Assembly: GCA_004321925.1 (NCBI GenBank)
Contig: SCQH01000064.1
Location: 1-63,949 of the forward strand
DNA: 63,949 bases
Source: Nitrospirota bacterium
Lineage (GTDB): Bacteria; Nitrospirota; Thermodesulfovibrionia; Thermodesulfovibrionales; UBA6898
Reading direction: 5' to 3'
Shown here: positions 1-63,949 of the stretch, piece by piece
Position numbering within the stretch: position 1 is the stretch's first letter
Layout: the number at the start of each line of letters is the position of its first letter
Notes under the pieces: model-generated
Databases searched by the model: none
What the model was told of the DNA's origin: nothing
The model's input: the letters and a program-made list of their open reading frames with translations, nothing else
Position numbers and translations under genes: made by a program

Positions 1-9
1 TCGCTGCTG

Positions 10-1140
10 CTATTTAAAGTTGACATAAACGGTCGACTGGTTAGGGTCAATGTGGGCCGATACTTCTTGGGTCAAATACCCTCCTTCAGCACCCCATTGG
101 GCTAACCTGGCTGGAATGGGATAGACCCATGTTCCATTCGGTGCCAAGGCAGACTGTGCCTCTTTTTTATCCAAATTCCTTATGGAGGGAAAGGAGGGGC
201 CTGAGGCCGAGGTCGGCACCAGAGGCGGACATGCACATCGACCGTCACAGTTCTTGTCATTGCAAATCCAGGTTAGTCTAACCAGCGGAGTTGACGTGCC
301 TTTGTTCTTTATATAGACGAAATTGGTATCTAAGGTAAGTTCTATCAATGTTGCATTCACCTTCGGACTTGACCCCGTCACTTTGTTGTCGTCTGTTTTT
401 ACTTCATTCGGCTGAGGAGAGACCGTTGCGGTGAATGGGCATCCGCGTGCTCCCGAAATCCTTTTCTTTGTTATCGAGATCTTTGTGCTCCCCTGTGCCG
501 GGATCACCGGGACTTCTTTATCCGCAGTGCAATCTTCAGGACAGCACGGCTGAGCAAAAGAGAGGTTAAGTGCGCTCTTGACAGTGGGAAGATAGCCCTT
601 GTTCTTAACTTCAAATTCATACAGAATGGTCTGATAATAGTCGGCGTAGTTGTCCACATGAGGGTTCATGGTCACGAGCGAGACCGACGTGTCCGGAGCC
701 GGAAGGTTTAATTTAAAATCAGCCGTTATACTGCCTTGAAAAGTAAATTCCTTATGCCCCGGCGAGAATGCACAGCACCCCTGACAGCATTGCTGCAGAA
801 GCCGGGGCACAATTCTGAATGATTTACCCTTCTGGTCGGATGAAACCGAAATGGCATATTTGCCGGCACTGTCGGTCACTTTCTTGTCAATAGGCATGGG
901 GCGGGTGGCTCCGGATTCCTGCAGAAAAAGCGTTACCTCAACATCTTTCACCCCTTTGCCGTCATTGGTGGTCACGGTGCCGCGAACAAATGAGAGCGGC
1001 TCCTGCATCCCGGAAAAAGGTTTTACGGGTTTTACGGCACTGGCGGCGCCTTTTGGTGCTTCGGCAGACCAGACCAGTCCAGTCGCCATTAACATAATGC
1101 AAACCCCCAAACCGATTGCTGCCCTGAGTGCTTTTCTCAT
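10..1140 (-). CDS. secreted Cys-rich protein with carboxypeptidase-regulatory-like domain
   Basis: A 376-aa protein with an N-terminal signal peptide (basic MRKALR, hydrophobic core to about residue 24, cleavage near WSAEA). Residues about 50-110 look like a carboxypeptidase regulatory-like beta-sandwich (FVRGTVTTNDGKGVKDVEVTL). Three Cys-rich patches follow (QQCCQGCC, QPCCPEDC, CNDKNCDGRCACPP), suggesting disulfides or metal binding outside the cytoplasm. The start is supported by a strong Shine-Dalgarno (GGGAGGA) just upstream. It is divergent from mlaE across a 276-bp intergenic region. No enzyme motif is seen, and the function is unknown. Confidence 0.75.
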   Translation of the reverse strand: MRKALRAAIGLGVCIMLMATGLVWSAEAPKGAASAVKPVKPFSGMQEPLSFVRGTVTTNDGKGVKDVEVTLFLQESGATRPMPIDKKVTDSAGKYAISVSSDQKGKSFRIVPRLLQQCCQGCCAFSPGHKEFTFQGSITADFKLNLPAPDTSVSLVTMNPHVDNYADYYQTILYEFEVKNKGYLPTVKSALNLSFAQPCCPEDCTADKEVPVIPAQGSTKISITKKRISGARGCPFTATVSPQPNEVKTDDNKVTGSSPKVNATLIELTLDTNFVYIKNKGTSTPLVRLTWICNDKNCDGRCACPPLVPTSASGPSFPSIRNLDKKEAQSALAPNGTWVYPIPARLAQWGAEGGYLTQEVSAHIDPNQSTVYVNFK

Positions 1141-1416
1141 GATAAATTCCTCCCTGTTCAGTCAGAACTCCCTGCCGATATCTTCTTGACGCACCCCTCT
1201 TTTTCAGTTAAAAAGAATAACAGTGCTTTCAATACATATATATCAGGAAATGCCCTGATATTCAATGTTTCAGAAGTATTGCTTTGCGGGTGAACGTTCA
1301 ACCTGCGGCATGGAGTAGGTTTGCTTGTTGGTTGGAGGAAAGGAAGGCCCTGAACGACGGGCCAGAGTATTTTATATGCGCCCGCATTTATTATATGATA
1401 GAGTGGGAAAAAGGAA

Positions 1417-2181
1417 ATGAGAACAAAAGAGCTTATAAGCGACCTTCAGGATTATTATCTTATGGCTGTGCAGGGACTGTCAGGCATGGTCAGAAGGCCT
1501 TTTTATTTCAAGGACGCGGTCTTCCAGATGGAATACGCCGGGGCCGGCTCTCTCGTGATCGTCGTTATCGTCAACCTTTTCGTGGGCATGGCCCTTTCTC
1601 TGCAGCTTTCCGCTGAACTGGCGAGCCTGGGGATGAAGATGTACATCGGCATGATCGTCGGCATTTCGGTGGTCCGCGAACTCGGGCCGGTTGTGACCGC
1701 CCTTGTTTTTACCGGCCGGGTTGGAGCAGGGATGGCCTCCGAGCTGGGCTCCATGGTCCTGGGGCACCAGGTCGATATGATACGGGTCTTCGGGTTCGAT
1801 CCGGTGAAGAAACTGGTCACCCCCCGGATCGTGGGCTCTCTGATCATGCTGCCGGCCCTGACGGTCATCGGCGTTGCGGTCTCCCTTGTCGGAGGCTATT
1901 ACATCGCTGTTTTTGTGGGTCATCAGAGCGCCACGGTATACTGGACCTCCATCCGGAGCATCCTCACGGTCGAAAATGTCCTTGCAGGCGCGATCAAGCC
2001 CTTTGTCTTCGGGGTGATCATCTCGACCATCTGCTGCTACAAGGGCCTTTCAACCAAGGGAGGCTCTGTCGGCCTCCGGCGGTCGACAACCTCGGCGGTC
2101 GTACTTTCGATCGTGATGATCATCATCTCTGACTTTATGCTGACCAGGGTGCTTCTCTATCTTTTGGGGTTCTCGGTATGA
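1417..2181 (+). CDS. mlaE: MlaE-family ABC transporter permease
   Basis: A 254-aa polytopic inner-membrane permease of the MlaE/YrbE family, which moves phospholipid between outer and inner membranes. The diagnostic segment RELGPVVTAL followed by GRVGAGMASELG is present near residues 87-110, with about five hydrophobic segments. AAGGA lies just before the ATG and a TATGAT-like -10 about 20 bp upstream. The stop overlaps the start of the ATPase gene by 4 bp, so this is the first gene of an mlaE-mlaF-mlaD operon. No mlaB or mlaC gene follows. Confidence 0.93.
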   Translation: MRTKELISDLQDYYLMAVQGLSGMVRRPFYFKDAVFQMEYAGAGSLVIVVIVNLFVGMALSLQLSAELASLGMKMYIGMIVGISVVRELGPVVTALVFTGRVGAGMASELGSMVLGHQVDMIRVFGFDPVKKLVTPRIVGSLIMLPALTVIGVAVSLVGGYYIAVFVGHQSATVYWTSIRSILTVENVLAGAIKPFVFGVIISTICCYKGLSTKGGSVGLRRSTTSAVVLSIVMIIISDFMLTRVLLYLLGFSV

Positions 2182-2927
2182 TCATATTCGACAACGTTAC
2201 CTTTTCCTATGGTGCGCGTAATATCCTCAGCAATGCCAGTTTTTCGATCGGGTTCGATGAACGGGTGGCTATTCTCGGCGGCAGCGGAGAGGGCAAAACG
2301 ACGATCCTGAGATTGATCCTCGGGCTTATACGGCCCGACAAGGGAAAGATATTCGTCGACGGAGAGGACATTACCGGCAAGAAGGAATGGGAATTGCGCG
2401 AGGTCCGGATGAAGTTCAATATCGTATTCCAGGAAGGCGCGCTCTTTGATTCGCTGAATGTAAAGGAGAATGTCGCTTTCTGCCTGCGGGAATACACGAA
2501 GATGTCGGAGGCCGAGATCGATAGCCGGGTCCGGCAGATCCTGGGTACGGTAGGGGTGGAGGAGGCGCTGGAACTCATGCCTGAAGAGCTGAGCGGCGGC
2601 ATGCACCGCAGGGTCTCCCTGGCGCGGTCCCTGGCCCTGAGCACGCCGAGGATGTTCCTCTACGATGAACCGACAACGGGCCTTGACCCGATAAACGCTG
2701 ACAACATCTGCAGGCTCATCGCGGACCTTTCAAAGGATGGGAAGGGACTCATCATGGTCACCCATAAGGTGAGCGACGCAATGAAGGTCGCCGGCAGGTT
2801 CATGTTCCTGAAGGACGGCCAGGCGATATTCGACGGCAACAAGAAGGAGCTGCTCCATTCCGATATCGCCGATATACAGGCGTTTGTCAGCGAAGTCGGC
2901 TTTCATAATACAGCAACCAGTTCATGA
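2178..2927 (+). CDS. mlaF: MlaF-family ABC transporter ATPase
   Basis: A 249-aa ABC ATPase. Walker A is GGSGEGKTT at about residues 35-43. The signature is LSGGMHRRV, with Met in place of the usual Gln as in MlaF proteins. Walker B is MFLYDEPTTGLDP, and the H-loop is VTHK. It should energise the MlaE permease at the cytoplasmic face. It overlaps mlaE by 4 bp (ATGA) and is followed after 23 bp by the MCE protein gene, so the three are very likely one transporter operon. Confidence 0.93.
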   Translation: MIIFDNVTFSYGARNILSNASFSIGFDERVAILGGSGEGKTTILRLILGLIRPDKGKIFVDGEDITGKKEWELREVRMKFNIVFQEGALFDSLNVKENVAFCLREYTKMSEAEIDSRVRQILGTVGVEEALELMPEELSGGMHRRVSLARSLALSTPRMFLYDEPTTGLDPINADNICRLIADLSKDGKGLIMVTHKVSDAMKVAGRFMFLKDGQAIFDGNKKELLHSDIADIQAFVSEVGFHNTATSS

Positions 2928-2950
2928 AGCAGCGATGAGGAGGTATCTAT

Positions 2951-4012
2951 ATGTTTGACCTGAAAAAACAGCTTCGGTGGGCAGAGATGAAGGTCGGGAT
3001 CATCATTTCACTCGCCCTGATGATCCTTTTTCTAAGCGTCTTTTTTGCCGGGAGCATCGAGAGGATGCTCCATCCCAAGGTCCGGATAAAGGCCGCGATA
3101 TCGGATGTGAAGGGGTTAAAAGGCGGGGCGCCGGTCTGGGTCTACGGGATCGAGGAAGGGACGGTTGAAGATATCAGCCTTGATCCGAAATACGGGACGG
3201 TCGTGTCCATATTGATCTACAAGAACGTCCTCGGTTATCTGAAAAAGGATTCCACGGCAAGCGTCATGACGATGGGGCTTTTAGGCGATAAGTATATCGA
3301 GCTGACGCCGGGCGCATCAGGCGCCGAGCCTCTGAAGGCAGGGGACATGATCCGGGGGACGACCCAGCTCGACATGAAAGATGTCATGGAGACAGGCGCC
3401 ATCTCGATGAAGAAGATAAACGACTTCATTGAAAAAATGGGAAACCTTGTCGGAAAGATAGAATCAAGCAAGGGCTCGATTGGCATGCTCATTGACGATC
3501 CCTCCCTGTACAACAATCTCAAAGAGTCCGCGATGAACCTTTCCCGCATCACAAAGGAAATAGAAAGCGGCAAGGGGACGATCGGCATGCTGATGAAGGA
3601 CCCGTCACTCTACGAGAGGCTGGCGTCCACGTCGAGATCCCTGGAGGGCTTCAGCAGGAAGCTCGACAACAGCACCGGGACGCTGCATAAACTGATCGAA
3701 GATGATCTTCTCTATGCGCGGCTCACCGGGGCAGCGGCCTCGCTGGATGAATTCGGCAAAAAACTGAACAGATCCTCAGGGACGCTCAACAGGCTTATCG
3801 AAGACCCGGAGCTTTATGAAAACCTCAACAGTGCGTCCAAACGGATCACCTCTGTTCTGGAACGCATCGACAACGGCGAAGGCCCGGCAGGGATGCTGGT
3901 CAGGGACGATGAACTGTCCCGCGAGGTGAAGGAGACGGTCAGTCAGCTTAATAAACTGATGCAGGACATACGGGAGCATCCAAAGAGGTATTTCAAATTC
4001 AGCGTCTTCTAA
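2951..4012 (+). CDS. mlaD: MlaD-family MCE protein with 34-residue repeats
   Basis: A 353-aa MCE-domain protein, the periplasmic lipid-binding part of the Mla transporter. One N-terminal membrane anchor lies at about residues 14-34 and the MCE domain at about 42-120 (SDVKGLKGGAPVWVYGIEEG, VMTMGLLGDKYIEL). The part after about residue 170 is unusual. Five repeats begin at residues 174, 208, 242, 276 and 310, exactly 34 apart. The pattern is roughly G-x-x-x-x-L-[IMV]-x-D-x-x-L-Y-x-x-L, and the fifth copy is degenerate. The repeats are predicted helical and may form a needle or spacer across the periplasm. GAGGAGG precedes the ATG. Confidence 0.9.
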   Translation: MFDLKKQLRWAEMKVGIIISLALMILFLSVFFAGSIERMLHPKVRIKAAISDVKGLKGGAPVWVYGIEEGTVEDISLDPKYGTVVSILIYKNVLGYLKKDSTASVMTMGLLGDKYIELTPGASGAEPLKAGDMIRGTTQLDMKDVMETGAISMKKINDFIEKMGNLVGKIESSKGSIGMLIDDPSLYNNLKESAMNLSRITKEIESGKGTIGMLMKDPSLYERLASTSRSLEGFSRKLDNSTGTLHKLIEDDLLYARLTGAAASLDEFGKKLNRSSGTLNRLIEDPELYENLNSASKRITSVLERIDNGEGPAGMLVRDDELSREVKETVSQLNKLMQDIREHPKRYFKFSVF

Positions 4013-4023
4013 TATAATGACAG

Positions 4024-4425
4024 CTATTTAAGAGCGATGCCCGGGTCTCCGTCTCCGATGAGCGGGAGCATTCTCTCAACTCTGAAGCACATCAGGAATT
4101 TAGGTCCCTTGGCTTCATCCTCTTCGGGCGTGAGGTGCCTTCTCTTCATGCGGTCGATCAACGCATTGTCTGTGTCCTCTTTTATCTTCTTTAAGAACAG
4201 TCTTATCCCCTGATAACCATGACCCTCTTCAATGAACATATAGGAGGCATAAGGATTCGTCTTTAAGTTCTCATGGGTCAGTCTTTTCCTCATGATAAAT
4301 GCAATGGTGCCATCTTCAAAGACATGGGGTCTTGAATATATCGCTGACGTTACCATACCTTCAGCGTTGGCAGTCGAAAGGATGCTCTTCCCTTCCCTGC
4401 TCTCAAGGTACTGTTTCAATATCAT
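4024..4425 (-). CDS. pyridoxamine 5'-phosphate oxidase-like (split-barrel flavin-binding) protein
   Basis: A 133-aa protein with the pattern of the PNPOx/FMN-binding split-barrel family: ILSTANAEGMVTSAIYSRP near the N-terminus and AFIMRKRLTHENLKTNPYASYMF in the middle. Family members bind FMN, F420 or haem, and the substrate cannot be read from sequence. It is the last gene of a minus-strand operon behind the lipocalin gene (9-bp gap) and is convergent with mlaD (11-bp gap). Confidence 0.75.
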   Translation of the reverse strand: MILKQYLESREGKSILSTANAEGMVTSAIYSRPHVFEDGTIAFIMRKRLTHENLKTNPYASYMFIEEGHGYQGIRLFLKKIKEDTDNALIDRMKRRHLTPEEDEAKGPKFLMCFRVERMLPLIGDGDPGIALK

Positions 4426-4434
4426 CGTTGTCTC

Positions 4435-4992
4435 CTAATTTTGTATGGTCTTTATTAATTTTGAAGTGTCGTACCTATGAACTTCTCCCAGCCTTTCGAG
4501 TATGCCTGCATACGTGTCATCTTCCATTATTTTGTTTCGGCTCAATACCCATAAGTATTTTCTTTTGGGATGCCCCACAACAACATATGAATAGTCATCG
4601 GCAAGATCAATGATCCAGTAGTCGCCCGCAAAGGGCCAGAAAAATGATACCTTTAATTCAGCGTTTATTTCTTTATCAACAACCCATGCCTTGCCTTTTG
4701 CAGACCTCAGTTTCCCGCCCAGGGAGCCGGCATAGCACTCATTCAGGACAGAGACCTTCCCGTCATCCCGAAGCGCATAGGTTGCCCTGCTTCCGGCACA
4801 GCCCTTCTGAAAGCTGTTGGGGTATCGGGCGATCTCATACCACACACCCATATACCGGTTAAGGTCAACATGAGAAACCGTTTTCAGCGGCACGGCAGGC
4901 TCTTTCTCCATATATTTACATCCTCCCCCAATAAGCAGTATTGTAGCGATGCCTGCAAGAAAAACAGATGCTGTATATTTGTTCCTTATCAT
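4435..4992 (-). CDS. blc: outer-membrane lipocalin (Blc-like lipoprotein)
   Basis: A 185-aa bacterial lipocalin. A lipoprotein signal ends in the lipobox IGGGC at about residues 21-25. The lipocalin motif 1 is DLNRYMGVWYEIARYPNSFQ with the conserved G-x-W, and a later strand pair reads YSYVVVGHPKRKYLWVLSR. Blc-type proteins sit in the outer membrane and bind fatty acids or lysophospholipids, which fits with the nearby Mla system. The start codon overlaps the stop of the upstream endonuclease V-like gene (ATGA), indicating translational coupling. Confidence 0.9.
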   Translation of the reverse strand: MIRNKYTASVFLAGIATILLIGGGCKYMEKEPAVPLKTVSHVDLNRYMGVWYEIARYPNSFQKGCAGSRATYALRDDGKVSVLNECYAGSLGGKLRSAKGKAWVVDKEINAELKVSFFWPFAGDYWIIDLADDYSYVVVGHPKRKYLWVLSRNKIMEDDTYAGILERLGEVHRYDTSKLIKTIQN

Positions 4993-5333
4993 AATGGATT
5001 ACCGGTACTTATACAGTCACAACCCTTCTGCCGCAGGATCTCCATTTGCTCTTCTATCGGGTCAACAAAAGAGGTCTGGACACCAATCCCCGCAGCAAGG
5101 CTCTTATCCAAAGGACTATGGTGATTATAGCCCCGTGCACGCATCTCCCGGACTATATCATCATGGACCCTGAAGAGTGCCTTCAGCTTGCCTTTCCAGC
5201 GTTTTGTTTCGGGATGGCTGGCATACCCTTTTTTCCCCTGTGTCAGTATATTCCAGATGGCATGAAGTTCGTTATGTTCACCCAGCAGATGATTACGGCA
5301 CAATTTATCAGGCGGTATATCCCATATTCTCAT
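4989..5333 (-). CDS. pyrimidine-dimer DNA glycosylase / endonuclease V-like protein
   Basis: A 114-aa protein whose first 70 residues (MRIWDIPPDKLCRNHLLGEH, then ELHAIWNILTQGKKGYASHP) match the Pyr_excise family related to T4 endonuclease V. That family nicks DNA at UV-induced pyrimidine dimers, using the N-terminal amine as nucleophile. His16, Glu19 and Glu22 in the HLLGEHNELH segment are plausible active-site residues. It is the first gene of the operon with the lipocalin and PNPOx-like protein. The family assignment rests on remembered motif similarity. Confidence 0.7.
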   Translation of the reverse strand: MRIWDIPPDKLCRNHLLGEHNELHAIWNILTQGKKGYASHPETKRWKGKLKALFRVHDDIVREMRARGYNHHSPLDKSLAAGIGVQTSFVDPIEEQMEILRQKGCDCISTGNPL

Positions 5334-5539
5334 TGCACTCTATTTTCACTTATGACATACGCAGGGAGCAAGATATTTATCGTCCTAGTAAAGGAACTCC
5401 CCGATATTTTGCCCTGTATTATTTACGTGCACCCCGCCCTTCTTTTTTATAGCATTATATTCTTCTGACAGTTTTGCTGTCTTGTTGTTGGCAACGTCCT
5501 CAATGAACGGGGACCTTACATGAGCAGAATGCCCATAAT

Positions 5540-5574
5540 AGGATTATCCGTGAACCAACAGATGTCCCTAAACG
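5540..5574. repeat. degenerate repeat R3, copy a
   Basis: The segment starting aggattatccgtgaacc and ending gatgtccctaaacg resembles 9009-9041 (aaggttatccgtaaact ... gatgtccctaacg). The copies share most positions, with a few substitutions and one or two indels. It lies just upstream of the HU promoter. The rest of 5334-5605 shows no gene or structure I recognise. Confidence 0.5.
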
Positions 5575-5587
5575 ATAAGCAATCGGT

Positions 5588-5593
5588 TATAAT
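5588..5593 (+). promoter_or_regulatory. -10 element upstream of the HU gene
   Basis: A perfect TATAAT lies 30 bp before the HU ATG. No good -35 is found at 17 bp (ATGTCC-like only). Confidence 0.5.
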
Positions 5594-5623
5594 CTCTATA
5601 TCTAATTGCAAGGGGGAAGTAAA

Positions 5624-5896
5624 ATGACAAAGGTTGAACTCATCGAAAAGATGGCAAAGGATGCAGACATTTCTAAGGCAGCAGCAGACAAGGCACTCAA
5701 TTCCTTCATGGACGGTATCAAGAGGGCTCTCAAGAAGGGCAATAAGGTGACGCTCGTAGGGTTCGGGACTTTCTCTGTTGGCAAGAGAGCTGCAAGGACG
5801 GGCCGTAATCCTCAGACAGGAGCAGCCATTAAGATCAAGGCGTCCAAGGCGCCCAAGTTCAAGGCAGGGAAGGGCTTCAAGGAGGCTATAAAGTAA
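5624..5896 (+). CDS. hup: HU-family DNA-binding protein
   Basis: A 90-aa histone-like protein: TKVELIEKMAKDADISKAAA at the N-terminus, GFGTFSVGKRAARTGRNPQT in the DNA-binding arm (family motif [GSK]-F-x(2)-[LIVMF]-x(4)-[RKEQA]-x(2)-[RST]-x-G-x-N-P), and a Lys-rich end. The ATG at 5624 was chosen over an in-frame TTG at 5606 because AGGGGGAAG sits at the right distance before 5624 and family members begin with M-T-K. It bends and compacts DNA as a dimer. Confidence 0.95.
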   Translation: MTKVELIEKMAKDADISKAAADKALNSFMDGIKRALKKGNKVTLVGFGTFSVGKRAARTGRNPQTGAAIKIKASKAPKFKAGKGFKEAIK

Positions 5897-5919
5897 CTCC
5901 ATTATTTTAGCGGCCTGCA

Positions 5920-6330
5920 ATGAAATGGGATTTTACTCCTGAAGACATCCTGAACGGCAGGGCCCGCTATAGCGTTGCCCAGTTCAGGGGAGACCTGCTT
6001 AAAGAACTCAGGGATGCTGTAGGGCAGCACCGGGATGGTGAGAAGCTCACGCAGTTCTACGCAATCATAACGGTCATGCTCTGCACATCCCTTGCTCTCG
6101 GTAAGTCCACAAACGGTTTTGTTGCCTCCGTAAAAAAGTATTTTCCAAGCAGGGAGCTTCAGGAACAACTTACGAAGCGTGAACTGATAGACCAGATACA
6201 GGATAGCAACAAGGAAAATATTGAAATGCTGCGGGCTGTCATCAGCAGACGGATGAAGGATGACATGTCAATAGGGATCGAACCCGACTGCATTACCAGG
6301 ACCATTACATCGGAGCTGATGACGTTTTAG
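5920..6330 (+). CDS. hypothetical protein
   Basis: A 136-aa reading frame 23 bp after the HU gene. I do not recognise its family. It contains one moderately hydrophobic stretch (FYAIITVMLCTSLALG, about residues 47-62) flanked by charged helices and has no signal peptide. Codon use looks like its neighbours. It may be co-transcribed with HU, as no promoter or terminator is evident in the gap. Confidence 0.55.
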   Translation: MKWDFTPEDILNGRARYSVAQFRGDLLKELRDAVGQHRDGEKLTQFYAIITVMLCTSLALGKSTNGFVASVKKYFPSRELQEQLTKRELIDQIQDSNKENIEMLRAVISRRMKDDMSIGIEPDCITRTITSELMTF

Positions 6331-6415
6331 GTCAGGTCAATAAAAGACAACGGGTCAATAATGGATCCATGATCAGGCCTGAAGCCATTGTTTCCGCAGA
6401 AGAGAGGATATAACG

Positions 6416-7063
6416 ATGAACGTAATGGCATTTAACGGAAGTCCGAGAAAAAAATGGAACACGGCAACACTGCTGGGCAAGGCCCTTGAAGGTGCTGCCT
6501 CATCCGGAGCGGAAACAGAGCTTATCCATCTGTATGACCTGAACTATAAAGGCTGCATAAGCTGTTTTGCCTGCAAGACCCTTGGGGGTAAAAGCTATGG
6601 CAGATGTGCGGTGCAGGATGATCTTGCCCCGGTCTTCAGCAGGGTTGAACAGGCTGATGCCATTATATTGGGGTCTCCTATCTATTTCGGGGAGATCTCG
6701 GGTGAGATGAAATCATTCATGGAACGGTTAATATTTCCTTACGCAACCTATACGGATCCCCCGCAATCGCTTTTCCCCGGGAAGGTCAGGGCAGGATTTA
6801 TCTATACCATGGGTGTCACGGAAGAGATGATGAATCAGGTGGGATACGCTCAATATTTCGACCGCCATGAAATGATCCTGACAAGGATATACGGGTCGTC
6901 AGAATACCTGTGCAGCTTTGATGCAAATCAGTTCGATGATTATTCAAAGGTACTGGCAACCCGCTTTGATCCTGTGAAGAAAAAGAAACGGTATGAAGAA
7001 GTGTTCCCCCTGGATTGCCGGAAGGCATTCGAACTGGGGGTACGGTTAGCCGAAAAGAGATAG
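6416..7063 (+). CDS. NAD(P)H-dependent flavin oxidoreductase, flavodoxin-like fold
   Basis: A 215-aa flavoprotein. It has the FMN phosphate-binding loop FNGSPRKKWNTATLL at residues 5-19 and the flavodoxin strand-loop AIILGSPIYFGEISGEMKSF at about 82-101. A Cys cluster, GCISCFACK plus a fourth Cys ten residues later, recalls iron-sulfur flavoproteins, although the last spacing is longer than in classical ISF. Likely an FMN- or Fe-S/FMN-dependent reductase of the NADPH-dependent FMN reductase family. An SD-like AGAGG lies 8 bp upstream of the ATG. Confidence 0.82.
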   Translation: MNVMAFNGSPRKKWNTATLLGKALEGAASSGAETELIHLYDLNYKGCISCFACKTLGGKSYGRCAVQDDLAPVFSRVEQADAIILGSPIYFGEISGEMKSFMERLIFPYATYTDPPQSLFPGKVRAGFIYTMGVTEEMMNQVGYAQYFDRHEMILTRIYGSSEYLCSFDANQFDDYSKVLATRFDPVKKKKRYEEVFPLDCRKAFELGVRLAEKR

Positions 7064-7071
7064 CGGGAGCG
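7061..7071. other. possible distal attachment-site relic
   Basis: Eleven bases (tagcgggagcg) match the tRNA-Sec 3' end at 16866-16876 (tggcgggagcg) in 10 of 11 positions, in the same orientation. If real, the pair would bracket the whole 7.06-16.87 kb accessory block. A match this short could arise by chance. Confidence 0.15.
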
Positions 7072-7144
7072 CAGGAACAGGGGCAGCAGTCCCTATTAAG
7101 TATAAACGGGGGAACTTCTGGGCTGAAAGACTGTGAGTTATCCC

Positions 7145-7471
7145 CTATAACTTTCTGACATATATAAGGGTAGCAATGATCCCGGCAGCCAGTGGAAGCA
7201 GAAAGCCTATGAACTGTACCGACCATACCGACAGATCACCTGTCCGGCTTCTGTCATCGGGAAGCACCCACGATAACCCCAGATAGAAAAGACTGGCCGC
7301 TATCAACGCCCATCCCCCGAACCTGTTGGCGGGATACCAGATACTATCATCAGACAATGTTTTACATGTCCTTATCCCATAGACACGATTCCGCGGGACT
7401 ATTCCCAGGACAAGCGGAATTGACGCTACCAGTATCAGGATCGCCGGTATTAAAAATGGGTGAGCCGTCAT
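7145..7471 (-). CDS. SdpI-family membrane protein
   Basis: A 108-aa protein with three hydrophobic helices. The family box NRVYGIRTCKTLSDDSIWYPANRFGG fits the SdpI/YhfL pattern (N-x-x-Y-G-[IF]-R-[TS]-x-x-T-x-x-x-x-x-x-W-x-x-A-N-x-x-x-G). In Bacillus, SdpI gives immunity to the SdpC toxin and sequesters a repressor. Single-gene homologues elsewhere have no known role. No sdpC-like toxin is seen nearby. Confidence 0.78.
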   Translation of the reverse strand: MTAHPFLIPAILILVASIPLVLGIVPRNRVYGIRTCKTLSDDSIWYPANRFGGWALIAASLFYLGLSWVLPDDRSRTGDLSVWSVQFIGFLLPLAAGIIATLIYVRKL

Positions 7472-7520
7472 AAATTATCTATCGTGTACTCCGCAGGCCG
7501 GCGCGCCTTGTTCTTTGATT

Positions 7521-7784
7521 TCATAACAGATCATCTTCGTCATCCCCCAACTCTGCCAAAAGCTCCTGTTCTTTATTTCTCTGGTTCTTATCCAGGGCAT
7601 TAAGCAGTTCCAAAAGATCGGCCCTGCTGATCTCCACTAACCCCTCATGATAATCCGTAAACTGTAAGAACAGACGGTTTGATCTTGAAAGATAAACTTC
7701 AACTGAAGGCCTGAGCACTTTCACCAAAGTGAGATCGCCCGGCACGTTATTTTCAGACTGGTCTGTATTCTGGTTTTCTTCCAT
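7521..7784 (-). CDS. hypothetical acidic protein
   Basis: An 87-aa soluble protein, unrecognised. It is rich in Asn/Gln/Glu at the N-terminus and ends in a strongly acidic tail (ELGDDEDDLL). The middle (VEVYLSRSNRLFLQFTDYHE) is predicted beta. The ATG has no strong SD. A promoter is likely in the 7785-7893 gap. Confidence 0.5.
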   Translation of the reverse strand: MEENQNTDQSENNVPGDLTLVKVLRPSVEVYLSRSNRLFLQFTDYHEGLVEISRADLLELLNALDKNQRNKEQELLAELGDDEDDLL

Positions 7785-7830
7785 CGTTTTTTAGACCCAC
7801 TCAGAAAATGGGATGTGTCTTATTAATTCT

Positions 7831-7891
7831 ACAGCGCACCCTTTTTTCACCTATGCCAACTTACAAGATCTGATCCGTTTATGTTCGTTTA
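7831..7891. repeat. dispersed repeat R1, copy A
   Basis: Contains tttttcacctatgccaac, then ttacaagatctgatccgttt and atgttcg. It is closely related to copies at 10701-10754 and 11771-11826, all in the same orientation. The shared core is TTTTTCAC(C)TATG[CT]CAACTT followed by ACAAGA[CT]CT and a CCC-G-TTATG end. It lies between single-gene units, which suggests a REP-like or mobile-element-derived module. Confidence 0.65.
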
Positions 7892-7893
7892 CA

Positions 7894-8067
7894 TCACGAG
7901 GCTTTTCTTTTTTGCTTGGTAACATTCACAACTTTGCCATTCTCAAATATATACAAAGGCGTATGAGTTTTTGCTGCCAATTCCCGGGCCTTTCTGCCTG
8001 CCCTTCTGAGTGCCTTGTCAACACCGGCAAGATCGGAATCCCTTGGTAATGCCTTCTTTGTGCTCAT
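7894..8067 (-). CDS. small putative antitoxin partner of zeta-like kinase
   Basis: A 57-aa basic protein (MSTKKALPRD start; KALRRAGRKARELAAKTHTP then LYIFENGKVVNV). Small proteins with the pattern [KR]-A-x-x-x-A-[RK]-x-A-R-E-x-A-x-x-T-x-T-P-L-[YV]-[IV]-x-x-[DN]-G-[KE] often sit next to zeta-like P-loop genes and are thought to be antitoxins. The ATG at 8067 overlaps the zeta stop (ATGA), so it replaces the slightly longer upstream start in the same frame. It is Lys/Arg-rich at the C-terminus. Confidence 0.6.
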   Translation of the reverse strand: MSTKKALPRDSDLAGVDKALRRAGRKARELAAKTHTPLYIFENGKVVNVTKQKRKAS

Positions 8068-8588
8068 GTCTTTTCTCCCCAATCCAGCAGCACCGGAATG
8101 CTACCTGAGTTGTCATATAAAATCCATGCGTTGACTATATTCTTGTACATATTATCGAAGTTGTGCAACCCCGCGCTGAATCTGCGGCGAATGACCTCTT
8201 CCGGAATATTATGCCCTCCCTGTGCAACACGGGCAGCAACCCTGGCCATCGCCATTTCAGCATTAGGGAGGTTAAGGAATATCAGCTTGACATGATAGCC
8301 AAGCGCCTGCCATTGTGGGATCCTTTGGGCGTATGACCGTCCGCTCAGCGTCGTCTCAAAGGCGAAGCTTTTCCGTTGCTTTACACGGGCCATTATCTCC
8401 TGAAGCATGATACGTCCGGCGTGTGCCGCTGCAGTTTCGGGATTGAAGGGCGAAAGCCCGGCGGCTATGAGATCCGCGTTAATAAAGTCGGGGCAACCCG
8501 CCTCGTTGGGGAGATACTCTTTTGCAAAAGAAGTCTTCCCTGCACCATTTGGCCCTGCAATAATGACGATCTTCAGTTTATCTTTCAT
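8064..8588 (-). CDS. zeta-toxin-like P-loop kinase
   Basis: A 174-aa protein from the ATG at 8588. An in-frame TTG 14 codons upstream is also possible. Walker A GPNGAGKTS lies at residues 11-19. Then come NADLIAAGLSPFNPE with the zeta-type substrate-binding Asp, FAFETTLSGRSYA (Walker B-like strand with E-T-T), and the Arg-rich lid GGHNIPEEVIRRRF. Zeta kinases phosphorylate UDP-GlcNAc and block wall synthesis, while chromosomal relatives of this short form are poorly characterised. It sits between a nucleotidyltransferase gene and a small partner gene, making a three-gene toxin-antitoxin-like operon. Confidence 0.8.
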   Translation of the reverse strand: MKDKLKIVIIAGPNGAGKTSFAKEYLPNEAGCPDFINADLIAAGLSPFNPETAAAHAGRIMLQEIMARVKQRKSFAFETTLSGRSYAQRIPQWQALGYHVKLIFLNLPNAEMAMARVAARVAQGGHNIPEEVIRRRFSAGLHNFDNMYKNIVNAWILYDNSGSIPVLLDWGEKT

Positions 8589-8635
8589 CCCGCTTCTATA
8601 ATCACTGTAACGCCTTGCATCCGCACTCAAAAACG

Positions 8636-8971
8636 TCAGGCTTTTTCATAAAGGACCTTTCCGTTCATTTCAATATTCCGGATGAACGGGTCAAAGTAAT
8701 TCCTTCTCTTCCTGATCTCTGCGGGAGTCTTCACAATAAGATCCATGGGTATCCGTCTGGGCTCCAGAACTTCGCTGACCATGGCATATCGCTCGATACC
8801 TTTTTTCCTGGTATTTAATAACACAAATAGATCCATGTCGCTGTCCTCGGTCTGTTTGCCGGTGACATACGACCCAAACAGCACTATTTTTTCAACGTCA
8901 AAACTGGACACAAGCCGATCGACAATCGTGCTGATCATCGTCTGGATTTCCTTGTTATGAATCCTTATCAT
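8636..8971 (-). CDS. MNT-type nucleotidyltransferase domain protein
   Basis: A 111-aa minimal nucleotidyltransferase. The motif FGSYVTGKQTEDSDMDLFV has Gly33-Ser34 and the catalytic pair Asp44/Asp46, with the third acidic residue at Asp77 in PMDLIV. MNT proteins normally pair with HEPN toxins and act as AMPylating antitoxins. No HEPN gene is next to this one. Instead the zeta-like gene follows on the same strand, so it may be a rewired or second antitoxin, or an orphan. Confidence 0.82.
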   Translation of the reverse strand: MIRIHNKEIQTMISTIVDRLVSSFDVEKIVLFGSYVTGKQTEDSDMDLFVLLNTRKKGIERYAMVSEVLEPRRIPMDLIVKTPAEIRKRRNYFDPFIRNIEMNGKVLYEKA

Positions 8972-9008
8972 GAATTTAAATTAGCATAGCAGAACGGCAA
9001 TGTAAATA

Positions 9009-9124
9009 AGGTTATCCGTAAACTATGGGATGTCCCTAACGTTAGCTGCATTTATACCTTATGCAACGAAGGAAACAACATATCGTCCCCTAAATGTACA
9101 AACCCTGTCCCCGTTTTATGTTCC
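9009..9124. repeat. composite repeat block upstream of orphan lipoprotein (R3b, R2a, partial R1)
   Basis: Three modules lie in tandem. 9009-9041 resembles R3 at 5540-5574. 9058-9095 (cttatgcaacgaaggaaaca ... cgtcccctaaat) resembles 9804-9836. 9098-9123 (acaaaccctgtccccg, then ttttatgttc) resembles the end of R1. Modules of the same kind recur beside other single genes in 5-12 kb. Confidence 0.5.
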
Positions 9125-9248
9125 TAAAATCTTGTATACATATTTCCGGCAAATCTGGTATATTCTCATGATCAGCCTTTGGGGGCGTTGCAGTAGTGGA
9201 GGATCCTATTGCACCAGATCAACCTGGCTGACAGAAACGGAGGGGTTT

Positions 9249-9734
9249 ATGAACACATTTCCAATGGTTAATCTTCTTATGAGGGTCACCGCATTAGCGG
9301 TCGCACTCTGTTTTTCAGCAGCCTGCGCAACATCATCAAAGAATATAAATGCGGCCTACGTCTCACCGCTCGCCTATAACAACTACACCTGCGACCAACT
9401 CAGGATGGAGTATTTTCGAATAAGCAATAGAGTCATTGAAGTTTCGGGCAGGCAGGACAGTGCCGCCAAAAGAGATGCGATCGGAATGGGTGTGGGCTTA
9501 GTTCTTTTCTGGCCGGCCTTGTTCCTCCTGGCCGGCAGTAAAGGCAGTCCCGAAGAACTTGCCCGGCTCAAGGGGGAGTGTGATGCATTAGAAGCATGTG
9601 CGATCGAGAAGAACTGCCCGTTAGCCCAGGAGCTTGCAGATGCAAAGAAGAAACAGCAGGAAATTGCAAAGTTGGAACTCGAACAGAGTGAAAAAGAGGC
9701 GAGAAATCAGCCGCCGGGTGATGTTTTAAGATAA
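9249..9734 (+). CDS. hypothetical lipoprotein
   Basis: A 161-aa protein from the ATG at 9249, chosen because a lipoprotein signal follows it (LAVALCFSAACA, lipobox SAAC near residue 23). The longer frame from 9030 runs through repeat sequence. A short hydrophobic hairpin (GMGVGLVLFWPALFLLAG) lies at about residues 77-94, then a Cys-containing and coiled-coil-like tail (ELADAKKKQQEIAKLELEQS). The family is not recognised; it resembles small phage- or plasmid-type lipoproteins. Related repeats R2a and R2b flank it on either side. Confidence 0.6.
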   Translation: MNTFPMVNLLMRVTALAVALCFSAACATSSKNINAAYVSPLAYNNYTCDQLRMEYFRISNRVIEVSGRQDSAAKRDAIGMGVGLVLFWPALFLLAGSKGSPEELARLKGECDALEACAIEKNCPLAQELADAKKKQQEIAKLELEQSEKEARNQPPGDVLR

Positions 9735-9803
9735 TCGTGTTGCCTGGTTGATAGCGGCTGGTCTGGAGCAAATAGGTCAGGTCATTGATCGTCTGGAGAC
9801 CGA

Positions 9804-9836
9804 CTTATGCAATGTAGGAAACAACGTCCCCAAAGT
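9804..9836. repeat. degenerate repeat R2, copy b
   Basis: cttatgcaatgtaggaaaca followed by acgtccccaaagt matches 9058-9095 apart from a 4-base gap and a few substitutions. It lies 70 bp after the lipoprotein gene, so the gene is bracketed by direct copies. Confidence 0.5.
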
Positions 9837-9853
9837 TGTTGAACGTAAAGGCC

Positions 9854-10381
9854 TTATTCAAACTGACAGCGCACCCAGCCGGGAGGAATTGATCCCCTGT
9901 GAGCTTCATCTTCAATGGTGCGAAGTTCATCTTTTGCCTTGTTCAATTCGATACTGGCCCGTCCCGACCTAGTCATTGCATCTAAAACATCATTGGCCAT
10001 TCTGTCCAGTTTAGCGAAATCAGTACTATGGCTATATTTGTTTTCCCATGTTTTACTTGAACCGTCGGCGAGTTGATGCGCTGCTTTGAGTACTCTTAAT
10101 TGCTCTTCAGCGGCTTGAAGCTCGTTTTCTGCTTTTTTTAGCCGCTGCCGATTCTGTTCGCCACGCTGGCACCAGTGGTCTTTTTCGCCTTCAGTGGAAG
10201 ACCCTGTAACACTGTTTTGTGGTGACGCGTTAGAATTTAGATTGATCGGCTCGTCGCTACGAATAAAGTTTCCGCCGCCTGTCTGATATTTTTCCAGATC
10301 CGCATCTGAAAAGGCCATGCATTTTCCTGCCAGCGCGAAAATAATGATTACAGAAAGAAGCATTGCAGATATGATTTTCAT
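9854..10381 (-). CDS. hypothetical secreted coiled-coil protein
   Basis: A 175-aa protein with a clear signal peptide (MKIISAMLLSVIIIFALAGK, cleavage near CMAFS). A Ser/Asn-rich linker follows, then a long predicted coiled coil (about residues 72-165: NRQRLKKAENELQAAEEQLR ... ELNKAKDELRTIEDEA). Function unknown. The start overlaps the end of the IS3 transposase remnant upstream, suggesting the insertion landed directly in its promoter region. Confidence 0.6.
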   Translation of the reverse strand: MKIISAMLLSVIIIFALAGKCMAFSDADLEKYQTGGGNFIRSDEPINLNSNASPQNSVTGSSTEGEKDHWCQRGEQNRQRLKKAENELQAAEEQLRVLKAAHQLADGSSKTWENKYSHSTDFAKLDRMANDVLDAMTRSGRASIELNKAKDELRTIEDEAHRGSIPPGWVRCQFE

Positions 10382-10429
10382 AATGACTCCCCTTTCGATT
10401 TTTGGACACTCGGTTTAGTCAGACTGCCA

Positions 10430-10588
10430 TCGCCCCCCAGCTCAGATGATACCGATGACCGGTATCCCAAGGCTGACTGCCGACCCTGTTGATTATAGAA
10501 CATTTCGATATATTCGAAAATACTTTGTCGGGCCTCCGCTCGTGTTTCATGCCAATAATCATGCACGTGTACGGTCTTGAGCGAAAGT
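10430..10588 (-). pseudogene. IS3-family transposase (orfB) C-terminal remnant
   Basis: Reading the minus strand from about 10588 gives SLKTVHVHDYWHETRAEARQ, then SIFEYIEMFYNQQGRQSALG. This matches the end of IS3-type integrase cores (S-L-K-T-E ... A-R-x-x-I-F-x-Y-I-E-x-F-Y-N-x-x-R-x-H-S-A-L-G-Y). The catalytic D-D-E region except the terminal part, orfA and the inverted repeats are all missing. The conserved His of R-H-S-A is Gln here. It is a decayed insertion sequence. Confidence 0.8.
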
Positions 10589-10700
10589 GAATATAGGCTA
10601 CGAATTTAAACAACATTTGATGGCAACAATCTCGAAATAATTTTATCGCCACGCTTCACCCACGTTTAATCCCTACGGGAACTCCTAAACAGCTCTCTTT

Positions 10701-10754
10701 ATGCACCTTTTTTTCACCTATGTCAACTTACAAGACCTGGCCCGCTTATGCTCG
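10701..10754. repeat. dispersed repeat R1, copy B
   Basis: Contains tttttcacctatgtcaactt, acaagacctggcccgcttat and gctcg. It lies 20 bp after the M28 peptidase stop, in the same orientation as copy C before that gene's start, so the peptidase gene is bracketed by direct repeats about 1.07 kb apart. Confidence 0.65.
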
Positions 10755-10774
10755 CAAAAGTTAAATCCGGGATA

Positions 10775-11758
10775 TCACATCTGGATGATGGTCCAATAAA
10801 CCCCTTTGACCACTTCAGACATTCTGTCGTAATCCAGCGTCGCCGGAGTATCGCCGGGCTTATGGTAATTCTTGTTCCGGAAAAAGGCGCTGTCGGTGAT
10901 CATGACGGACGGATAATCGAATTTCCAGTAGCTCTGGTGGTCGGAAAAACTTACACCGGGAAGGAAAGACATCGCGGTCAGGGATTCGACCGGGACCCGG
11001 GATGAAGCGGCCAATGACTTTTTCACCTTTTCAACGAGTCGGCCCTGCCCCCATTTCCCTACGACCGCAATAAAATTCCCCTTGTCGGGATAGAACCAGC
11101 GCAGGAAGAACAAAGGATATTTTTGGGAATGGGGGAGATCGCTGAAATATCCGATCATCTCAAGGCTGATCATGGCGCGCACCGGCACGCCGGCTTGGGC
11201 GAGCGATCTGGCATGGACATAGCTGCCGTAATGCCTGCTAAACGGATGTTTAAGAAGCTGGTCTTCTTCCAGCGTATATGCCACAAGATCGATACGGTGG
11301 TTCAGTTCCGGGTTTAGAGATTGCACCAGACGGCTCAATTCCAGGAGTCCGGCCACACCGCTGGCATTATCATCCGCGCCCGGCAGGGCACCATGCACAT
11401 CGTAATGTGCGCCGACGATTATCCGTTCTCCTGTTTCCGGACCAAAGGAGCAGATCACGTTCTTGTACTCCCGGCCGTCCTGCATGAACCTCTGTACTTC
11501 GACGCGGCCGCCGGTCCTCCTGAATTCCTCACGGATATATTCAGCGCTTTTATCGAGAGAGGCGATATTTCGGGCATTGCGCGGCGGCACAGCAGCAGCC
11601 AGCACCTGCACATCCTTCCGCAAACGCTCTTTATCGACCACGCTCTTCATCGGCGTGGCAGAACTATCAGCAAAGCTGCCATGAACTGACGGAAATAATA
11701 CCGCAGCAATGACCAGGATGGATATGGATTTAGCGAAGGCGCGAAAATTGAGGTTCAT
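10775..11758 (-). CDS. secreted M28-family metallopeptidase
   Basis: A 327-aa protein from the ATG at 11758, where the signal peptide begins (MNLNFRAFAKSISILVIAAV, then cleavage near SFADS). Zinc ligands fit M28: GAHYDVHG (His), PGADDNASGVAGLLE (Asp), YTLEEDQ (catalytic Glu pair), SLEMIGYFSD (Glu/Asp), and a late His in NKNYHKPGDTPATLDY. The family includes aminopeptidases and carboxypeptidases, so specificity is unclear. It is a single-gene unit with direct repeats R1 on both sides. Confidence 0.85.
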   Translation of the reverse strand: MNLNFRAFAKSISILVIAAVLFPSVHGSFADSSATPMKSVVDKERLRKDVQVLAAAVPPRNARNIASLDKSAEYIREEFRRTGGRVEVQRFMQDGREYKNVICSFGPETGERIIVGAHYDVHGALPGADDNASGVAGLLELSRLVQSLNPELNHRIDLVAYTLEEDQLLKHPFSRHYGSYVHARSLAQAGVPVRAMISLEMIGYFSDLPHSQKYPLFFLRWFYPDKGNFIAVVGKWGQGRLVEKVKKSLAASSRVPVESLTAMSFLPGVSFSDHQSYWKFDYPSVMITDSAFFRNKNYHKPGDTPATLDYDRMSEVVKGVYWTIIQM

Positions 11759-11770
11759 AAATAGCTCTCC

Positions 11771-11907
11771 CAATGCTCCATTTTTCACTATGCCAACTTA
11801 CAAGACCTAACCCCGTTTGTGTTCTACAAAAGACACTTCTGCGCTATGGATTATTATTGGCTCTTGACAGGGTAGCCTTTAATGGGTGACCCCGTTTATG
11901 TTTTACG
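11771..11907. repeat. dispersed repeat R1, copy C plus partial copy D
   Basis: 11771-11826 contains tttttcactatgccaactta, caagacctaaccccgtttgt and gttctac, a close match to copies A and B. A partial second copy at 11886-11905 reads gtgaccccgtttatgtttta. The space between shows no gene. Confidence 0.6.
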
Positions 11908-11908
11908 G

Positions 11909-14233
11909 TTAATGCTCAAGTTCTGCTATATGATATGCTTGCCCCTCCAAATGAGGGTTGTTAGCTATAACCTCATTAGCGAAGGTAATATCTTCGTCTG
12001 CCTCTTTATCCATCCCAAGTTTACGTAAGTTAATTACCCGCGTTTTTAATGCCATAAGCATGGTTTCTCTAGCAGGAAAATGAGTTTTCTCTTTTTCGAT
12101 TATCGCACTAAATTCCTCTATGGCTTTCGCATACAGGCCGGCACGACTCAAAGCAACACCATATTGATGGCGTATCACGACATCATCAGGACTATATGAC
12201 AATGCTTGTTTTAGCGCATCAACCCTTCCAGTCCTATCCCGTTGAACATACAATATTCGAGCCAATACCATATAACAAAGTTCACCGGTCTTTTTATTGA
12301 CTATCTTGCAAGCTTTTTTTGCATACTCCAATGCTAAACCAACTCTATTTCGAGCTAATTCATAACTGGCACTCATTGCATATACATAAGGACTGTGAGG
12401 CGCAAGTTCTCTCGCCTTCTTCATAGTTGCATCAGCATTTTCGGCATTACCACTAAACATTTCAGATTGAGCTCTAGTACAAAGTATTGCTGCTTTCTTT
12501 TCATTATCAGTCTCCAACCCGTATCGCTCATAAGTACTAGAAAATTTACTTACTTCAGAGGCCTGCAGCCTAATCTGTTCATCAAACTTTTGATAACGCT
12601 GTCTACAACGAACTTCAAAATCACCCATGGTATGAAATTGATGCTGAGCAAATTGAAGAGTTATTGGCAATGCTGAGTACACGACATTACCGTCCGTTGC
12701 CTGTGTATTTTTGGTAACTAAAGTAACATCTCCCAACTCATAGAGTGAACTTTCAATTTTCTCGAAAGCCCACTCAGTAGCTATTGACAACTGCTGAAGA
12801 GTTGGTGGTGAATCGAAGATTGAAAGAACTGCGAGAATAGCTTTTGAATTTGGAGATAAACGTTCCCATATATTTCTAAAGCTAAATTCTAATACCGGGG
12901 ATTCTTCAGAAAAAACAAGCGATAATATTTTTTCGATATTCTTATCTAATTTATACTGGCCTATTATCCATTGCATTGCCAGCGGCGAGCCTCCACTAAC
13001 CTTTAAAACACTGCCAGCGATATCAGAAGACAACGGGAAATCAATATTCATTTCCTTAGACTTAACTTCAAGAAAATGTTCTGCCTCATCAATACTAAAT
13101 TCATTAACGGGAATCGCAAATTCCCAGCCACCACTCTTATGCCTACTAGTTATAAGAACCTTTGCCATGCAATCAGGTGGGAATTCTTGTACAAACGCCA
13201 TAATCCTGCCATCAGAAACTGTCTCCATGTTGTCCAATACTAATAGTGTTTTCCATGCTGACAATATTTCCAATACTTTTATCTTTCTTTCCTCTAACGT
13301 TATGGGTATATTTTCATCAAAGAGTCTTAAGATATGATCAAGTAAATCTTCTAGAGAATATAAAGTTCTACTATATGGTCTAATCCCATCAGGGGTCAGA
13401 ATAGTTTCTTTAGCCGTTAAATGTATTATCGACTCGAAACACTTGTCTTCATAAAGCTTATAGGTAACCCAATTTACAAGTGCTGATTTACCAACCCCCC
13501 CAGGCCCATGCACGTTGATAATCCAAATCCTAGGATCCTCATTGACCTTACGGTAAACAGTATCTTTAAGCTGATCTCGACCAACAAAAGTGTCATAACC
13601 TTTTTCAAGCAAGCGATACAATCCATCTTTAACAGCAAAAGGCGACGGAGCACCTGAGGACATAATTGCGGCTTCATCTGCCTGCGACTCAAGTGAATCT
13701 AAAAGTTCTTCGAGCTTTTCCGCAGACGTTACCTTTATTGTTGAATCTCCATCGCGTACATATATATCACCCCTACTTAAGCCATATGGCATCGACTTAC
13801 AATAGTCCTTATTAACTATTGAAGGCATTCTGCGTTTATTTCTTTTTTTGCTTGAGCGTACAAAAATAAGAGCAAAAAGGCGTTGAACATCCTTAACATC
13901 AAGAGTATGGTGAACGACATATACATCTAAAGTCAGCCCGGAAGCCTTAAGAATTTTGTCCTTCACCATTTTAGTATCGAAAGGTAACGGCGAAGCAATG
14001 CCAACTGGCACCCATTCTTTGTCAGTTACGCCAACGATAATATAACCACCACCCATGTTTTTCATCGCGACAATATCTTTTGTAAAATCAGCCAGTTGTT
14101 TATCTGAATCGAGACTAAGCATTTCTTTATAATCAAGCCATTCGCACTCTCCTCGACAATTGATCAAGTATCTTAAAGCATCCAAGCTTAGATCGCATTC
14201 TCTAATCATTCTTTCTATTACAGAAAGGTTCAT
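11909..14233 (-). CDS. Schlafen/AlbA_2 - STAND NTPase - TPR protein (candidate defence protein)
   Basis: A 774-aa, three-part protein. Residues 20-175 look like an AlbA_2/Schlafen-type nucleic-acid domain (ECEWLDYKEML, then GGGYIIVGVTD, ending GDIYVRDGDSTIKV). Residues 215-430 form a STAND/NB-ARC-like NTPase: Walker A GPGGVGKS 243-250, Walker B LLVLDNME 330-337, LITSR at 360-364, and GGSPLAM at 414-420. Residues about 440-540 are winged-helix-like, and about 560-765 are TPR-like repeats. STAND proteins with sensor repeats and an N-terminal effector are a known antiphage layout. The gene is visibly AT-richer than the housekeeping genes and lies near tRNA-Sec. Its ATG overlaps the stop of an integrase fragment. 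Confidence 0.85.
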   Translation of the reverse strand: MNLSVIERMIRECDLSLDALRYLINCRGECEWLDYKEMLSLDSDKQLADFTKDIVAMKNMGGGYIIVGVTDKEWVPVGIASPLPFDTKMVKDKILKASGLTLDVYVVHHTLDVKDVQRLFALIFVRSSKKRNKRRMPSIVNKDYCKSMPYGLSRGDIYVRDGDSTIKVTSAEKLEELLDSLESQADEAAIMSSGAPSPFAVKDGLYRLLEKGYDTFVGRDQLKDTVYRKVNEDPRIWIINVHGPGGVGKSALVNWVTYKLYEDKCFESIIHLTAKETILTPDGIRPYSRTLYSLEDLLDHILRLFDENIPITLEERKIKVLEILSAWKTLLVLDNMETVSDGRIMAFVQEFPPDCMAKVLITSRHKSGGWEFAIPVNEFSIDEAEHFLEVKSKEMNIDFPLSSDIAGSVLKVSGGSPLAMQWIIGQYKLDKNIEKILSLVFSEESPVLEFSFRNIWERLSPNSKAILAVLSIFDSPPTLQQLSIATEWAFEKIESSLYELGDVTLVTKNTQATDGNVVYSALPITLQFAQHQFHTMGDFEVRCRQRYQKFDEQIRLQASEVSKFSSTYERYGLETDNEKKAAILCTRAQSEMFSGNAENADATMKKARELAPHSPYVYAMSASYELARNRVGLALEYAKKACKIVNKKTGELCYMVLARILYVQRDRTGRVDALKQALSYSPDDVVIRHQYGVALSRAGLYAKAIEEFSAIIEKEKTHFPARETMLMALKTRVINLRKLGMDKEADEDITFANEVIANNPHLEGQAYHIAELEH

Positions 14234-14445
14234 TTAATCCTCCGAGATCTTCCTATCTTACCCCTATATATGCCAGATTGCGCTGCAAAGACCTCCGACT
14301 GTGACAATACATCCACATGCGAATACTTCTGTGTCGTTCTGATATCAGTATGCCCAAAGACTATTATTGCCATCGTCACGCCACTATATGCTGCCATAGA
14401 TGCTATAGTTAAGACTTGTTGTTTGATAACGCTCGATGTCCGCAT
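14230..14445 (-). pseudogene. tyrosine recombinase (integrase) C-terminal remnant
   Basis: A 71-aa frame carrying the last catalytic box of tyrosine recombinases: MAAYSGVTMAIIVFGHTDIR followed by TTQKYSHVDV, which gives the G-H-x-x-I-x-T-T-x-x-Y-x-H pattern and includes the conserved His and nucleophilic Tyr. The N-terminal core-binding domain and the first Arg box are absent. The stop codon overlaps the start of the STAND gene (ATGA). It is a relic of the element that probably brought this island to tRNA-Sec. Confidence 0.72.
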
Positions 14446-14469
14446 CCGTACATGCCTCTTTCACTGTAG

Positions 14470-15318
14470 TCAACTCCCCTCAATTTCCTTAAGGGTCCTC
14501 CCAGTTGCATCTTTCCATGCAATCGGACCCGCAGCATTTCCACCATGGATAACAGCTGCAGCTGCGCTAGGACTCGCGAACTCTACGTCTTTAGTGAATG
14601 CAAAAAAGCCATTCTCTTCAACAAGACTACCGTTTTGAACAAGCTGATTTCTCAGAGATATTACCCACTGGCCACTAGTTTTAGCCGACTCCCGAATCTG
14701 CATAACTGCAGTAGATCCTTTAAGCACTACAAAACCACTTGGTGTACGTGTTCCCGTTGCAACTGCGCCCTTCATTTTGCAGGTAAGCATCCCCTGATCC
14801 ACTCGCTGGGCCTGAGAAACTACTGGGGTAAGCAATTCCGAACCAAGGACAGGTAAAAGCTGAGCAATACGTTCGAGGAAAACTTCCATATCATTGAGAT
14901 CGGATTCCGGCAGTCTCGCCCCGCTAGACTGCGCATTTGAAATCACATACCTGCCAATACTGTTAGCGATCTGAATCAAACGCCCTTCAAGATAGCGGAT
15001 ATGAGATTTCGTAAGATTTTCGTCCTTACTCACAAAAGCTATGGCAGAATTCCAAAAATCCTTTGACTTGTGCTGCTTAATTCTATCGACAACAGACTCA
15101 GCTTCCCCGATATAGGCCATCAGATTTCCATTTTCTGGGTCTTCCCCTAGCAAAATGTATACTCCCGGTTTTGAAAGCTCTTCACGAGCCAATAAATGGT
15201 CTAAGTCTGACCGAGGTGCAGCTATAGCTTTACCCGACCAGTTTGATAGTTCTGCCGTACGTACTTTTTTTGCGTCACCAAAGGGGAGAAAGAGCTTAAT
15301 CGTGGCTGATGTATTCAT
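14470..15318 (-). CDS. GIY-YIG nuclease-domain protein with DUF4357
   Basis: A 282-aa protein. The GIY-YIG motif appears as GVYILLG at residues 52-58 and AYIGE at 68-72, with Arg79 (VVDRIKQH) and Glu111 (YLEGRLI) in the right places for catalysis. The C-terminal ~60 residues (SPSAAAAVIHGGNAAGPIAW, then KDATGRTLKEIEG) match DUF4357. This architecture occurs in accessory regions and beside restriction or defence genes, but no activity is established. It starts with ATG. About 250 bp upstream (15319-15569) hold nothing I recognise. Confidence 0.85.
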   Translation of the reverse strand: MNTSATIKLFLPFGDAKKVRTAELSNWSGKAIAAPRSDLDHLLAREELSKPGVYILLGEDPENGNLMAYIGEAESVVDRIKQHKSKDFWNSAIAFVSKDENLTKSHIRYLEGRLIQIANSIGRYVISNAQSSGARLPESDLNDMEVFLERIAQLLPVLGSELLTPVVSQAQRVDQGMLTCKMKGAVATGTRTPSGFVVLKGSTAVMQIRESAKTSGQWVISLRNQLVQNGSLVEENGFFAFTKDVEFASPSAAAAVIHGGNAAGPIAWKDATGRTLKEIEGS

Positions 15319-15569
15319 GCGGAACTAATTCACACTATCCGAAATTCCGATTTAAAGATCCCATGGCTTAACTATAGCATAAAGTCAAAAAGAAGATGGA
15401 GGGAAAATATCAATCGAAGCCCCTAACCTACTATTGGGGTCGACATTATTTCGTGTCATGTGAACGGGTCACAATAACGTGGGGCAAAGATAACTGGAAC
15501 AGAAAACTGATGGATCAATGACATGAATTAATCTCCCATATCGCGGCGTTTCGCAATAAGGATGTTGTC

Positions 15570-16556
15570 TCACGCTTGCTGGGCGAAAATAGAACAGAAT
15601 ATGTCGTAGAGAGGATTGCCCGGGGTTCTGTTAATTTTTAAAACCTCTGTTAGATGCCCCTCCTCCCAAGAGAAGATTTTTCTATCATCGTAAAACCCAT
15701 ACAGGGAAATAAAAAGGCAATCGTCAAATATGTGCATCCTGTAAAAAGGTTCCCGCGAATAGTAGCTGACAGATTTCGGCCAACATCCACACAGGCGCAT
15801 CGCAATATTCCCGCATTCTTCTTTGTATTCGTCTATTGTCAGAGGGCTGGATGCGCCAGATCTTCTCAGTTTCTCGACATACCAGCGAGCGCGCTCTGAC
15901 CATATTGGGGCATCAGGACTAAGAAACTTAAATTTCACATCCTTTTTGTAGCTTTGAGCGAACAGTGTCTCAGGCACAAAGCGCTCTCTCTCATCGTTAA
16001 ACATTGTGTTGCCCGAAATACTCAGAATATGAATTTTATTACTTCTTACGATATTGGCCTTAAGGTCGTCAATAAATGCTTGCTCAGTTCTGGAACCTGA
16101 GGGAAAAGTCACTACCGATTTGTCATTAAGCTGCTGTTTCATTAAATTGATAGCCCTGATAGCGTCATCTTCCAAGACTATGCCGAGTAGCCGCCCATAA
16201 AAGCTCGTTATGCACTGCCACTTACGCTTGGAAACACGCATCCAGAAGTTGCCAAACCTTTTACTGTCGACAAAGCGATGAGTGGGTTTAAAGAAAATGA
16301 TGAGGAGGATGGCAAATACAATAATATCGAGTGATATACTTTTCAGAAGGGAGGCGAGGAAAGGAATATACGGAGCAATTGTCGCAATAATTTTGCCAGG
16401 CATTACGTCTGCCAAGTAGGGGACAAAGTGGTAGTGATGGTCCAGTGCTTTTACAAAAAGGTCAGCAGTTACCGCCATGACCAGCTCAAGAATTACTGTC
16501 AGCAGGCGACTTGAGACATTAATCTGGCCAGATTTAGCCGGCGGTGTTGAAGACAT
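15570..16556 (-). CDS. membrane-anchored protein with PLD-like or unknown C-terminal domain
   Basis: A 328-aa protein. Two predicted membrane segments (about residues 17-37 and 60-90) are followed by a soluble domain of about 215 residues. That domain alternates strands and helices: KIHILSISGNTMFNDERERF, KDVKFKFLSPDAPIWSERAR, and EPFYRMHIFDDCLFISLYGF. The layout recalls HKD-less phospholipase-D-like domains found in signalling and defence proteins, but no HxK motif is present and I cannot name the family. A 67-aa membrane protein gene lies 23 bp upstream, probably in one operon. Confidence 0.6.
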   Translation of the reverse strand: MSSTPPAKSGQINVSSRLLTVILELVMAVTADLFVKALDHHYHFVPYLADVMPGKIIATIAPYIPFLASLLKSISLDIIVFAILLIIFFKPTHRFVDSKRFGNFWMRVSKRKWQCITSFYGRLLGIVLEDDAIRAINLMKQQLNDKSVVTFPSGSRTEQAFIDDLKANIVRSNKIHILSISGNTMFNDERERFVPETLFAQSYKKDVKFKFLSPDAPIWSERARWYVEKLRRSGASSPLTIDEYKEECGNIAMRLCGCWPKSVSYYSREPFYRMHIFDDCLFISLYGFYDDRKIFSWEEGHLTEVLKINRTPGNPLYDIFCSIFAQQA

Positions 16557-16579
16557 TTGCCCGACCCCGAGGATGTGCC

Positions 16580-16783
16580 CTAGATGTGCCTTAAATGAGG
16601 TTTGCCGTTACTATGATGATCGGAACTAATGCTATAGAGAGTAACACCAGAATCCCTCAAACAACTCATGACAATCTCAGAATTGCGCCTTTTAATATCC
16701 TGCCAGCAGGCCCTAAAGGTCCGAACAAAGGCTATTAAAACAAAAACAAGCAACAACCCTCCAAGAATATATAAAGATAACAT
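16580..16783 (-). CDS. small single-span membrane protein
   Basis: A 67-aa frame. One hydrophobic helix (LYILGGLLLVFVLIAFV) lies at the N-terminus, then a basic stretch (RTFRACWQDIKRR) and a soluble tail. A GAGGAG ... GAGGG purine-rich stretch precedes the ATG. It sits 23 bp upstream of the 328-aa membrane protein, and that pairing plus the proximity to tRNA-Sec suggests a two-component module. The family is unknown. Confidence 0.5.
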   Translation of the reverse strand: MLSLYILGGLLLVFVLIAFVRTFRACWQDIKRRNSEIVMSCLRDSGVTLYSISSDHHSNGKPHLRHI

Positions 16784-16865
16784 TTCCCTCTTAACTCCTC
16801 TCCCGATCGATGGGCACGTTTTTAGCTACATTATCTCAACTTATAAATTCCTGTCAAGCAAAAAA

Positions 16866-16964
16866 TGGCGGGAGCGTGTGGGAATCGAACCCACCCTTCC
16901 CGCTTTTGGCAGGAAACACCGGCTTTGAAGGCCGGGAGGGACACCAGAACCCTGTGCGCTCCCC
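16866..16964 (-). tRNA. selC: tRNA-Sec (anticodon UCA)
   Basis: The minus strand folds as a selenocysteine tRNA. The acceptor arm is GGGAGCG/CGCTCCC with an encoded CCA. The anticodon arm is CCGGC-CTTCAAA-GCCGG with anticodon TCA. A long variable arm of 7 bp is TTCCTGC/GCGGGAA with loop CAAAA. The T arm is GTGGG-TTCGATT-CCCAC. The long D stem and extra arm are typical of SelC. The 5' end is at 16963 or 16964. It implies UGA is read as Sec somewhere in this genome. The accessory block lies directly beyond its 3' end, a classic integrase target site. Confidence 0.93.
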
Positions 16965-17044
16965 TTGCATCATGATACTGCATTTGCGCTTGGTAGGGCA
17001 ACGTCTGTATTATATATGCTTACACGGGCTTTTGGAAGAAATTC

Positions 17045-17073
17045 TTGAATAAATTTCTGCTTACCTATAGAAT
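17045..17073 (+). promoter_or_regulatory. candidate promoter giving a leaderless hisD mRNA
   Basis: TTGAAT (17045-17050), 17-bp spacer, TAGAAT (17068-17073). The hisD ATG is only 6 bp beyond the -10 and has no Shine-Dalgarno. A second candidate, TTGGTA (16990-16995)-17-TATATG (17013-17018), would give a leader of about 55 nt. Confidence 0.4.
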
Positions 17074-17079
17074 GAAACC

Positions 17080-18393
17080 ATGCGAATAATAAAGACCAAA
17101 AAAGATCTCTCGGAATTCCTCGGCAGGCTCAGGCAGCGCAGCTCCGGGGTGAATGCCTCGATCGAAAAGACGGTCAGGGAGATACTCCTTGACGTGAGCA
17201 TCAACGGGGACGGCGCGGTCCTGAAGTATACCCGCAAGTTCGATTTCAAAAAGGCGGCGAAGCTCAGGCTTTCGCCGGCTGAGATCAAGAAGGCGGCTGC
17301 CAAGGCAGAGCCGCGGATCGTCAAGGCCCTTGAGATATCGGCAAAGAGGATAAGGCGGTACCACGAGCGCCAGATCGAGAAGTCCTGGACGCTGACGGAC
17401 GCCGAGTCGGTGCTCGGCCAGGCCATCAGGCCGATCAGCCGCGCCGGGGTCTATGTGCCGGGCGGCAAGGCGGCCTATCCGTCGACCGTGCTGATGAACG
17501 TCATACCGGCCCAGGTTGCAGGCGTGAAGGAGATTGCCCTCTGCGTCCCCTCAGGTGACGGCGAGATAAACCCGTATGTCATGGCAGCGGTCTCGATGCT
17601 CGGGGTCTCTGAGGTCTACTGCATCGGCGGGGCGCAGGCTGTCGGGGCGATGGCCTACGGGACCGAGACGATAAAGAAGGTGGACAAGATAGTCGGGCCG
17701 GGGAATATTTATGTTGCCCTGGCAAAGAAGATAGTCTTCGGGCATGTCGATATAGATATGATAGCAGGCCCCAGCGAGATACTGATCATCGCGGACGACT
17801 CGGCGAATGCGGCCTTCATCGCGGCCGACCTCCTTGGGCAGGCGGAGCATGACGAGCTTGCCTCAAGCGTCCTGATCACAGACTCAGCCGGTCTTGCAGG
17901 CCGGGTGGCAGAGGAGCTGAAAAAACAGCTTGCGAGGCTCAAAAGAAGGAAGATCGCCGAAAAGGCGGTCGAGGCCTACGGGGCCATCATCATTACGAAG
18001 AAGATATCCGAGGCCCTCAGCCTCGCTAATGAGATAGCGCCGGAGCACCTTGAACTGATGACCGAGGACCCCATGACCCTCCTGCCGTTGGTCGAGAATG
18101 CCGGGGCGATATTCCTGGGGCCCTGGACGCCTGAGGCCCTCGGGGACTATGCCGCAGGGCCAAACCATACCCTGCCGACAGGCGGTACGTCGCGCTTCTT
18201 CTCGCCGCTTGGGGTCTACGACTTTTACAAGCGCTCAAGCGTCATCGGTTTTACGAAGAAGGGCTTTGCGAAGCTCGCCCCGGTCGTCGAGGCGATAGCC
18301 GACATCGAGGGGCTCGAGGCCCATGCAAACACGATCCGCATACGCAGGAGCAGGATCGTCATGAAAGACAAGACAAAAACAGGAAGGAAATAA
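17080..18393 (+). CDS. hisD: histidinol dehydrogenase
   Basis: A 437-aa zinc enzyme that oxidises histidinol to histidine with two NAD+ (last two steps of His synthesis, cytoplasm). Family blocks are clear: VYVPGGKAAYPSTVLMNVIP near residues 124-143, KIVGPGNIYVALAKK, VDIDMIAGPSEILIIADD, LLGQAEHDE, and the catalytic APEHLELM followed by GPNHTLPTGG. Length is normal. The stop is followed at once by hisG. No other his genes are in the window. Confidence 0.97.
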   Translation: MRIIKTKKDLSEFLGRLRQRSSGVNASIEKTVREILLDVSINGDGAVLKYTRKFDFKKAAKLRLSPAEIKKAAAKAEPRIVKALEISAKRIRRYHERQIEKSWTLTDAESVLGQAIRPISRAGVYVPGGKAAYPSTVLMNVIPAQVAGVKEIALCVPSGDGEINPYVMAAVSMLGVSEVYCIGGAQAVGAMAYGTETIKKVDKIVGPGNIYVALAKKIVFGHVDIDMIAGPSEILIIADDSANAAFIAADLLGQAEHDELASSVLITDSAGLAGRVAEELKKQLARLKRRKIAEKAVEAYGAIIITKKISEALSLANEIAPEHLELMTEDPMTLLPLVENAGAIFLGPWTPEALGDYAAGPNHTLPTGGTSRFFSPLGVYDFYKRSSVIGFTKKGFAKLAPVVEAIADIEGLEAHANTIRIRRSRIVMKDKTKTGRK

Positions 18394-19287
18394 ATGACCA
18401 TGAAACAGAAAAAAAATAAGATACTCCAGCTCGGACTCCCCAAGGGCAGCCTCCAGGAGGCAACGCTCAAGCTCTTCCGGAAGGCCGGCTACCATATCTC
18501 GGTCTCAAGCCGCTCTTACTACCCGGTCTTTACCGACCCTGAGATAGCCTCGATGCTGATACGGGCGCAGGAGATGGCCCGGTATGTCGAAAACGGCATC
18601 CTCGACTGCGGCCTTACCGGCCTCGACTGGATCATGGAGCAGTCTGCCGAGGTGAAAGAGGTGGCAGAGCTCAACTACGGCAAAGAGGGGCTCAGGCCGG
18701 TCAGATGGGTCGTGGCAGTGCCGAACGACTCGAAGATAAAGACTCTCAAAGACCTCAACGGCAAGAGGATAGCGACCGAACTGGTCGGGTTCACCACACG
18801 CTACCTGAAGGCGAAGAAGATAAAGGCCCAGATAGATTTCTCCTGGGGCGCCACGGAAGTGAAGCCGCCGCACCTTGCCGACGCCATCGTCGAGCTGACC
18901 GAGACCGGCAACTCCCTGAGGGCGAACAACCTCAGGATCGTCGAGACTATCCTTGAGTCGAGCACGCGGTTCATCGCCAACAAAAAGGCCTGGCAGGACC
19001 CCTGGAAGAGGCAGAAGATGGAAAATATCGTGATGCTCCTGCAGGGCGCGCTTGCGGCAGAGGAGAAGGTCGGGCTGAAGATGAACGTCTCGAAGAAGGA
19101 CCTCAAGAAGGTGATGAGCCTGCTTCCGGCCCTGCATTCGCCGACGATCTCGGCCCTTTCTGACACCGGCTGGTACGACCTCGACGTGGTGATCGACGAA
19201 AAGCTGATCTGCGACCTGATCCCGAAGCTGAAGAAGGCCGGGGCCTCGGGCATCGTCGAATACCAGCTCACCAAGGTGATCCCCTGA
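18394..19287 (+). CDS. hisG: ATP phosphoribosyltransferase, long form
   Basis: A 297-aa enzyme for the first committed step of histidine synthesis (ATP + PRPP). The N-terminal [20 protein letters not shown] and the PRPP-loop region ([14 protein letters not shown], then [16 protein letters not shown]) are present. The C-terminal ~75 residues ([20 protein letters not shown] ... [13 protein letters not shown]) form the HisG_C regulatory domain, so this is the hexameric long form that binds histidine and does not need HisZ. Its ATG follows the hisD stop directly, so the two are translationally coupled. Confidence 0.96.
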
Positions 19288-19306
19288 GAATATTTCAGGC
19301 GGAACA

Positions 19307-19347
19307 GGCCGGTTTTATTGACAGCTTACCGGCCGTTGCTGTAACAT
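19307..19347 (+). promoter_or_regulatory. inverted repeat and candidate speD promoter
   Basis: GGCCGGT (19307-19313) and ACCGGCC (19328-19334) form a 7-bp inverted repeat that contains a perfect TTGACA (19318-19323). A TAACAT -10 follows after 18 bp (19342-19347). The overlap of hairpin and -35 could be a weak hisG terminator or an operator. Confidence 0.4.
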
Positions 19348-19409
19348 AACAGACTCAATAAGGGGCCGCAAAAAGCCCTTAATTCTCCGATAGGAAGGGG
19401 GGTAAAGGA

Positions 19410-19814
19410 TTGCATGCTCTAGGCACCCATTTATTAGTTGAGTTACGGGACTGTAACCCTGAGATCATCAAGGATCTCAAGCAGGTCAAGAACATCCTGG
19501 TCTCGGCAGCGAAAGAGGCCCAGGCCACGATAGTAGATATCTCCTTTCACGAATTCAATCCCTTCGGCATCAGCGGAATGGTCATTATCGCCGAATCCCA
19601 TTTTTCGATCCATACCTGGCCCGAATACGGCTATGCAGCGGTCGATATCTTCACCTGCGGGGACATCATCAAGCCCGAGACCGCGGCAAAGTTCCTGATC
19701 GAGCAGTTCCAGAGCAAGAGCCCCTCGATCGTCGAGCTCAAGCGGGGTATTCTCTCTACTACGAACGAGAAACTGCCGCATAAGATCACCGACCCTCATC
19801 TGGAATACGTCTAG
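19410..19814 (+). CDS. speD: S-adenosylmethionine decarboxylase proenzyme
   Basis: A 134-aa short prokaryotic (class 1b) AdoMet decarboxylase. The self-cleavage site is in AESHFSIHTWPE: Glu62-Ser63, so Ser63 should become the pyruvoyl group. Catalytic His68 and Cys83 (DIFTCGD) follow. TTG start at 19410 behind AGGAAGGGGGG. It makes decarboxylated AdoMet, the aminopropyl donor for spermidine. No speE is in the window. A bidirectional terminator follows. Confidence 0.95.
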   Translation: MHALGTHLLVELRDCNPEIIKDLKQVKNILVSAAKEAQATIVDISFHEFNPFGISGMVIIAESHFSIHTWPEYGYAAVDIFTCGDIIKPETAAKFLIEQFQSKSPSIVELKRGILSTTNEKLPHKITDPHLEYV

Positions 19815-19857
19815 GCCCTTCGGGCCGCAAAGCGCAAAGCGCAAAGAGCAAAAAAAG

Positions 19858-19892
19858 AAGGCCTGCATCTCTGCGGGCCTTCTTTTTTTTAT
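19858..19892. terminator. bidirectional terminator between speD and pgk
   Basis: Stem GAAGGCCTGC / GCGGGCCTTC with a 6-base loop (one G-T pair), an A-run on the left and a T-run on the right. It can serve speD (plus) and pgk (minus), which converge here. Confidence 0.85.
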
Positions 19893-19912
19893 GACATCAA
19901 TACTATTCTGGT

Positions 19913-21154
19913 TTAATCAGGCTTCTTGTCTGTCAGGGCTGCTATGCCCGGGAGCTCCTTGCCCTCAAGCAGCTGCAAAGAGGCGCCGCCGCCTGTGGAT
20001 ATGAACGACAGCGAGCTTGATACGCCTGCGCGGTGGACAGCGAGGTCAGTATCTCCGCCGCCGACAATGGTCAGGGCATACGCATCCGCGACCGCATTGG
20101 CGATGGCGAAGGTCCCGCGTGAAAAGGCATCGATCTCGAAGATGCCCATGGGCCCGTTCCAGAGGATGGTCTTGGCATTCGAAAGCGCCTCTGAAAAAAG
20201 CTTGACCGTGGCAGGCCCGATATCGAGCGCCCGCCAGCCCTTGGGTATCTCCAGCGTCGGGACGATCTTCGTCTCTGAACCCGGCTCCAGGGACTGGGAT
20301 ATGACGCAGTCGACCGGGAGGTAGAACTTTATGCCCTCGCTCTTGAGCTTCTTGCGGATCCTCTGGGCGGTCTCGAGCATCTCGACCTCCACCAGGGAGT
20401 CGCCGACCTCATACCCCATCGCCTTGATGAACGTAAAGGCCATGCCGCCGCCGACCAGGACCTTGTCGACCTTGCCTTCGAGGTGCTCAAGCACACCGAT
20501 CTTGCCTGAGACCTTGGCACCGCCGAGGATGGCGGCAAAAGGCCGCACAGCATTGTCGACCGCTCCCTTGAGGTATTCTATCTCCTTCCTCATGAGAAAG
20601 CCTGCGGCAGAGGGCAGGAACTTTGTGATGCCGACGGTCGAGGCATGCGCCCGGTGGGCAGCGCCGAAGGCGTCGTTGACATAGAAGTCCGCCAGTTTGG
20701 CCAGGCCCTTTGAGAAGGCCTCGTCATTGGCCTCTTCCTCGGCATGGTACCTGAGGTTCTCAAGCAGGAGCACATCCCCTTCCTTCATCTTGGCGACCAG
20801 GCCTTCGACCTGGGTCCCGACGCAGTCAGGGGCAAAGACCACGTCCTTGTCCAGGAGCCTCTGGAGCCTCTTGGCGACCGGCGCAAGGCTGAAGCGCGGC
20901 TCAGGCTTGCCCTTGGGCCTGCCGAGGTGCGAGGCCAGGATCACCTTGGCGCCCTCGTCGATCGCATAGTTGATCGTCGCAAGCGTCGAGCGGATCCTGC
21001 CGTCGTCAGTTATCTGGAGGTTGTCATCGAGCGGCACATTGAAGTCCGCCCGGATGAAGACCCTCTTGCCCTTGATATGCAGGTCGTCGATCGAGAGCTT
21101 GCTCAGGACGTCCTTGACCGACTTGGCTGCAGTTCCGTTCTTCCTGGTGGCCAT
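19913..21154 (-). CDS. pgk: phosphoglycerate kinase
   Basis: A 413-aa glycolytic kinase. Family signature KRVFIRADFNVPLD lies at about residues 29-42, LASHLGRPKG at about 73-82, and the ATP-site region WNGPMGIFEIDAFSRGT followed by VGGGDTD near the C-terminus. There is an N-terminal extension of about 20 residues (MATRKNGTAAKSVKDVLSKL) compared with typical PGK. It lies 4 bp after the gap stop codon in a DUF1015-gap-pgk operon. Confidence 0.97.
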   Translation of the reverse strand: MATRKNGTAAKSVKDVLSKLSIDDLHIKGKRVFIRADFNVPLDDNLQITDDGRIRSTLATINYAIDEGAKVILASHLGRPKGKPEPRFSLAPVAKRLQRLLDKDVVFAPDCVGTQVEGLVAKMKEGDVLLLENLRYHAEEEANDEAFSKGLAKLADFYVNDAFGAAHRAHASTVGITKFLPSAAGFLMRKEIEYLKGAVDNAVRPFAAILGGAKVSGKIGVLEHLEGKVDKVLVGGGMAFTFIKAMGYEVGDSLVEVEMLETAQRIRKKLKSEGIKFYLPVDCVISQSLEPGSETKIVPTLEIPKGWRALDIGPATVKLFSEALSNAKTILWNGPMGIFEIDAFSRGTFAIANAVADAYALTIVGGGDTDLAVHRAGVSSSLSFISTGGGASLQLLEGKELPGIAALTDKKPD

Positions 21155-21158
21155 GAGA

Positions 21159-23434
<2,276 letters not shown>

Positions 23435-23509
23435 TGATTTTATCCTAATACCTAATGGAGATCGGCTATTTTAGCATGCTGCCTCAGCTGAATTCCAGTG
23501 CTGCAGCTG

Positions 23510-25273
23510 CTAACGGCCCCCGGCGCAGTAGTCTGCCTTTTGCAGCGGGATCGAGTCCCCTTTCCAGCTGACGCTGCCCTTCCCTTGCGCGATCGTCAGG
23601 GTGAGGACAGGCGAATAGGCTGACCAGCCCTCGGGAGAGGTATACCGAAGCCGCCAGGGGACCTTCATATCCTCAAGCACTGCCCTCCCCCTGGCAGGCA
23701 TCTGATAGGCGATGCCGGCCGGCTCACCTGCAAGGACAGTGTAGGAGCCATCTTTTCGGGGCCCGAACTCGTAGAGGCAGACATTCCCTGAGCATCTGAA
23801 ATCGATTGTCAGGGGGACCCCGGCCCGGACAAGAGAGAGCAGCTCAGGGCCGCAGGTCCGGCAGAGATGCTCTTGGGCCTGACGGGGCATCAGTCTCTTT
23901 TCTGTCTCGTCATACTGCCATACGCGGCTGAATTTGGGCCCCCCTGCGGCGTCGCTGCAGTATATGGCCTCGTCATAGAGTACGGAGGGGCCCGGAGGGA
24001 GCCTCAGGACCCTGTTTCGAAGCCAGGCAAGCCCCTCGTAATAATGAGGCAGGGACATCGGTTTGAGAAGCAGGTCCCCGGCGCTGCCTTCCTGCAGGAC
24101 AAAGGAGCCCTCGGCTGCCTGACCTGCGACTGAGGCCCCGAAGAGCCGGTAATGCGTAATTGCGGCAAACGAGAGGGCTGCCACGACCACAACCGCCCAG
24201 AGGAGCACGACCAGCCTGGCCACCGGCTTGCTCACCGTCTTGGTAAAATTAGCGGCTGATCTCTTAAGGAGGCCTTCCCAGGCAACGGCATGAAGGACGA
24301 TCAGGCAGAAGAGGGGCAGGAAGACATACCTGCCGGTCATCCCTGTTGATACAGGGACAATGGGCAACGCGATAAGCGGAAGGGCCAGCAAGGCCCGTCC
24401 AAAGGACTTTTTGTCCAGCCAGAGGAGCAGGCAAGAGGCTGCCAATACAGAGACGGCAACAGCGGCCGGCCACCAGGGGTGGGCCTTTATGGCCAGCCCG
24501 GCGCCTGTTGCGCTCAGGAGGTGGGGGAAGAAGAGGAGTCCGTCGAGCGGCCAGGAGAGGGTCGCACCGTAGCCGCCTCCGATCTTGCCGAGCATATACC
24601 ACCGCCAGAAGAAATAAAGCACTGTCATGGCAAAGGCCGGAAGGCATGCGGTCAGCCGCTCCCTGAGCCTCCCTTCAGGCAGGAGCAGGAAGAAAAAGGG
24701 GAGAGGCACGTAGACCTCTTTTGCGAGGCAGGCAAGGAGGTAAAAGAGGGCCGAAAGAAGCTGAGCAGGACGGCTGCCCCGCCTTGTCCCCCATACCATG
24801 GCATAGATGCTGATACATGAAAAGATCATGCCCTCGATATAATGGCGGCACATGAGCGTCTGGGAGAGTTCGGCAAAGACCGGAGAGAGGGTGAATGCCA
24901 GAACGCTGATGAATGAAAGGCCCGGCCTGAGCCAGAGCCTGAGGGTCAGGTAGGCCGCGATATCCAGGAGGGCCAGGCTGAGCAGGTGATGGAGGTAAAA
25001 GCCCCCCGGCCGCAGCCCGAAGAGGCTCCAGTCAATGTGGTATGAAAAGCTGAGCCAGGGATTGAAATTGACCCCGCCGAGCCGCTGCCAGGCGACCGGG
25101 CTGAAGAAGGATTCCCAGGGCCGGTAGAGTATGGCATGCTTGAGGAACTGGGTATCGTCGATGAGCCAGAAATTCACCGGCACCGGATAATAAAGGCCCA
25201 GCGTCAGGAGGAGGAAAAGACCGGCCGCGGCAGCAGGTTCTGCACAGTATCCGGCCGGAGCGCTTTTACCCAT
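23510..25273 (-). CDS. polytopic membrane protein, GT-C glycosyltransferase-like
   Basis: A 587-aa protein with roughly 10-11 hydrophobic helices in residues 15-370, followed by a soluble domain of about 210 residues. The first periplasmic loop has an acidic pair (FWLIDDTQFLKH), and AKEVYVPLPFFFLLLPEG lies in a later loop. Both features resemble PMT/ArnT-like GT-C enzymes that use polyprenyl-phosphate sugars. The C-terminal domain contains two Cys (CRTCGPELL) and RCSGNVCLYEFG. The function remains a guess. It is probably upstream in the same direction as DUF1015 with a 75-bp gap. Confidence 0.6.
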   Translation of the reverse strand: MGKSAPAGYCAEPAAAAGLFLLLTLGLYYPVPVNFWLIDDTQFLKHAILYRPWESFFSPVAWQRLGGVNFNPWLSFSYHIDWSLFGLRPGGFYLHHLLSLALLDIAAYLTLRLWLRPGLSFISVLAFTLSPVFAELSQTLMCRHYIEGMIFSCISIYAMVWGTRRGSRPAQLLSALFYLLACLAKEVYVPLPFFFLLLPEGRLRERLTACLPAFAMTVLYFFWRWYMLGKIGGGYGATLSWPLDGLLFFPHLLSATGAGLAIKAHPWWPAAVAVSVLAASCLLLWLDKKSFGRALLALPLIALPIVPVSTGMTGRYVFLPLFCLIVLHAVAWEGLLKRSAANFTKTVSKPVARLVVLLWAVVVVAALSFAAITHYRLFGASVAGQAAEGSFVLQEGSAGDLLLKPMSLPHYYEGLAWLRNRVLRLPPGPSVLYDEAIYCSDAAGGPKFSRVWQYDETEKRLMPRQAQEHLCRTCGPELLSLVRAGVPLTIDFRCSGNVCLYEFGPRKDGSYTVLAGEPAGIAYQMPARGRAVLEDMKVPWRLRYTSPEGWSAYSPVLTLTIAQGKGSVSWKGDSIPLQKADYCAGGR

Positions 25274-25398
25274 ACCAGCGCTGACGGATGGTCGAATCAG
25301 GTCCGCAAAGCATGCGCTATATTACCATAGTACCGGGCAGCTCAAATGACCCGGTCCGGCTAAAACAGCTCGTCTGTCATAATTTGGTGGTTTTTGGA

Positions 25399-25404
25399 TA
25401 TAAT
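25399..25404 (+). promoter_or_regulatory. -10 element of the trpB operon
   Basis: A perfect TATAAT 35 bp before the inferred trpB start. The -35 at 17-18 bp (TGTCAT) is weak. Confidence 0.5.
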
Positions 25405-25439
25405 AGTCTGCAAAAATCGACCGGTCCAGAGGGGGCAGC

Positions 25440-26633
25440 ATAAAGAAATCACCTGACAGAAAAGGCTATTATGGTTCGTACGGCGGCCGTTTTGCGCCCG
25501 AGACCCTGATACCTGCCCTGGACGAGCTCGAGGCAGCCTACCGGCTCATGAAAAAGGACCGGGACTTCCTCAAAGAGCTCAGCCTTCTTCAGGAAACCTA
25601 TGTCGGGAGGCCGACCCCGCTCTATTATGCCCGGCGGCTGACCGAACAGCTCGGCGGCGCCAGGGTCTATCTCAAGCGGGAGGACCTTGCCCATACCGGC
25701 GCCCATAAGATCAATAATGCGCTCGGGCAGGCCCTGCTTGCGAAAAAGATGGGAAAAAAGAGGCTGATCGCCGAGACAGGGGCCGGCCAGCATGGGGTTG
25801 CGACCGCGACCGGGGCCGCCTTCACCGGCCTGGCCTGCGATATATACATGGGCACGGACGATACCGTGCGCCAGTCGCTCAATGTCTTTAGGATGAAGCT
25901 CCTGGGGGCGCGGGTGATCGAGGTGCCTACCGGCTCCCGGACCCTGAAGGACGCGATCAACGAGGCCATGAGGGACTGGACCGCGAATGTCGGGACCACT
26001 CATTATGTGCTGGGGACCGCCTTCGGGCCGCACCCCTTCCCCGAGATCGTGCGGGACTTCCAGTCGGTGATCGGCAGGGAGGCAAAGAAACAGATACTGA
26101 AGGCCGAGGGGAGACTGCCTGACTGTCTCATCGCCTGTGTCGGCGGGGGGAGCAATGCCATCGGCCTCTTCCATGAATTCCTGGACGAACCCGGGGTGCA
26201 GATGGTCGGCGTCGAGGCAGGCGGCAAGGGCATAGAGACCGGCGAACATGCCGCGCGCTTTGCCGGCGGCTCTGTCGGCGTGCTGCAGGGCACCAAGAGC
26301 TATCTGCTGCAGGACGACAACGGCAATGTCCTGGGGACCCATTCGGTCTCTGCAGGCCTTGATTACGCCTCGGTCGGACCCGAGCATGCCTTCCTCAAAG
26401 ACTCAGGCAGGGTCCGCTATACCTATGCGGACGACCGGGAGGCCTTAGAGGCCTTTGAACTGCTTTCGCGCACCGAGGGCATCATCCCTGCGCTCGAATC
26501 GGCCCATGCCATCGCAGAACTGGCCAAGTACGCACCAGGACTTTCGAAAGATAAGATCATCATCGTCAACCTCTCGGGCCGCGGGGACAAGGACGTCGAG
26601 CATGTCGCCCGGATAAAGGGGATGCAGCCATGA
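25440..26633 (+). CDS. trpB: tryptophan synthase beta chain (AUA start inferred)
   Basis: Converts indole and serine to tryptophan with PLP. The PLP lysine is in [13 protein letters not shown], the phosphate cup is GGGSNAIG, and the family end LSGRGDKD is present. The first in-frame ATG (25548) would remove about 36 conserved residues. Upstream in frame I read [20 protein letters not shown], the normal TrpB N-terminus. Between the stop at 25404-25406 and that region there is no ATG, GTG or TTG. An ATA at 25440 lies at the usual Met position behind GAGGGGG. A rare AUA start, or a sequence error, is inferred. The stop overlaps trpA by 4 bp. Confidence 0.93.
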
Positions 26634-27409
26634 AGGGCCGCATCAGCAGGAAATTCAGGGAGCTTGCCAAAAAAGGCGGCAAGGCCTTCATCCCGTATAT
26701 CATGACCGGCCATCCGACCCTGAGCCGGACGCGGGAGCTGGTCAGTATCCTTGAAGAGTCCGGCGCCGACATCATCGAGCTCGGGGTCCCTTTTTCCGAC
26801 CCGCTTGCGGACGGACCGACGATCCAGCAGGCTGCCCTGACAGCCCTCGGCCAGGGGGTCACTCTGGCAGGCGTCATTGAGTTCGTCAGGGACCTCAGAA
26901 AGACGACGCAGATACCGCTTATCCTGATGACCTACTATAACCCGGTATTCAAATACGGCGAGGAGCGTTTTGTGCAGGACGCCACCGCAGCAGGGGTGGA
27001 CGGCGTCATCATCCCCGATCTGCCGCCGGACGAGGCAGCGACACTCATTAAACAGGGCCGGCGGCATGGCCTCGATACCATCTTCCTCCTTGCGCCGACC
27101 TCCAACCAAAAAAGGATAGGCCTGGTGACGAAGGCTGCAACCGGCTTTCTCTACTATGTCTCGATCACCGGCATCACCGGCTCGAACCTCACCATGGACG
27201 CAGGGATCGGCTCCCGCATTGCGCAGATCAAAGAGAACTGCAGCATACCGGTCGCTGTCGGCTTCGGCATATCAAGCCCGGAGGAGGCCGCTGCTGTGGC
27301 CCGGTTCGCTGACGGGGTCATCGTCGGCAGCGCCGTCGTCAAGAAGGCAGGCGGTCCTGACGCCGAGCTCAGGAACTATCTCGGTTCTTTAAGGAGGGCC
27401 ATCCGGTGA
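26630..27409 (+). CDS. trpA: tryptophan synthase alpha chain
   Basis: A 259-aa TIM-barrel enzyme that splits indole-3-glycerol phosphate and channels indole to TrpB. The signature is [20 protein letters not shown], with the catalytic Glu (ELGVPFSDP) and Asp (IPDLPPDE). The phosphate loop [10 protein letters not shown] and [10 protein letters not shown] are conserved. It overlaps trpB (ATGA) and the following HD-GYP gene by 4 bp, so the operon is tightly coupled. Confidence 0.97.
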
Positions 27410-28503
27410 GCGATGAACTTCAGAGGAAGGTCGAGCAGCTGACGACCCTGATGGAACTCTCTTCCCTGGTGAATTCGACCCTCGATACCCGGGAGATACG
27501 CCGCAGGGCGATAGAGGCAGCCACAAAGCTCGCTGGTACCGAGACCGGGAGCCTGCTTTTGCTGGACCCCGAGACCGGAGATCTCTTCTTCGAGGTGGCC
27601 CTCGGCGATAAAGGGGACCTGCTCAAGGAGATACGGCTTTCGAAGGGACAGGGCATCGCAGGCTGGGTGGCAGAGAGCGGCGAGGCGGTCATCATCAATG
27701 ACACACACTCAGATCCCCGGTTCTTCAAGGGCGCAGACAAGAAAAGCTCGTTCGATACCCGCAACATGATCTGTGTGCCGGTCGAGACAAAGGACAAGGT
27801 GATCGGGGTGCTCCAGGCGATCAATAAGCGCGAAGGCAGCTTCAGCGACGACGACAGGGATGTGCTGATGGCCCTCGCAAACCAGGTGGCCACGGCGATC
27901 GAGAACGCGAACCTCTATAACGAACTGAAAGAGACGTTCTACGGCACTGCCCAGGCCCTGGCCGAGACCATAGAAAAAAGGGACCCCTACACCGGCGGCC
28001 ATACGCACCGGGTCATGATCTACAGCATCGAGATCGGCAAGATGATGGGTCTGCCCGAAAAGGAGCTTGAGGACCTGAAGCTTGCCGCGATCCTGCATGA
28101 CATCGGGAAGATCGGGGTCAGGGACAGCATCCTGCTGAAGAACGACCGGCTCGACAAAGAGGAATGCCTGCTCATGAACCGCCATACCGAATACGGCTCT
28201 GAGATCCTTGAGCATGTCAAGAAGCTCAAGCATATGATCCCGGGGGTCAGGAGCCATCATGAAAAATACGACGGGACAGGCTATCCTGACAAGCTCAAGG
28301 GTGAGGATATCCCCTTCATAGCGCGGATCATTGCGGTGGCCGACACCTACGATGCAATGACGACCGACAGGCCCTACCGGAAGGCCCTCAGCACCCAGAC
28401 CGCCATTGAGGAGCTCCAGAGGTTCTCCGGCATACAGTTCGACGCTGAGGCGGTCAGGAACTTTGTGAACTACCTGAACAAAAGGGAAGAGCATGCTCCT
28501 TAA
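27406..28503 (+). CDS. GAF - HD-GYP domain protein (probable cyclic di-GMP phosphodiesterase)
   Basis: A 365-aa protein with GTG start overlapping trpA. A coiled N-terminal helix is followed by a GAF sensor domain (about residues 20-160; GIAGWVAESGEAVIINDTHS). The HD-GYP domain (about 170-355) has complete metal and GYP motifs: GGHTHRV, LHDIGKIGV, RSHHEKYDGTGYP, and AVADTYDAMTTDRPYR. It should hydrolyse cyclic di-GMP or a related dinucleotide in response to a ligand bound by GAF. Its place between trpA and accD is unusual. Confidence 0.9.
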   Translation: MSDELQRKVEQLTTLMELSSLVNSTLDTREIRRRAIEAATKLAGTETGSLLLLDPETGDLFFEVALGDKGDLLKEIRLSKGQGIAGWVAESGEAVIINDTHSDPRFFKGADKKSSFDTRNMICVPVETKDKVIGVLQAINKREGSFSDDDRDVLMALANQVATAIENANLYNELKETFYGTAQALAETIEKRDPYTGGHTHRVMIYSIEIGKMMGLPEKELEDLKLAAILHDIGKIGVRDSILLKNDRLDKEECLLMNRHTEYGSEILEHVKKLKHMIPGVRSHHEKYDGTGYPDKLKGEDIPFIARIIAVADTYDAMTTDRPYRKALSTQTAIEELQRFSGIQFDAEAVRNFVNYLNKREEHAP

Positions 28504-29254
28504 GGTCCTCGGCAGCTCCGGGGCCGAATACCCCGGCTATAACCCGCCCGCCTTCCTGATAGACGGGGCGCTGCTGCTTGACGCCGGCACCATCGGCTCC
28601 AAACTTACGGCCCGTGAGCAGCTGAAGATCAGGGACATCCTGATAACCCATTCCCATCTCGACCATGTCAAGGGGATACCCTTCCTTGCCGACAACATCA
28701 TCATCAACAGCGGGAAGACGACCATCACGGTCCATGGCATAAAGGAGACGCTCGACTCCCTGCGCAGGAACCTCCTCAACGACACGATATGGCCCGACTT
28801 CACAAAGATATCGGCAGCCATCGAACCGGTCCTGCGCTTAAAGAGGATCACCGCCGGAAGGCGTTTCAGGGTCGGCAAGTTCTCTGTCCGGGCGTATCCG
28901 GTCAACCATACGGTCCCAGCGGTCGGCTATGTCCTTGAGGACGACAAGGGCAGGACGCTGCTCTATACCGGGGACACAGGACCGACCTCTGCGATCTGGA
29001 AGGCCACTGAAAAGATGGATGCGGTCATCATAGAGGTCTCTTTCCCCGACAGCATGTCTGCCCTGGCAGCAAAGACCGGTCATATGACCCCCAGCCTGCT
29101 TGTCAAAGAGCTGGCCAAGATGAAGACGCCGCCGGGGAAGGTCTTTATCACCCACCCAAAGCCGCAGTATATTCAGCAGATTCGAAAAGAGCTGCACCGG
29201 ATCGGGCAGGCCAATATCGAGATGCTGATCGACGGCGCAACATACAGGATATGA
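28493..29254 (+). CDS. MBL-fold hydrolase, class II cyclic-nucleotide phosphodiesterase-like
   Basis: A 253-aa metallo-beta-lactamase-fold protein. The metal motif is ILITHSHLDHVKGIPFLADN (THxHxDH), with further ligands in VNHTVPAVGY and LLYTGDTGPTS and a late His in FITHPKPQY. The layout, with HSHLDHVKG and GYVLEDD ... LLYTGDTG, matches class II 3',5'-cyclic-nucleotide phosphodiesterases. It overlaps the HD-GYP gene by 11 bp, so two second-messenger-type hydrolases are coupled. Confidence 0.8.
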   Translation: MLLKVLGSSGAEYPGYNPPAFLIDGALLLDAGTIGSKLTAREQLKIRDILITHSHLDHVKGIPFLADNIIINSGKTTITVHGIKETLDSLRRNLLNDTIWPDFTKISAAIEPVLRLKRITAGRRFRVGKFSVRAYPVNHTVPAVGYVLEDDKGRTLLYTGDTGPTSAIWKATEKMDAVIIEVSFPDSMSALAAKTGHMTPSLLVKELAKMKTPPGKVFITHPKPQYIQQIRKELHRIGQANIEMLIDGATYRI

Positions 29255-29281
29255 TAAAAATAAAAGGAACCCAGGATATTT

Positions 29282-30115
29282 ATGGCATGGTTTAAAAAAG
29301 GCAAGGAACCGAAGACGGATAAGCTCGTCAAGATACCCGAAGGGCTCTGGGTCAAGTGCGACAGCTGCAAGGAGATCATCTATAGAAAAGAGATCGACAA
29401 GAACCTCAAGATCTGCCCCAAATGCAGCTACCACTTCCGGATAAGCGCCCGGGAGCGGCTCAGCTACATCGTTGACGAGGGGAGCTTTATTGAGACGGAC
29501 ATCGGCCTCACCTCGGACGACCCCCTGAATTTCAGGGACAAGGTCCCCTACAAGGATAAGCTCATCGACAACAAGGCCAAGAGCGGGCTTGAGGACGCAG
29601 CTATCTCAGGGGAGGCGACGGTCAACGGACATGAGGTCATGCTGGTCATCATGGACTTCTCCTTTATCGGCGGGAGCATGGGCTCGGTCGTCGGAGAAAA
29701 GATCGTCAGGTCTGCAGAGGCGGCTATCGAGACAAAAAGACCGCTGATAACCTTTGCCTCCTCGGGCGGGGCGCGGATGCAGGAAGGCATCTTCTCGCTC
29801 ATGCAGATGGCGAGGGTCTCGGCCGCGGTCGGCAGGCTCAAGGAAAATGGCAACCTCTTCATATCCATCCTTGCCGATCCGACCTTCGGCGGGGTCACTG
29901 CCAGTTTTGCGATGCTCGGGGACATCATACTGGCCGAACCCAAGAGCCTTATCGGCTTTGCAGGGAGGAACGTCATAGAGCAGACGATAAAGCAGCAGCT
30001 GCCGGAGGACTTTCAGCGGGCAGAGTTCCTGCTGGAGCACGGCTTCATCGACCGGATCGTTGACAGGAAGGATATCAAGCAGACCGTTTCACGGATAATC
30101 GAACTCCTTTCATGA
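29282..30115 (+). CDS. accD: acetyl-CoA carboxylase carboxyltransferase subunit beta
   Basis: A 277-aa carboxyltransferase beta subunit with the N-terminal zinc ribbon VKCDSCKEIIYRKEIDKNLK then ICPKC. The crotonase-type core has GGSMGSVVGEKI, FASSGGARMQEGIFSLMQM and PTFGGVTASFAMLGDIILAE. Together with AccA (not in the window) it moves CO2 from biotin to acetyl-CoA for fatty acid synthesis. It overlaps folC by 4 bp. The accD-folC pairing downstream of trpA is common in bacteria. Confidence 0.97.
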   Translation: MAWFKKGKEPKTDKLVKIPEGLWVKCDSCKEIIYRKEIDKNLKICPKCSYHFRISARERLSYIVDEGSFIETDIGLTSDDPLNFRDKVPYKDKLIDNKAKSGLEDAAISGEATVNGHEVMLVIMDFSFIGGSMGSVVGEKIVRSAEAAIETKRPLITFASSGGARMQEGIFSLMQMARVSAAVGRLKENGNLFISILADPTFGGVTASFAMLGDIILAEPKSLIGFAGRNVIEQTIKQQLPEDFQRAEFLLEHGFIDRIVDRKDIKQTVSRIIELLS

Positions 30116-31425
30116 GCTATCAGGGCACCATCGAGTATCTTTACGGGCTCCAGAAGTTCGGCATGAAATTCGGCCTTGATAATATCACAAGGCTCCTGGC
30201 TGCGGCCGGGGATCCTCACAAGGCCTTCCGCAGCGTCCATATAGCCGGCACCAACGGCAAGGGCTCCACGGCAGCTATGATCGATTCCATCCTCAGGACC
30301 GGCGGCTTCAGGACCGGCCTCTTCACCTCCCCCCATCTCGTGAGCTTCACCGAACGGATCAGGATCAACGCTCAGGAGATACCGGAGGCAGAGGTCGTCT
30401 CTCTCGCCGATGAGGTGCGGGCTCTCGCCGAGGACGGCTTAGACGACGATCTCTGCCCGACCTTTTTTGAGGTGGTCACCGCCATGGCCTTTATCTGGTT
30501 CAGGAGGCAGAAGGTCGACTGGGCAGTGATCGAGACAGGCCTCGGCGGCAGGCTCGACGCCACGAACATAATCATGCCCGAGGTTTCGGTCATCACGAAG
30601 ATTGGACATGACCATGCCGAGTTCCTCGGTACGACCCTCGAAGAGATCGCGGCCGAAAAGGCCGGGATCATCAAGCAGGCCGTCCCCGTTGTCACGGCAG
30701 ACCAGACGCCCGGGGTGTTGCAGGTGCTGAAGCAGAAGGCAGCGGCAAAACAGGCCCCTCTGTCCGTCTTTATGAAGGACTTTTCCTCTGAGCTTCTGAC
30801 TGCCTCCCCCGGCAGGACAACCTTCCGCTACACCGGCAGCAGGGTCTTCGAGCAGATCTCGGTCCCTCTTTCAGGGGCACACCAGATGACGAATGCCTCC
30901 CTGGCGACAAGGACTGCCGAGCTGCTCAGCGCAAGGTTCCCCGAGATGTCTCTCGACATACAGCGGGGGCTCGCGGATGTCTCCTGGCCGGGAAGGCTTG
31001 AGATGGTCTCTGATGCACCCCCGATACTCATTGACGGCGCGCATAACCCGCAGGCTGCAGAGGCCCTCGCCGTCTATCTCCGGGGACTGCTGGCCAAAGA
31101 CTATGAACGGATCATCGGCATCTTCGGGGTCATGGGGGATAAGGACATCTCAGGCATCCTCAGGCCCCTCATCCCGCTTGCCTCGGAGATCATCTTCACG
31201 GCCCCGGCCTATGGCAGGGCAGCCTCACCAGAGCGGCTCAGTCAAGAGGCAGCTCAGGCCGGGAAACAGGTCAGAACAGCCCCGACCGTTGCCGGGGCGC
31301 TCGGTCTTGCCAGGGGCCTCTATCAGCCGGGCGACCTCATTGTGGTGACCGGCTCCTTCTATACGATCGGTGAGGCCCGGGAGGCCCTCGGCTGCAAAGG
31401 TATCCTGACGAGGCTGAGGGAATGA
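30112..31425 (+). CDS. folC: bifunctional folylpolyglutamate/dihydrofolate synthase
   Basis: A 437-aa Mur-ligase-family enzyme that adds glutamate to folates. The ATP loop is HIAGTNGKGSTAAM at residues about 42-55. FTSPHLVSFTERIRIN, VIETGLGGRLDATNI, ITKIGHDHAEFLG and ILIDGAHNPQA complete the family pattern. It overlaps accD and lptD by 4 bp on each side (ATGA). Confidence 0.96.
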   Translation: MSYQGTIEYLYGLQKFGMKFGLDNITRLLAAAGDPHKAFRSVHIAGTNGKGSTAAMIDSILRTGGFRTGLFTSPHLVSFTERIRINAQEIPEAEVVSLADEVRALAEDGLDDDLCPTFFEVVTAMAFIWFRRQKVDWAVIETGLGGRLDATNIIMPEVSVITKIGHDHAEFLGTTLEEIAAEKAGIIKQAVPVVTADQTPGVLQVLKQKAAAKQAPLSVFMKDFSSELLTASPGRTTFRYTGSRVFEQISVPLSGAHQMTNASLATRTAELLSARFPEMSLDIQRGLADVSWPGRLEMVSDAPPILIDGAHNPQAAEALAVYLRGLLAKDYERIIGIFGVMGDKDISGILRPLIPLASEIIFTAPAYGRAASPERLSQEAAQAGKQVRTAPTVAGALGLARGLYQPGDLIVVTGSFYTIGEAREALGCKGILTRLRE

Positions 31426-33398
31426 ATAAGGAACTCAGAGCGTCAGCGGCATATACCGGGGTCCTTCTGCTTCTGCTTATCTCCTTTCAGGCTCTCTGCT
31501 TCACGGGCATCTGCTCCGCAGCAGATGCGACGTCGACCTCCCTCACCTCCGACAGTCTCCAATATTACTCAGACACGAAGAAATATGTGGCCACAGGCTC
31601 GGTGACCGCAACAAGAGGCGATGCGGTGATCAAGGCGGATGAGATCACCTATTCCGAGGACTCCTCCGAGGTCCTTGCCTCGGGGAATGTCACCTTTGAT
31701 GACCAGGAGACCTCGATCAAGGCTGAAAGGGCCGAGTTCAATATGGAGGCAAAGACCGGCAGGCTCTACAAGGCCGAATTCCTGCAGAAGAAGACTCATT
31801 ACCATCTCCTGGGTGAGATGATAGAAAAGAGGGGGGAGAATTACTATTACAGCCCTGAGGCGACCTTCACCACCTGCGACCTGCCGATGCCTGAATGGTG
31901 TTTTAAGGGAAAAGAGATCACAGCGGTCGTCGGCGATACCTTTAAGGCAAAGGATGTCTCCTTCCTCGTCAAGGACCACCCTCTCTTTTACTCCCCCTAT
32001 TTCTGGGCCTCGATCAACAAGGAACGGCATACCGGTTTTCTGCTCCCTACCCCAAGCTACAGCAAGACAAGGGGTGCGGGGATAAACCTTCCCTTTTTCT
32101 GGGCGATCTCCGAGAACAGGGACATGACGCTCAGCCTCGACACATACAGCAGGCGAGGGGTCGGCACGGGGCTTGAGTATCGCTCTCTGGATATCGGGGA
32201 GATCAGGAGCAACGGGTGGGTCTATTATATTAAAGACACGCTATTGAACAAAGATTTCCTCGAGGTACGGGCTACCCATGAGGACAGGGACCGGGGCCCC
32301 CTCAGGGGCTTCCTGAACATCAATTATGTGAACGAGAAGGATTTTTACCGTGAATATACGTCCTACCGGGACATCCGCATCCAGAGATATCTCGAATCAA
32401 CGGCTGAAGTGGCCCTGCCTCTCGACAATGCCAGGCTCTACCTGCTTTCACAATATTGGGTCGACCTGAAGAACAGCAACGGCAGCATACCCCAGAGGCT
32501 CCCTGAGGCCGGCTTTGTGCAGAACTATTCACGGCTTGGCCAGATCATGCTCACGACCTCGGCAACCGCCTCGAACATGCTCCGGGAGAACGGGATCTCT
32601 GCGACACGTTTCGATATCTACCCCCGGATCCTGCATTCGGTCGGCAAGGATATCACCCTTTCCCAGATCGTCGGCCTGAGGAACACCTTTTACTCCTTTT
32701 ATAAGGGGGGCGGCGAAGACAGCACTGCCGACCGGACCGCCTTTGAGTATGACCTCACCGGCCATATGCGGCTCCAGCGTAGCTACGGCCTTATCAGGCA
32801 TATCCTGGAACCGTCCGTCAGGTACCACGTTGTCTCTGTGTCCAAAAACAGCCTGCCGCTCTTTGATGCGACCGAGCTTTATAAGAATACCTCGGCAATC
32901 GAGCTTTCGGTCCTGAACCGGGGCATCGTCAAGGGCAGCGAGGTGCTGACGCTCAGGGTGACCCAGGGGATAGAGACGGACAACGACAACCGGCCGCTGC
33001 AGCCGTTGAGGTTCGACGCGGGGATGACGGTCCCTCTGCCGCTGAGCGTTACCACCACCTATGATTATTATGCCAGCAGGATAGAGACCGCGAGCGCCGA
33101 TGTCAGCATACCGCTCAGCAAGGCCACGGTATCTCTCGGCCAGAGGTATAACCACACCGAAAATATCCATGTCTATACGGCCGGCCTTGATCTCAGCCCG
33201 TCAAAGGAGCTCCACCTGACCGGGACCCTCTGGTACGACACCAGGGGGGGCGGTCTGCAGGACCTGCATGCCACACTGAAGTATACGCGCCAGTGCTGGA
33301 GCATGCGCCTGGAGGCTGACAAGAAACCGGGGGACTTTTCGATGAAGGTCATGTTCGAGCTCTCCGGCATCAGCACGAGGATGGGCTCGAAAAAATAA
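31422..33398 (+). CDS. lptD: LPS-assembly protein LptD
   Basis: A 658-aa outer-membrane beta-barrel protein that inserts lipopolysaccharide. The signal peptide reaches about residue 35 (ending CSAADA). An OstA/LptA-like beta-jellyroll covers about 38-150 (SLQYYSDTKKYVATGSVTAT, ASGNVTFDDQETSIKAERAE), with a conserved Cys pair in CDLPMPEWC, then barrel strands. Shorter than E. coli LptD (784 aa) but normal for many other phyla. It shows the organism has LPS. Confidence 0.92.
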   Translation: MNKELRASAAYTGVLLLLLISFQALCFTGICSAADATSTSLTSDSLQYYSDTKKYVATGSVTATRGDAVIKADEITYSEDSSEVLASGNVTFDDQETSIKAERAEFNMEAKTGRLYKAEFLQKKTHYHLLGEMIEKRGENYYYSPEATFTTCDLPMPEWCFKGKEITAVVGDTFKAKDVSFLVKDHPLFYSPYFWASINKERHTGFLLPTPSYSKTRGAGINLPFFWAISENRDMTLSLDTYSRRGVGTGLEYRSLDIGEIRSNGWVYYIKDTLLNKDFLEVRATHEDRDRGPLRGFLNINYVNEKDFYREYTSYRDIRIQRYLESTAEVALPLDNARLYLLSQYWVDLKNSNGSIPQRLPEAGFVQNYSRLGQIMLTTSATASNMLRENGISATRFDIYPRILHSVGKDITLSQIVGLRNTFYSFYKGGGEDSTADRTAFEYDLTGHMRLQRSYGLIRHILEPSVRYHVVSVSKNSLPLFDATELYKNTSAIELSVLNRGIVKGSEVLTLRVTQGIETDNDNRPLQPLRFDAGMTVPLPLSVTTTYDYYASRIETASADVSIPLSKATVSLGQRYNHTENIHVYTAGLDLSPSKELHLTGTLWYDTRGGGLQDLHATLKYTRQCWSMRLEADKKPGDFSMKVMFELSGISTRMGSKK

Positions 33399-33467
33399 CC
33401 GGACGGTTCGATTGATAAAAAGAGCCCGGATTGGGTAAAATATACGATCAATTTCAGGAGGAGCACA

Positions 33468-33668
33468 GTGAAAGCAGGAATTCACCCGGATTACAAGGAA
33501 GTAAAGGTTGCCTGTGCATGCGGAGAGGCCTATGTCACACGGTCGACAAGGAAGGACATCCACCTTGATATATGCGCAAGGTGCCACCCGTTCTATACCG
33601 GCAAACAGAAGATACTCGACGCTGAAGGCAGGGTAGAGAAGTTCAAGAAGAAATACGCCAAGCAGTAG
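33468..33668 (+). CDS. rpmE: 50S ribosomal protein L31, zinc type
   Basis: A 66-aa ribosomal protein, GTG start behind AGGAGG. Four Cys fit the zinc-binding (C+) form: [19 protein letters not shown], then [14 protein letters not shown]. It begins as [12 protein letters not shown], as usual for L31. A strong terminator follows. Confidence 0.97.
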
Positions 33669-33689
33669 ATAAGTAGCGGCATTATTCCG

Positions 33690-33722
33690 AACAGGAAATC
33701 CATATGGATTTCCTGTTTTTTT
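33690..33722 (+). terminator. rho-independent terminator after rpmE
   Basis: A 12-bp perfect stem AACAGGAAATCC / GGATTTCCTGTT with loop ATAT, running into seven T. Confidence 0.9.
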
Positions 33723-33747
33723 CTGTCAAAATACTCGGCACTAAAGG

Positions 33748-34632
33748 ATGAACGTGAAAAATATCGGCGGGCAGGCGGTTATCGAAGGGGTCATGATGAA
33801 GGGCCCGGGGAGCTGGACCGTGGCGGTCAGGGACCAGGCAGGCAGGATCCATCTCAAGAAGGAGAGGCTTGACCCCACAGCGGCGTTCCTCAAAAAGCCT
33901 GTCATCCGGGGGGTCGTTGCCCTGTTCCAGGCCCTCAGCATCGGCATAAAGGCGATCGAGTTCTCTGCCGGCAAGGCCTATGAAGAGGAGGAGCAGGAGA
34001 GCCTCAGCAAGATGTCGCTGATGCTCACGATCGCGGCCTCGATCCTGCTGAGCATCGGACTGTTCATACTCCTCCCCCTGTATGCCACCAAGCTGCTGGG
34101 GCTGCTTTACCATGGGGTCGTAAAAAATTCTTTATTCTTTAATCTGACGGACGGGCTTATCAGGGTCCTCATCTTCATCATCTATGTCGTCGCTATAGGG
34201 TTCTGGAAGGAGATGGCCAGGATCTTCATGTATCACGGGGCAGAGCATAAGGTCATCCATGCATATGAAGAAGGCAGAGAACTGTCGGTGGCCGGCGTCA
34301 GGGAATTCAGCACACGCCATCCGCGCTGCGGCACCAGCTTCCTGATGATCGTCATGGTCATCAGCATCCTTGTCTTTTCGTTCATCCCGCAGCAGTGGCC
34401 TTTCCTGTTCAAATTCCTCTCCCGGATCGTCCTGATCCCCCTCATTGCAGGTTCCTCGTTCGAATTCCTGAAGCTCTCGGCGAAGTGGCAGCATAACGCC
34501 CTCATGCATGCCATGATCGTCCCGGGCCTGCTGCTGCAGCGCCTGACGACCAGGGAACCGGACGATGCCCAGATCGAGGTGGCCCTCGCCGCGCTGACCG
34601 AGGTCCTGAAGCTGGAAGAAGAGCATGCTTGA
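33748..34632 (+). CDS. DUF1385 family membrane protein
   Basis: A 294-aa protein matching DUF1385: [20 protein letters not shown] at the start, membrane helices at about residues 90-115 and 130-155, then [25 protein letters not shown] and two more helices ending [10 protein letters not shown]. The GTG at 33754 (MKNIGG-like) is better spaced from AAAGGA than the ATG at 33748, so it may be the true start. The family often precedes prfA, but its role is unknown. It overlaps prfA by 8 bp. Confidence 0.88.
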
Positions 34633-35689
34633 CAAGCTCAGGTCCATCGAGGAGAAGTACGAGAACCTGACCGTCCTGCTGATGGACCCCAAGGTCCATG
34701 CCAACCAGGCAGAGTTCCAGAAATATTCGCGGGAGAACTCCGATCTCCAGCCCCTCGTCGAAAAGATACGGGAATATAAGACCCTGATGCAGGACCTGCA
34801 TGCGGCCGAGGAGATCCTGAACGGGAGCGATCCCGAACTGAAGGAGCTTGCCCAGGCAGAACTGGACGATCTGAAGAAGAAAAGGCCGGCCATGGAGGAC
34901 GAACTGAAGCTGATGCTCCTTCCGATCGATCCCCGGGACTCAAAGAACGTTATTTTGGAGATCAGGGCAGGCACCGGCGGGGAAGAAGCGGCCCTCTTCG
35001 CCGCCAACCTCTTCCGGATGTATACCAAGTATGCCGAATCAAAGAAATGGAAGGTCGAGCTGATCAGCATGAACGCTACCGGGCTGGGGGGCATCAAGGA
35101 GGTGGTCGCCTCGATCATGGGCAAAGGCGCTTACAGCAAGCTCAAATATGAAAGCGGCGTCCACCGGGTCCAGCGTGTCCCGTCGACAGAGGCCTCAGGC
35201 AGGATACATACCTCCGCAGCAACCGTAGCGGTCCTCCCCGAGGCTGAGGAGGTCGACATAAAGGTAGAGAACAAGGACCTCAGGATAGACACCTTCTGTT
35301 CCTCGGGCGCCGGCGGCCAGAGCGTCAATACGACCTACTCTGCGGTCAGGATCGTGCATATACCGACGGGGCTTGTGGTGCAGTGCCAGGATGAGCGATC
35401 CCAGACCAAAAACAGGGACAAGGCGATGAAGGTCCTCAGGTCCAGGCTCTACGAGATGGAGATAGAGGAAAAGGAAAAGGAACGGGCTCAGGACAGAAAG
35501 TCCCAGGTCGGCTCCGGCGACCGGAGCGAACGCATCAGGACCTACAACTACCCGCAGAACCGCATCTCGGACCACCGAACCGGCCTGACCCTCTATAAGC
35601 TCGAGCAAGTGATGGAAGGCAGCCTCGACGAGGTCTTCGACAACATGAACACCTATTTCAATGCTGAAAGGCTCAGAGAACTTACCTGA
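34625..35689 (+). CDS. prfA: peptide chain release factor 1
   Basis: A 354-aa class I release factor reading UAA/UAG. The GGQ loop is [18 protein letters not shown], and the codon-recognition region is [10 protein letters not shown] ... [20 protein letters not shown]. The N-terminus ([15 protein letters not shown]) and the C-terminal [16 protein letters not shown] are standard. It is followed after 21 bp by prmC, whose product methylates the GGQ glutamine. Confidence 0.97.
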
Positions 35690-35710
35690 CCGGGTCCCGG
35701 GACGGCCTGC

Positions 35711-36571
35711 ATGAGGGTCCTTGAGGCGGTCAGATATTCGCTGGAGGTCCTCAGCGCAGCAGGCATAGATGATCCCCCCGCAGATGCCGAGGGCCTGGTC
35801 CTTCATTGCGCGGGACTTGAGCGGCTCACGGCCTACACGGACAACCCCGAGATCGGGCCGCAGCTCGTTGCGAAGATAAAAAAGCTGACCGGCCGCAGGG
35901 CCAGGGGAGAGCCACTGCAGTATATTGTGGGACACATGACCTTCTGCGGCCTGGAGATCGCGGTCGGCAGGGGCGTGCTCATCCCGCGGCCGGAGACCGA
36001 ACTGCTGGTCGAAGAGGCAGTAAGAACATTGAAGCAGAAGGCGTTAACCGCAGCGCCGATGTCCATACTTGACCTTTGTACCGGCAGCGGCTGCATCGCC
36101 CTTGCCCTTGCCCTGGATTTCCCCGGTGCAGAGGTCATTGGCACTGATCTGTCGGTGAAGGCCCTGCGTTATGCCAGAAAGAATGCAGCCGCTAACGGGA
36201 TCCGGACGGTAGCCTTCAAAAAAGGCTCCCTTTTCGGGCCGGTAAAAAAAGGGATGCGGTTCGATCTCATCACCGCAAACCCGCCCTATATCTGCAGCGC
36301 CGAAATACCCGGCCTGCAGAGAGAGGTGCGGGACTGGGAGCCGGTGACGGCCCTTGACGGAGGGGCTGACGGCCTGGACTTTTACCGCGCTATCCTTTCC
36401 GGGGCCGGCGGATACCTGAAGCCTGACGGCGCCCTTGTCATGGAACTGGGCTATGGCCAGGCAGCCGCCGTGACAGGCCTCGCCCGGCAGCATGGTTTCA
36501 GGGCGATCGAGGTTGTCAGGGACTTTGCCGGGCTCGAGAGGATCATGAAGGCCCGGACCGCGGAGACATGA
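35711..36571 (+). CDS. prmC: release factor glutamine methyltransferase
   Basis: A 286-aa AdoMet-dependent N5-glutamine methyltransferase acting on the GGQ of RF1/RF2. The catalytic NPPY is in ITANPPYICSAEIPG, the AdoMet loop is LDLCTGSGCIALALA, and the PrmC entry motif GVLIPRPETELLVEEA is present. It is placed next to its substrate gene prfA as in many bacteria. Confidence 0.96.
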   Translation: MRVLEAVRYSLEVLSAAGIDDPPADAEGLVLHCAGLERLTAYTDNPEIGPQLVAKIKKLTGRRARGEPLQYIVGHMTFCGLEIAVGRGVLIPRPETELLVEEAVRTLKQKALTAAPMSILDLCTGSGCIALALALDFPGAEVIGTDLSVKALRYARKNAAANGIRTVAFKKGSLFGPVKKGMRFDLITANPPYICSAEIPGLQREVRDWEPVTALDGGADGLDFYRAILSGAGGYLKPDGALVMELGYGQAAAVTGLARQHGFRAIEVVRDFAGLERIMKARTAET

Positions 36572-36584
36572 GATGCTGCCGGTA

Positions 36585-36613
36585 TTGACATTTATATAAA
36601 GTCGTCTTATCAT
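36585..36613 (+). promoter_or_regulatory. promoter of the arginine decarboxylase-agmatinase operon
   Basis: TTGACA (36585-36590), 17-bp spacer, TATCAT (36608-36613). It gives a leader of about 55 nt ending in AGGAGG before the ATG at 36675. Confidence 0.75.
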
Positions 36614-36674
36614 TCAAACTATTAAAGTTCAGCACCCGAGCTTACTACTATAGAGTCTCACAGGAGGATTAACG

Positions 36675-37220
36675 ATGACACCCAAAAAAGTATTCTTTAC
36701 CAAAGGGGTTGGCGTACATAAAGACAGGCTTTCATCTTTCGAGGTCGCGCTCAGGAGCGCAGGCATCGAAAAGTGCAACCTGGTCTATGTCTCGAGCATA
36801 CTGCCGCCCAACTGCAAGATCCTTTCACGCAGTGCAGGGCTGAAACTCTTGTCCCCGGGTGAGATCACCTTCTGCGTCATGTCCCGGAACGAGACGAATG
36901 AACCGAACCGCCTTATCTCTGCAGCGGTCGGTGTCGCCATGCCGAAGGATTTTTCGAACTACGGGTACCTCTCGGAGCATCATGCCTTTGGTGAAAAGGC
37001 CATTGTCTCGGGGGATTACGCAGAGGACCTCGCGGCGACCATGCTTGCCACGACCCTCGGCATCCCTTTTGACTCGAATCAGGCCTGGGACGAGCGCAAA
37101 CAGGTCTACCGGGCGAGCGGCCACATATTCAAGACAAATAATATATGCCAATCCTACCAGGGCAACAAAGACGGCCTCTGGACCACGGTCCTTTCGGCCG
37201 CGGTCTTTATCATGGAGTAG
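36675..37220 (+). CDS. pdaD: pyruvoyl-dependent arginine decarboxylase
   Basis: A 181-aa proenzyme of the PvlArgDC family. The self-cleavage region is [13 protein letters not shown], with Ser40-Ser41 as the likely cut that creates the pyruvoyl cofactor. [18 protein letters not shown] and the [13 protein letters not shown] stretch fit the family. It makes agmatine from arginine in the cytoplasm. The agmatinase gene follows after 1 bp, so the two act in sequence to putrescine. Mainly known from archaea and some bacteria, so its origin may be by transfer. Confidence 0.92.
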
Positions 37221-37221
37221 G

Positions 37222-38079
37222 ATGCCGAAGGCCTCCGTCAATTTCTGCGGCCTGCCGAAGGAGTACAGCTCTTATGCATCGGCGGCCATAGTCATACTCC
37301 CGGTCCCGTTCGACAAGACCAGCACCTGGCTAAAAGGCGCCGACAAAGGCCCCGCGGCTATCATCGACGCCTCCCCCCATCTTGAGCTCTATGATATCGA
37401 GACCAACAGCGAGGTCTTCAGGAAGGGGATATTCACGGCCCCTCCGGTGCTTGCATCCTCCCCCGGCCTCCTCATAAAAAAAACGCATGAGAGGGTCTCC
37501 GGCTACCTCAATGACCGGAAATTTGTCGTCACCCTGGGGGGCGAACACTCCGTCTCGATCGGCGTCATCAAGGCCTTTGCAGAAAAGCGCACGGGACTAA
37601 GCATCCTGCATCTTGATGCCCATGCAGACTCTCGGGAAACCTACGAGGGGAGTCCCTTCAACCATGCCTGTGTCATCGCCCGTGCCGCTGAATTCAGCCG
37701 CAACATCGTCTCTGTCGGCATCCGCAGCATGGATGCCTCTGAGCGGCCGGGCGCCGATAAGAGGAAGACCGTCTATGCGCATCAGATGCAGGCCTCCGAA
37801 AAGTGGATAAAGGATGTTGTTTCGCGGCTGGGAAATGACGTCTACATAACCCTTGACCTTGATGTCTTCGACCCCGGTATCATGCCCTCCACCGGGACCC
37901 CTGAACCGGGCGGGCTGGGCTGGTACCCGGTCATGAAGCTGCTGGCGGCCGTGGCACGGTCGAAACGCATAGCAGGCTTCGACATCGTTGAACTCTGCCC
38001 GGGCAAAGGCAGGGCCCCCGACTTTCTCGCCGCAAAACTGGTCTATACCCTCTTAAGCTACATTTACAAAAATAGATAG
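37222..38079 (+). CDS. speB: agmatinase
   Basis: A 285-aa ureohydrolase. The dimanganese ligands are in GGEHSVSIG, HLDAHADSRE and LDLDVFDPGIMPSTGTPEPG. It cleaves agmatine to putrescine and urea. The ATG at 37222 was chosen because the upstream frame belongs to the decarboxylase gene. Context (pyruvoyl arginine decarboxylase upstream, carboxyspermidine genes converging downstream) supports agmatinase over arginase. Confidence 0.92.
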   Translation: MPKASVNFCGLPKEYSSYASAAIVILPVPFDKTSTWLKGADKGPAAIIDASPHLELYDIETNSEVFRKGIFTAPPVLASSPGLLIKKTHERVSGYLNDRKFVVTLGGEHSVSIGVIKAFAEKRTGLSILHLDAHADSRETYEGSPFNHACVIARAAEFSRNIVSVGIRSMDASERPGADKRKTVYAHQMQASEKWIKDVVSRLGNDVYITLDLDVFDPGIMPSTGTPEPGGLGWYPVMKLLAAVARSKRIAGFDIVELCPGKGRAPDFLAAKLVYTLLSYIYKNR

Positions 38080-38126
38080 AAAGAACGATTCCAGCTACCC
38101 AACAGCAGGTACTCAAGCACCGGAGC

Positions 38127-38235
38127 CGCCGGAATGAGAGATACCGTTTTAGAAGTTGTCATTCCCGCAAGTGGAACGCGCCGGGAATCCTTCTGAAAAA
38201 AGAGAGATTCCGGACAAGCCGGAATGACAGATACG
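38127..38235. repeat. palindromic intergenic repeat with partial second copy
   Basis: 38158-38228 begins GTCATTCCCGC and ends GCCGGAATGAC, with internal CCGGGAATCC and GGATTCC-like arms, so it folds on itself over 71 bp. Part of its right half recurs just upstream (38127-38144, gccgccggaatgagagatac against 38217-38235). This is the style of widespread bacterial GTCATTCC intergenic palindromes. The rest of 38080-38307 shows no gene. Confidence 0.7.
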
Positions 38236-38307
38236 GGGTAACCCTTGCGACATTATAGACAGAATCTCATTGGTAAGCGCACCCAGCAATAAGCAGAATC
38301 AGACTTC

Positions 38308-39648
38308 TCAGGACTGCCTGTCGCGGTAATCCTTGTACCCGAACTTTTTTACCACTTCGACACTGCCGCTATCCCGTATCACCGCTATGTCCGGCAGGTT
38401 AATGCCGTTAAAGGTGTTGTTTTTCACGATGCTGTAGAGGGCCATGTCCGTGAAGACCAGCCTCTGGCCCCTTCTGAGCGGCCGGTCAAAGGAATAATCG
38501 CCGATAACATCCCCTGAGAGGCAGCTCGGTCCGGCGAGCCGGTACCAATATTTTTTCTCCTGCTTCTTCCCCGAGTTCAGCACATGCGGCCGGTAGGGCA
38601 TGAGCAGCACGTCCGGCATATGCGTCTCTGCCGAGGTGTCCAGGATAGCGATCTCGGCCCTGTTCTTCACGATATCCAGCACCGACGCTATCAGTACCCC
38701 GGCATTGAGGACATTGCCCTCCCCCGGCTCGAGAATGACCTGAACCTTAAAGGTCCTCTTGAAATCATTGATGAGTCTGATGAGCCGCTCAAGGTCGTAA
38801 TCGTCCCTGGTTATATGATGTCCGCCCCCGAAATTCACCCATTTGAGGCCCCTGATATATTTCCCGTACCGCTTTACAAAGGCGGTCAGCACCCTCTCAA
38901 GCACGTCCGAGTTCTGCTGGCAGAGCGCATGGAAATGCAGGCCGTCGACACCCTTCCTCAGCTTCGGGAATTCCTTTTCGAACTCGGCATGGACTATGCC
39001 GAGCCTCGAACACGGTGCGCAGGGGTTATACATCTCGGTCTCCACCTCGCCATGACCCGGGTTGACGCGCAGGCCGATATCGAGGCCGCCTTTTCTGGCC
39101 GGCCCGCCGTACTTCCGGAGCTGATAAAAGGAGTTGAATATCAGGCTGTCGGAATGGCTGATGATCGCCCTGATCTCTGAAGGCCGGTAGGCGGCGCTGA
39201 AGGTATGGACCTCCTTCCTGAATTCCTTCCGGCCGAGCATCGCCTCATGCAGACCGCTTGCGCAGGTCCCGTCGAGGTAGCGGGCCATCAGCGGGAAGGT
39301 GGCAAAGGAGGCGTAGGATTTCAGGGCATGGAAGACCTTGGCGCCGGTGCGGTCTTTGACATACATCAGGACCTTCATATTCTCTTCGATGAGGGTCTCG
39401 TCTATGAGGTAGACCGGGGTCTCTATGCTGCCCTGTGCGAGCCTCAGGAACCGCGTTGTTGCTTTTTCGAACTTCTTCCTTTTTGCTTCTTTGATCAGAC
39501 GGGTCAGCAGGGCCAGGCCGCGCTCATCCAGCGCGCCAACGACCTGCCGGCGTATCCCGGCAGGGGAGGCGAGATATTGGCCGGCTGCCTTCGCATCCCC
39601 CTTCGAAAGCCCCCGGATCAGTGCTGCGGAAAGATGCTGGCCGTCCAT
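38308..39648 (-). CDS. nspC: carboxynorspermidine decarboxylase with N-terminal extension
   Basis: A 446-aa PLP enzyme of the alanine-racemase fold. It decarboxylates carboxynorspermidine or carboxyspermidine. The PLP lysine is Lys110 in KVFHALKSYASF, and conserved blocks include LDGTCASGLHEAMLG, GLDIGLRVNPGHGEVETEMY (glycine loop) and LEPGEGNVLNAG. The family domain begins at ETPVYLIDE (residue 76). The 75 residues before it are extra, helical and basic, with no family I know. The gene follows the dehydrogenase gene by 9 bp, forming a two-step pathway pair. Confidence 0.93.
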   Translation of the reverse strand: MDGQHLSAALIRGLSKGDAKAAGQYLASPAGIRRQVVGALDERGLALLTRLIKEAKRKKFEKATTRFLRLAQGSIETPVYLIDETLIEENMKVLMYVKDRTGAKVFHALKSYASFATFPLMARYLDGTCASGLHEAMLGRKEFRKEVHTFSAAYRPSEIRAIISHSDSLIFNSFYQLRKYGGPARKGGLDIGLRVNPGHGEVETEMYNPCAPCSRLGIVHAEFEKEFPKLRKGVDGLHFHALCQQNSDVLERVLTAFVKRYGKYIRGLKWVNFGGGHHITRDDYDLERLIRLINDFKRTFKVQVILEPGEGNVLNAGVLIASVLDIVKNRAEIAILDTSAETHMPDVLLMPYRPHVLNSGKKQEKKYWYRLAGPSCLSGDVIGDYSFDRPLRRGQRLVFTDMALYSIVKNNTFNGINLPDIAVIRDSGSVEVVKKFGYKDYRDRQS

Positions 39649-39657
39649 AGCCCGGCC

Positions 39658-40902
39658 TCAGACCTTCTCAGGAAGCCCCTGGTGCTCCACTACCTGCCAC
39701 GGAAGGCCATGCGTATTGAGCGCCTCCATGAACCTGTCCGGGTCGAGCTGCTCAATGTTGTAGACCCCGGCCCCCTGCCAGACGCCGGTCAGCACCATCA
39801 TGGCGCCGATCATCGCCGGCACGCCGGTCGTGTAGGCAATAGCCTGGGTGCCGGTCTCTTTGAAGGCCTCTTCGTGATCACTGACATTATAGATATACCT
39901 GGTTATGGTCTTCCCGTCCTTCTTCCCGGTCATGATATTGCCGATGACCGTTTTCCCGGTGTAGTTGGTCCCTAAAGAGGAAGGCTCGGGGAGCAGGGCC
40001 TTCAGGAATTTAATCGGCACGACCTTCTTCCCCTCATACTCCACCTCATCGATCCTGGTCATCCCGACATTCATCAGGACCCTCAGGTGATTGAGGTAAT
40101 TCTCTGAAAAGGTCATCCAGAACCTTGCCCGCTTCAGCCCTTTTATGTTCAGGGCCAGCGACTCAAGTTCCTCGTGGTAGAGCAGATAACTGTCCTGCAT
40201 GCCTGCCACCGGGTAATCGAAGCTGAAATGTACGCTGCCGGGCTCTATGATCGCCGGCGTTTCGACCCATTTCCCGGCTTCCCAGTGCCTGACGACCTGC
40301 GTCACTTCGCGGATGTTGATCTCAGGGTTGAAGTTCGTCGCAAAGGCATGACCATGGCTGCCGGCGTTGCAGTCGAGGATGTCGAGGAACTCTATCTCGT
40401 CAAAGAGATGCTTCTGCGCGTAGGCCGCAAAGACATTCGTCACCCCCGGGTCGAAGCCCGAGCCGAGGACCGCCATGATGCCCTTCTGCCTGAACTTCTC
40501 ATGGTAGGCCCACTGCCAGCTGTACTCGAAATGCGCAATATCGAGCGGCTCATAATTGGCGGTATCGATATAATGCACGCCGGTCTCCAGGCAGGCATCC
40601 ATGATATGGAGGTCCTGGTACGGGAGGGCAAGGTTCAGGACAACATCCGGACGGAATTTCCTGATGAGGGCCGCGAGTTCAGGGACGTTGTCCGCGTCCA
40701 CCTGCGCAATGCCGATCTCCCTGCCATACCGTTTTTTGATGTCAGCCCTGAGCGCCTCGCATTTTGAGAGCGTCCTGCTGGCGACCATGATCTCCCGGAA
40801 CACCTCCGGGACCTGGGCGCATTTGTGCGCCGCGACCGTGGCAACACCTCCGGCCCCGATTATCATTATCCTGCCCTGCTGCTTTTTTTCATTCATATGC
40901 AT
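39658..40902 (-). CDS. carboxynorspermidine/carboxyspermidine dehydrogenase
   Basis: A 414-aa saccharopine-dehydrogenase-like enzyme (CANSDH/Lys1 group). The NADP loop is IMIIGAGGVATVAAHKCAQ. VVLNLALPYQDLHIMDACLE, HYIDTANYEP and GSGFDPGVTNVFAAYA fit this family. It joins aspartate semialdehyde to a diamine to give carboxy(nor)spermidine, which NspC decarboxylates. With the convergent putrescine genes it completes an AdoMet-free spermidine route. Symbol left blank because usage varies. Confidence 0.92.
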   Translation of the reverse strand: MHMNEKKQQGRIMIIGAGGVATVAAHKCAQVPEVFREIMVASRTLSKCEALRADIKKRYGREIGIAQVDADNVPELAALIRKFRPDVVLNLALPYQDLHIMDACLETGVHYIDTANYEPLDIAHFEYSWQWAYHEKFRQKGIMAVLGSGFDPGVTNVFAAYAQKHLFDEIEFLDILDCNAGSHGHAFATNFNPEINIREVTQVVRHWEAGKWVETPAIIEPGSVHFSFDYPVAGMQDSYLLYHEELESLALNIKGLKRARFWMTFSENYLNHLRVLMNVGMTRIDEVEYEGKKVVPIKFLKALLPEPSSLGTNYTGKTVIGNIMTGKKDGKTITRYIYNVSDHEEAFKETGTQAIAYTTGVPAMIGAMMVLTGVWQGAGVYNIEQLDPDRFMEALNTHGLPWQVVEHQGLPEKV

Positions 40903-40921
40903 TCTCCTTCTGAAACAGCTG

Positions 40922-41080
40922 TTATTCTTCGCACCGGCAGGGATAATAGACCAAAAGCGCCTTTTTTATCTTATCTATCGCCTCTGCCTCCGTCCCCCCC
41001 CTGACCCTGACCCCGGGGAGCTCTCTGCATTCGGCAACCCATTTGCCGTCATCATCCTGATATACCGTAAATTCTCTCAT
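40922..41080 (-). CDS. small HicB-like protein (52 aa)
   Basis: A frame too short for most gene callers. It begins MREFTVYQDDDGKWVAECRE, continues LPGVRVRGGTEAEAIDKIKK, then ALLVYYPC and a short end. The pattern [FY]-T-V-x-x-D-D-D-G-x-W-V-A-x-C-x-x-L-P-G-x-x-x-x-G-x-T-x-x-E-A-x-x-x-I-K-x-A is that of the HicB/UPF0150 fold. Its ATG overlaps the ispG stop (ATGA). The frame crosses a run of eight C/G at 40994-41001, so it is sensitive to indels. No HicA toxin gene is adjacent. It may be a stand-alone HicB-like regulator. Confidence 0.72.
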   Translation of the reverse strand: MREFTVYQDDDGKWVAECRELPGVRVRGGTEAEAIDKIKKALLVYYPCRCEE

Positions 41081-42129
41081 TGCTTATCGATCTCGTGCAT
41101 AAGCGCCTTCAGGAGGTCCTTCTCTGCAACCGTCCTGACCACCTTCCCTTTTTTGAAGAGCAGCCCGCTCCCCTTCCCGCCGGCGACGCCGATATCCGCC
41201 TCGCGGGCCTCACCCGGACCGTTGACGACGCAGCCCATGACAGCCACGGTTATCGGCTTATCGAAATCCTTCAGCCGGTCCTCCACCTTTGCCGCAAGCC
41301 CGCGGATATCGATCTGACATCTCCCGCAGGTCGGGCATGATATGATATGCGCCCCTTTCTCCCTCAGCCCGAGCGACTTCAGGATCTCGTAGGCCACCCG
41401 CACCTCTTCAGCCGGGTCAGCCGAGAGGGAGACCCTCATGGTATCACCGATGCCTTCGGACAAGAGTATCCCGAGGCCGACGGAGCTCTTGATGATCCCG
41501 GTAAAGGACGGGCCTGCCTCTGATATGCCTATATGGAGCGGATACCGGAACTGCTTTGCAAAGAGCCGGTAGGCCTCCACGGTCAACGGGACATTGGAGG
41601 CCTTCAGGGAGACCTTGATCGCCCTGAAATGCAGTGCCTCCAGGATATTGATATGTTCGGCCGCACTCTCTACCAGGGCCTCGGGCGTGGGATGCCCGTA
41701 TTTGGCGAGGAGCTGTTTTGAGAGAGACCCTGCATTGACCCCGATCCTGATCGGGATGCCGCGGGCCTCTGCCGCAGAGACCACTTCAGCCACCTTCCAG
41801 CGTGCGCCGATGTTCCCCGGGTTTATCCTGAGGCCGTCGACCCCCTGCCTCATCGCCTCAAGGGCAAGTCTCCAGTCGAAATGGATATCGGCTATGACCG
41901 GCAGGAGGCTCTTCTTTCTTATCGGTCCGAGCGCCTCTGCCGCCTGCATGTCCGGGACCGCGATCCTGATGATCTCACAGCCTGCTGCCGCAAGCCCGCT
42001 GATCTGCCGGAGCGTCGCCCTGACGTCCCGGGTGTCGGTCTTGGTCATCGACTGCACGCTTATCGGCCTGCCGCCGCCGACAGGGACATTCCCTACGGAG
42101 ATCAGCAGGGTCTTTCTTCTTTTTTTCAT
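41077..42129 (-). CDS. ispG: 4-hydroxy-3-methylbut-2-enyl-diphosphate synthase
   Basis: A 350-aa Fe-S enzyme of the MEP isoprenoid pathway. [4Fe-4S] ligands are in SCPTCGRC and MGCVVNGPGEAREADIG. The TIM-barrel start VQSMTKTDTRDV and DIHFDWRLALEAM, then GLRINPGNIG, are conserved. This is the standard two-domain bacterial form. The gene is 7 bp after mltG and its stop overlaps the start of the HicB-like small gene. Confidence 0.96.
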   Translation of the reverse strand: MKKRRKTLLISVGNVPVGGGRPISVQSMTKTDTRDVRATLRQISGLAAAGCEIIRIAVPDMQAAEALGPIRKKSLLPVIADIHFDWRLALEAMRQGVDGLRINPGNIGARWKVAEVVSAAEARGIPIRIGVNAGSLSKQLLAKYGHPTPEALVESAAEHINILEALHFRAIKVSLKASNVPLTVEAYRLFAKQFRYPLHIGISEAGPSFTGIIKSSVGLGILLSEGIGDTMRVSLSADPAEEVRVAYEILKSLGLREKGAHIISCPTCGRCQIDIRGLAAKVEDRLKDFDKPITVAVMGCVVNGPGEAREADIGVAGGKGSGLLFKKGKVVRTVAEKDLLKALMHEIDKQ

Positions 42130-42136
42130 GGACTGA

Positions 42137-43141
42137 TCACCCCTCTGCCTTTATCTTCTTTTTGTCCCTGTATGACCTGACCGCCTCTTCATGCTCCCCG
42201 AGCGTGACCGAAAACGTATGGCTGCCGTCGTTGTTCGATACAAAATAGAGGTACGGCACCGGGGCAGGGTTCAGCGCCGCGGCCACGGATTTGACCCCGG
42301 GCGAGGCAATGGGCCCGGGTGGCAGCCCCTTGACGACATACGTATTATACGGGGTCTTCCTCAGGAGGTCAGACCTCATGATCCTCTCCTTCGAGCTTTT
42401 TATCCCGTATATGCTCGTGGGGTCTGCCTGAAGCAGCATATGCTTTTTCAGCCGGTTATGGTAGACCGCAGAGATGATCGGCCTTTCGGAGTCCATAACG
42501 GCCTCCTTCTCTATGATAGAGGCGAGGGTGAGGACCTCTGCCTCGGTCATCCGGCCCTTTTCAGCACCTTTCAGAAAGATATCTGCCGTTTTTTCACGCA
42601 TCCTGTCTATCATCATCCCTAAGGCCTCTTCAGCCTTGATGCCCTTCGGAAGCATATAGGTGTCCGGGAATATATATCCTTCAAAGCTCGGAGAACTGAT
42701 CGCGTATGAGGAAAGGAATTCCGGATCAGCCGAAAGCTTCATGAAATCTTCGGTCGTTATGATGCCGTGCCTGGCAAAGGCCTCCGCGATCTCGGGCAGC
42801 GAATCGCCCTCAAGGACCTTTACCTCATACTCTATGATCCGGCCCTGCCTGATGATCCTGAAGATATCCAGCGGGCTCATGCTGCTCCAGATCGAATAGT
42901 AGCCGGCCCGTATCTTCCGGTCAGCCCCGGTAAGCCTGCCGAGGACCATAAAGACCTTCTTGTCCCTGATGAGCTTTTCCCGTGACAGGATGTCGGCAGC
43001 CTGTCTGAAGGTAGCGCCCTTCGGTATCTGGACCTCGACATTCTTCCCCACGGTCTGGACAGGAACGAGCATTTCGACGGCTGCATAGGACAGGGACAGG
43101 ACGATCGTGACCAGTATGATTATGAAGATATTTTTTATCAT
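42137..43141 (-). CDS. mltG: endolytic murein transglycosylase
   Basis: A 334-aa protein with one N-terminal membrane helix (IFIIILVTIVLSLSYAAVEM), a LysM-like region and the YceG catalytic domain. The catalytic Glu is in LTLASIIEKEAV, followed by SAVYHNRLKKHMLLQADPT and GLPPGPIASPG. It cuts nascent peptidoglycan strands at the periplasmic face. It leads the mltG-ispG operon. Confidence 0.95.
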   Translation of the reverse strand: MIKNIFIIILVTIVLSLSYAAVEMLVPVQTVGKNVEVQIPKGATFRQAADILSREKLIRDKKVFMVLGRLTGADRKIRAGYYSIWSSMSPLDIFRIIRQGRIIEYEVKVLEGDSLPEIAEAFARHGIITTEDFMKLSADPEFLSSYAISSPSFEGYIFPDTYMLPKGIKAEEALGMMIDRMREKTADIFLKGAEKGRMTEAEVLTLASIIEKEAVMDSERPIISAVYHNRLKKHMLLQADPTSIYGIKSSKERIMRSDLLRKTPYNTYVVKGLPPGPIASPGVKSVAAALNPAPVPYLYFVSNNDGSHTFSVTLGEHEEAVRSYRDKKKIKAEG

Positions 43142-43216
43142 GATTTCATAATTATTGCAGTGAACTGATTGTTTGTAGAATGACAGAAGACGGTCAAATT
43201 GTAAAGCAGGGAAAAT

Positions 43217-43244
43217 AAAGAAGCGGGGTTACCCCCGCTTCTTT
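43217..43244 (-). terminator. rho-independent terminator after groEL
   Basis: A 12-bp stem AAAGAAGCGGGG / CCCCGCTTCTTT with loop TTAC (plus-strand notation), followed on the minus strand by a T-rich stretch. Confidence 0.8.
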
Positions 43245-43265
43245 CCGGACAAAAACCTTTATTTA

Positions 43266-44909
43266 TTAGTACATTCCACCCATGCCGCCCATGCCGCCGC
43301 CAGGAGGCATTGCAGGCATCTCGGGCTTCTCCTCCGGAAGGTCCGCGATCATGACCGAGGTTGTCAGCATGAGGGACGAAACAGATGCGGCGTTCTGAAG
43401 CGCGCACCTCGTGACCTTGGTCGGATCAACGATACCGGCCTTGACCATGTCGACATACTCCTCAGTGCCGGCATCAAAGCCGTAGTTCGCATCCTTTGAA
43501 TTCTTAACCTTTTCAACGATGACAGACGGCTCAAGGCCGGTATTAAAGATGATCTGGCGGATAGGCTCTTCGAGCGCCCGCCTGAGGATATCCACACCCA
43601 CCTGCTGGTCATGGTTGTCAAGTTTCAGGCCCTTCAGCGCCGACACACTGCGCAGGAGAGCAACCCCGCCGCCGGGGACTATGCCTTCCTCGACCGCTGC
43701 CCGTGTTGCATGGAGTGCGTCCTCGACCCTGGCCTTCTTCTCCTTCATCTCGGTCTCGGTCGCTGCACCGACATTGATGACGGCCACGCCGCCGACGATC
43801 TTGGCGAGACGCTCCTGGAGCTTCTCTTTGTCATAATCGGAGGTGGTCTCGTCGATCTGGGCCTTGATCTGCTTTACCCTGCCCTGGATCTTTGCCTGAT
43901 CACCGGCACCTTCGACAATGGTGGTGTTTTCCTTGTCGACGGTGATCTTCTTGGCCCTGCCGAGGTCGGTTATCTTGATGCTCTCCAGCTTGATGCCGAG
44001 GTCCTCGGATATGACCGTACCGCCGGTCAGGATCGCGATATCTTCAAGCATCGCCTTTCTCCTGTCGCCAAAGCCGGGGGCCTTGACCGCACATACCTGG
44101 ATGGTGCCTCTGAGCTTGTTGACGACCAGGGTTGCAAGCGCCTCACCCTCGACCTCTTCAGCGAGGATCAGAAGCGGCCTGCCCATCTTTGCGGTCTGCT
44201 CGAGTATCGGAAGCAGGTCCTTCATTGCCGAGATCTTCTTCTCATTGATCAGGATGAAGACGTCGTCCATATTGCATTCCATCCTGTCAGGGTCGGTTAT
44301 GAAATAGGGGGAGGTATAGCCGCGGTCGAACTGCATGCCTTCGACAACATCGAGCGAGGTGGTCATGCTCTTTGCCTCTTCAACGGTGATGACGCCGTCC
44401 TTGCCGACCTTGTCCATGGCGTCTGCAATGAGCTCGCCGATGGTTACGTCGTTATTGGCCGAGATCGTTCCGACCTGAGCTATCTCCTTCTTGTCCTGAA
44501 CCGGCTTACTGATCTTCTTCAGCTCGGCAACGATCGTCTCGACCGCCTTTTCAATGCCCCTTTTGATGTCCATGGGGTTAGAGCCTGCGACCACGTGCTT
44601 GATGCCGCCGCTGTATATCGCATGGGCCAGCACGGTTGCCGTGGTGGTGCCGTCACCGGCAATGTCCGAGGTCTTGCTGGCGACCTCCCTGACGAGCTGT
44701 GCGCCCATATTCTCGAACGGGTCCTTCAATTCGATCTCTTTTGCCACCGTGACGCCGTCCTTGGTGATGGTCGGTGCACCGTATTTCTTGTCGATAATTA
44801 CATTTTTCCCCTTCGGGCCAAGGGTTGCCTTCACTGCATTGGTGAGAGCACCAATGCCCTTTAATATTGAGCTTCTGGCCCCTTCATCAAAAAGAAGCTG
44901 TTTTGCCAT
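43266..44909 (-). CDS. groEL: chaperonin GroEL (Hsp60)
   Basis: A 547-aa chaperonin. ATP-site motifs are [20 protein letters not shown] and [11 protein letters not shown]. The GroEL signature [11 protein letters not shown]-like region and GGGVALLR are present, and the typical C-terminal Gly-Met tail ([11 protein letters not shown]) is intact. It assembles as a 14-mer that folds proteins with GroES. It is co-transcribed with groES, 46 bp apart, under the CIRCE operator. Confidence 0.98.
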
Positions 44910-44955
44910 AGTTTTCTTCCTCCTCAGATAAAATAATAGTTAGTTTTGTGATGGA

Positions 44956-45216
44956 TTACTCAACGATGCCGAGAATATCTTCTTCCTTGATGATCAGATA
45001 TTCATTATTGTCAATGTTGACCTTCGAACCTGAATACTTGTCAAAAAGTATGGTGTTGCCGACCTTAATCTCCTTGACCTCTGAACCGACTGCCTCTACG
45101 ACACCCTTCTGGGGCTTTTCCTTGGCGGAATCAGGGATATAAAGACCGCCTGCTGTTTTTTCTCCTTCTTCAGAGTACTTGATAAATACCCTGTCCTTCA
45201 GTGGCTTAAACTTCAT
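44956..45216 (-). CDS. groES: co-chaperonin GroES
   Basis: An 86-aa GroES, slightly short at the C-terminus compared with the usual 95-97 aa. PLKDRVFIKYSEEGEKTAGG, LYIPDSAKEKPQKG and VGNTILFDKYSGSKVNID match the family, and the mobile loop is EGEKTAGGLYIPD. AGGAGAG precedes the ATG. First gene of the heat-shock operon. Confidence 0.97.
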   Translation of the reverse strand: MKFKPLKDRVFIKYSEEGEKTAGGLYIPDSAKEKPQKGVVEAVGSEVKEIKVGNTILFDKYSGSKVNIDNNEYLIIKEEDILGIVE

Positions 45217-45252
45217 ACGTTTCTCTCCTTTCTATGGTTTGATTTTTGGTTA

Positions 45253-45279
45253 TTAGCACTCGAAGACTACGAGTGCTAA
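45253..45279. promoter_or_regulatory. CIRCE operator (HrcA binding site)
   Basis: A perfect CIRCE: TTAGCACTC (45253-45261), 9-bp spacer, GAGTGCTAA (45271-45279), 36 bp upstream of groES. HrcA should repress groESL here. hrcA itself is not in the window. Confidence 0.96.
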
Positions 45280-45307
45280 TATAACAGGTCTGAAAGGCTT
45301 TTTGCAA
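45278..45307 (-). promoter_or_regulatory. groES promoter overlapping CIRCE
   Basis: On the minus strand TTGCAA (45302-45307), 18-bp spacer, TATATT (45278-45283). The -10 overlaps the edge of the CIRCE arm, so bound HrcA would block polymerase directly. Confidence 0.7.
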
Positions 45308-45427
45308 CTATTTTATTAATTCCCTCTTGATTCCCTTGGAACTTACTGATAATACAAGATATTTTATCTTTCAGTGCGGTCACGAGCGGTGCAGATCAGG
45401 AAAGGACAGCTAAGAGGGAAAGACCTT

Positions 45428-45835
45428 CTAGGGAGTCCCCTTCATATATAGGTCATAGAGTGCCTTGCCGATGAAAAAATCTCCCCAGCATATGCCGATA
45501 TCCGGCAGGGTTGACTTCAGCAGCATTGCCTGAAGCGGTATCGACTTTGCGGTCATCTCCGCAATGCTGAAATGGGCCATGAGGATCGTCCCGAAGATGA
45601 CAAGGAGTCCGTTGAGAAGATAGCCGAAGGGTGCGGTCCTCCGGGACATGAAAAGGGCGGTCACGACAAGGGCATCGATCGCCGGCAGGAGCGAGGCCAT
45701 GAATTTTGTCCCGTCGAAGAGGTAACTTCCCGGATGCAGTCTGTCGGCAACCATGAAATTATGGATACGGTAATGGAGCATCAGCCCCGACACCGCGAGC
45801 AGAAAAAGCGCTATTAACAACGTGCCCCGCTTCAT
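45428..45835 (-). CDS. four-helix membrane protein, unknown
   Basis: A 135-aa protein with about four hydrophobic segments (residues 5-22, 42-63, 70-92, 98-120). There are no recognised motifs; polar residues in or near helices include HYRIHNFM and HFSIAE. It lies one base after the stop of a 35-aa membrane microprotein and is probably translationally coupled to it. Last gene of the rhomboid/pseudo-receiver/microprotein operon. Confidence 0.65.
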   Translation of the reverse strand: MKRGTLLIALFLLAVSGLMLHYRIHNFMVADRLHPGSYLFDGTKFMASLLPAIDALVVTALFMSRRTAPFGYLLNGLLVIFGTILMAHFSIAEMTAKSIPLQAMLLKSTLPDIGICWGDFFIGKALYDLYMKGTP

Positions 45836-45836
45836 C

Positions 45837-45944
45837 TCACCGGAACGTGAAGGTCACGAGGTGACCGAGATAGAACGTCAGTCCGACGGCAAGGATATGG
45901 AGGAGCCACCACCCGGGCCGGTATCTCATGAAGTGTTTCAGCAT
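45837..45944 (-). CDS. membrane microprotein 2, RPGWW family (35 aa)
   Basis: A 35-aa frame, MLKHFMRY then RPGWWLLHILAVGLTFYLGH and a short end LVTFTFR. One helix is amphipathic to hydrophobic. It shares the spaced motif R-P-G-W-W-x-x-H-x-x-x-x-x-x-x-Y-x-L-G with the 37-aa protein encoded directly upstream. Its ATG is 1 base after that gene's stop, and its own stop is 1 base before the next ATG, so all are coupled. No function is known. Confidence 0.7.
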   Translation of the reverse strand: MLKHFMRYRPGWWLLHILAVGLTFYLGHLVTFTFR

Positions 45945-45945
45945 G

Positions 45946-46059
45946 CTAGCGCAGGAGAATGTTCCCCAGGATATAGACGAGGGCTATCCCGATCATATGG
46001 ACCACCCACCACCCGGGCCTTAAAAAACTGATCTTCCTCGAGAAACTTTCATGCTCCAT
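45946..46059 (-). CDS. membrane microprotein 1, RPGWW family (37 aa)
   Basis: A 37-aa frame, MEHESFSRKISFL then RPGWWVVHMIGIALVYILGN and ILLR. The SD is GGGAG, 6 bp before ATG. Paralogue of the 35-aa protein downstream: RPGWW, the His three residues on, then a Tyr-x-Leu-Gly seven residues later, all in the same order. The basic N-terminus and single helix suggest an inner-membrane protein with N-in topology. Too short for default gene callers. Confidence 0.7.
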   Translation of the reverse strand: MEHESFSRKISFLRPGWWVVHMIGIALVYILGNILLR

Positions 46060-46074
46060 GACTGCTCCCGCTTA

Positions 46075-47025
46075 TCAGGCCAAGGCCCCTTTTTTCGCCG
46101 CGATAAAGTTGTCGATCGCCTCACGGTAATAGTCCTGCACCTGCCTGACCTCCTGGGGGATCCTGCCGTCATAAAGCTTTTTGCCCTCTTTGATCTCGGC
46201 TGCAAAGGCAGCATAGAATTCGCCCGACCTGATCGCCGAATCGACCTTTGCCGTGTTGTAGAGGTAGATGTCGTTGACAATGGTGCGTGCGAGCCGCCGT
46301 GCCTTCTCGATCCTCTCATCGGGACCTTGCTGCTCAGCGGCCGGGGCAGGCCTTTTTATCTCTGCGACCGGCCTCGACACCGGCTCCTGTCTCGGAGGGA
46401 CCTTGGGCGCCGGCTCTTCGCTCTTCAGCGGGATGTCCTTCGGCTGGGGCTTCGGAGGCGGCTCAGCCGCTTTTTCCTCTTCAGGTATGCCGCGCAGCAC
46501 GTTGATCTTGCTGAGGAGGTGCACAGGCACGTCAAATTCTTCGATATAGTCATCAGCCCCGTAAAGGGAGGTCGGCTCGCGCCGGTATTTTGTCTTGTCA
46601 TGGATAGCGGGTATCAGGATGAACTTCATGTCCCGTGTCTCGACCCGGGACTTCAGTCTTTTGCAGACCTCGAAACCATAGATCTTCGGCAGGGCAACCT
46701 CGATGATGCCGAGGAAGGGGAATTCCTTGAGGGCCTTGACCATGAGATCGATCCCGTCGTTTGCGGTGATCACGCTAAACCCGGCCCCCGAAAGGAGCGA
46801 GACCATGGTCTGCAGTAGTGCCGGATTGGTATGGGCGACCAGCACGGTATTGCCGTTAAGGGACTTCGGGGCCTGCGCCTCAGGCCTCTTGACCACGAGG
46901 ACCGTGCTGCACTTCGGACACTTGAACTTTGACCCCTCAGGTGATAGCTTTGTTTCATCGACCTTCAGTTTGATCTTGCACTTGGGACACGTTACGACCA
47001 CTTCGAAAACCTCCTTGGCAGCCAA
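46075..47025 (-). CDS. zinc-ribbon protein with degenerate receiver domain
   Basis: A 316-aa protein. Residues 9-50 are an MJ0042-type zinc ribbon (CPKCKIKLKVDETKLSPEGS then CPKC). Residues about 62-185 fold like a response-regulator receiver (TVLVAHTNPALLQTMVSLLS, KIYGFEVCKRLKS) but lack the acidic pair. Glu replaces the phospho-accepting Asp (GIIEVALP), so it is a pseudo-receiver. A Pro-rich linker (about 195-235) leads to a helical end domain (LARTIVNDIYLYNTAKVDSA). Its stop lies 15 bp before microprotein 1. It overlaps the rhomboid gene start region upstream by 34 bp. Confidence 0.78.
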   Translation of the reverse strand: MAAKEVFEVVVTCPKCKIKLKVDETKLSPEGSKFKCPKCSTVLVVKRPEAQAPKSLNGNTVLVAHTNPALLQTMVSLLSGAGFSVITANDGIDLMVKALKEFPFLGIIEVALPKIYGFEVCKRLKSRVETRDMKFILIPAIHDKTKYRREPTSLYGADDYIEEFDVPVHLLSKINVLRGIPEEEKAAEPPPKPQPKDIPLKSEEPAPKVPPRQEPVSRPVAEIKRPAPAAEQQGPDERIEKARRLARTIVNDIYLYNTAKVDSAIRSGEFYAAFAAEIKEGKKLYDGRIPQEVRQVQDYYREAIDNFIAAKKGALA

Positions 47026-47666
47026 AGTTTAATTGTTATCAGCCCGGCAAAAAATCCTCCCACGTGGGCAAACCAGGCAACACCGCCCTGCTGCAACCCG
47101 CCCTGGGACAGCAAACTGCTTAAGAACTGTATAATAGCCCAAAATCCAATAACTATCAAGGCCGGAATTCTCACCACCTGAATAAAGAAGCCGAAAAATA
47201 GCAGCGTATGGACCCTCGCCGCGGGGAAGAGCAGCACATATGCACCGAGTATCCCGGAGATGGCGCCGCTGGCCCCGATCATGGGTATCTGGGAACCGGG
47301 CGATGAAAGGGCATGCGCATAGGCCGCAGCCATACCGCACACGAGATAGAAGAAGAGGAACCTGATATGGCCGAGGCTGTCCTCGATGTTGTCGCCGAAG
47401 ATCCAGAAATAGAGCATATTGCCGCCCAGGTGGAGCAGGCCGCCATGCATGAACATCGAAGTGAAGACCGTCAGGAACACCGGGATCGGCTGCGTCGATT
47501 CCAGGCTCAGCAGATTATAGGGGATGGCACCGAAAGAATAGGCAATATCGCGTCCTTCCTTCGGCGAGATGACCTGCAGGATATAGACGAGGATATTGAT
47601 CCCGATGATCACGACGGTAACAAAGGGGAAGGTCCTTGTGACATTATCATCTTTAAAGGGTATCAT
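46992..47666 (-). CDS. rhomboid family intramembrane serine protease
   Basis: A 224-aa protein with six predicted membrane helices. The catalytic Ser is in IGASGAISGILGAY and the catalytic His in HVGGFFAGL. The L1 loop has FTSMFMHGGLLHLGGNMLYF with the conserved H-x-x-x-x-N. Rhomboids cleave membrane proteins within or near the bilayer. Its place ahead of the pseudo-receiver and single-helix microproteins is suggestive but proves nothing. Confidence 0.92.
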   Translation of the reverse strand: MIPFKDDNVTRTFPFVTVVIIGINILVYILQVISPKEGRDIAYSFGAIPYNLLSLESTQPIPVFLTVFTSMFMHGGLLHLGGNMLYFWIFGDNIEDSLGHIRFLFFYLVCGMAAAYAHALSSPGSQIPMIGASGAISGILGAYVLLFPAARVHTLLFFGFFIQVVRIPALIVIGFWAIIQFLSSLLSQGGLQQGGVAWFAHVGGFFAGLITIKLWLPRRFSKWS

Positions 47667-47815
47667 CCGGCCTCTCTGTGTCTATTGTACACCAGAAAGA
47701 GTCTGCGGGTCTGCCTGCTGACAGGCGCGATCCCGGGCCGCTAACCGTCTGATATCACGGCCTAATCGGGAAAGTTTCCCGTCCGGCACCATTGCCGTAA
47801 ATTATCCGGAAACCA

Positions 47816-47844
47816 TTGACTTATTGACCTATCTACAGTAAAGT
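47816..47844 (+). promoter_or_regulatory. promoter giving a probably leaderless HD-GYP mRNA
   Basis: TTGACT (47816-47821), 17-bp spacer, TAAAGT (47839-47844). The ATG lies 5 bp beyond the -10 and there is no Shine-Dalgarno. Confidence 0.5.
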
Positions 47845-47849
47845 TTAGT

Positions 47850-49163
47850 ATGACTGACGAGCAGTTGGCTGGCAAAAGTTCGGCGATACATGAGATAAAA
47901 AAGAGGATCAGGATCTCGATCGCTATCGTTGCCTTTGTCGTCTGTACCCTTTTTGCCGTCATTACCCATTACCTTTATCATCCCACGGCGTCGTATCTGC
48001 ATTTTTTACCGGACATTTCGATAAGTCTCATCCTTGGCATCTCTTTCGTCCTGGCCCTGGTGGGTCTCTTCCTGTCTGCGACAATGTCCCGCCAGGTCCT
48101 CAGGATAATCAATGACTACAGCACCAAGCTTGAAAGGATACTCAGCATCACCGTAGATCTCCGGGAGGAGATCTACGGTGATATCCTCCTTGAGAAGATA
48201 CTCGTCAACGCCATGTCCATAACGAACGCCGACGCAGGGTCGATCCTCCTGCTCGAGAACGACAAGCTCGTCTTCAAGATAGTCAAGGGAGAAAAGGCGG
48301 CACAGCTCATCGGGACGACCCTGGACAGGGACAAGGGGATATCCGGATGGATCGCGGAGAACGCCGAGCCCATAAGGGTTCAGGATGTCGGGAGCGATCC
48401 GCGCTTTAATGCTGACATTGATGAGTTCACCGGCTATACGACAAAATCCTTCATGGGGGTGCCGCTGCTGACGCGGTCGGGAGTGATCGGGGTCCTTGAG
48501 CTCCTGAATAAAAGGGACGGGCATCCGTTCCGGGAGCGGGACGAGGAGATCATAACGTACCTTGCCGGCCAGGCTGCCATTTCCATCATCAGGACACGGT
48601 TCTATGAGGACCAGAAGAATTATGAGATACACCTCACTGAACTGCTCCTTGAGGCCCTGGACTGTCATATCGTTGAAAAGAAGGGGCATTCAAAGCGGGT
48701 GGCCCGCTACAGCAACATCATGGCCAAGGGGCTGAACATGACCGAGGAACAGAAGGCACGGCTCTATCATGCATCCCTCCTCCATGACGTCGGCTTCCTG
48801 AAGATCAATACCGAAGACAGTTTCAAAAAAGAAGCGTATATGCTTCACCCGGTCATCGGGTATGAGATGATAAAGCCGATCAACTTCTATGCTAACCTGG
48901 CGCCCATCATCCTCTATCACCATGAGCGGTATGACGGCCACGGCTACCCGTCAAAACTGCAGGGGGAGGACATACCGCTTGAAGCCCGCATCATCGCGAT
49001 CGCCGAGGCCTTTGACGCGATGATCAGCCTGACGTCATATAAGGTCCCGATGTCCTTCAGCGAGGCGGTAACGGAATTAAAGCACCGGGCGGGAAGTCAG
49101 TTTGACCGGAGGCTCGTCGAGATCTTTGCCGACAACATCGATCCTCAGTATATTAAGGACTGA
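47850..49163 (+). CDS. membrane-anchored GAF - HD-GYP protein
   Basis: A 437-aa protein with two N-terminal membrane helices (about residues 25-45 and 56-76), a GAF domain (about 100-250; GISGWIAENAEPIRVQDVGS) and an HD-GYP domain (about 265-430). HD-GYP motifs are GHSKRVARYSN, SLLHDVGFLKI, HHERYDGHGYPSKLQGED and AIAEAFDAMIS. It has the intact HD pair and HGYP. Likely a cyclic di-GMP phosphodiesterase controlled by a cytoplasmic ligand, and related in plan to the 27.4-kb protein. Confidence 0.88.
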   Translation: MTDEQLAGKSSAIHEIKKRIRISIAIVAFVVCTLFAVITHYLYHPTASYLHFLPDISISLILGISFVLALVGLFLSATMSRQVLRIINDYSTKLERILSITVDLREEIYGDILLEKILVNAMSITNADAGSILLLENDKLVFKIVKGEKAAQLIGTTLDRDKGISGWIAENAEPIRVQDVGSDPRFNADIDEFTGYTTKSFMGVPLLTRSGVIGVLELLNKRDGHPFRERDEEIITYLAGQAAISIIRTRFYEDQKNYEIHLTELLLEALDCHIVEKKGHSKRVARYSNIMAKGLNMTEEQKARLYHASLLHDVGFLKINTEDSFKKEAYMLHPVIGYEMIKPINFYANLAPIILYHHERYDGHGYPSKLQGEDIPLEARIIAIAEAFDAMISLTSYKVPMSFSEAVTELKHRAGSQFDRRLVEIFADNIDPQYIKD

Positions 49164-49182
49164 CCATACATAAACCATAAAT

Positions 49183-49219
49183 AAAAAAGAGACGGCCCGT
49201 ATGGAGCCGTCTCTTTTTT
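49183..49219. terminator. bidirectional terminator, HD-GYP / ribosomal operon
   Basis: A 14-bp perfect stem AAAAAAGAGACGGC / GCCGTCTCTTTTTT with a 9-base loop. It can stop both the plus-strand HD-GYP message and the minus-strand ribosomal operon. Confidence 0.9.
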
Positions 49220-49268
49220 ATTTATGTTCCTTGCTTTCGGTCTTGCACGAGACCTTCGGATCAGCTCC

Positions 49269-49358
49269 TCAGGTCCGGATGCCGAGTCGGGGAAAGACCA
49301 CCATCTGAAGCAGGACCCAGATAATGACTACCCCCGCTGCAATCCACATATCATTCAT
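49269..49358 (-). CDS. membrane microprotein after rplQ (29 aa)
   Basis: A 29-aa frame starting 2 bases after the rplQ stop: MNDMWIAAGVVIIWVLLQMV followed by VFPRLGIRT. It is a single strong helix with a basic end, so N-out or a tail-anchored-like peptide is possible. GGGAAG at the end of rplQ can act as SD. It is the last gene before the operon terminator. Unknown family and below default gene-calling length. Confidence 0.6.
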   Translation of the reverse strand: MNDMWIAAGVVIIWVLLQMVVFPRLGIRT

Positions 49359-49360
49359 GG

Positions 49361-49879
49361 CTACTTCCCTTTCTTCACATCCTTGTCAGGGGCTTTCTTG
49401 GTTTCCTTTTCAGCGCTTTTCTTCGCTACAGCGCTCTTCTTCGCTGCTTTTTCTGCGCTTTTCTTGACTTCCTTTTCAGCGCCGGCTTCCTTGGCAGCCT
49501 TGCCCTTGGGTTTCTTGACGCTTTCATAATCAATGAACTCAAGGATGGCCATCGGAGCTGAGTCCTTAAGGCGGTTCCTGGTCTGGACGATCCTGAGGTA
49601 GCCGCCATTTCTGCCTACAAAACGCGGGGCGATCTCATCGAACAGCTTTGAGCAGATCTCCCTCTTCGTCACAACGGTCATGACCTGCCTTTTGGAATGA
49701 AGGTCGCCCTTTATCCCGAAGGTGATCATCCTCTCGGCGATCCGCCGGGCCTCTTTGGCCTTGGCCACGGTGGTCTCGATCCGCTGGTTTTCGAACAGGG
49801 CGGAGACCAGCCCCCGTAACAGGGCCTTTCTCTGGTTGGCCGTCCTTCCAAATAATCTGCCATCAACTTTATGACGCAT
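49361..49879 (-). CDS. rplQ: 50S ribosomal protein L17 with Lys/Ala-rich tail
   Basis: A 172-aa L17. The core (residues 1-118: [20 protein letters not shown] ... [20 protein letters not shown]) is standard. The last ~50 residues are a low-complexity Lys/Ala/Glu tail ([20 protein letters not shown]), longer than in the usual 115-130 aa L17. It overlaps rpoA by 11 bp. Confidence 0.97.
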
Positions 49880-50906
49880 TGTCTGTGATACCTCCGGGTT
49901 GTAATACAGTGTCTTGCATGAGGTTGTCCAGGTCTATCTTCATGCCCAGGTGGAGTCCCATCCTGCCGAGGATATCCTTTATCTCATTGAGCGATTTCCT
50001 GCCGAAATTCTTGGTCTTCAGCATCTCCGGCTCAGTCTTCTGTACAAGCTCACCAATAGTCTTTATGTTTGCGTTCTTCAGGCAATTATACGACCGCACT
50101 GAAAGCTCCAGCTCTTCGACATTCTTGCTGAGGTTGTCGTTTGATGACGCATAGCCTTCATCTGCATGCTTGGCCGTTGCGTCGTCCGGCGATATGGACT
50201 CAAAATCGTCCTCCTCGAACACGAGCAGGTCAAAATGCTCGATCAGGATCGTCGCCGCCTGGGATATCGCTTTTTCAGGGGTAATGCTCCCGTCTGTCCA
50301 GAGCTCCATGTTGAGCTTGTCATAATCGGTCTCTTTGCCGACACGCGCTTTTTCCACCCAGAAGTTGACCTTCTTCATCGGGGTGAAGACCGCGTCGACA
50401 GACATCACCGATACGGGCAGGCTCTCCTTGTTCTTCTCGGTGGTGAGATACCCTTTGCCGTTGCGTATATACACTTCGGCATCGAACGTGGCGCCTTTAT
50501 CAAGCGTCGCGATGATCTGGTCGGGGGTCAGGACCTCGATCGAGGAGTCCGCCTGGAGGTCCGAGCCTTTTACCTGCCCCGGGCCCTTGACGCTGAAGGT
50601 CGCTATCTTCGTGCCGGTACCATGGTACCTGAACCGCAGCAGCTTGAGGTTCAGGATAATATTGATAATATCTTCCTTGACCCCATTGATCGTAGAAAAT
50701 TCGTGCAGCGCACCGTTGATCTTGACAGCGGTAACCGCGGCGCCTTCAAGAGAGGATAGCAGTATCCTTCTCAGGGCGTTGCCCATCGTCGTTCCAAACC
50801 CACGTTCCAAAGGCTCCACGACGAGCTTCCCGTAGTCGGTGGTCAGTGTCTCTTCATCAAACCTGATCTTCTCAGGTAGTTGAAAGCCTTTTTTTCTCAG
50901 ATTCAT
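49869..50906 (-). CDS. rpoA: RNA polymerase subunit alpha
   Basis: A 345-aa alpha subunit. The start at 50906 ([14 protein letters not shown]) follows GGGAGG. Upstream in-frame Met codons were rejected. The N-terminal dimerisation domain contains [20 protein letters not shown]. The C-terminal DNA-binding domain contains [20 protein letters not shown] and [12 protein letters not shown]. It is in the usual place between rpsD and rplQ. Confidence 0.98.
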
Positions 50907-50997
50907 AAGGCCTCCCATATGCCTCAAATTTATTTGTAATTCCTAAAACAGAATATCAGCCTGGCCAAGGGCTAAGCCCTCACCATACAGAATGATG

Positions 50998-51624
50998 CTA
51001 CTTGGAATACAGCTCCACAATAAGCTGTTCCTGCGCCGGGATCTGGATATCTTCCCTCGAAGGGATCTCAAGTACCTTGCCCTTGAAGTTCTGAAAATCC
51101 ACCTCCAGCCAGGAGGGGACACCCCTCTGCTCAGCCTTGGACAGACTGTCAGCGATGATACCGATATTCCTGCTGGCCTCCTTGACCTCAACCACGTCTC
51201 CGACGCCTATGCTGCAGGACGGTATGTTGAGCTCCTTGCCGTTGACAAGGATATGACCATGTTTGGTCAGCTGGCGCGCGCTGTTTCTGTTCGGAGCAAG
51301 ACCCATCCTGTAGACCACATTATCCAGCCTGGTCTCCATCATCTGGAGCAGCACTTCGCCCGTTACCCCTTTTTTGCGCTCTGCCCTGACAAACGTATTT
51401 CTGAACTGCCTCTCAAGGACTCCATAGGTGTTTCTCACCTTCTGTTTTTCCCTGAGCTGTACCCCGTAATCAGAGAGCTTGCCCCGGCGCTGTCCATGCT
51501 GTCCGGGAGGATACTGCCTGCGCTCAACGGCGCATTTTTCCGTAAAGCAGCGGTCACCCTTCAGAAAAAGTTTTTCGGTCTCCCTGCGGCAAAGCCTGCA
51601 CTGCGGTCCTGTATATCTTGCCAC
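50998..51624 (-). CDS. rpsD: 30S ribosomal protein S4
   Basis: A 208-aa S4 with GTG start. [20 protein letters not shown] carries the N-terminal Cys pair seen in zinc-type S4. The S4 RNA-binding domain is [20 protein letters not shown] and [20 protein letters not shown]. The gap to rpoA (about 90 bp) holds nothing I recognise. Confidence 0.97.
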
Positions 51625-51625
51625 G

Positions 51626-52012
51626 TTATACTCTCCTCCTCTTTGGCGGTCTGCAGCCGTTATGCGGCACAGGCGTTACGTCTTTAATAAGGTTAATATC
51701 GAGACCCGCTGCCTGCAGTGCCCTTATGGCGGACTCCCTGCCGGCCCCCGGACCTTTCACGTAAACATCAACCTGTCTCATTCCGATATCTATGGCCTTC
51801 TTGGCAGCTGCCTCGGCCGCTATCTGGGCTGCGTACGGGGTCCCTTTACGCGAGCCCTTAAAGCCAAGATTACCGGCACTGGACCAGGTGATGACCCCGC
51901 CGACAGGATCGGTAATCGTGACGATCGTATTGTTGAAGGTTGCCTGGATATAGGCTGAACCGCTGGCAATGTTCTTCCGGTCCTTCTTTACTCCCTTTTT
52001 CCTCTGCGCCAT
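51626..52012 (-). CDS. rpsK: 30S ribosomal protein S11
   Basis: A 128-aa S11: [20 protein letters not shown], then [13 protein letters not shown]-like core and [20 protein letters not shown], ending [18 protein letters not shown] as expected. It is 3 bp after the rpsM stop. Confidence 0.97.
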
Positions 52013-52015
52013 TAA

Positions 52016-52390
52016 CTAAGCCTCCTTCTTCTTTCCGACAACTGCTTTTCTCGGGCCTTTTCTCGTCCGTGCGTTGGTCTTTGTCCTCTGCCCCCTGAGC
52101 GGCAGCTTGGCCCTGTGGCGCAGCCCACGGTAACATCCTATATCAGTAAGCCTCTTGATGCTCATCGATACATCGCGCCTCAGGTCACCTTCTACCCTGA
52201 GGTCTTTTTCTATGACAGCCCTTATCTTGACAGCATCTTCGTCCTTAAGGTCCTTGACCCTAACGTTCGGGTCGACGTTCACCTCTTCCAGTATCTTCTG
52301 GGAAAGGGGCCGGCCGATACCAAAGATCCTGGTAAGTCCTATTTCGATGCGCTCATTCTTGGGTAAATCAACTCCAGCGATTCTCGCCAA
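52016..52390 (-). CDS. rpsM: 30S ribosomal protein S13
   Basis: A 124-aa S13. The TTG at 52390 gives [20 protein letters not shown] behind a perfect AGGAGG, so the longer upstream frame was rejected. The conserved end is [18 protein letters not shown]. Confidence 0.96.
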
Positions 52391-52403
52391 CGTAAACCTC
52401 CTC

Positions 52404-52517
52404 TTATCCCTGTCTCTGTTTATGCTTGGGGTTATCGCAGATGACGCGGATAACGCCTTTTCTTTTAATGATCCTGCATTTTGCACACATCGGCTTCACT
52501 GATGAACGAACCTTCAT
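52404..52517 (-). CDS. rpmJ: 50S ribosomal protein L36
   Basis: A 37-aa L36: [20 protein letters not shown] then [17 protein letters not shown]. Ligands C-x2-C-x12-C-x4-H show the zinc-binding form. Located between infA and rpsM as in most bacteria, and short enough to be missed by length filters. Confidence 0.96.
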
Positions 52518-52549
52518 GATAGCTCCTCACATAACGTCTGAATTAGTAT

Positions 52550-52768
52550 CTATTTAAATCTGTAGGTGATCCTGCCCTTGGTAAGGTCGTAGGGCGAAAG
52601 CTCTATCGTTACCTTATCCCCGGGTAATATCTTAATAAAATGCATGCGCATTTTGCCGGATACATATGCCAGTATTGTCTGCCCGTTTTCAAGCTCTACC
52701 CTGAACATGGCATTCGGCAAGGGCTCAACGATGGTCCCCTGGACCTCGATATTATCTTCTTTTGCCAT
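52550..52768 (-). CDS. infA: translation initiation factor IF-1
   Basis: A 72-aa OB-fold protein: [40 protein letters not shown], ending [17 protein letters not shown]. It occupies the ribosomal A site during initiation. Placed between map and rpmJ. Confidence 0.98.
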
Positions 52769-52787
52769 AAGCGTTTATTATAATCTT

Positions 52788-53537
52788 CTAACCAACTTTC
52801 GTCAATATTATCGGACCACTGTCCGTTACTGCAATCGTATGCTCAAAATGAGCCGATTTCCTGTTGTCAAGGGTCACTGCTGTCCAGCCGTCCTGCAGGA
52901 CCTTGACCTCGAAGGTCCCGGCATTGACCATCGGCTCTATTGCGAGGGTCATGCCCTTCTTCAGCCTCGGTCCCTGCCCCGCCGGCCCGTAATTCGGTAT
53001 CTGGGGCTCTTCATGCATCTCGCGCCCGATCCCGTGGCCGACAAACAGCCTGACGACCGAGAAACCGTTCTCCTCGACATGCCGCTGGATCGCGTGTGAG
53101 ATGTCAAAGAGGCGGTTGCCTTCAACAGCCTGGCCGATCCCCCGGTAGAGAGATTCCTCAGTGACCTTCAGCAGCCTTGCGTCTTCCCTGCTGACGTCGC
53201 CGACAGGGATCGTGACCGCTGCGTCCCCGTAAAAACCGTCAAGGACAACACCGACATCGACGCTGACCAGATCACCCTCAAGCAGCCTGCGTGACGAAGG
53301 GATGCCGTGTACGACCTGTTCATTGACCGACACGCATATGCTGGCCGGGTACCCCCGGTATCCCTTAAAGGCCGATCTCCCGCCCAGCGACCTGATGCGG
53401 GAATCCGCAAAACTCTCGATCTCCCTGGTCGTGATGCCCGCGCTCACCACTTCCCTGAGCGACTCCAGGACCTCGGCCACGATCCGGCATGGCCGCGCCA
53501 TTTTTTCTATCTCTTCCTGAGACTTAAGGACGATCAC
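52788..53537 (-). CDS. map: methionine aminopeptidase, type I
   Basis: A 249-aa metalloprotease with GTG start. Metal ligands: VDVGVVLDGFYGDAAVT (two Asp), GHGIGREMHEEP (His), MTLAIEPM (Glu) and the final Glu in SAHFEHT. It removes the initiator Met. adk, often found between secY and map, is absent here. The 88-bp gap holds nothing recognisable. Confidence 0.97.
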   Translation of the reverse strand: MIVLKSQEEIEKMARPCRIVAEVLESLREVVSAGITTREIESFADSRIRSLGGRSAFKGYRGYPASICVSVNEQVVHGIPSSRRLLEGDLVSVDVGVVLDGFYGDAAVTIPVGDVSREDARLLKVTEESLYRGIGQAVEGNRLFDISHAIQRHVEENGFSVVRLFVGHGIGREMHEEPQIPNYGPAGQGPRLKKGMTLAIEPMVNAGTFEVKVLQDGWTAVTLDNRKSAHFEHTIAVTDSGPIILTKVG

Positions 53538-53625
53538 GCTGCCCCTCAGCTAATCGCCTGTATCATACGCACATCACGGACATTGCTCATCCGGGAACCT
53601 CACCTGCTGGGGCCTGCCGCCCCGG

Positions 53626-54933
53626 TCAGCTGCGCCTGCCCCTGACCCTGCCTTTTTTGAGGAAACCCTCGTAGGAACGCGTCACCAGATGCGATTCGAT
53701 CTGGGACACGGTATCGAGCGCAACACCCACAGCGATCAGGAGCGACGTACCGCCGAAATAGAACGGCACCCCGAACTTCGTGATAAGCACTTCCGGGATA
53801 ACGCAGACAATGGCAATGTATATCGCCCCGACAAAGGTCAGCCTCGAGAGCACCCGGTAGAGGTATTCAGACGTCTTTTGTCCGGGCCTGATGCCGGGGA
53901 CATATCCGCCGTATTTCTTCAGGTTATCGGCGATGTCGACAGGGTTGAACACGATAGCGGTGTAGAAATACGCGAAAAAGAATATCATGCTCACGTACAG
54001 TATGGTATAGACCACCGTACCGGGCGAAAGCTGTTTGGCGATGCCCTGGACCCAGGGGATCGCTATAAATCCTGCTATCGTTGCAGGGAACATGATGATC
54101 GATGATGCAAAGATAGGAGGGATAACCCCGGCCGTATTTATCTTGAGCGGCAGATGGGAGGATTGGCCTCCGTAGACCTTTCTGCCCACGACCCGTTTTG
54201 CATACTGGACCGGGATCTTTCTCTGTCCCCGCTCCATCATGATGATGGCGCCGATGACCCCGACCATCATGACCACAAGCAGCAGGACAAAAAATATGGA
54301 CAGCTCCCCTGCCTGTACAAGCCTGATGGTGCTCACGATCGCATTGGGAAAGCGTGCGACAATACCGGCGAAAATGATAAGGGAGATTCCGTTGCCGATG
54401 CCCCTCTCGGTTATCTGTTCACCCAGCCACATGATAAAGGCGGTCCCCGCCGTCAGGGTGATCATGGTGGTCAGCCTGAATGACCAGCCCGGATTCTGAA
54501 CAAAGGAGCCGTTTGACATGCTCTCAAGACCTGCGGCAATACCAAAAGACTGGATCGCGGCTATCACCACCGTACCATAGCGGGTATACCGGGTTATTTT
54601 CTTTCTGCCTGCCTCACCCTCTTTGGCCAGTTTCCCGATCGCAGGGATAACAACCGTCAGCAGCTGCATGATGATCGAGGCGCTGATGTACGGCATAATA
54701 CCCAGGGCAAATATGGTCACCCTCGAGAGGGCTCCGCCGGAAAACATATCGAAAAAGCCCATGAAGGCTCCGCCCTTGTCGGTCAGAAACTTGCTCAGTT
54801 CCTCACCATTGATCCCCGGTGTCGGCACATGGCACCCGACCCGGTAGACCGTCAGAAGAGCAAGAGTGAACAGGACGCGGTTCTTTAACTCTTCAATCTT
54901 GAATATATTCTGGAAGCTTGAAAGGAGTCCCAA
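53626..54933 (-). CDS. secY: preprotein translocase subunit SecY
   Basis: A 435-aa translocase channel with 10 membrane helices and TTG start. Conserved: PTPGINGEELSKF and FDMFSGGALSRVTIFALGIM (plug region), GIGNGISLIIFAGIVAR, and AIVFNPVDIADNLKKYGGYV. TTG follows directly on the rplO stop. Confidence 0.98.
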   Translation of the reverse strand: MGLLSSFQNIFKIEELKNRVLFTLALLTVYRVGCHVPTPGINGEELSKFLTDKGGAFMGFFDMFSGGALSRVTIFALGIMPYISASIIMQLLTVVIPAIGKLAKEGEAGRKKITRYTRYGTVVIAAIQSFGIAAGLESMSNGSFVQNPGWSFRLTTMITLTAGTAFIMWLGEQITERGIGNGISLIIFAGIVARFPNAIVSTIRLVQAGELSIFFVLLLVVMMVGVIGAIIMMERGQRKIPVQYAKRVVGRKVYGGQSSHLPLKINTAGVIPPIFASSIIMFPATIAGFIAIPWVQGIAKQLSPGTVVYTILYVSMIFFFAYFYTAIVFNPVDIADNLKKYGGYVPGIRPGQKTSEYLYRVLSRLTFVGAIYIAIVCVIPEVLITKFGVPFYFGGTSLLIAVGVALDTVSQIESHLVTRSYEGFLKKGRVRGRRS

Positions 54934-55374
54934 TTACTGTACCTCTGCAGTGCCGCCGGCTGCGGTGATCTTCTCTGCCGCCGAAACACTGAACGCGGTG
55001 GCCTTGACGGTCACGGCCCGCTGTATCGTCCCGTTGCCGAGGACCTTGAGTCCCCCCTTGAGGTCCTTGATGATCCTTTTTTCTACCAGTATCTCAGGAG
55101 TGATAACGTCGAGACCGGTCAGAGCATTTATCGTATCGACATTGATTGTGGCATAGATGATGGCGTTATTGTTCGTGAAGCCTCTTTTGGGGAGCCTTCT
55201 CTGCAGGGGCATCTGCCCGCCCTCAAAACCCAGGCCTGTTGTGCCGCCCGACCGTGCCTTCTGCCCTTTATGACCTTTGCATGAGGTCTTGCCGTGGCCG
55301 GAGCCGATGCCCCTGCCAACCCTCTTGCCTCTTTTTCTGCTGCCTGCTGCTGGCTTGATATCCTCTATTTTCAT
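54934..55374 (-). CDS. rplO: 50S ribosomal protein L15
   Basis: A 146-aa L15: GSRKRGKRVGRGIGSGHGKT, GHKGQKARSGGTTGLGFEGG and QMPLQRRLPKRGF are typical. Placed between rpmD and secY. Confidence 0.97.
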   Translation of the reverse strand: MKIEDIKPAAGSRKRGKRVGRGIGSGHGKTSCKGHKGQKARSGGTTGLGFEGGQMPLQRRLPKRGFTNNNAIIYATINVDTINALTGLDVITPEILVEKRIIKDLKGGLKVLGNGTIQRAVTVKATAFSVSAAEKITAAGGTAEVQ

Positions 55375-55394
55375 AACGAACCCGTAACCTCCGA

Positions 55395-55574
55395 CTATTC
55401 CGCTGTCTTTTCCACGGCAATGAGATGGGAGATCTTGTTGATCATCCCCCGCACCGCTTTATTATCCGCATGTTTTACCGAGTCCCTGATCTTTTTCAGC
55501 CCGAGGGCCGCCAGGATCTTCCGCTGCTTGTCCGGCAAACCAATGTAACTTCTTATCAGAACGATGTTCAACAT
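55395..55574 (-). CDS. rpmD: 50S ribosomal protein L30
   Basis: A 59-aa L30: MLNIVLIRSYIGLPDKQRKI then LAALGLKKIRDSVKHADNKA. It abuts the rpsE stop with no gap and ends 20 bp before rplO. Short enough to be missed by a 60-aa cut-off. Confidence 0.95.
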   Translation of the reverse strand: MLNIVLIRSYIGLPDKQRKILAALGLKKIRDSVKHADNKAVRGMINKISHLIAVEKTAE

Positions 55575-56084
55575 CTAATTCGTCGCCTCCTGCGGTTCTT
55601 CCTCGCCCTTGCCTCTGAGCTTCGCAACGTACTCGGGGTCCTTCAGACCCAGCAGTCCGTCGATCGTGGCATGGACCGTATTGAAAGGGTTATGATTTCC
55701 CAGGGCCTTTGCGACAATGTCCTGTATACCCGATACCTCAAGGATCGCCCTGACCGCACCGCCGGCTATCAGGCCCGTCCCCTTCTTGGCAGGGTTCATG
55801 ATAACGGTTCCACCGCTGTATTTTCCGGTGATCTTGTGGGGTATGGTTCCGTCCTTCATCGGGAATTTCAGCAGAGATTTCTTTGCCTTTTCAACAGCCT
55901 TCCTGATCGCCTCAGGAACTTCCGCTGCCTTGCCTTTCCCTATCCCGACAGTGCCCTCGCCGTCGCCGACAACCACCAGGGCGCTGAACGAGAACCTTCT
56001 GCCGCCCTTGACAACCTTGGCCACTCTATTGATATAGACAACCTTATCCTTTAAGTTAAGACCTTCCGGGTCGATCCTTGCCAC
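55575..56084 (-). CDS. rpsE: 30S ribosomal protein S5
   Basis: A 169-aa S5 with GTG start: [40 protein letters not shown] and the C-terminal [16 protein letters not shown] are conserved. Confidence 0.97.
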
Positions 56085-56113
56085 CTTACCTCCTTGAAGA
56101 CTTTTCAGTCATA

Positions 56114-56476
56114 TTAAAATTCCAGTCCGGCTTCTCTCGCAGCATCGGCAAGCGCCTTAATCCTTCCATGGTACAGGTATCCGCTCCGGTCAAAGACGAC
56201 CTTCGTGACTCCCTTTGCCTTGGCCTTCTGTGCAACAAGAGTACCAACCTCTTTGGCTGTCTTCGCGTTGCCCTTGTTCTGTTTGAGTTCCTTTATCCCG
56301 CCGTCAAGGCTTGATGCGGCTGCAACGGTTGTCCCGCTGGTATCATCGATGATCTGAACATAGATATTGCTCAGACTCCTGAATACCGACAGCCTCGGCC
56401 TTTCTGTTGTGCCGCTGACAGTTTTTCTTATGCGCTCATGCCGCCGCTGTCTTCCCAATTCTCTGGTCTTCGACAA
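56114..56476 (-). CDS. rplR: 50S ribosomal protein L18
   Basis: A 120-aa L18, TTG start behind [46 protein letters not shown] and [19 protein letters not shown] fit the family. Confidence 0.96.
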
Positions 56477-56535
56477 AATTGCCTCCTACGTTATGTTATC
56501 GCCCGGGTGATGCTGAACATCGGCCCGGCAGACTC

Positions 56536-57078
56536 TTATTTTTTACCTGTTTTCCCAACTTTAAGCTTCAACCGTTCGCCTGAATACCGGACACCCTTGC
56601 CCTTGTACGCATCCGGGCTTCTTAATGCCCTCAGGTTTGCCGCTGCCTGGCCCACCTTCTGCTTGTCAATACCGGTCAGGGTCAACTGCACCTGCTTCTG
56701 GTCCACCGCAGCGGTTATTCCGTCGGGAAGCTGGAACTCGACCGGGTGCGAATATCCCAGGGAAAGGACTATCTTGCTGCCCTGCACCTGGGCCCTGTAA
56801 CCGACGCCGACGATATCAAGCACACGCTGATATCCCTTGGTCACGCCCTCGACCATATTGGAGATGAGACTCCTCGTCAGGCCATGCAACGCCCTCGTCG
56901 TCTTGGCATCATCCATCCTGCCAACAAGGATGGCAGAACCCTCGACCGACACCTGGGTCCCCGCGGGGAAGTCCCAGCTCAGTTCACCTTTCGGGCCCTT
57001 CGTCTTTATCGTACTACCCGTCAGTTTTATGTCGACCCCTGCCGGAATCTCTATTGGCTTTTTACCAATTCTCGACAT
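56536..57078 (-). CDS. rplF: 50S ribosomal protein L6
   Basis: A 180-aa L6: MSRIGKKPIEIPAGVDIKLT, GLTRSLISNMVEGVTKGY, and the C-terminal RSPDAYKGKGVRYSGERLKL are standard. Confidence 0.97.
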   Translation of the reverse strand: MSRIGKKPIEIPAGVDIKLTGSTIKTKGPKGELSWDFPAGTQVSVEGSAILVGRMDDAKTTRALHGLTRSLISNMVEGVTKGYQRVLDIVGVGYRAQVQGSKIVLSLGYSHPVEFQLPDGITAAVDQKQVQLTLTGIDKQKVGQAAANLRALRSPDAYKGKGVRYSGERLKLKVGKTGKK

Positions 57079-57090
57079 TGTTATTCTCCT

Positions 57091-57486
57091 TTACCAAACG
57101 TAGCAGAGTACTTCTCCGCCGACCTTTTCACGCCTGCAGGACTTGTCCCCGAGCACTCCCCGTGACGTAGAGAGTATCGATATGCCCACGCCGCCCATGA
57201 CGCTCGGGATCTCAGCGCTGCCCGTATATACCCGTCTGCCCGGCTTACTGACCCGCTTTATTCCGGAGACGATCGGCATATTATCGGGGCTGTATTTCAG
57301 AGTAATTCTCAGGACACCCTGTTTTTTGTCCTTCAGGATCTTATATGCCCTGATAAAGCCTTCCTCTTTGAGGATCTTGGCGATCTCAAGCTTCAGCCGT
57401 GAAGCCGGGACATCGACCTTTTCGGCCTTTACCATGGCGGCATTCCTTATTCTTGTCAGCATATCTGCTATTGGGTCAGTTAACAT
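57091..57486 (-). CDS. rpsH: 30S ribosomal protein S8
   Basis: A 131-aa S8. The ATG at 57486 ([16 protein letters not shown]) was preferred over the adjacent TTG. The C-terminal [20 protein letters not shown] is conserved. Confidence 0.97.
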
Positions 57487-57510
57487 CAAAATCCTCCCTA
57501 TGAATCATTC

Positions 57511-57696
57511 CTACCAGCTTGACTTGGTCACGCCAGGGATCTGCCCGCGGAGCGCCAGGGTCCTGAAACATATACGGCACAAACCATACTGCCGCAGGTA
57601 ACCCCGAGGCCTGCCGCACACCTTGCATCTGTTGTGGGCCCTGACCGCGAATTTCGGCGGCCTTTTTGACTTTTCTATCATGCACGTCTTTGCCAT
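57511..57696 (-). CDS. rpsN: 30S ribosomal protein S14, zinc type
   Basis: A 61-aa S14 with two CxxC pairs ([20 protein letters not shown]), so it is the short zinc-binding form. The ATG at 57696 gives [16 protein letters not shown]. Confidence 0.97.
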
Positions 57697-57708
57697 CAAT
57701 TACCTCTC

Positions 57709-58254
57709 TTAGTTTCTGAAGGGAATACCAAAATAACGCAACAGCGCCTTGCTCTCTTTATCGGTAGTGGCTGAGGTACAGACGATAACATCAAGTCCGT
57801 GGACCATCTCAACCTTGTCGTAGTCTATCTCAGGGAATATGAACTGTTCCCGTATGCCCAGCGCATAGTTGCCCCTGCCGTCAAAGGACTTCCCCGATAC
57901 CCCCCGGAAATCCCGTATCCTCGGGAGAGCCATCGATATCAGCCTGTCGAGGAACTCATACATGTTCGTGCCGCGCAGGGTCACCTTGCAACCGATCGGC
58001 ATGCCCTGTCTGAGCTTATAGGTAGCGATCGATTTCTTGGCCTTTGTCACCACGGCCTTCTGGCCGGTGATCATGCCCAGCTCCTTCTGTGCTGCATCGA
58101 GGAGCTTGATGTTCTGTATGGCCTCGCCCAGTCCGACGTTCAGGACTATCTTCTCTATCTTGGGAACCTGCATGATGTTCCCGTAGGCAAAATCCTTCAT
58201 CATGGCCGGTATGATCTCTTTCTGGTACTTCTCCTTCATTCTTGGAGCCGCCAT
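57709..58254 (-). CDS. rplE: 50S ribosomal protein L5
   Basis: A 181-aa L5. The ATG at 58254 ([14 protein letters not shown]) lies one base after the rplX stop. The much longer open frame upstream overlaps rplX and is not real. Core: [40 protein letters not shown], and [20 protein letters not shown]. Confidence 0.97.
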
Positions 58255-58255
58255 C

Positions 58256-58573
58256 TTAATCAATGACCTCCTTGCATTTTTTACATGTCCGGTGCTTCTT
58301 GCCGCCGTCCAGGACAGCCGCCCCAATCCTCGTCGGCTTGCTGCATTTCGGGCAGACGAGCATGACATTGGAGATCTGTATCGGGGCCTCTTTCTCAATG
58401 ATGCCGCCCTGCGCATAGGTCTTGCTCGGCTTCATATGTTTTTTAATGACATTGATCTTCTCGATCAGGACCTTGCCGCTGGTCTTGTCGACCCTCAGCA
58501 CCCGGCCGTTCTTCCCTTTATACTTTCCTGCCATCACCGCGACAGTATCTTCTTTTTTTATTCCCAAGCTCAT
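58256..58573 (-). CDS. rplX: 50S ribosomal protein L24
   Basis: A 105-aa L24: [20 protein letters not shown] (KOW) and a C-terminal zinc-ribbon-like end, [12 protein letters not shown] ... [10 protein letters not shown], as in many bacterial L24. Confidence 0.97.
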
Positions 58574-58581
58574 GTAACCTC

Positions 58582-58950
58582 CTACAGTACTTCCGGTGCA
58601 AGCGATATTATCTTCATATATTCTTTCCAGCGCAGCTCTCTCGCCACAGGACCGAAGATGCGTGTCCCGACCGGTTCACCCTGGGCATTGATAAGCACCA
58701 CGGCGTTCTGGTCGAAGCGTATGTATGACCCGTCAGGCCTTCTGGCCTCTCTTTTGGTGCGGACAACGACTGCCTTGGTCACCGAGCCCTTCTTGATAGG
58801 GCTGTCCGGCAGCGCCTCTTTCACGCTGACGACGACAATGTCCCCCAGTCCCGCATATCTCCGCCGTGACCCGCCGAGCACTTTAACGCACTGGACCTTT
58901 TTTGCGCCTGAGTTGTCTGCTACTTCAAGGGTGGTCCTGAGCTGAATCAT
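58582..58950 (-). CDS. rplN: 50S ribosomal protein L14
   Basis: A 122-aa L14: [40 protein letters not shown] and [13 protein letters not shown] are conserved. It overlaps rpsQ by 4 bp. Confidence 0.97.
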
Positions 58951-59207
58951 TTCCCACTACTCCTTTGCGATGCGTTCAGGTTTTCAAGCACCAGCCATCT
59001 TTTGTCCTTGCTCATAGGTTTTGTCTCGATTATCTTCACGTCATCACCTATGTTGCAGGTATTCGCGGCATCGTGCGCCTTGAACTTGGCAACCTTCTTA
59101 ACGGTCTTTTTGTAAGCAGGATGCTGGAAGTGCCGCGTAACGGCGACCACCACTGTCTTGTCCATCTTGTTGCTGACTACTTTTCCTGTATAAGTCTTAT
59201 CTGTCAT
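58947..59207 (-). CDS. rpsQ: 30S ribosomal protein S17
   Basis: An 86-aa S17: [40 protein letters not shown] and [17 protein letters not shown] are typical. Confidence 0.97.
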
Positions 59208-59242
59208 CTTTACCTTCCAAGTCTGTTTTATTTATACAGATG

Positions 59243-59437
59243 TTATTTCTTCTGACCCCGCTGGGTCATGGCAGTCAACACCCGCGCTATATCTTTCCTG
59301 ATCGTCCTGATCCTCATCGGGTTTTCGATCTCCCCCGTTGCCTTCTGAAATCTGAGATTAAAGAGCTCTTTTCTCATTTCCTGCTCTTTTTTGGCCAGTT
59401 CCTCGGGACCCATCTCCCTGATATCTGCAGCTTTCAT
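59243..59437 (-). CDS. rpmC: 50S ribosomal protein L29
   Basis: A 64-aa L29: [40 protein letters not shown] and [13 protein letters not shown]. It overlaps the rplP stop by 4 bp. Confidence 0.97.
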
Positions 59438-59853
59438 ATTACGTTCTCCTCCCTCTTGACGAACCTGGTCGATAACGGGAGTTTATGAGAAGCAAGCCGT
59501 AACGCCTCTTTCGCGGTCTCTTCACTGACCCCGGACATTTCATAGATGATCCTGCCCGGCTTCACGACCGCCACCCAGTATTCCGGCGCGCCCTTGCCTT
59601 TTCCCATTCTGGTCTCTGCGGGCTTTTTGGTGATCGGCTTGTCAGGGAATACCCGTATCCAAACCTTGCAGCCTCTTTTGACATGCCGGTTAATGGCAAT
59701 TCTGGCAGCCTCGATCTGGCGCGAAGTGATCCAGCCCGGCTCCATGGCCTTCAGGGCGAACTCCCCGAACGAGACATCCGAGCCCGTATAGGCCTTCCCG
59801 TTCATATTGCCCTTCTGCATCTTCCTGAACTTTACTTTCTTAGGCAGTAACAT
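59434..59853 (-). CDS. rplP: 50S ribosomal protein L16
   Basis: A 139-aa L16: [40 protein letters not shown] and [20 protein letters not shown] are conserved. Confidence 0.97.
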
Positions 59854-59866
59854 GACTCAATACCCC

Positions 59867-60523
59867 TTATGCTGTTTCAGTCATGGGTTTCACGGACTCC
59901 CGCAACACATCACCGGTATAAACCCATACCTTCACGCCTATTATTCCATATGTCGTCTTCGCCTGCGCAGTACCATAATTGATATCTGCCCTGAAGGTAT
60001 GAAGAGGCACCCTGCCCTCCCTGTACCATTCGGTCCTGGCTATTTCGGCACCGGCAAGCCTGCCGGAGCAGGTGATCTTGATGCCCTGAGCGCCGAACCT
60101 GAGCGCCGAGGCAACTGCCTTCTTCATCGCCCGCCTGAAGGCAACCCTTTTTTCGAGCTGGAGCGTTATGTTCTCAGCCACGAGCTGCGCATCCACCTCA
60201 GGTTTGCGGATCTCCTTGATATCGACCGAGGCCTGCTTCCCGCTCAACAGTTCGATGTCCTTGCGGAGCTTTTCCACCTCGGCACCCTTCTTCCCGATGA
60301 TGATGCCCGGACGTGCTGTATAAATGATAACCCGGATCTTCTGGCCAGCGCGCTCTATCTCGATCTTTGAGACCCCTGCATGGAACAGCTTATCCTTGAT
60401 CTCCCTGCGTATGGTAATGTCCTGGAGCAGCTGGTCGGCATATCCTTTTTTCAGATACCATCTCGAGTCCCAAGTTCTTGTGATTCCTAATCTTATCCCT
60501 ATAGGGTGCGTCTTCTGGCCCAA
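59867..60523 (-). CDS. rpsC: 30S ribosomal protein S3
   Basis: A 218-aa S3 with TTG start: [20 protein letters not shown], the KH-domain [19 protein letters not shown] and [12 protein letters not shown] near the end. Confidence 0.97.
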
Positions 60524-60537
60524 AATTCTCCTCCTGA

Positions 60538-60873
60538 TTATTTTTCTGTCAATACCAGTGTTATATGACAGGACCTTTTCTTGATGACATTGGCCCTACC
60601 CATCGATCTCTGCTCGACCCTCTTCATGGTGGAACCCTGATCAACGAAGGCCCTGCTGATGATCATCGCCTCTGAATCCACACTCGTGTTCTTGTGCTCG
60701 GCATTCGACATCGCCGTCTTGAGGACCTTCTCGATAAGCCGTGCGCCGCGATACGGCATGAACCGCAAGGACAACAAGGCATCTCCGGCCCTCTTTCCCC
60801 TGATCAGGTCGACAACCCTGCGGGCCTTTCTCGGGGTCATTCTTGAGTACTTAACCTTAGCGTTCGATTCCAT
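60538..60873 (-). CDS. rplV: 50S ribosomal protein L22
   Basis: A 111-aa L22: [37 protein letters not shown] and [20 protein letters not shown] are typical. Confidence 0.97.
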
Positions 60874-60877
60874 CTGA

Positions 60878-61162
60878 TTAACCCTTCACCGAAGTAGTCT
60901 TCCCTGAGCCTGCATGGCCCTTAAAGGTCCTGGTCGGCGAAAACTCGCCCAACTTATGACCCACCATATTTTCCGTCACATACACCGGTACGAATTTCTT
61001 GCCATTATGAACAGCAAAGGTATACCCGATGAATTCCGGCAGAATGACCGAGCGCCGTGACCATGTCTTGACCAGCTTCTTCTCGCCGGATTCAATAATG
61101 ACATTAACCTTCTTCATCAACTTCTCATCCACAAACGGGCCTTTTTTTAGTGAGCGCGGCAA
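60878..61162 (-). CDS. rpsS: 30S ribosomal protein S19
   Basis: A 94-aa S19 with TTG start: [40 protein letters not shown] and [19 protein letters not shown]. Confidence 0.97.
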
Positions 61163-61164
61163 GG

Positions 61165-61983
61165 TTACTTCCTCCTCTTCACGATATACATGTCTGTTCT
61201 CTTGTTGTTCCTTGTCTTGATGCCCTCAGGAACGCCCCACGGTGTGCAGGGCGGCCTGCCTCCTGAACTCCTGCCCTCTCCTCCGCCGAGCGGGTGGTCG
61301 ATCGGGTTCATGGCAACGCCTCTCACATGAGGCCGCCTTCCCACCCAGCGCGACCTTCCGGCCTTGCCGAGGGACTGGTTCTCATGGTCGGGATTGCTGA
61401 CCTGTCCGACCGTGGCCATGCATTTTGCAGGCACACGCCTCACTTCTCCGGAAGCGACCCTGACCTGCACATAGTCCTCTTCCTTCGCGATCAGCTGGGC
61501 GGTCGAACCGGCGCTTCTGACCATCTTGCCGCCCTGTCCGGGCCTGAGCTCGATATTATGGATGAACGTACCAAGCGGGATATCACTGAGAGGGAGGGCA
61601 TTGCCGGTCTTTATCTCGGCGCCCCTGCCTGAAACAACCTCTTCTCCCACATTCAAGCCTACCGGGAGTATTATATACCGTTTGTCGCCATCGCGGTACT
61701 TCAGGAGTGCGATCCTGGCTGACCGGTTGGGGTCATACTCGATCGTCGCGACGACCGCAGGAACTCCCACCTTGTCTCTCTTGAAGTCAATGATCCTGTA
61801 TTTCCGTCTGTTGCCTCCGCCCTTCTGCCAGGAGGTTACGCCTCCGGTGTTGTTCCTTCCACCCGTTTTTCTGAGCGGCTTCAGCAGCGACTTTAAGGGC
61901 TCTGAGGTCGTAACGTCGGCATAGTCCGAAACGGTCCGGAACCTTCTGCCTGGAGATGTTGGTTTATATTTTTTAATTCCCAT
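61165..61983 (-). CDS. rplB: 50S ribosomal protein L2
   Basis: A 272-aa L2: [20 protein letters not shown], the catalytic-region stretch [20 protein letters not shown] and GRPPCTPWG near the C-terminus. Confidence 0.98.
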
Positions 61984-62273
61984 TATGCACCTTCAATAAA
62001 ATCAAGTTTTTCACCCTTTTTCAGGGTGATGATTGCCTTTTTCCTGTCTGACTTCTTTCCGATCGACTTCCCGTATCTCTTCCATTTCCCGTGGACCTTG
62101 ATCGTTGCGACCTTTTCGACCTTGACCTTGAAGATCTCTTCTATCGCCTTTTTGATCTCGAGCTTGTTGGAAACCTTCTCGACCTCGACCAGCAGCTTAT
62201 TCTCGGACTCCTTGAGGGCGCTGCCTTTCTCGGTAAAGAGCGGCTTCTTTATGACAGAATATATGCTTTTCAT
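61983..62273 (-). CDS. rplW: 50S ribosomal protein L23
   Basis: A 96-aa L23: [40 protein letters not shown] and [20 protein letters not shown]. It overlaps rplD by 4 bp and its stop touches the rplB start. Confidence 0.97.
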
Positions 62274-62899
62274 TTTTTTGATGCCTCCGACAATGCTTCA
62301 GCCGCCTGCCGGGTGATCAGGAGCCTGCTATGCACGGCGACCTCATACGAATTGAGGTCTGTGACCCGCCTGACCGTAACCCCGGGGATGTTCCTGGCTG
62401 AAAGAATGACCGTTTTGCTGTACTCGGGCATGACGATCAGGGTGCTTTTCCCTGTAAGGTCCAGACTGGCAAGGATGGATACGATATCCTTCGTCCGCGG
62501 CTTGTCAAGCGAGAGGTCGTCGATCACAACTACCTCGCCGTCTGACAGCTTCCCTGAGAGGACAGCCCTGAGTGCGAGCCTCCGTGCCTTTTTGGGCAGT
62601 TCATATGAATAGTCCCGCGGCTGGGGGCCGAAGACCGTGCCGCCGCCTCTCCATAACGGTGAGCGGCTGCTTCCGGACCGTGCCCTGCCCGTATGCTTCT
62701 GTTTCCAGGGTTTTTTTCCGCCGCCGCTGACAAGCCCTTTGGTCTTGGTTGCAGCATTCCCCTGTCTCTGGTTTGCGAGATAGTTGACAACGGCATTATG
62801 GATAACCCCGTCCTTTGCCGTGATACCAAAAACCTCTTCAGCGAGGACGACCTTACCGACGGATTTATTGCTCTTATCTTTTATATCAAGCTCAGGCAT
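62270..62899 (-). CDS. rplD: 50S ribosomal protein L4
   Basis: A 209-aa L4. The ATG at 62899 (MPELDIKDKSNKSVGKVVLA) lies 1 bp after the rplC stop. The longer frame upstream overlaps rplC. RQGNAATKTKGLVSGGGKKP and WRGGGTVFGPQPRDYSYELP are conserved. Confidence 0.97.
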   Translation of the reverse strand: MPELDIKDKSNKSVGKVVLAEEVFGITAKDGVIHNAVVNYLANQRQGNAATKTKGLVSGGGKKPWKQKHTGRARSGSSRSPLWRGGGTVFGPQPRDYSYELPKKARRLALRAVLSGKLSDGEVVVIDDLSLDKPRTKDIVSILASLDLTGKSTLIVMPEYSKTVILSARNIPGVTVRRVTDLNSYEVAVHSRLLITRQAAEALSEASKK

Positions 62900-62900
62900 G

Positions 62901-63515
62901 CTAATCGTCCTTTCTGATCTCGAGATAGGTTCCGGGAGCTCCCGGAACTGCACCGCAAATAAGAAGGATGTTCTGCTCGACCCTTACGTCGACTACCGTC
63001 AGGTTCTTCACGGTCACCCTCTCTGACCCCATATGGCCCGGCATGCCCTTGTTCTTCCATACCCGTGACGGATATGAGCTGGCGCCTATTGAACCGGGGG
63101 CCCTGTTAAACATTGAACCATGGGAGCCGGGGCCGCCACGGTAATTATGCCTCTTCATGACGCCCTGGAAGCCCTTGCCCTTTGAGACGCCGGAAACGGC
63201 GACAACATCGCCCTTTTTGAACCTCTCAACGGTCAGCATCTCTCCCACCTTCAGGTCGCCCATCGGGAACTCAGACAGCATCCTGTAGGCACCAACGCCG
63301 GCCTTCTTGAAAACGCCCGTCATCGGTTTATTGACGTTCTTCTCTTTCTTGATCTCTGCAAAGCCGACCTTGACCGCCTCATAGCCGTCCTTCGTGTTGG
63401 TCTTGACCTGCACGATACAGCAGGGTCCTGCCTCGACAACGGTTACGGGCCAGATCTTTCCGTTCTCATCAAAGACCTGTGTCATGCCTAATTTTTTCCC
63501 GAGGATACCTGTCAT
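62901..63515 (-). CDS. rplC: 50S ribosomal protein L3
   Basis: A 204-aa L3: [40 protein letters not shown] and [20 protein letters not shown]. It overlaps rpsJ by 4 bp. Confidence 0.98.
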
Positions 63516-63817
63516 AGCTTTATCTCCACGTCGACTCCGGCTGCAAGCTCAAGTTTCATCAGAGCGTCAACAGTCTGAGGTGTCGCATCATGGATGTCCA
63601 GGAGCCTCTTATGTGTCCTGATCTCGAACTGCTCCCTGGATTTCTTGTCAACATGAGGCGACCTCAGGACCGTTATTTTGCTGATATGGGTCGGCAGCGG
63701 GATCGGTCCTGCCACGCGGGCACCCGTCCTCCGTGCAGTATCAACGATCTCCCTGAGAGACTGATCAAGCACCCGGTGATCATATGCTTTTAATTTAATC
63801 CTTATTTTTTGATTCAC
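63512..63817 (-). CDS. rpsJ: 30S ribosomal protein S10
   Basis: A 101-aa S10 with GTG start: [40 protein letters not shown] and [16 protein letters not shown]. Also the NusB partner in antitermination. It is 2 bp after the tuf stop. Confidence 0.98.
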
Positions 63818-63819
63818 GA

Positions 63820-63949
63820 TTACTCCAGTACCTCGGTAACAACACCGGCACCGACCGTCCTGCCGCCTTCCCTGATGGCGAATCTCAGTTCCTTCTCCAT
63901 CGCTATCGGGGATATCAGCTCGACCGTCATGCTTATGTTGTCTCCGGGC
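63820..63949 (-). CDS. tuf: elongation factor Tu, C-terminal part (cut by window end)
   Basis: The last 42 codons are present: [20 protein letters not shown], then [20 protein letters not shown] and LE-stop. This is the conserved EF-Tu domain III end. The rest lies beyond the window. Placed directly before rpsJ, as in the str-S10 arrangement. Confidence 0.96.

Follow-up and report, generated by a model that had tools for sequence, protein, structure and literature searches.

A 63,949-nucleotide stretch of DNA from a Nitrospirota bacterium, referred to below as the window, encodes on its minus strand a conserved block of three small membrane proteins, which we designate A, B and C. We think it probable, though well short of certain, that the three make up a small b-type cytochrome, split between chains, whose mode of action resembles that of cytochrome b559. 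There are no heme data, and the heme itself, the A–B dimer, the electron path and the link to quinones are inferred only. A b559-like heme site is the best explanation of what we observe in that gene order, geometry and topology all agree with it, and the histidines of A and B could bind something other than heme.

A (45946–46059, minus strand; 37 aa, MEHESFSRKISFLRPGWWVVHMIGIALVYILGNILLR) and B (45837–45944, minus strand; 35 aa, MLKHFMRYRPGWWLLHILAVGLTFYLGHLVTFTFR) are single-helix membrane proteins, and C (45428–45835, minus strand; 135 aa) is a four-helix membrane protein with an L-H-x-R-I-H motif. The initial annotation had placed two frames of 37 and 35 codons, 1 base apart, at this position, and both are found there. 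Its reading of each frame as one hydrophobic helix and of the two as a paralogous pair is upheld, A and B being paralogs by profile comparison (hhalign probability 97.7). It had also set the pair between two neighbors, each joined by a 1-base gap. This is correct for B and C but not for the upstream gene (46075–47025, minus strand), which combines a zinc ribbon with a receiver-like domain (Pfam PF13717 and PF00072) and lies 15 bases from A. Furthermore, C is constant in relatives, whereas the zinc-ribbon gene is upstream of A in this genome only and was not seen beside A in the relatives listed. It was therefore rejected as a functional partner; it stands outside the conserved block, and the neighbor that matters is the downstream four-helix C. 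The zinc-ribbon protein has a proline-rich linker, and its gene adjoins a rhomboid gene (46992–47666, minus strand). Downstream of C in the window are apparent groES and groEL genes.

A first search with A gave strong matches in 14 of 101 relatives (E 2e-21 to 3e-7), and at each of these loci B follows about 100 bases on, and then C. A single base separates A from B at nine of the 14 loci, and the spacing is −4 to 10 bases at the others, while B and C are 1 to 9 bases apart at all but two. A clear A is found in 25 of 396 Nitrospirota genomes, invariably with B about 100 bases after it, and one further genome from the first search (G082) brings the searched Nitrospirota genomes with A and B to 26. 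C is present at every one of these loci but L124, where the search pattern missed it; L124 and L069 have identical A and B, and C of L069 has IIHYRVH in place of LHxRIH. For A, B and the tested part of C alike, pN is smaller than pS in all 91 pairs, with pS at 0.70–0.79, near saturation, and pN at 0.20–0.22 (pN/pS 0.32 for A, 0.25 for B and 0.27 for the part of C). A, B and C are under purifying selection, and this together with the conservation of the pair and of C rules out chance ORFs, as had been argued from the sequence alone. Frameshifted homologs or a lack of amino-acid conservation, either of which would have refuted the initial annotation, were sought in the homologous loci and not found. 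These data support two real paralogous micro-proteins whose amino-acid sequence is conserved; the initial annotation had proposed no mechanism for them. The suspicion that the family is undescribed is also borne out, in that Pfam, NCBIfam and PHROGs hold no model describing A, B or C.

Conservation is concentrated on a few positions. Among 31 diverse sequences of A, W17, W18, H21 and Y29 are unchanged and G32 is altered once. In the same number of diverse B sequences H16 and G27 are unchanged, and W13, L15, L26 and F32 are kept in at least 90%. The shared motif of the initial annotation therefore survives in part. Its Leu at +10 and Gly at +11 after the histidine hold for both frames, but the register of the tyrosine differs (Tyr at +8 in A; Phe at +8 and Tyr at +9 in B). 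Of the RPGWW signature and the residues that follow, W-W-x-x-H in A and the His and Gly in B are invariant or nearly so, whereas Arg and Pro vary. The tryptophans and histidine are W17-W18-x-x-H21 in A, near the N-terminal and putatively cytoplasmic end of the helix, and W12-W13-x-x-H16 in B. Each helix has one invariant histidine, alike in position in A and B, with Trp at −3 and −4 and Gly at +11. The codons of the two proposed heme ligands, His21 of A and His16 of B, lie at 45997–45999 and 45897–45899 (both minus strand). An invariant histidine in each of two co-occurring one-helix paralogs matches the need of a shared bis-histidine cofactor site.

C belongs to no known family by sequence search of Pfam, NCBIfam or the PDB, and neither A, B nor C has a Pfam match to the ferric reductase-type cytochrome b (PF01794). 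The AF2 model of C has four helices (mean pLDDT 91). Foldseek and VIA-align, run on the AF2 models of C and of a natural C–A fusion, matched nothing more specific than four-helix bundles of a generic kind, claudin/TARP folds among them (best Z 12.0 for C and 11.3 for the fusion; Foldseek E never below 0.1). On the evidence of these models, the fold of C neither assigns nor excludes a function. The Lys and Arg residues of C are found at the N-terminus and in the loop between helices 2 and 3, which by the positive-inside rule would place both termini of C in the cytoplasm. A, where fused, would therefore start in the cytoplasm, with the histidine at that end of its helix. B is built like A, and K3, R7 and R9 precede its helix.

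The C profile, run once over GTDB genomes to gather the wider family, gave 60 loci, and three architectures can be told apart. In the first, mainly from Nitrospirota, A, B and C are separate genes. In the second, A is fused to the C-terminus of C (165–176 aa) and B comes next; B is present at 16 of these 17 loci and was not found at L100. The fused form occurs in Syntrophobacterales and other Deltaproteobacteria (Desulfobacterota), in Omnitrophota, and in MAGs labelled Lentisphaerae, Chloroflexi and Phycisphaerae. The fusion points to contact between A and C in the working protein, and to entry of A into the membrane from the side where C ends. No natural fusion of A to B was seen among the loci found with the C profile. 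In the third architecture C is alone, in Riflebacteria, Planctomycetota-type, Thermodesulfobacteriota and Desulfovibrio MAGs. At six of the eight most distant loci (L104, L105, L106, L110, L112 and L114), a flavocytochrome b with Ferric_reduct and FAD/NAD domains is the next gene, or the next but one, downstream of the lone C. With or without A and B, C would thus go with a membrane heme-b protein.

Further variants were seen in the scan. One Omnitrophota locus (L099:7886-8366) pairs C with a single A/B-like gene (MKATFRFLGWGWWVVHLIGIGLVFYLGHLVKF), for which a homodimer is conceivable, and another locus (L095:7462-8600) has a tandem pair of C–A fusion genes (170 aa each) and then a single B. 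The lone C and its Ferric_reduct and FAD/NAD neighbor may be the two subunits of a membrane oxidoreductase, NAD(P)H-linked and so far undescribed.

The lone C genes bear on a different account of A and B, namely that they contain no heme and stabilize C as accessory helices, in the manner of CydX or SdhF. Their histidines would then bond C or a C-bound quinone, and C would itself be redox-active through L-H-x-R-I-H. Consistent with this, H21, R23, H25, Y72 and M86 of C are unchanged in all 40 aligned sequences, including members without A and B, and there is precedent in SdhF, a 3-kDa single-helix subunit that blocks a quinone site (PMC7447783). However, an invariant histidine in both A and B, along with Trp at −3 and −4, exceeds what a packing helix needs, the histidine has been kept in two paralogs, and relatives of C that lack A and B adjoin a heme-b flavocytochrome instead. 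We regard accessory helices as unlikely, although they cannot be set aside.

In a split b-type cytochrome, the reading that we prefer, A and B would be parallel single-pass helices with the N-terminus in the cytoplasm. His21 of A and His16 of B would each supply one axial ligand to a single heme b near the cytoplasmic face, and C would hold this heme or carry the A–B pair. The L-H-x-R-I-H of C would lie at the opposite face as a possible quinol or second cofactor site. Such a unit would most likely take electrons from the quinol pool, or return them, as a general quinol-linked b-type cytochrome whose redox partners may differ by species and include molybdoenzymes, multiheme c cytochromes and rubrerythrin-type proteins. 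A ferrochelatase is encoded in the genome (E 4e-107).

The outer gene context varies between species, and neither the Nitrospirota loci nor those found with the C profile have a fixed outer partner. Multiheme c cytochromes, and ResB and cytochrome c assembly proteins, are encoded at Omnitrophota loci; together with the molybdoenzyme genes described next, such redox contexts count in favor of a split cytochrome. CopC/CopD-like genes, recognized by eye, lie near two loci. In genome G045 (L050:1289-2588) two adjacent Oxidored_molyb genes are directly upstream of A, and their products are a possible periplasmic electron partner. Rubrerythrin-like genes, named by eye and not by Pfam, come soon after C at six Nitrospirota loci (L060, L061, L064, L069, L072 and L073). 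Some of these also have a DUF255-type thioredoxin gene. The rubrerythrin-like genes, as judged by eye, suggest a link to defense against peroxide or stress.

This variable context includes genes that could point away from respiration, to a membrane module for heme delivery or disulfide reduction in the assembly of c-type cytochromes. Namely, ResB and a cytochrome c assembly protein are encoded directly upstream in Omnitrophota L103, and thioredoxin-like DUF255-type genes are found near several Nitrospirota loci (by eye). Most loci, however, have no assembly gene nearby, so it is not a constant neighbor, and the C of the window lacks a CXXC motif. A role in cytochrome assembly is, in our judgment, very unlikely.

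We return to the split-cytochrome reading and its likeness to b559. In a first Pfam scan, the sole match of the A of the window was a weak one to Cytochrom_B559 (PF00283; E 0.52; 10.2 bits, where the cut-off is 30). The B of the window did not match this model, and a search of the genome itself with PF00283 gave no match. The best of the diverse members reached E 0.0014 (A) and 0.016 (B) against it. When profiles of A and B made from Nitrospirota only were run against all of the PDB (E up to 10), they matched photosystem II chains only, and just one of these was not named b559 or PsbF. Against 177,635 PDB sequences, all 31 matches of a broader B profile were cytochrome b559 (best E 8e-4), counting one PsbF-like chain labelled otherwise, as were 13 of the 14 matches of a broader A profile (best E 0.018). 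In these PDB searches the histidine of A or B aligns on the heme-ligand histidine of b559, without gaps around the site. Profile–profile comparison by hhalign gave probabilities of 85.5% for B with PsbF, 85.2% for A with PsbF and 64.2% for A with PsbE, and 0.5% for the reversed B with PsbF. In those b559 profiles the PsbE sequences and some of the PsbF sequences were entered by hand, and the remaining rows of one profile are PDB segments.

Short membrane profiles are noisy, and the controls were sobering. The reversed B profile found no b559 in the PDB (best E 0.08; M2 and LH1 beta were among its matches), and in Pfam an unrelated formate dehydrogenase helix was matched by reversed B members at E 3e-4, a value no worse than those of the forward matches. 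The unrelated C profile gave unanimous, plainly spurious PDB matches to CD3 zeta (E 0.09). Unanimity alone therefore proves nothing, and a set of concordant matches counts once. With both tryptophans and the histidine masked, b559 still came first, but at an E of only 0.51. Reciprocal recognition failed as well, since a PsbF profile run through the genomes that carry A and B does not find them beyond noise; only two of its 39 matches were A/B (G024, E 1.46; G064, E 2.54). The evidence from sequence for a likeness to b559 is thus weak in absolute terms. Homology to b559 has not been proven, the reversed, masked, C-profile and reciprocal controls all limiting the claim, and we therefore base the statement that the proteins work like b559 on their anatomy and leave descent open. 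Least likely of all is a role without heme, in which A and B would make up a small channel or bind pigment, for example as a metal or proton path: channels and antenna proteins do occur among small one-helix His/Trp proteins, and the reversed control picked up M2 and LH1 beta, but two distinct paralogs in a fixed order with C, and the redox gene contexts, speak against it.

If heme binding holds, we know of no other such split b-type cytochrome outside oxygenic photosynthesis. Within the open-access literature searched, we came across no split two-helix b-type cytochrome other than that of photosystem II and nothing that treats b559 together with Nitrospirota, and the term 'cytochrome b559-like' appeared only in a study of how cytochrome b6 is assembled. 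With a stand-alone version in non-phototrophs, the b559 design could be studied without a photosystem, and the question of where b559 came from could be put to the test. True kinship of A and B with PsbE and PsbF is possible, although we hold this only as a doubtful conjecture. In that case b559 would descend from, or share an ancestor with, a split b-type cytochrome of bacteria with anaerobic respiration that worked with C and was later taken into photosystem II. The locus also shows that a conserved operon can have two of its three genes short enough to escape gene finders.

Cytochrome b559 is a heme-bridged heterodimer, while most mono-heme cytochromes are single chains, and its heme lies near the cytoplasmic side with one histidine from each subunit (PMC9214863). 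It is present in all oxygenic phototrophs and not in anoxygenic type II reaction centers, and its role is still unclear (PMC9214863). A and B resemble PsbE and PsbF in being two adjacent small genes that encode one helix each, with the N-terminus (predicted for A and B) in the cytoplasm and one histidine per subunit near the cytoplasmic side, at the N-terminal end of the helix. The surroundings of the histidine are also alike, with an aromatic residue at −4, mostly Ile or Val at +4 and Gly at +11. B of L094 and A of L083 and L087 also have the Arg that b559 carries at −5, beside the Trp. Unlike b559, A and B come from MAGs that are non-cyanobacterial by label and have no known photosystem (photosystem II genes were not searched for). 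They lack the Pro at +5, score below the Pfam cut-off and fail in the reverse search, and they have in C a partner that is absent from b559. The ferric reductase/NOX-type flavocytochrome b (PF01794 with FAD/NAD domains) that adjoins C at loci without A and B may stand in for them. It differs from A and B in having many helices, heme ligands within one chain and a flavin domain, and no sequence relation between them was seen. SdhF and CydX are like A and B in size (about 30–40 aa), in their one helix and in binding to a larger membrane protein. However, SdhF blocks a quinone site and has no reported role with heme (PMC7447783), whereas A and B are a paralogous pair with an invariant histidine in each.
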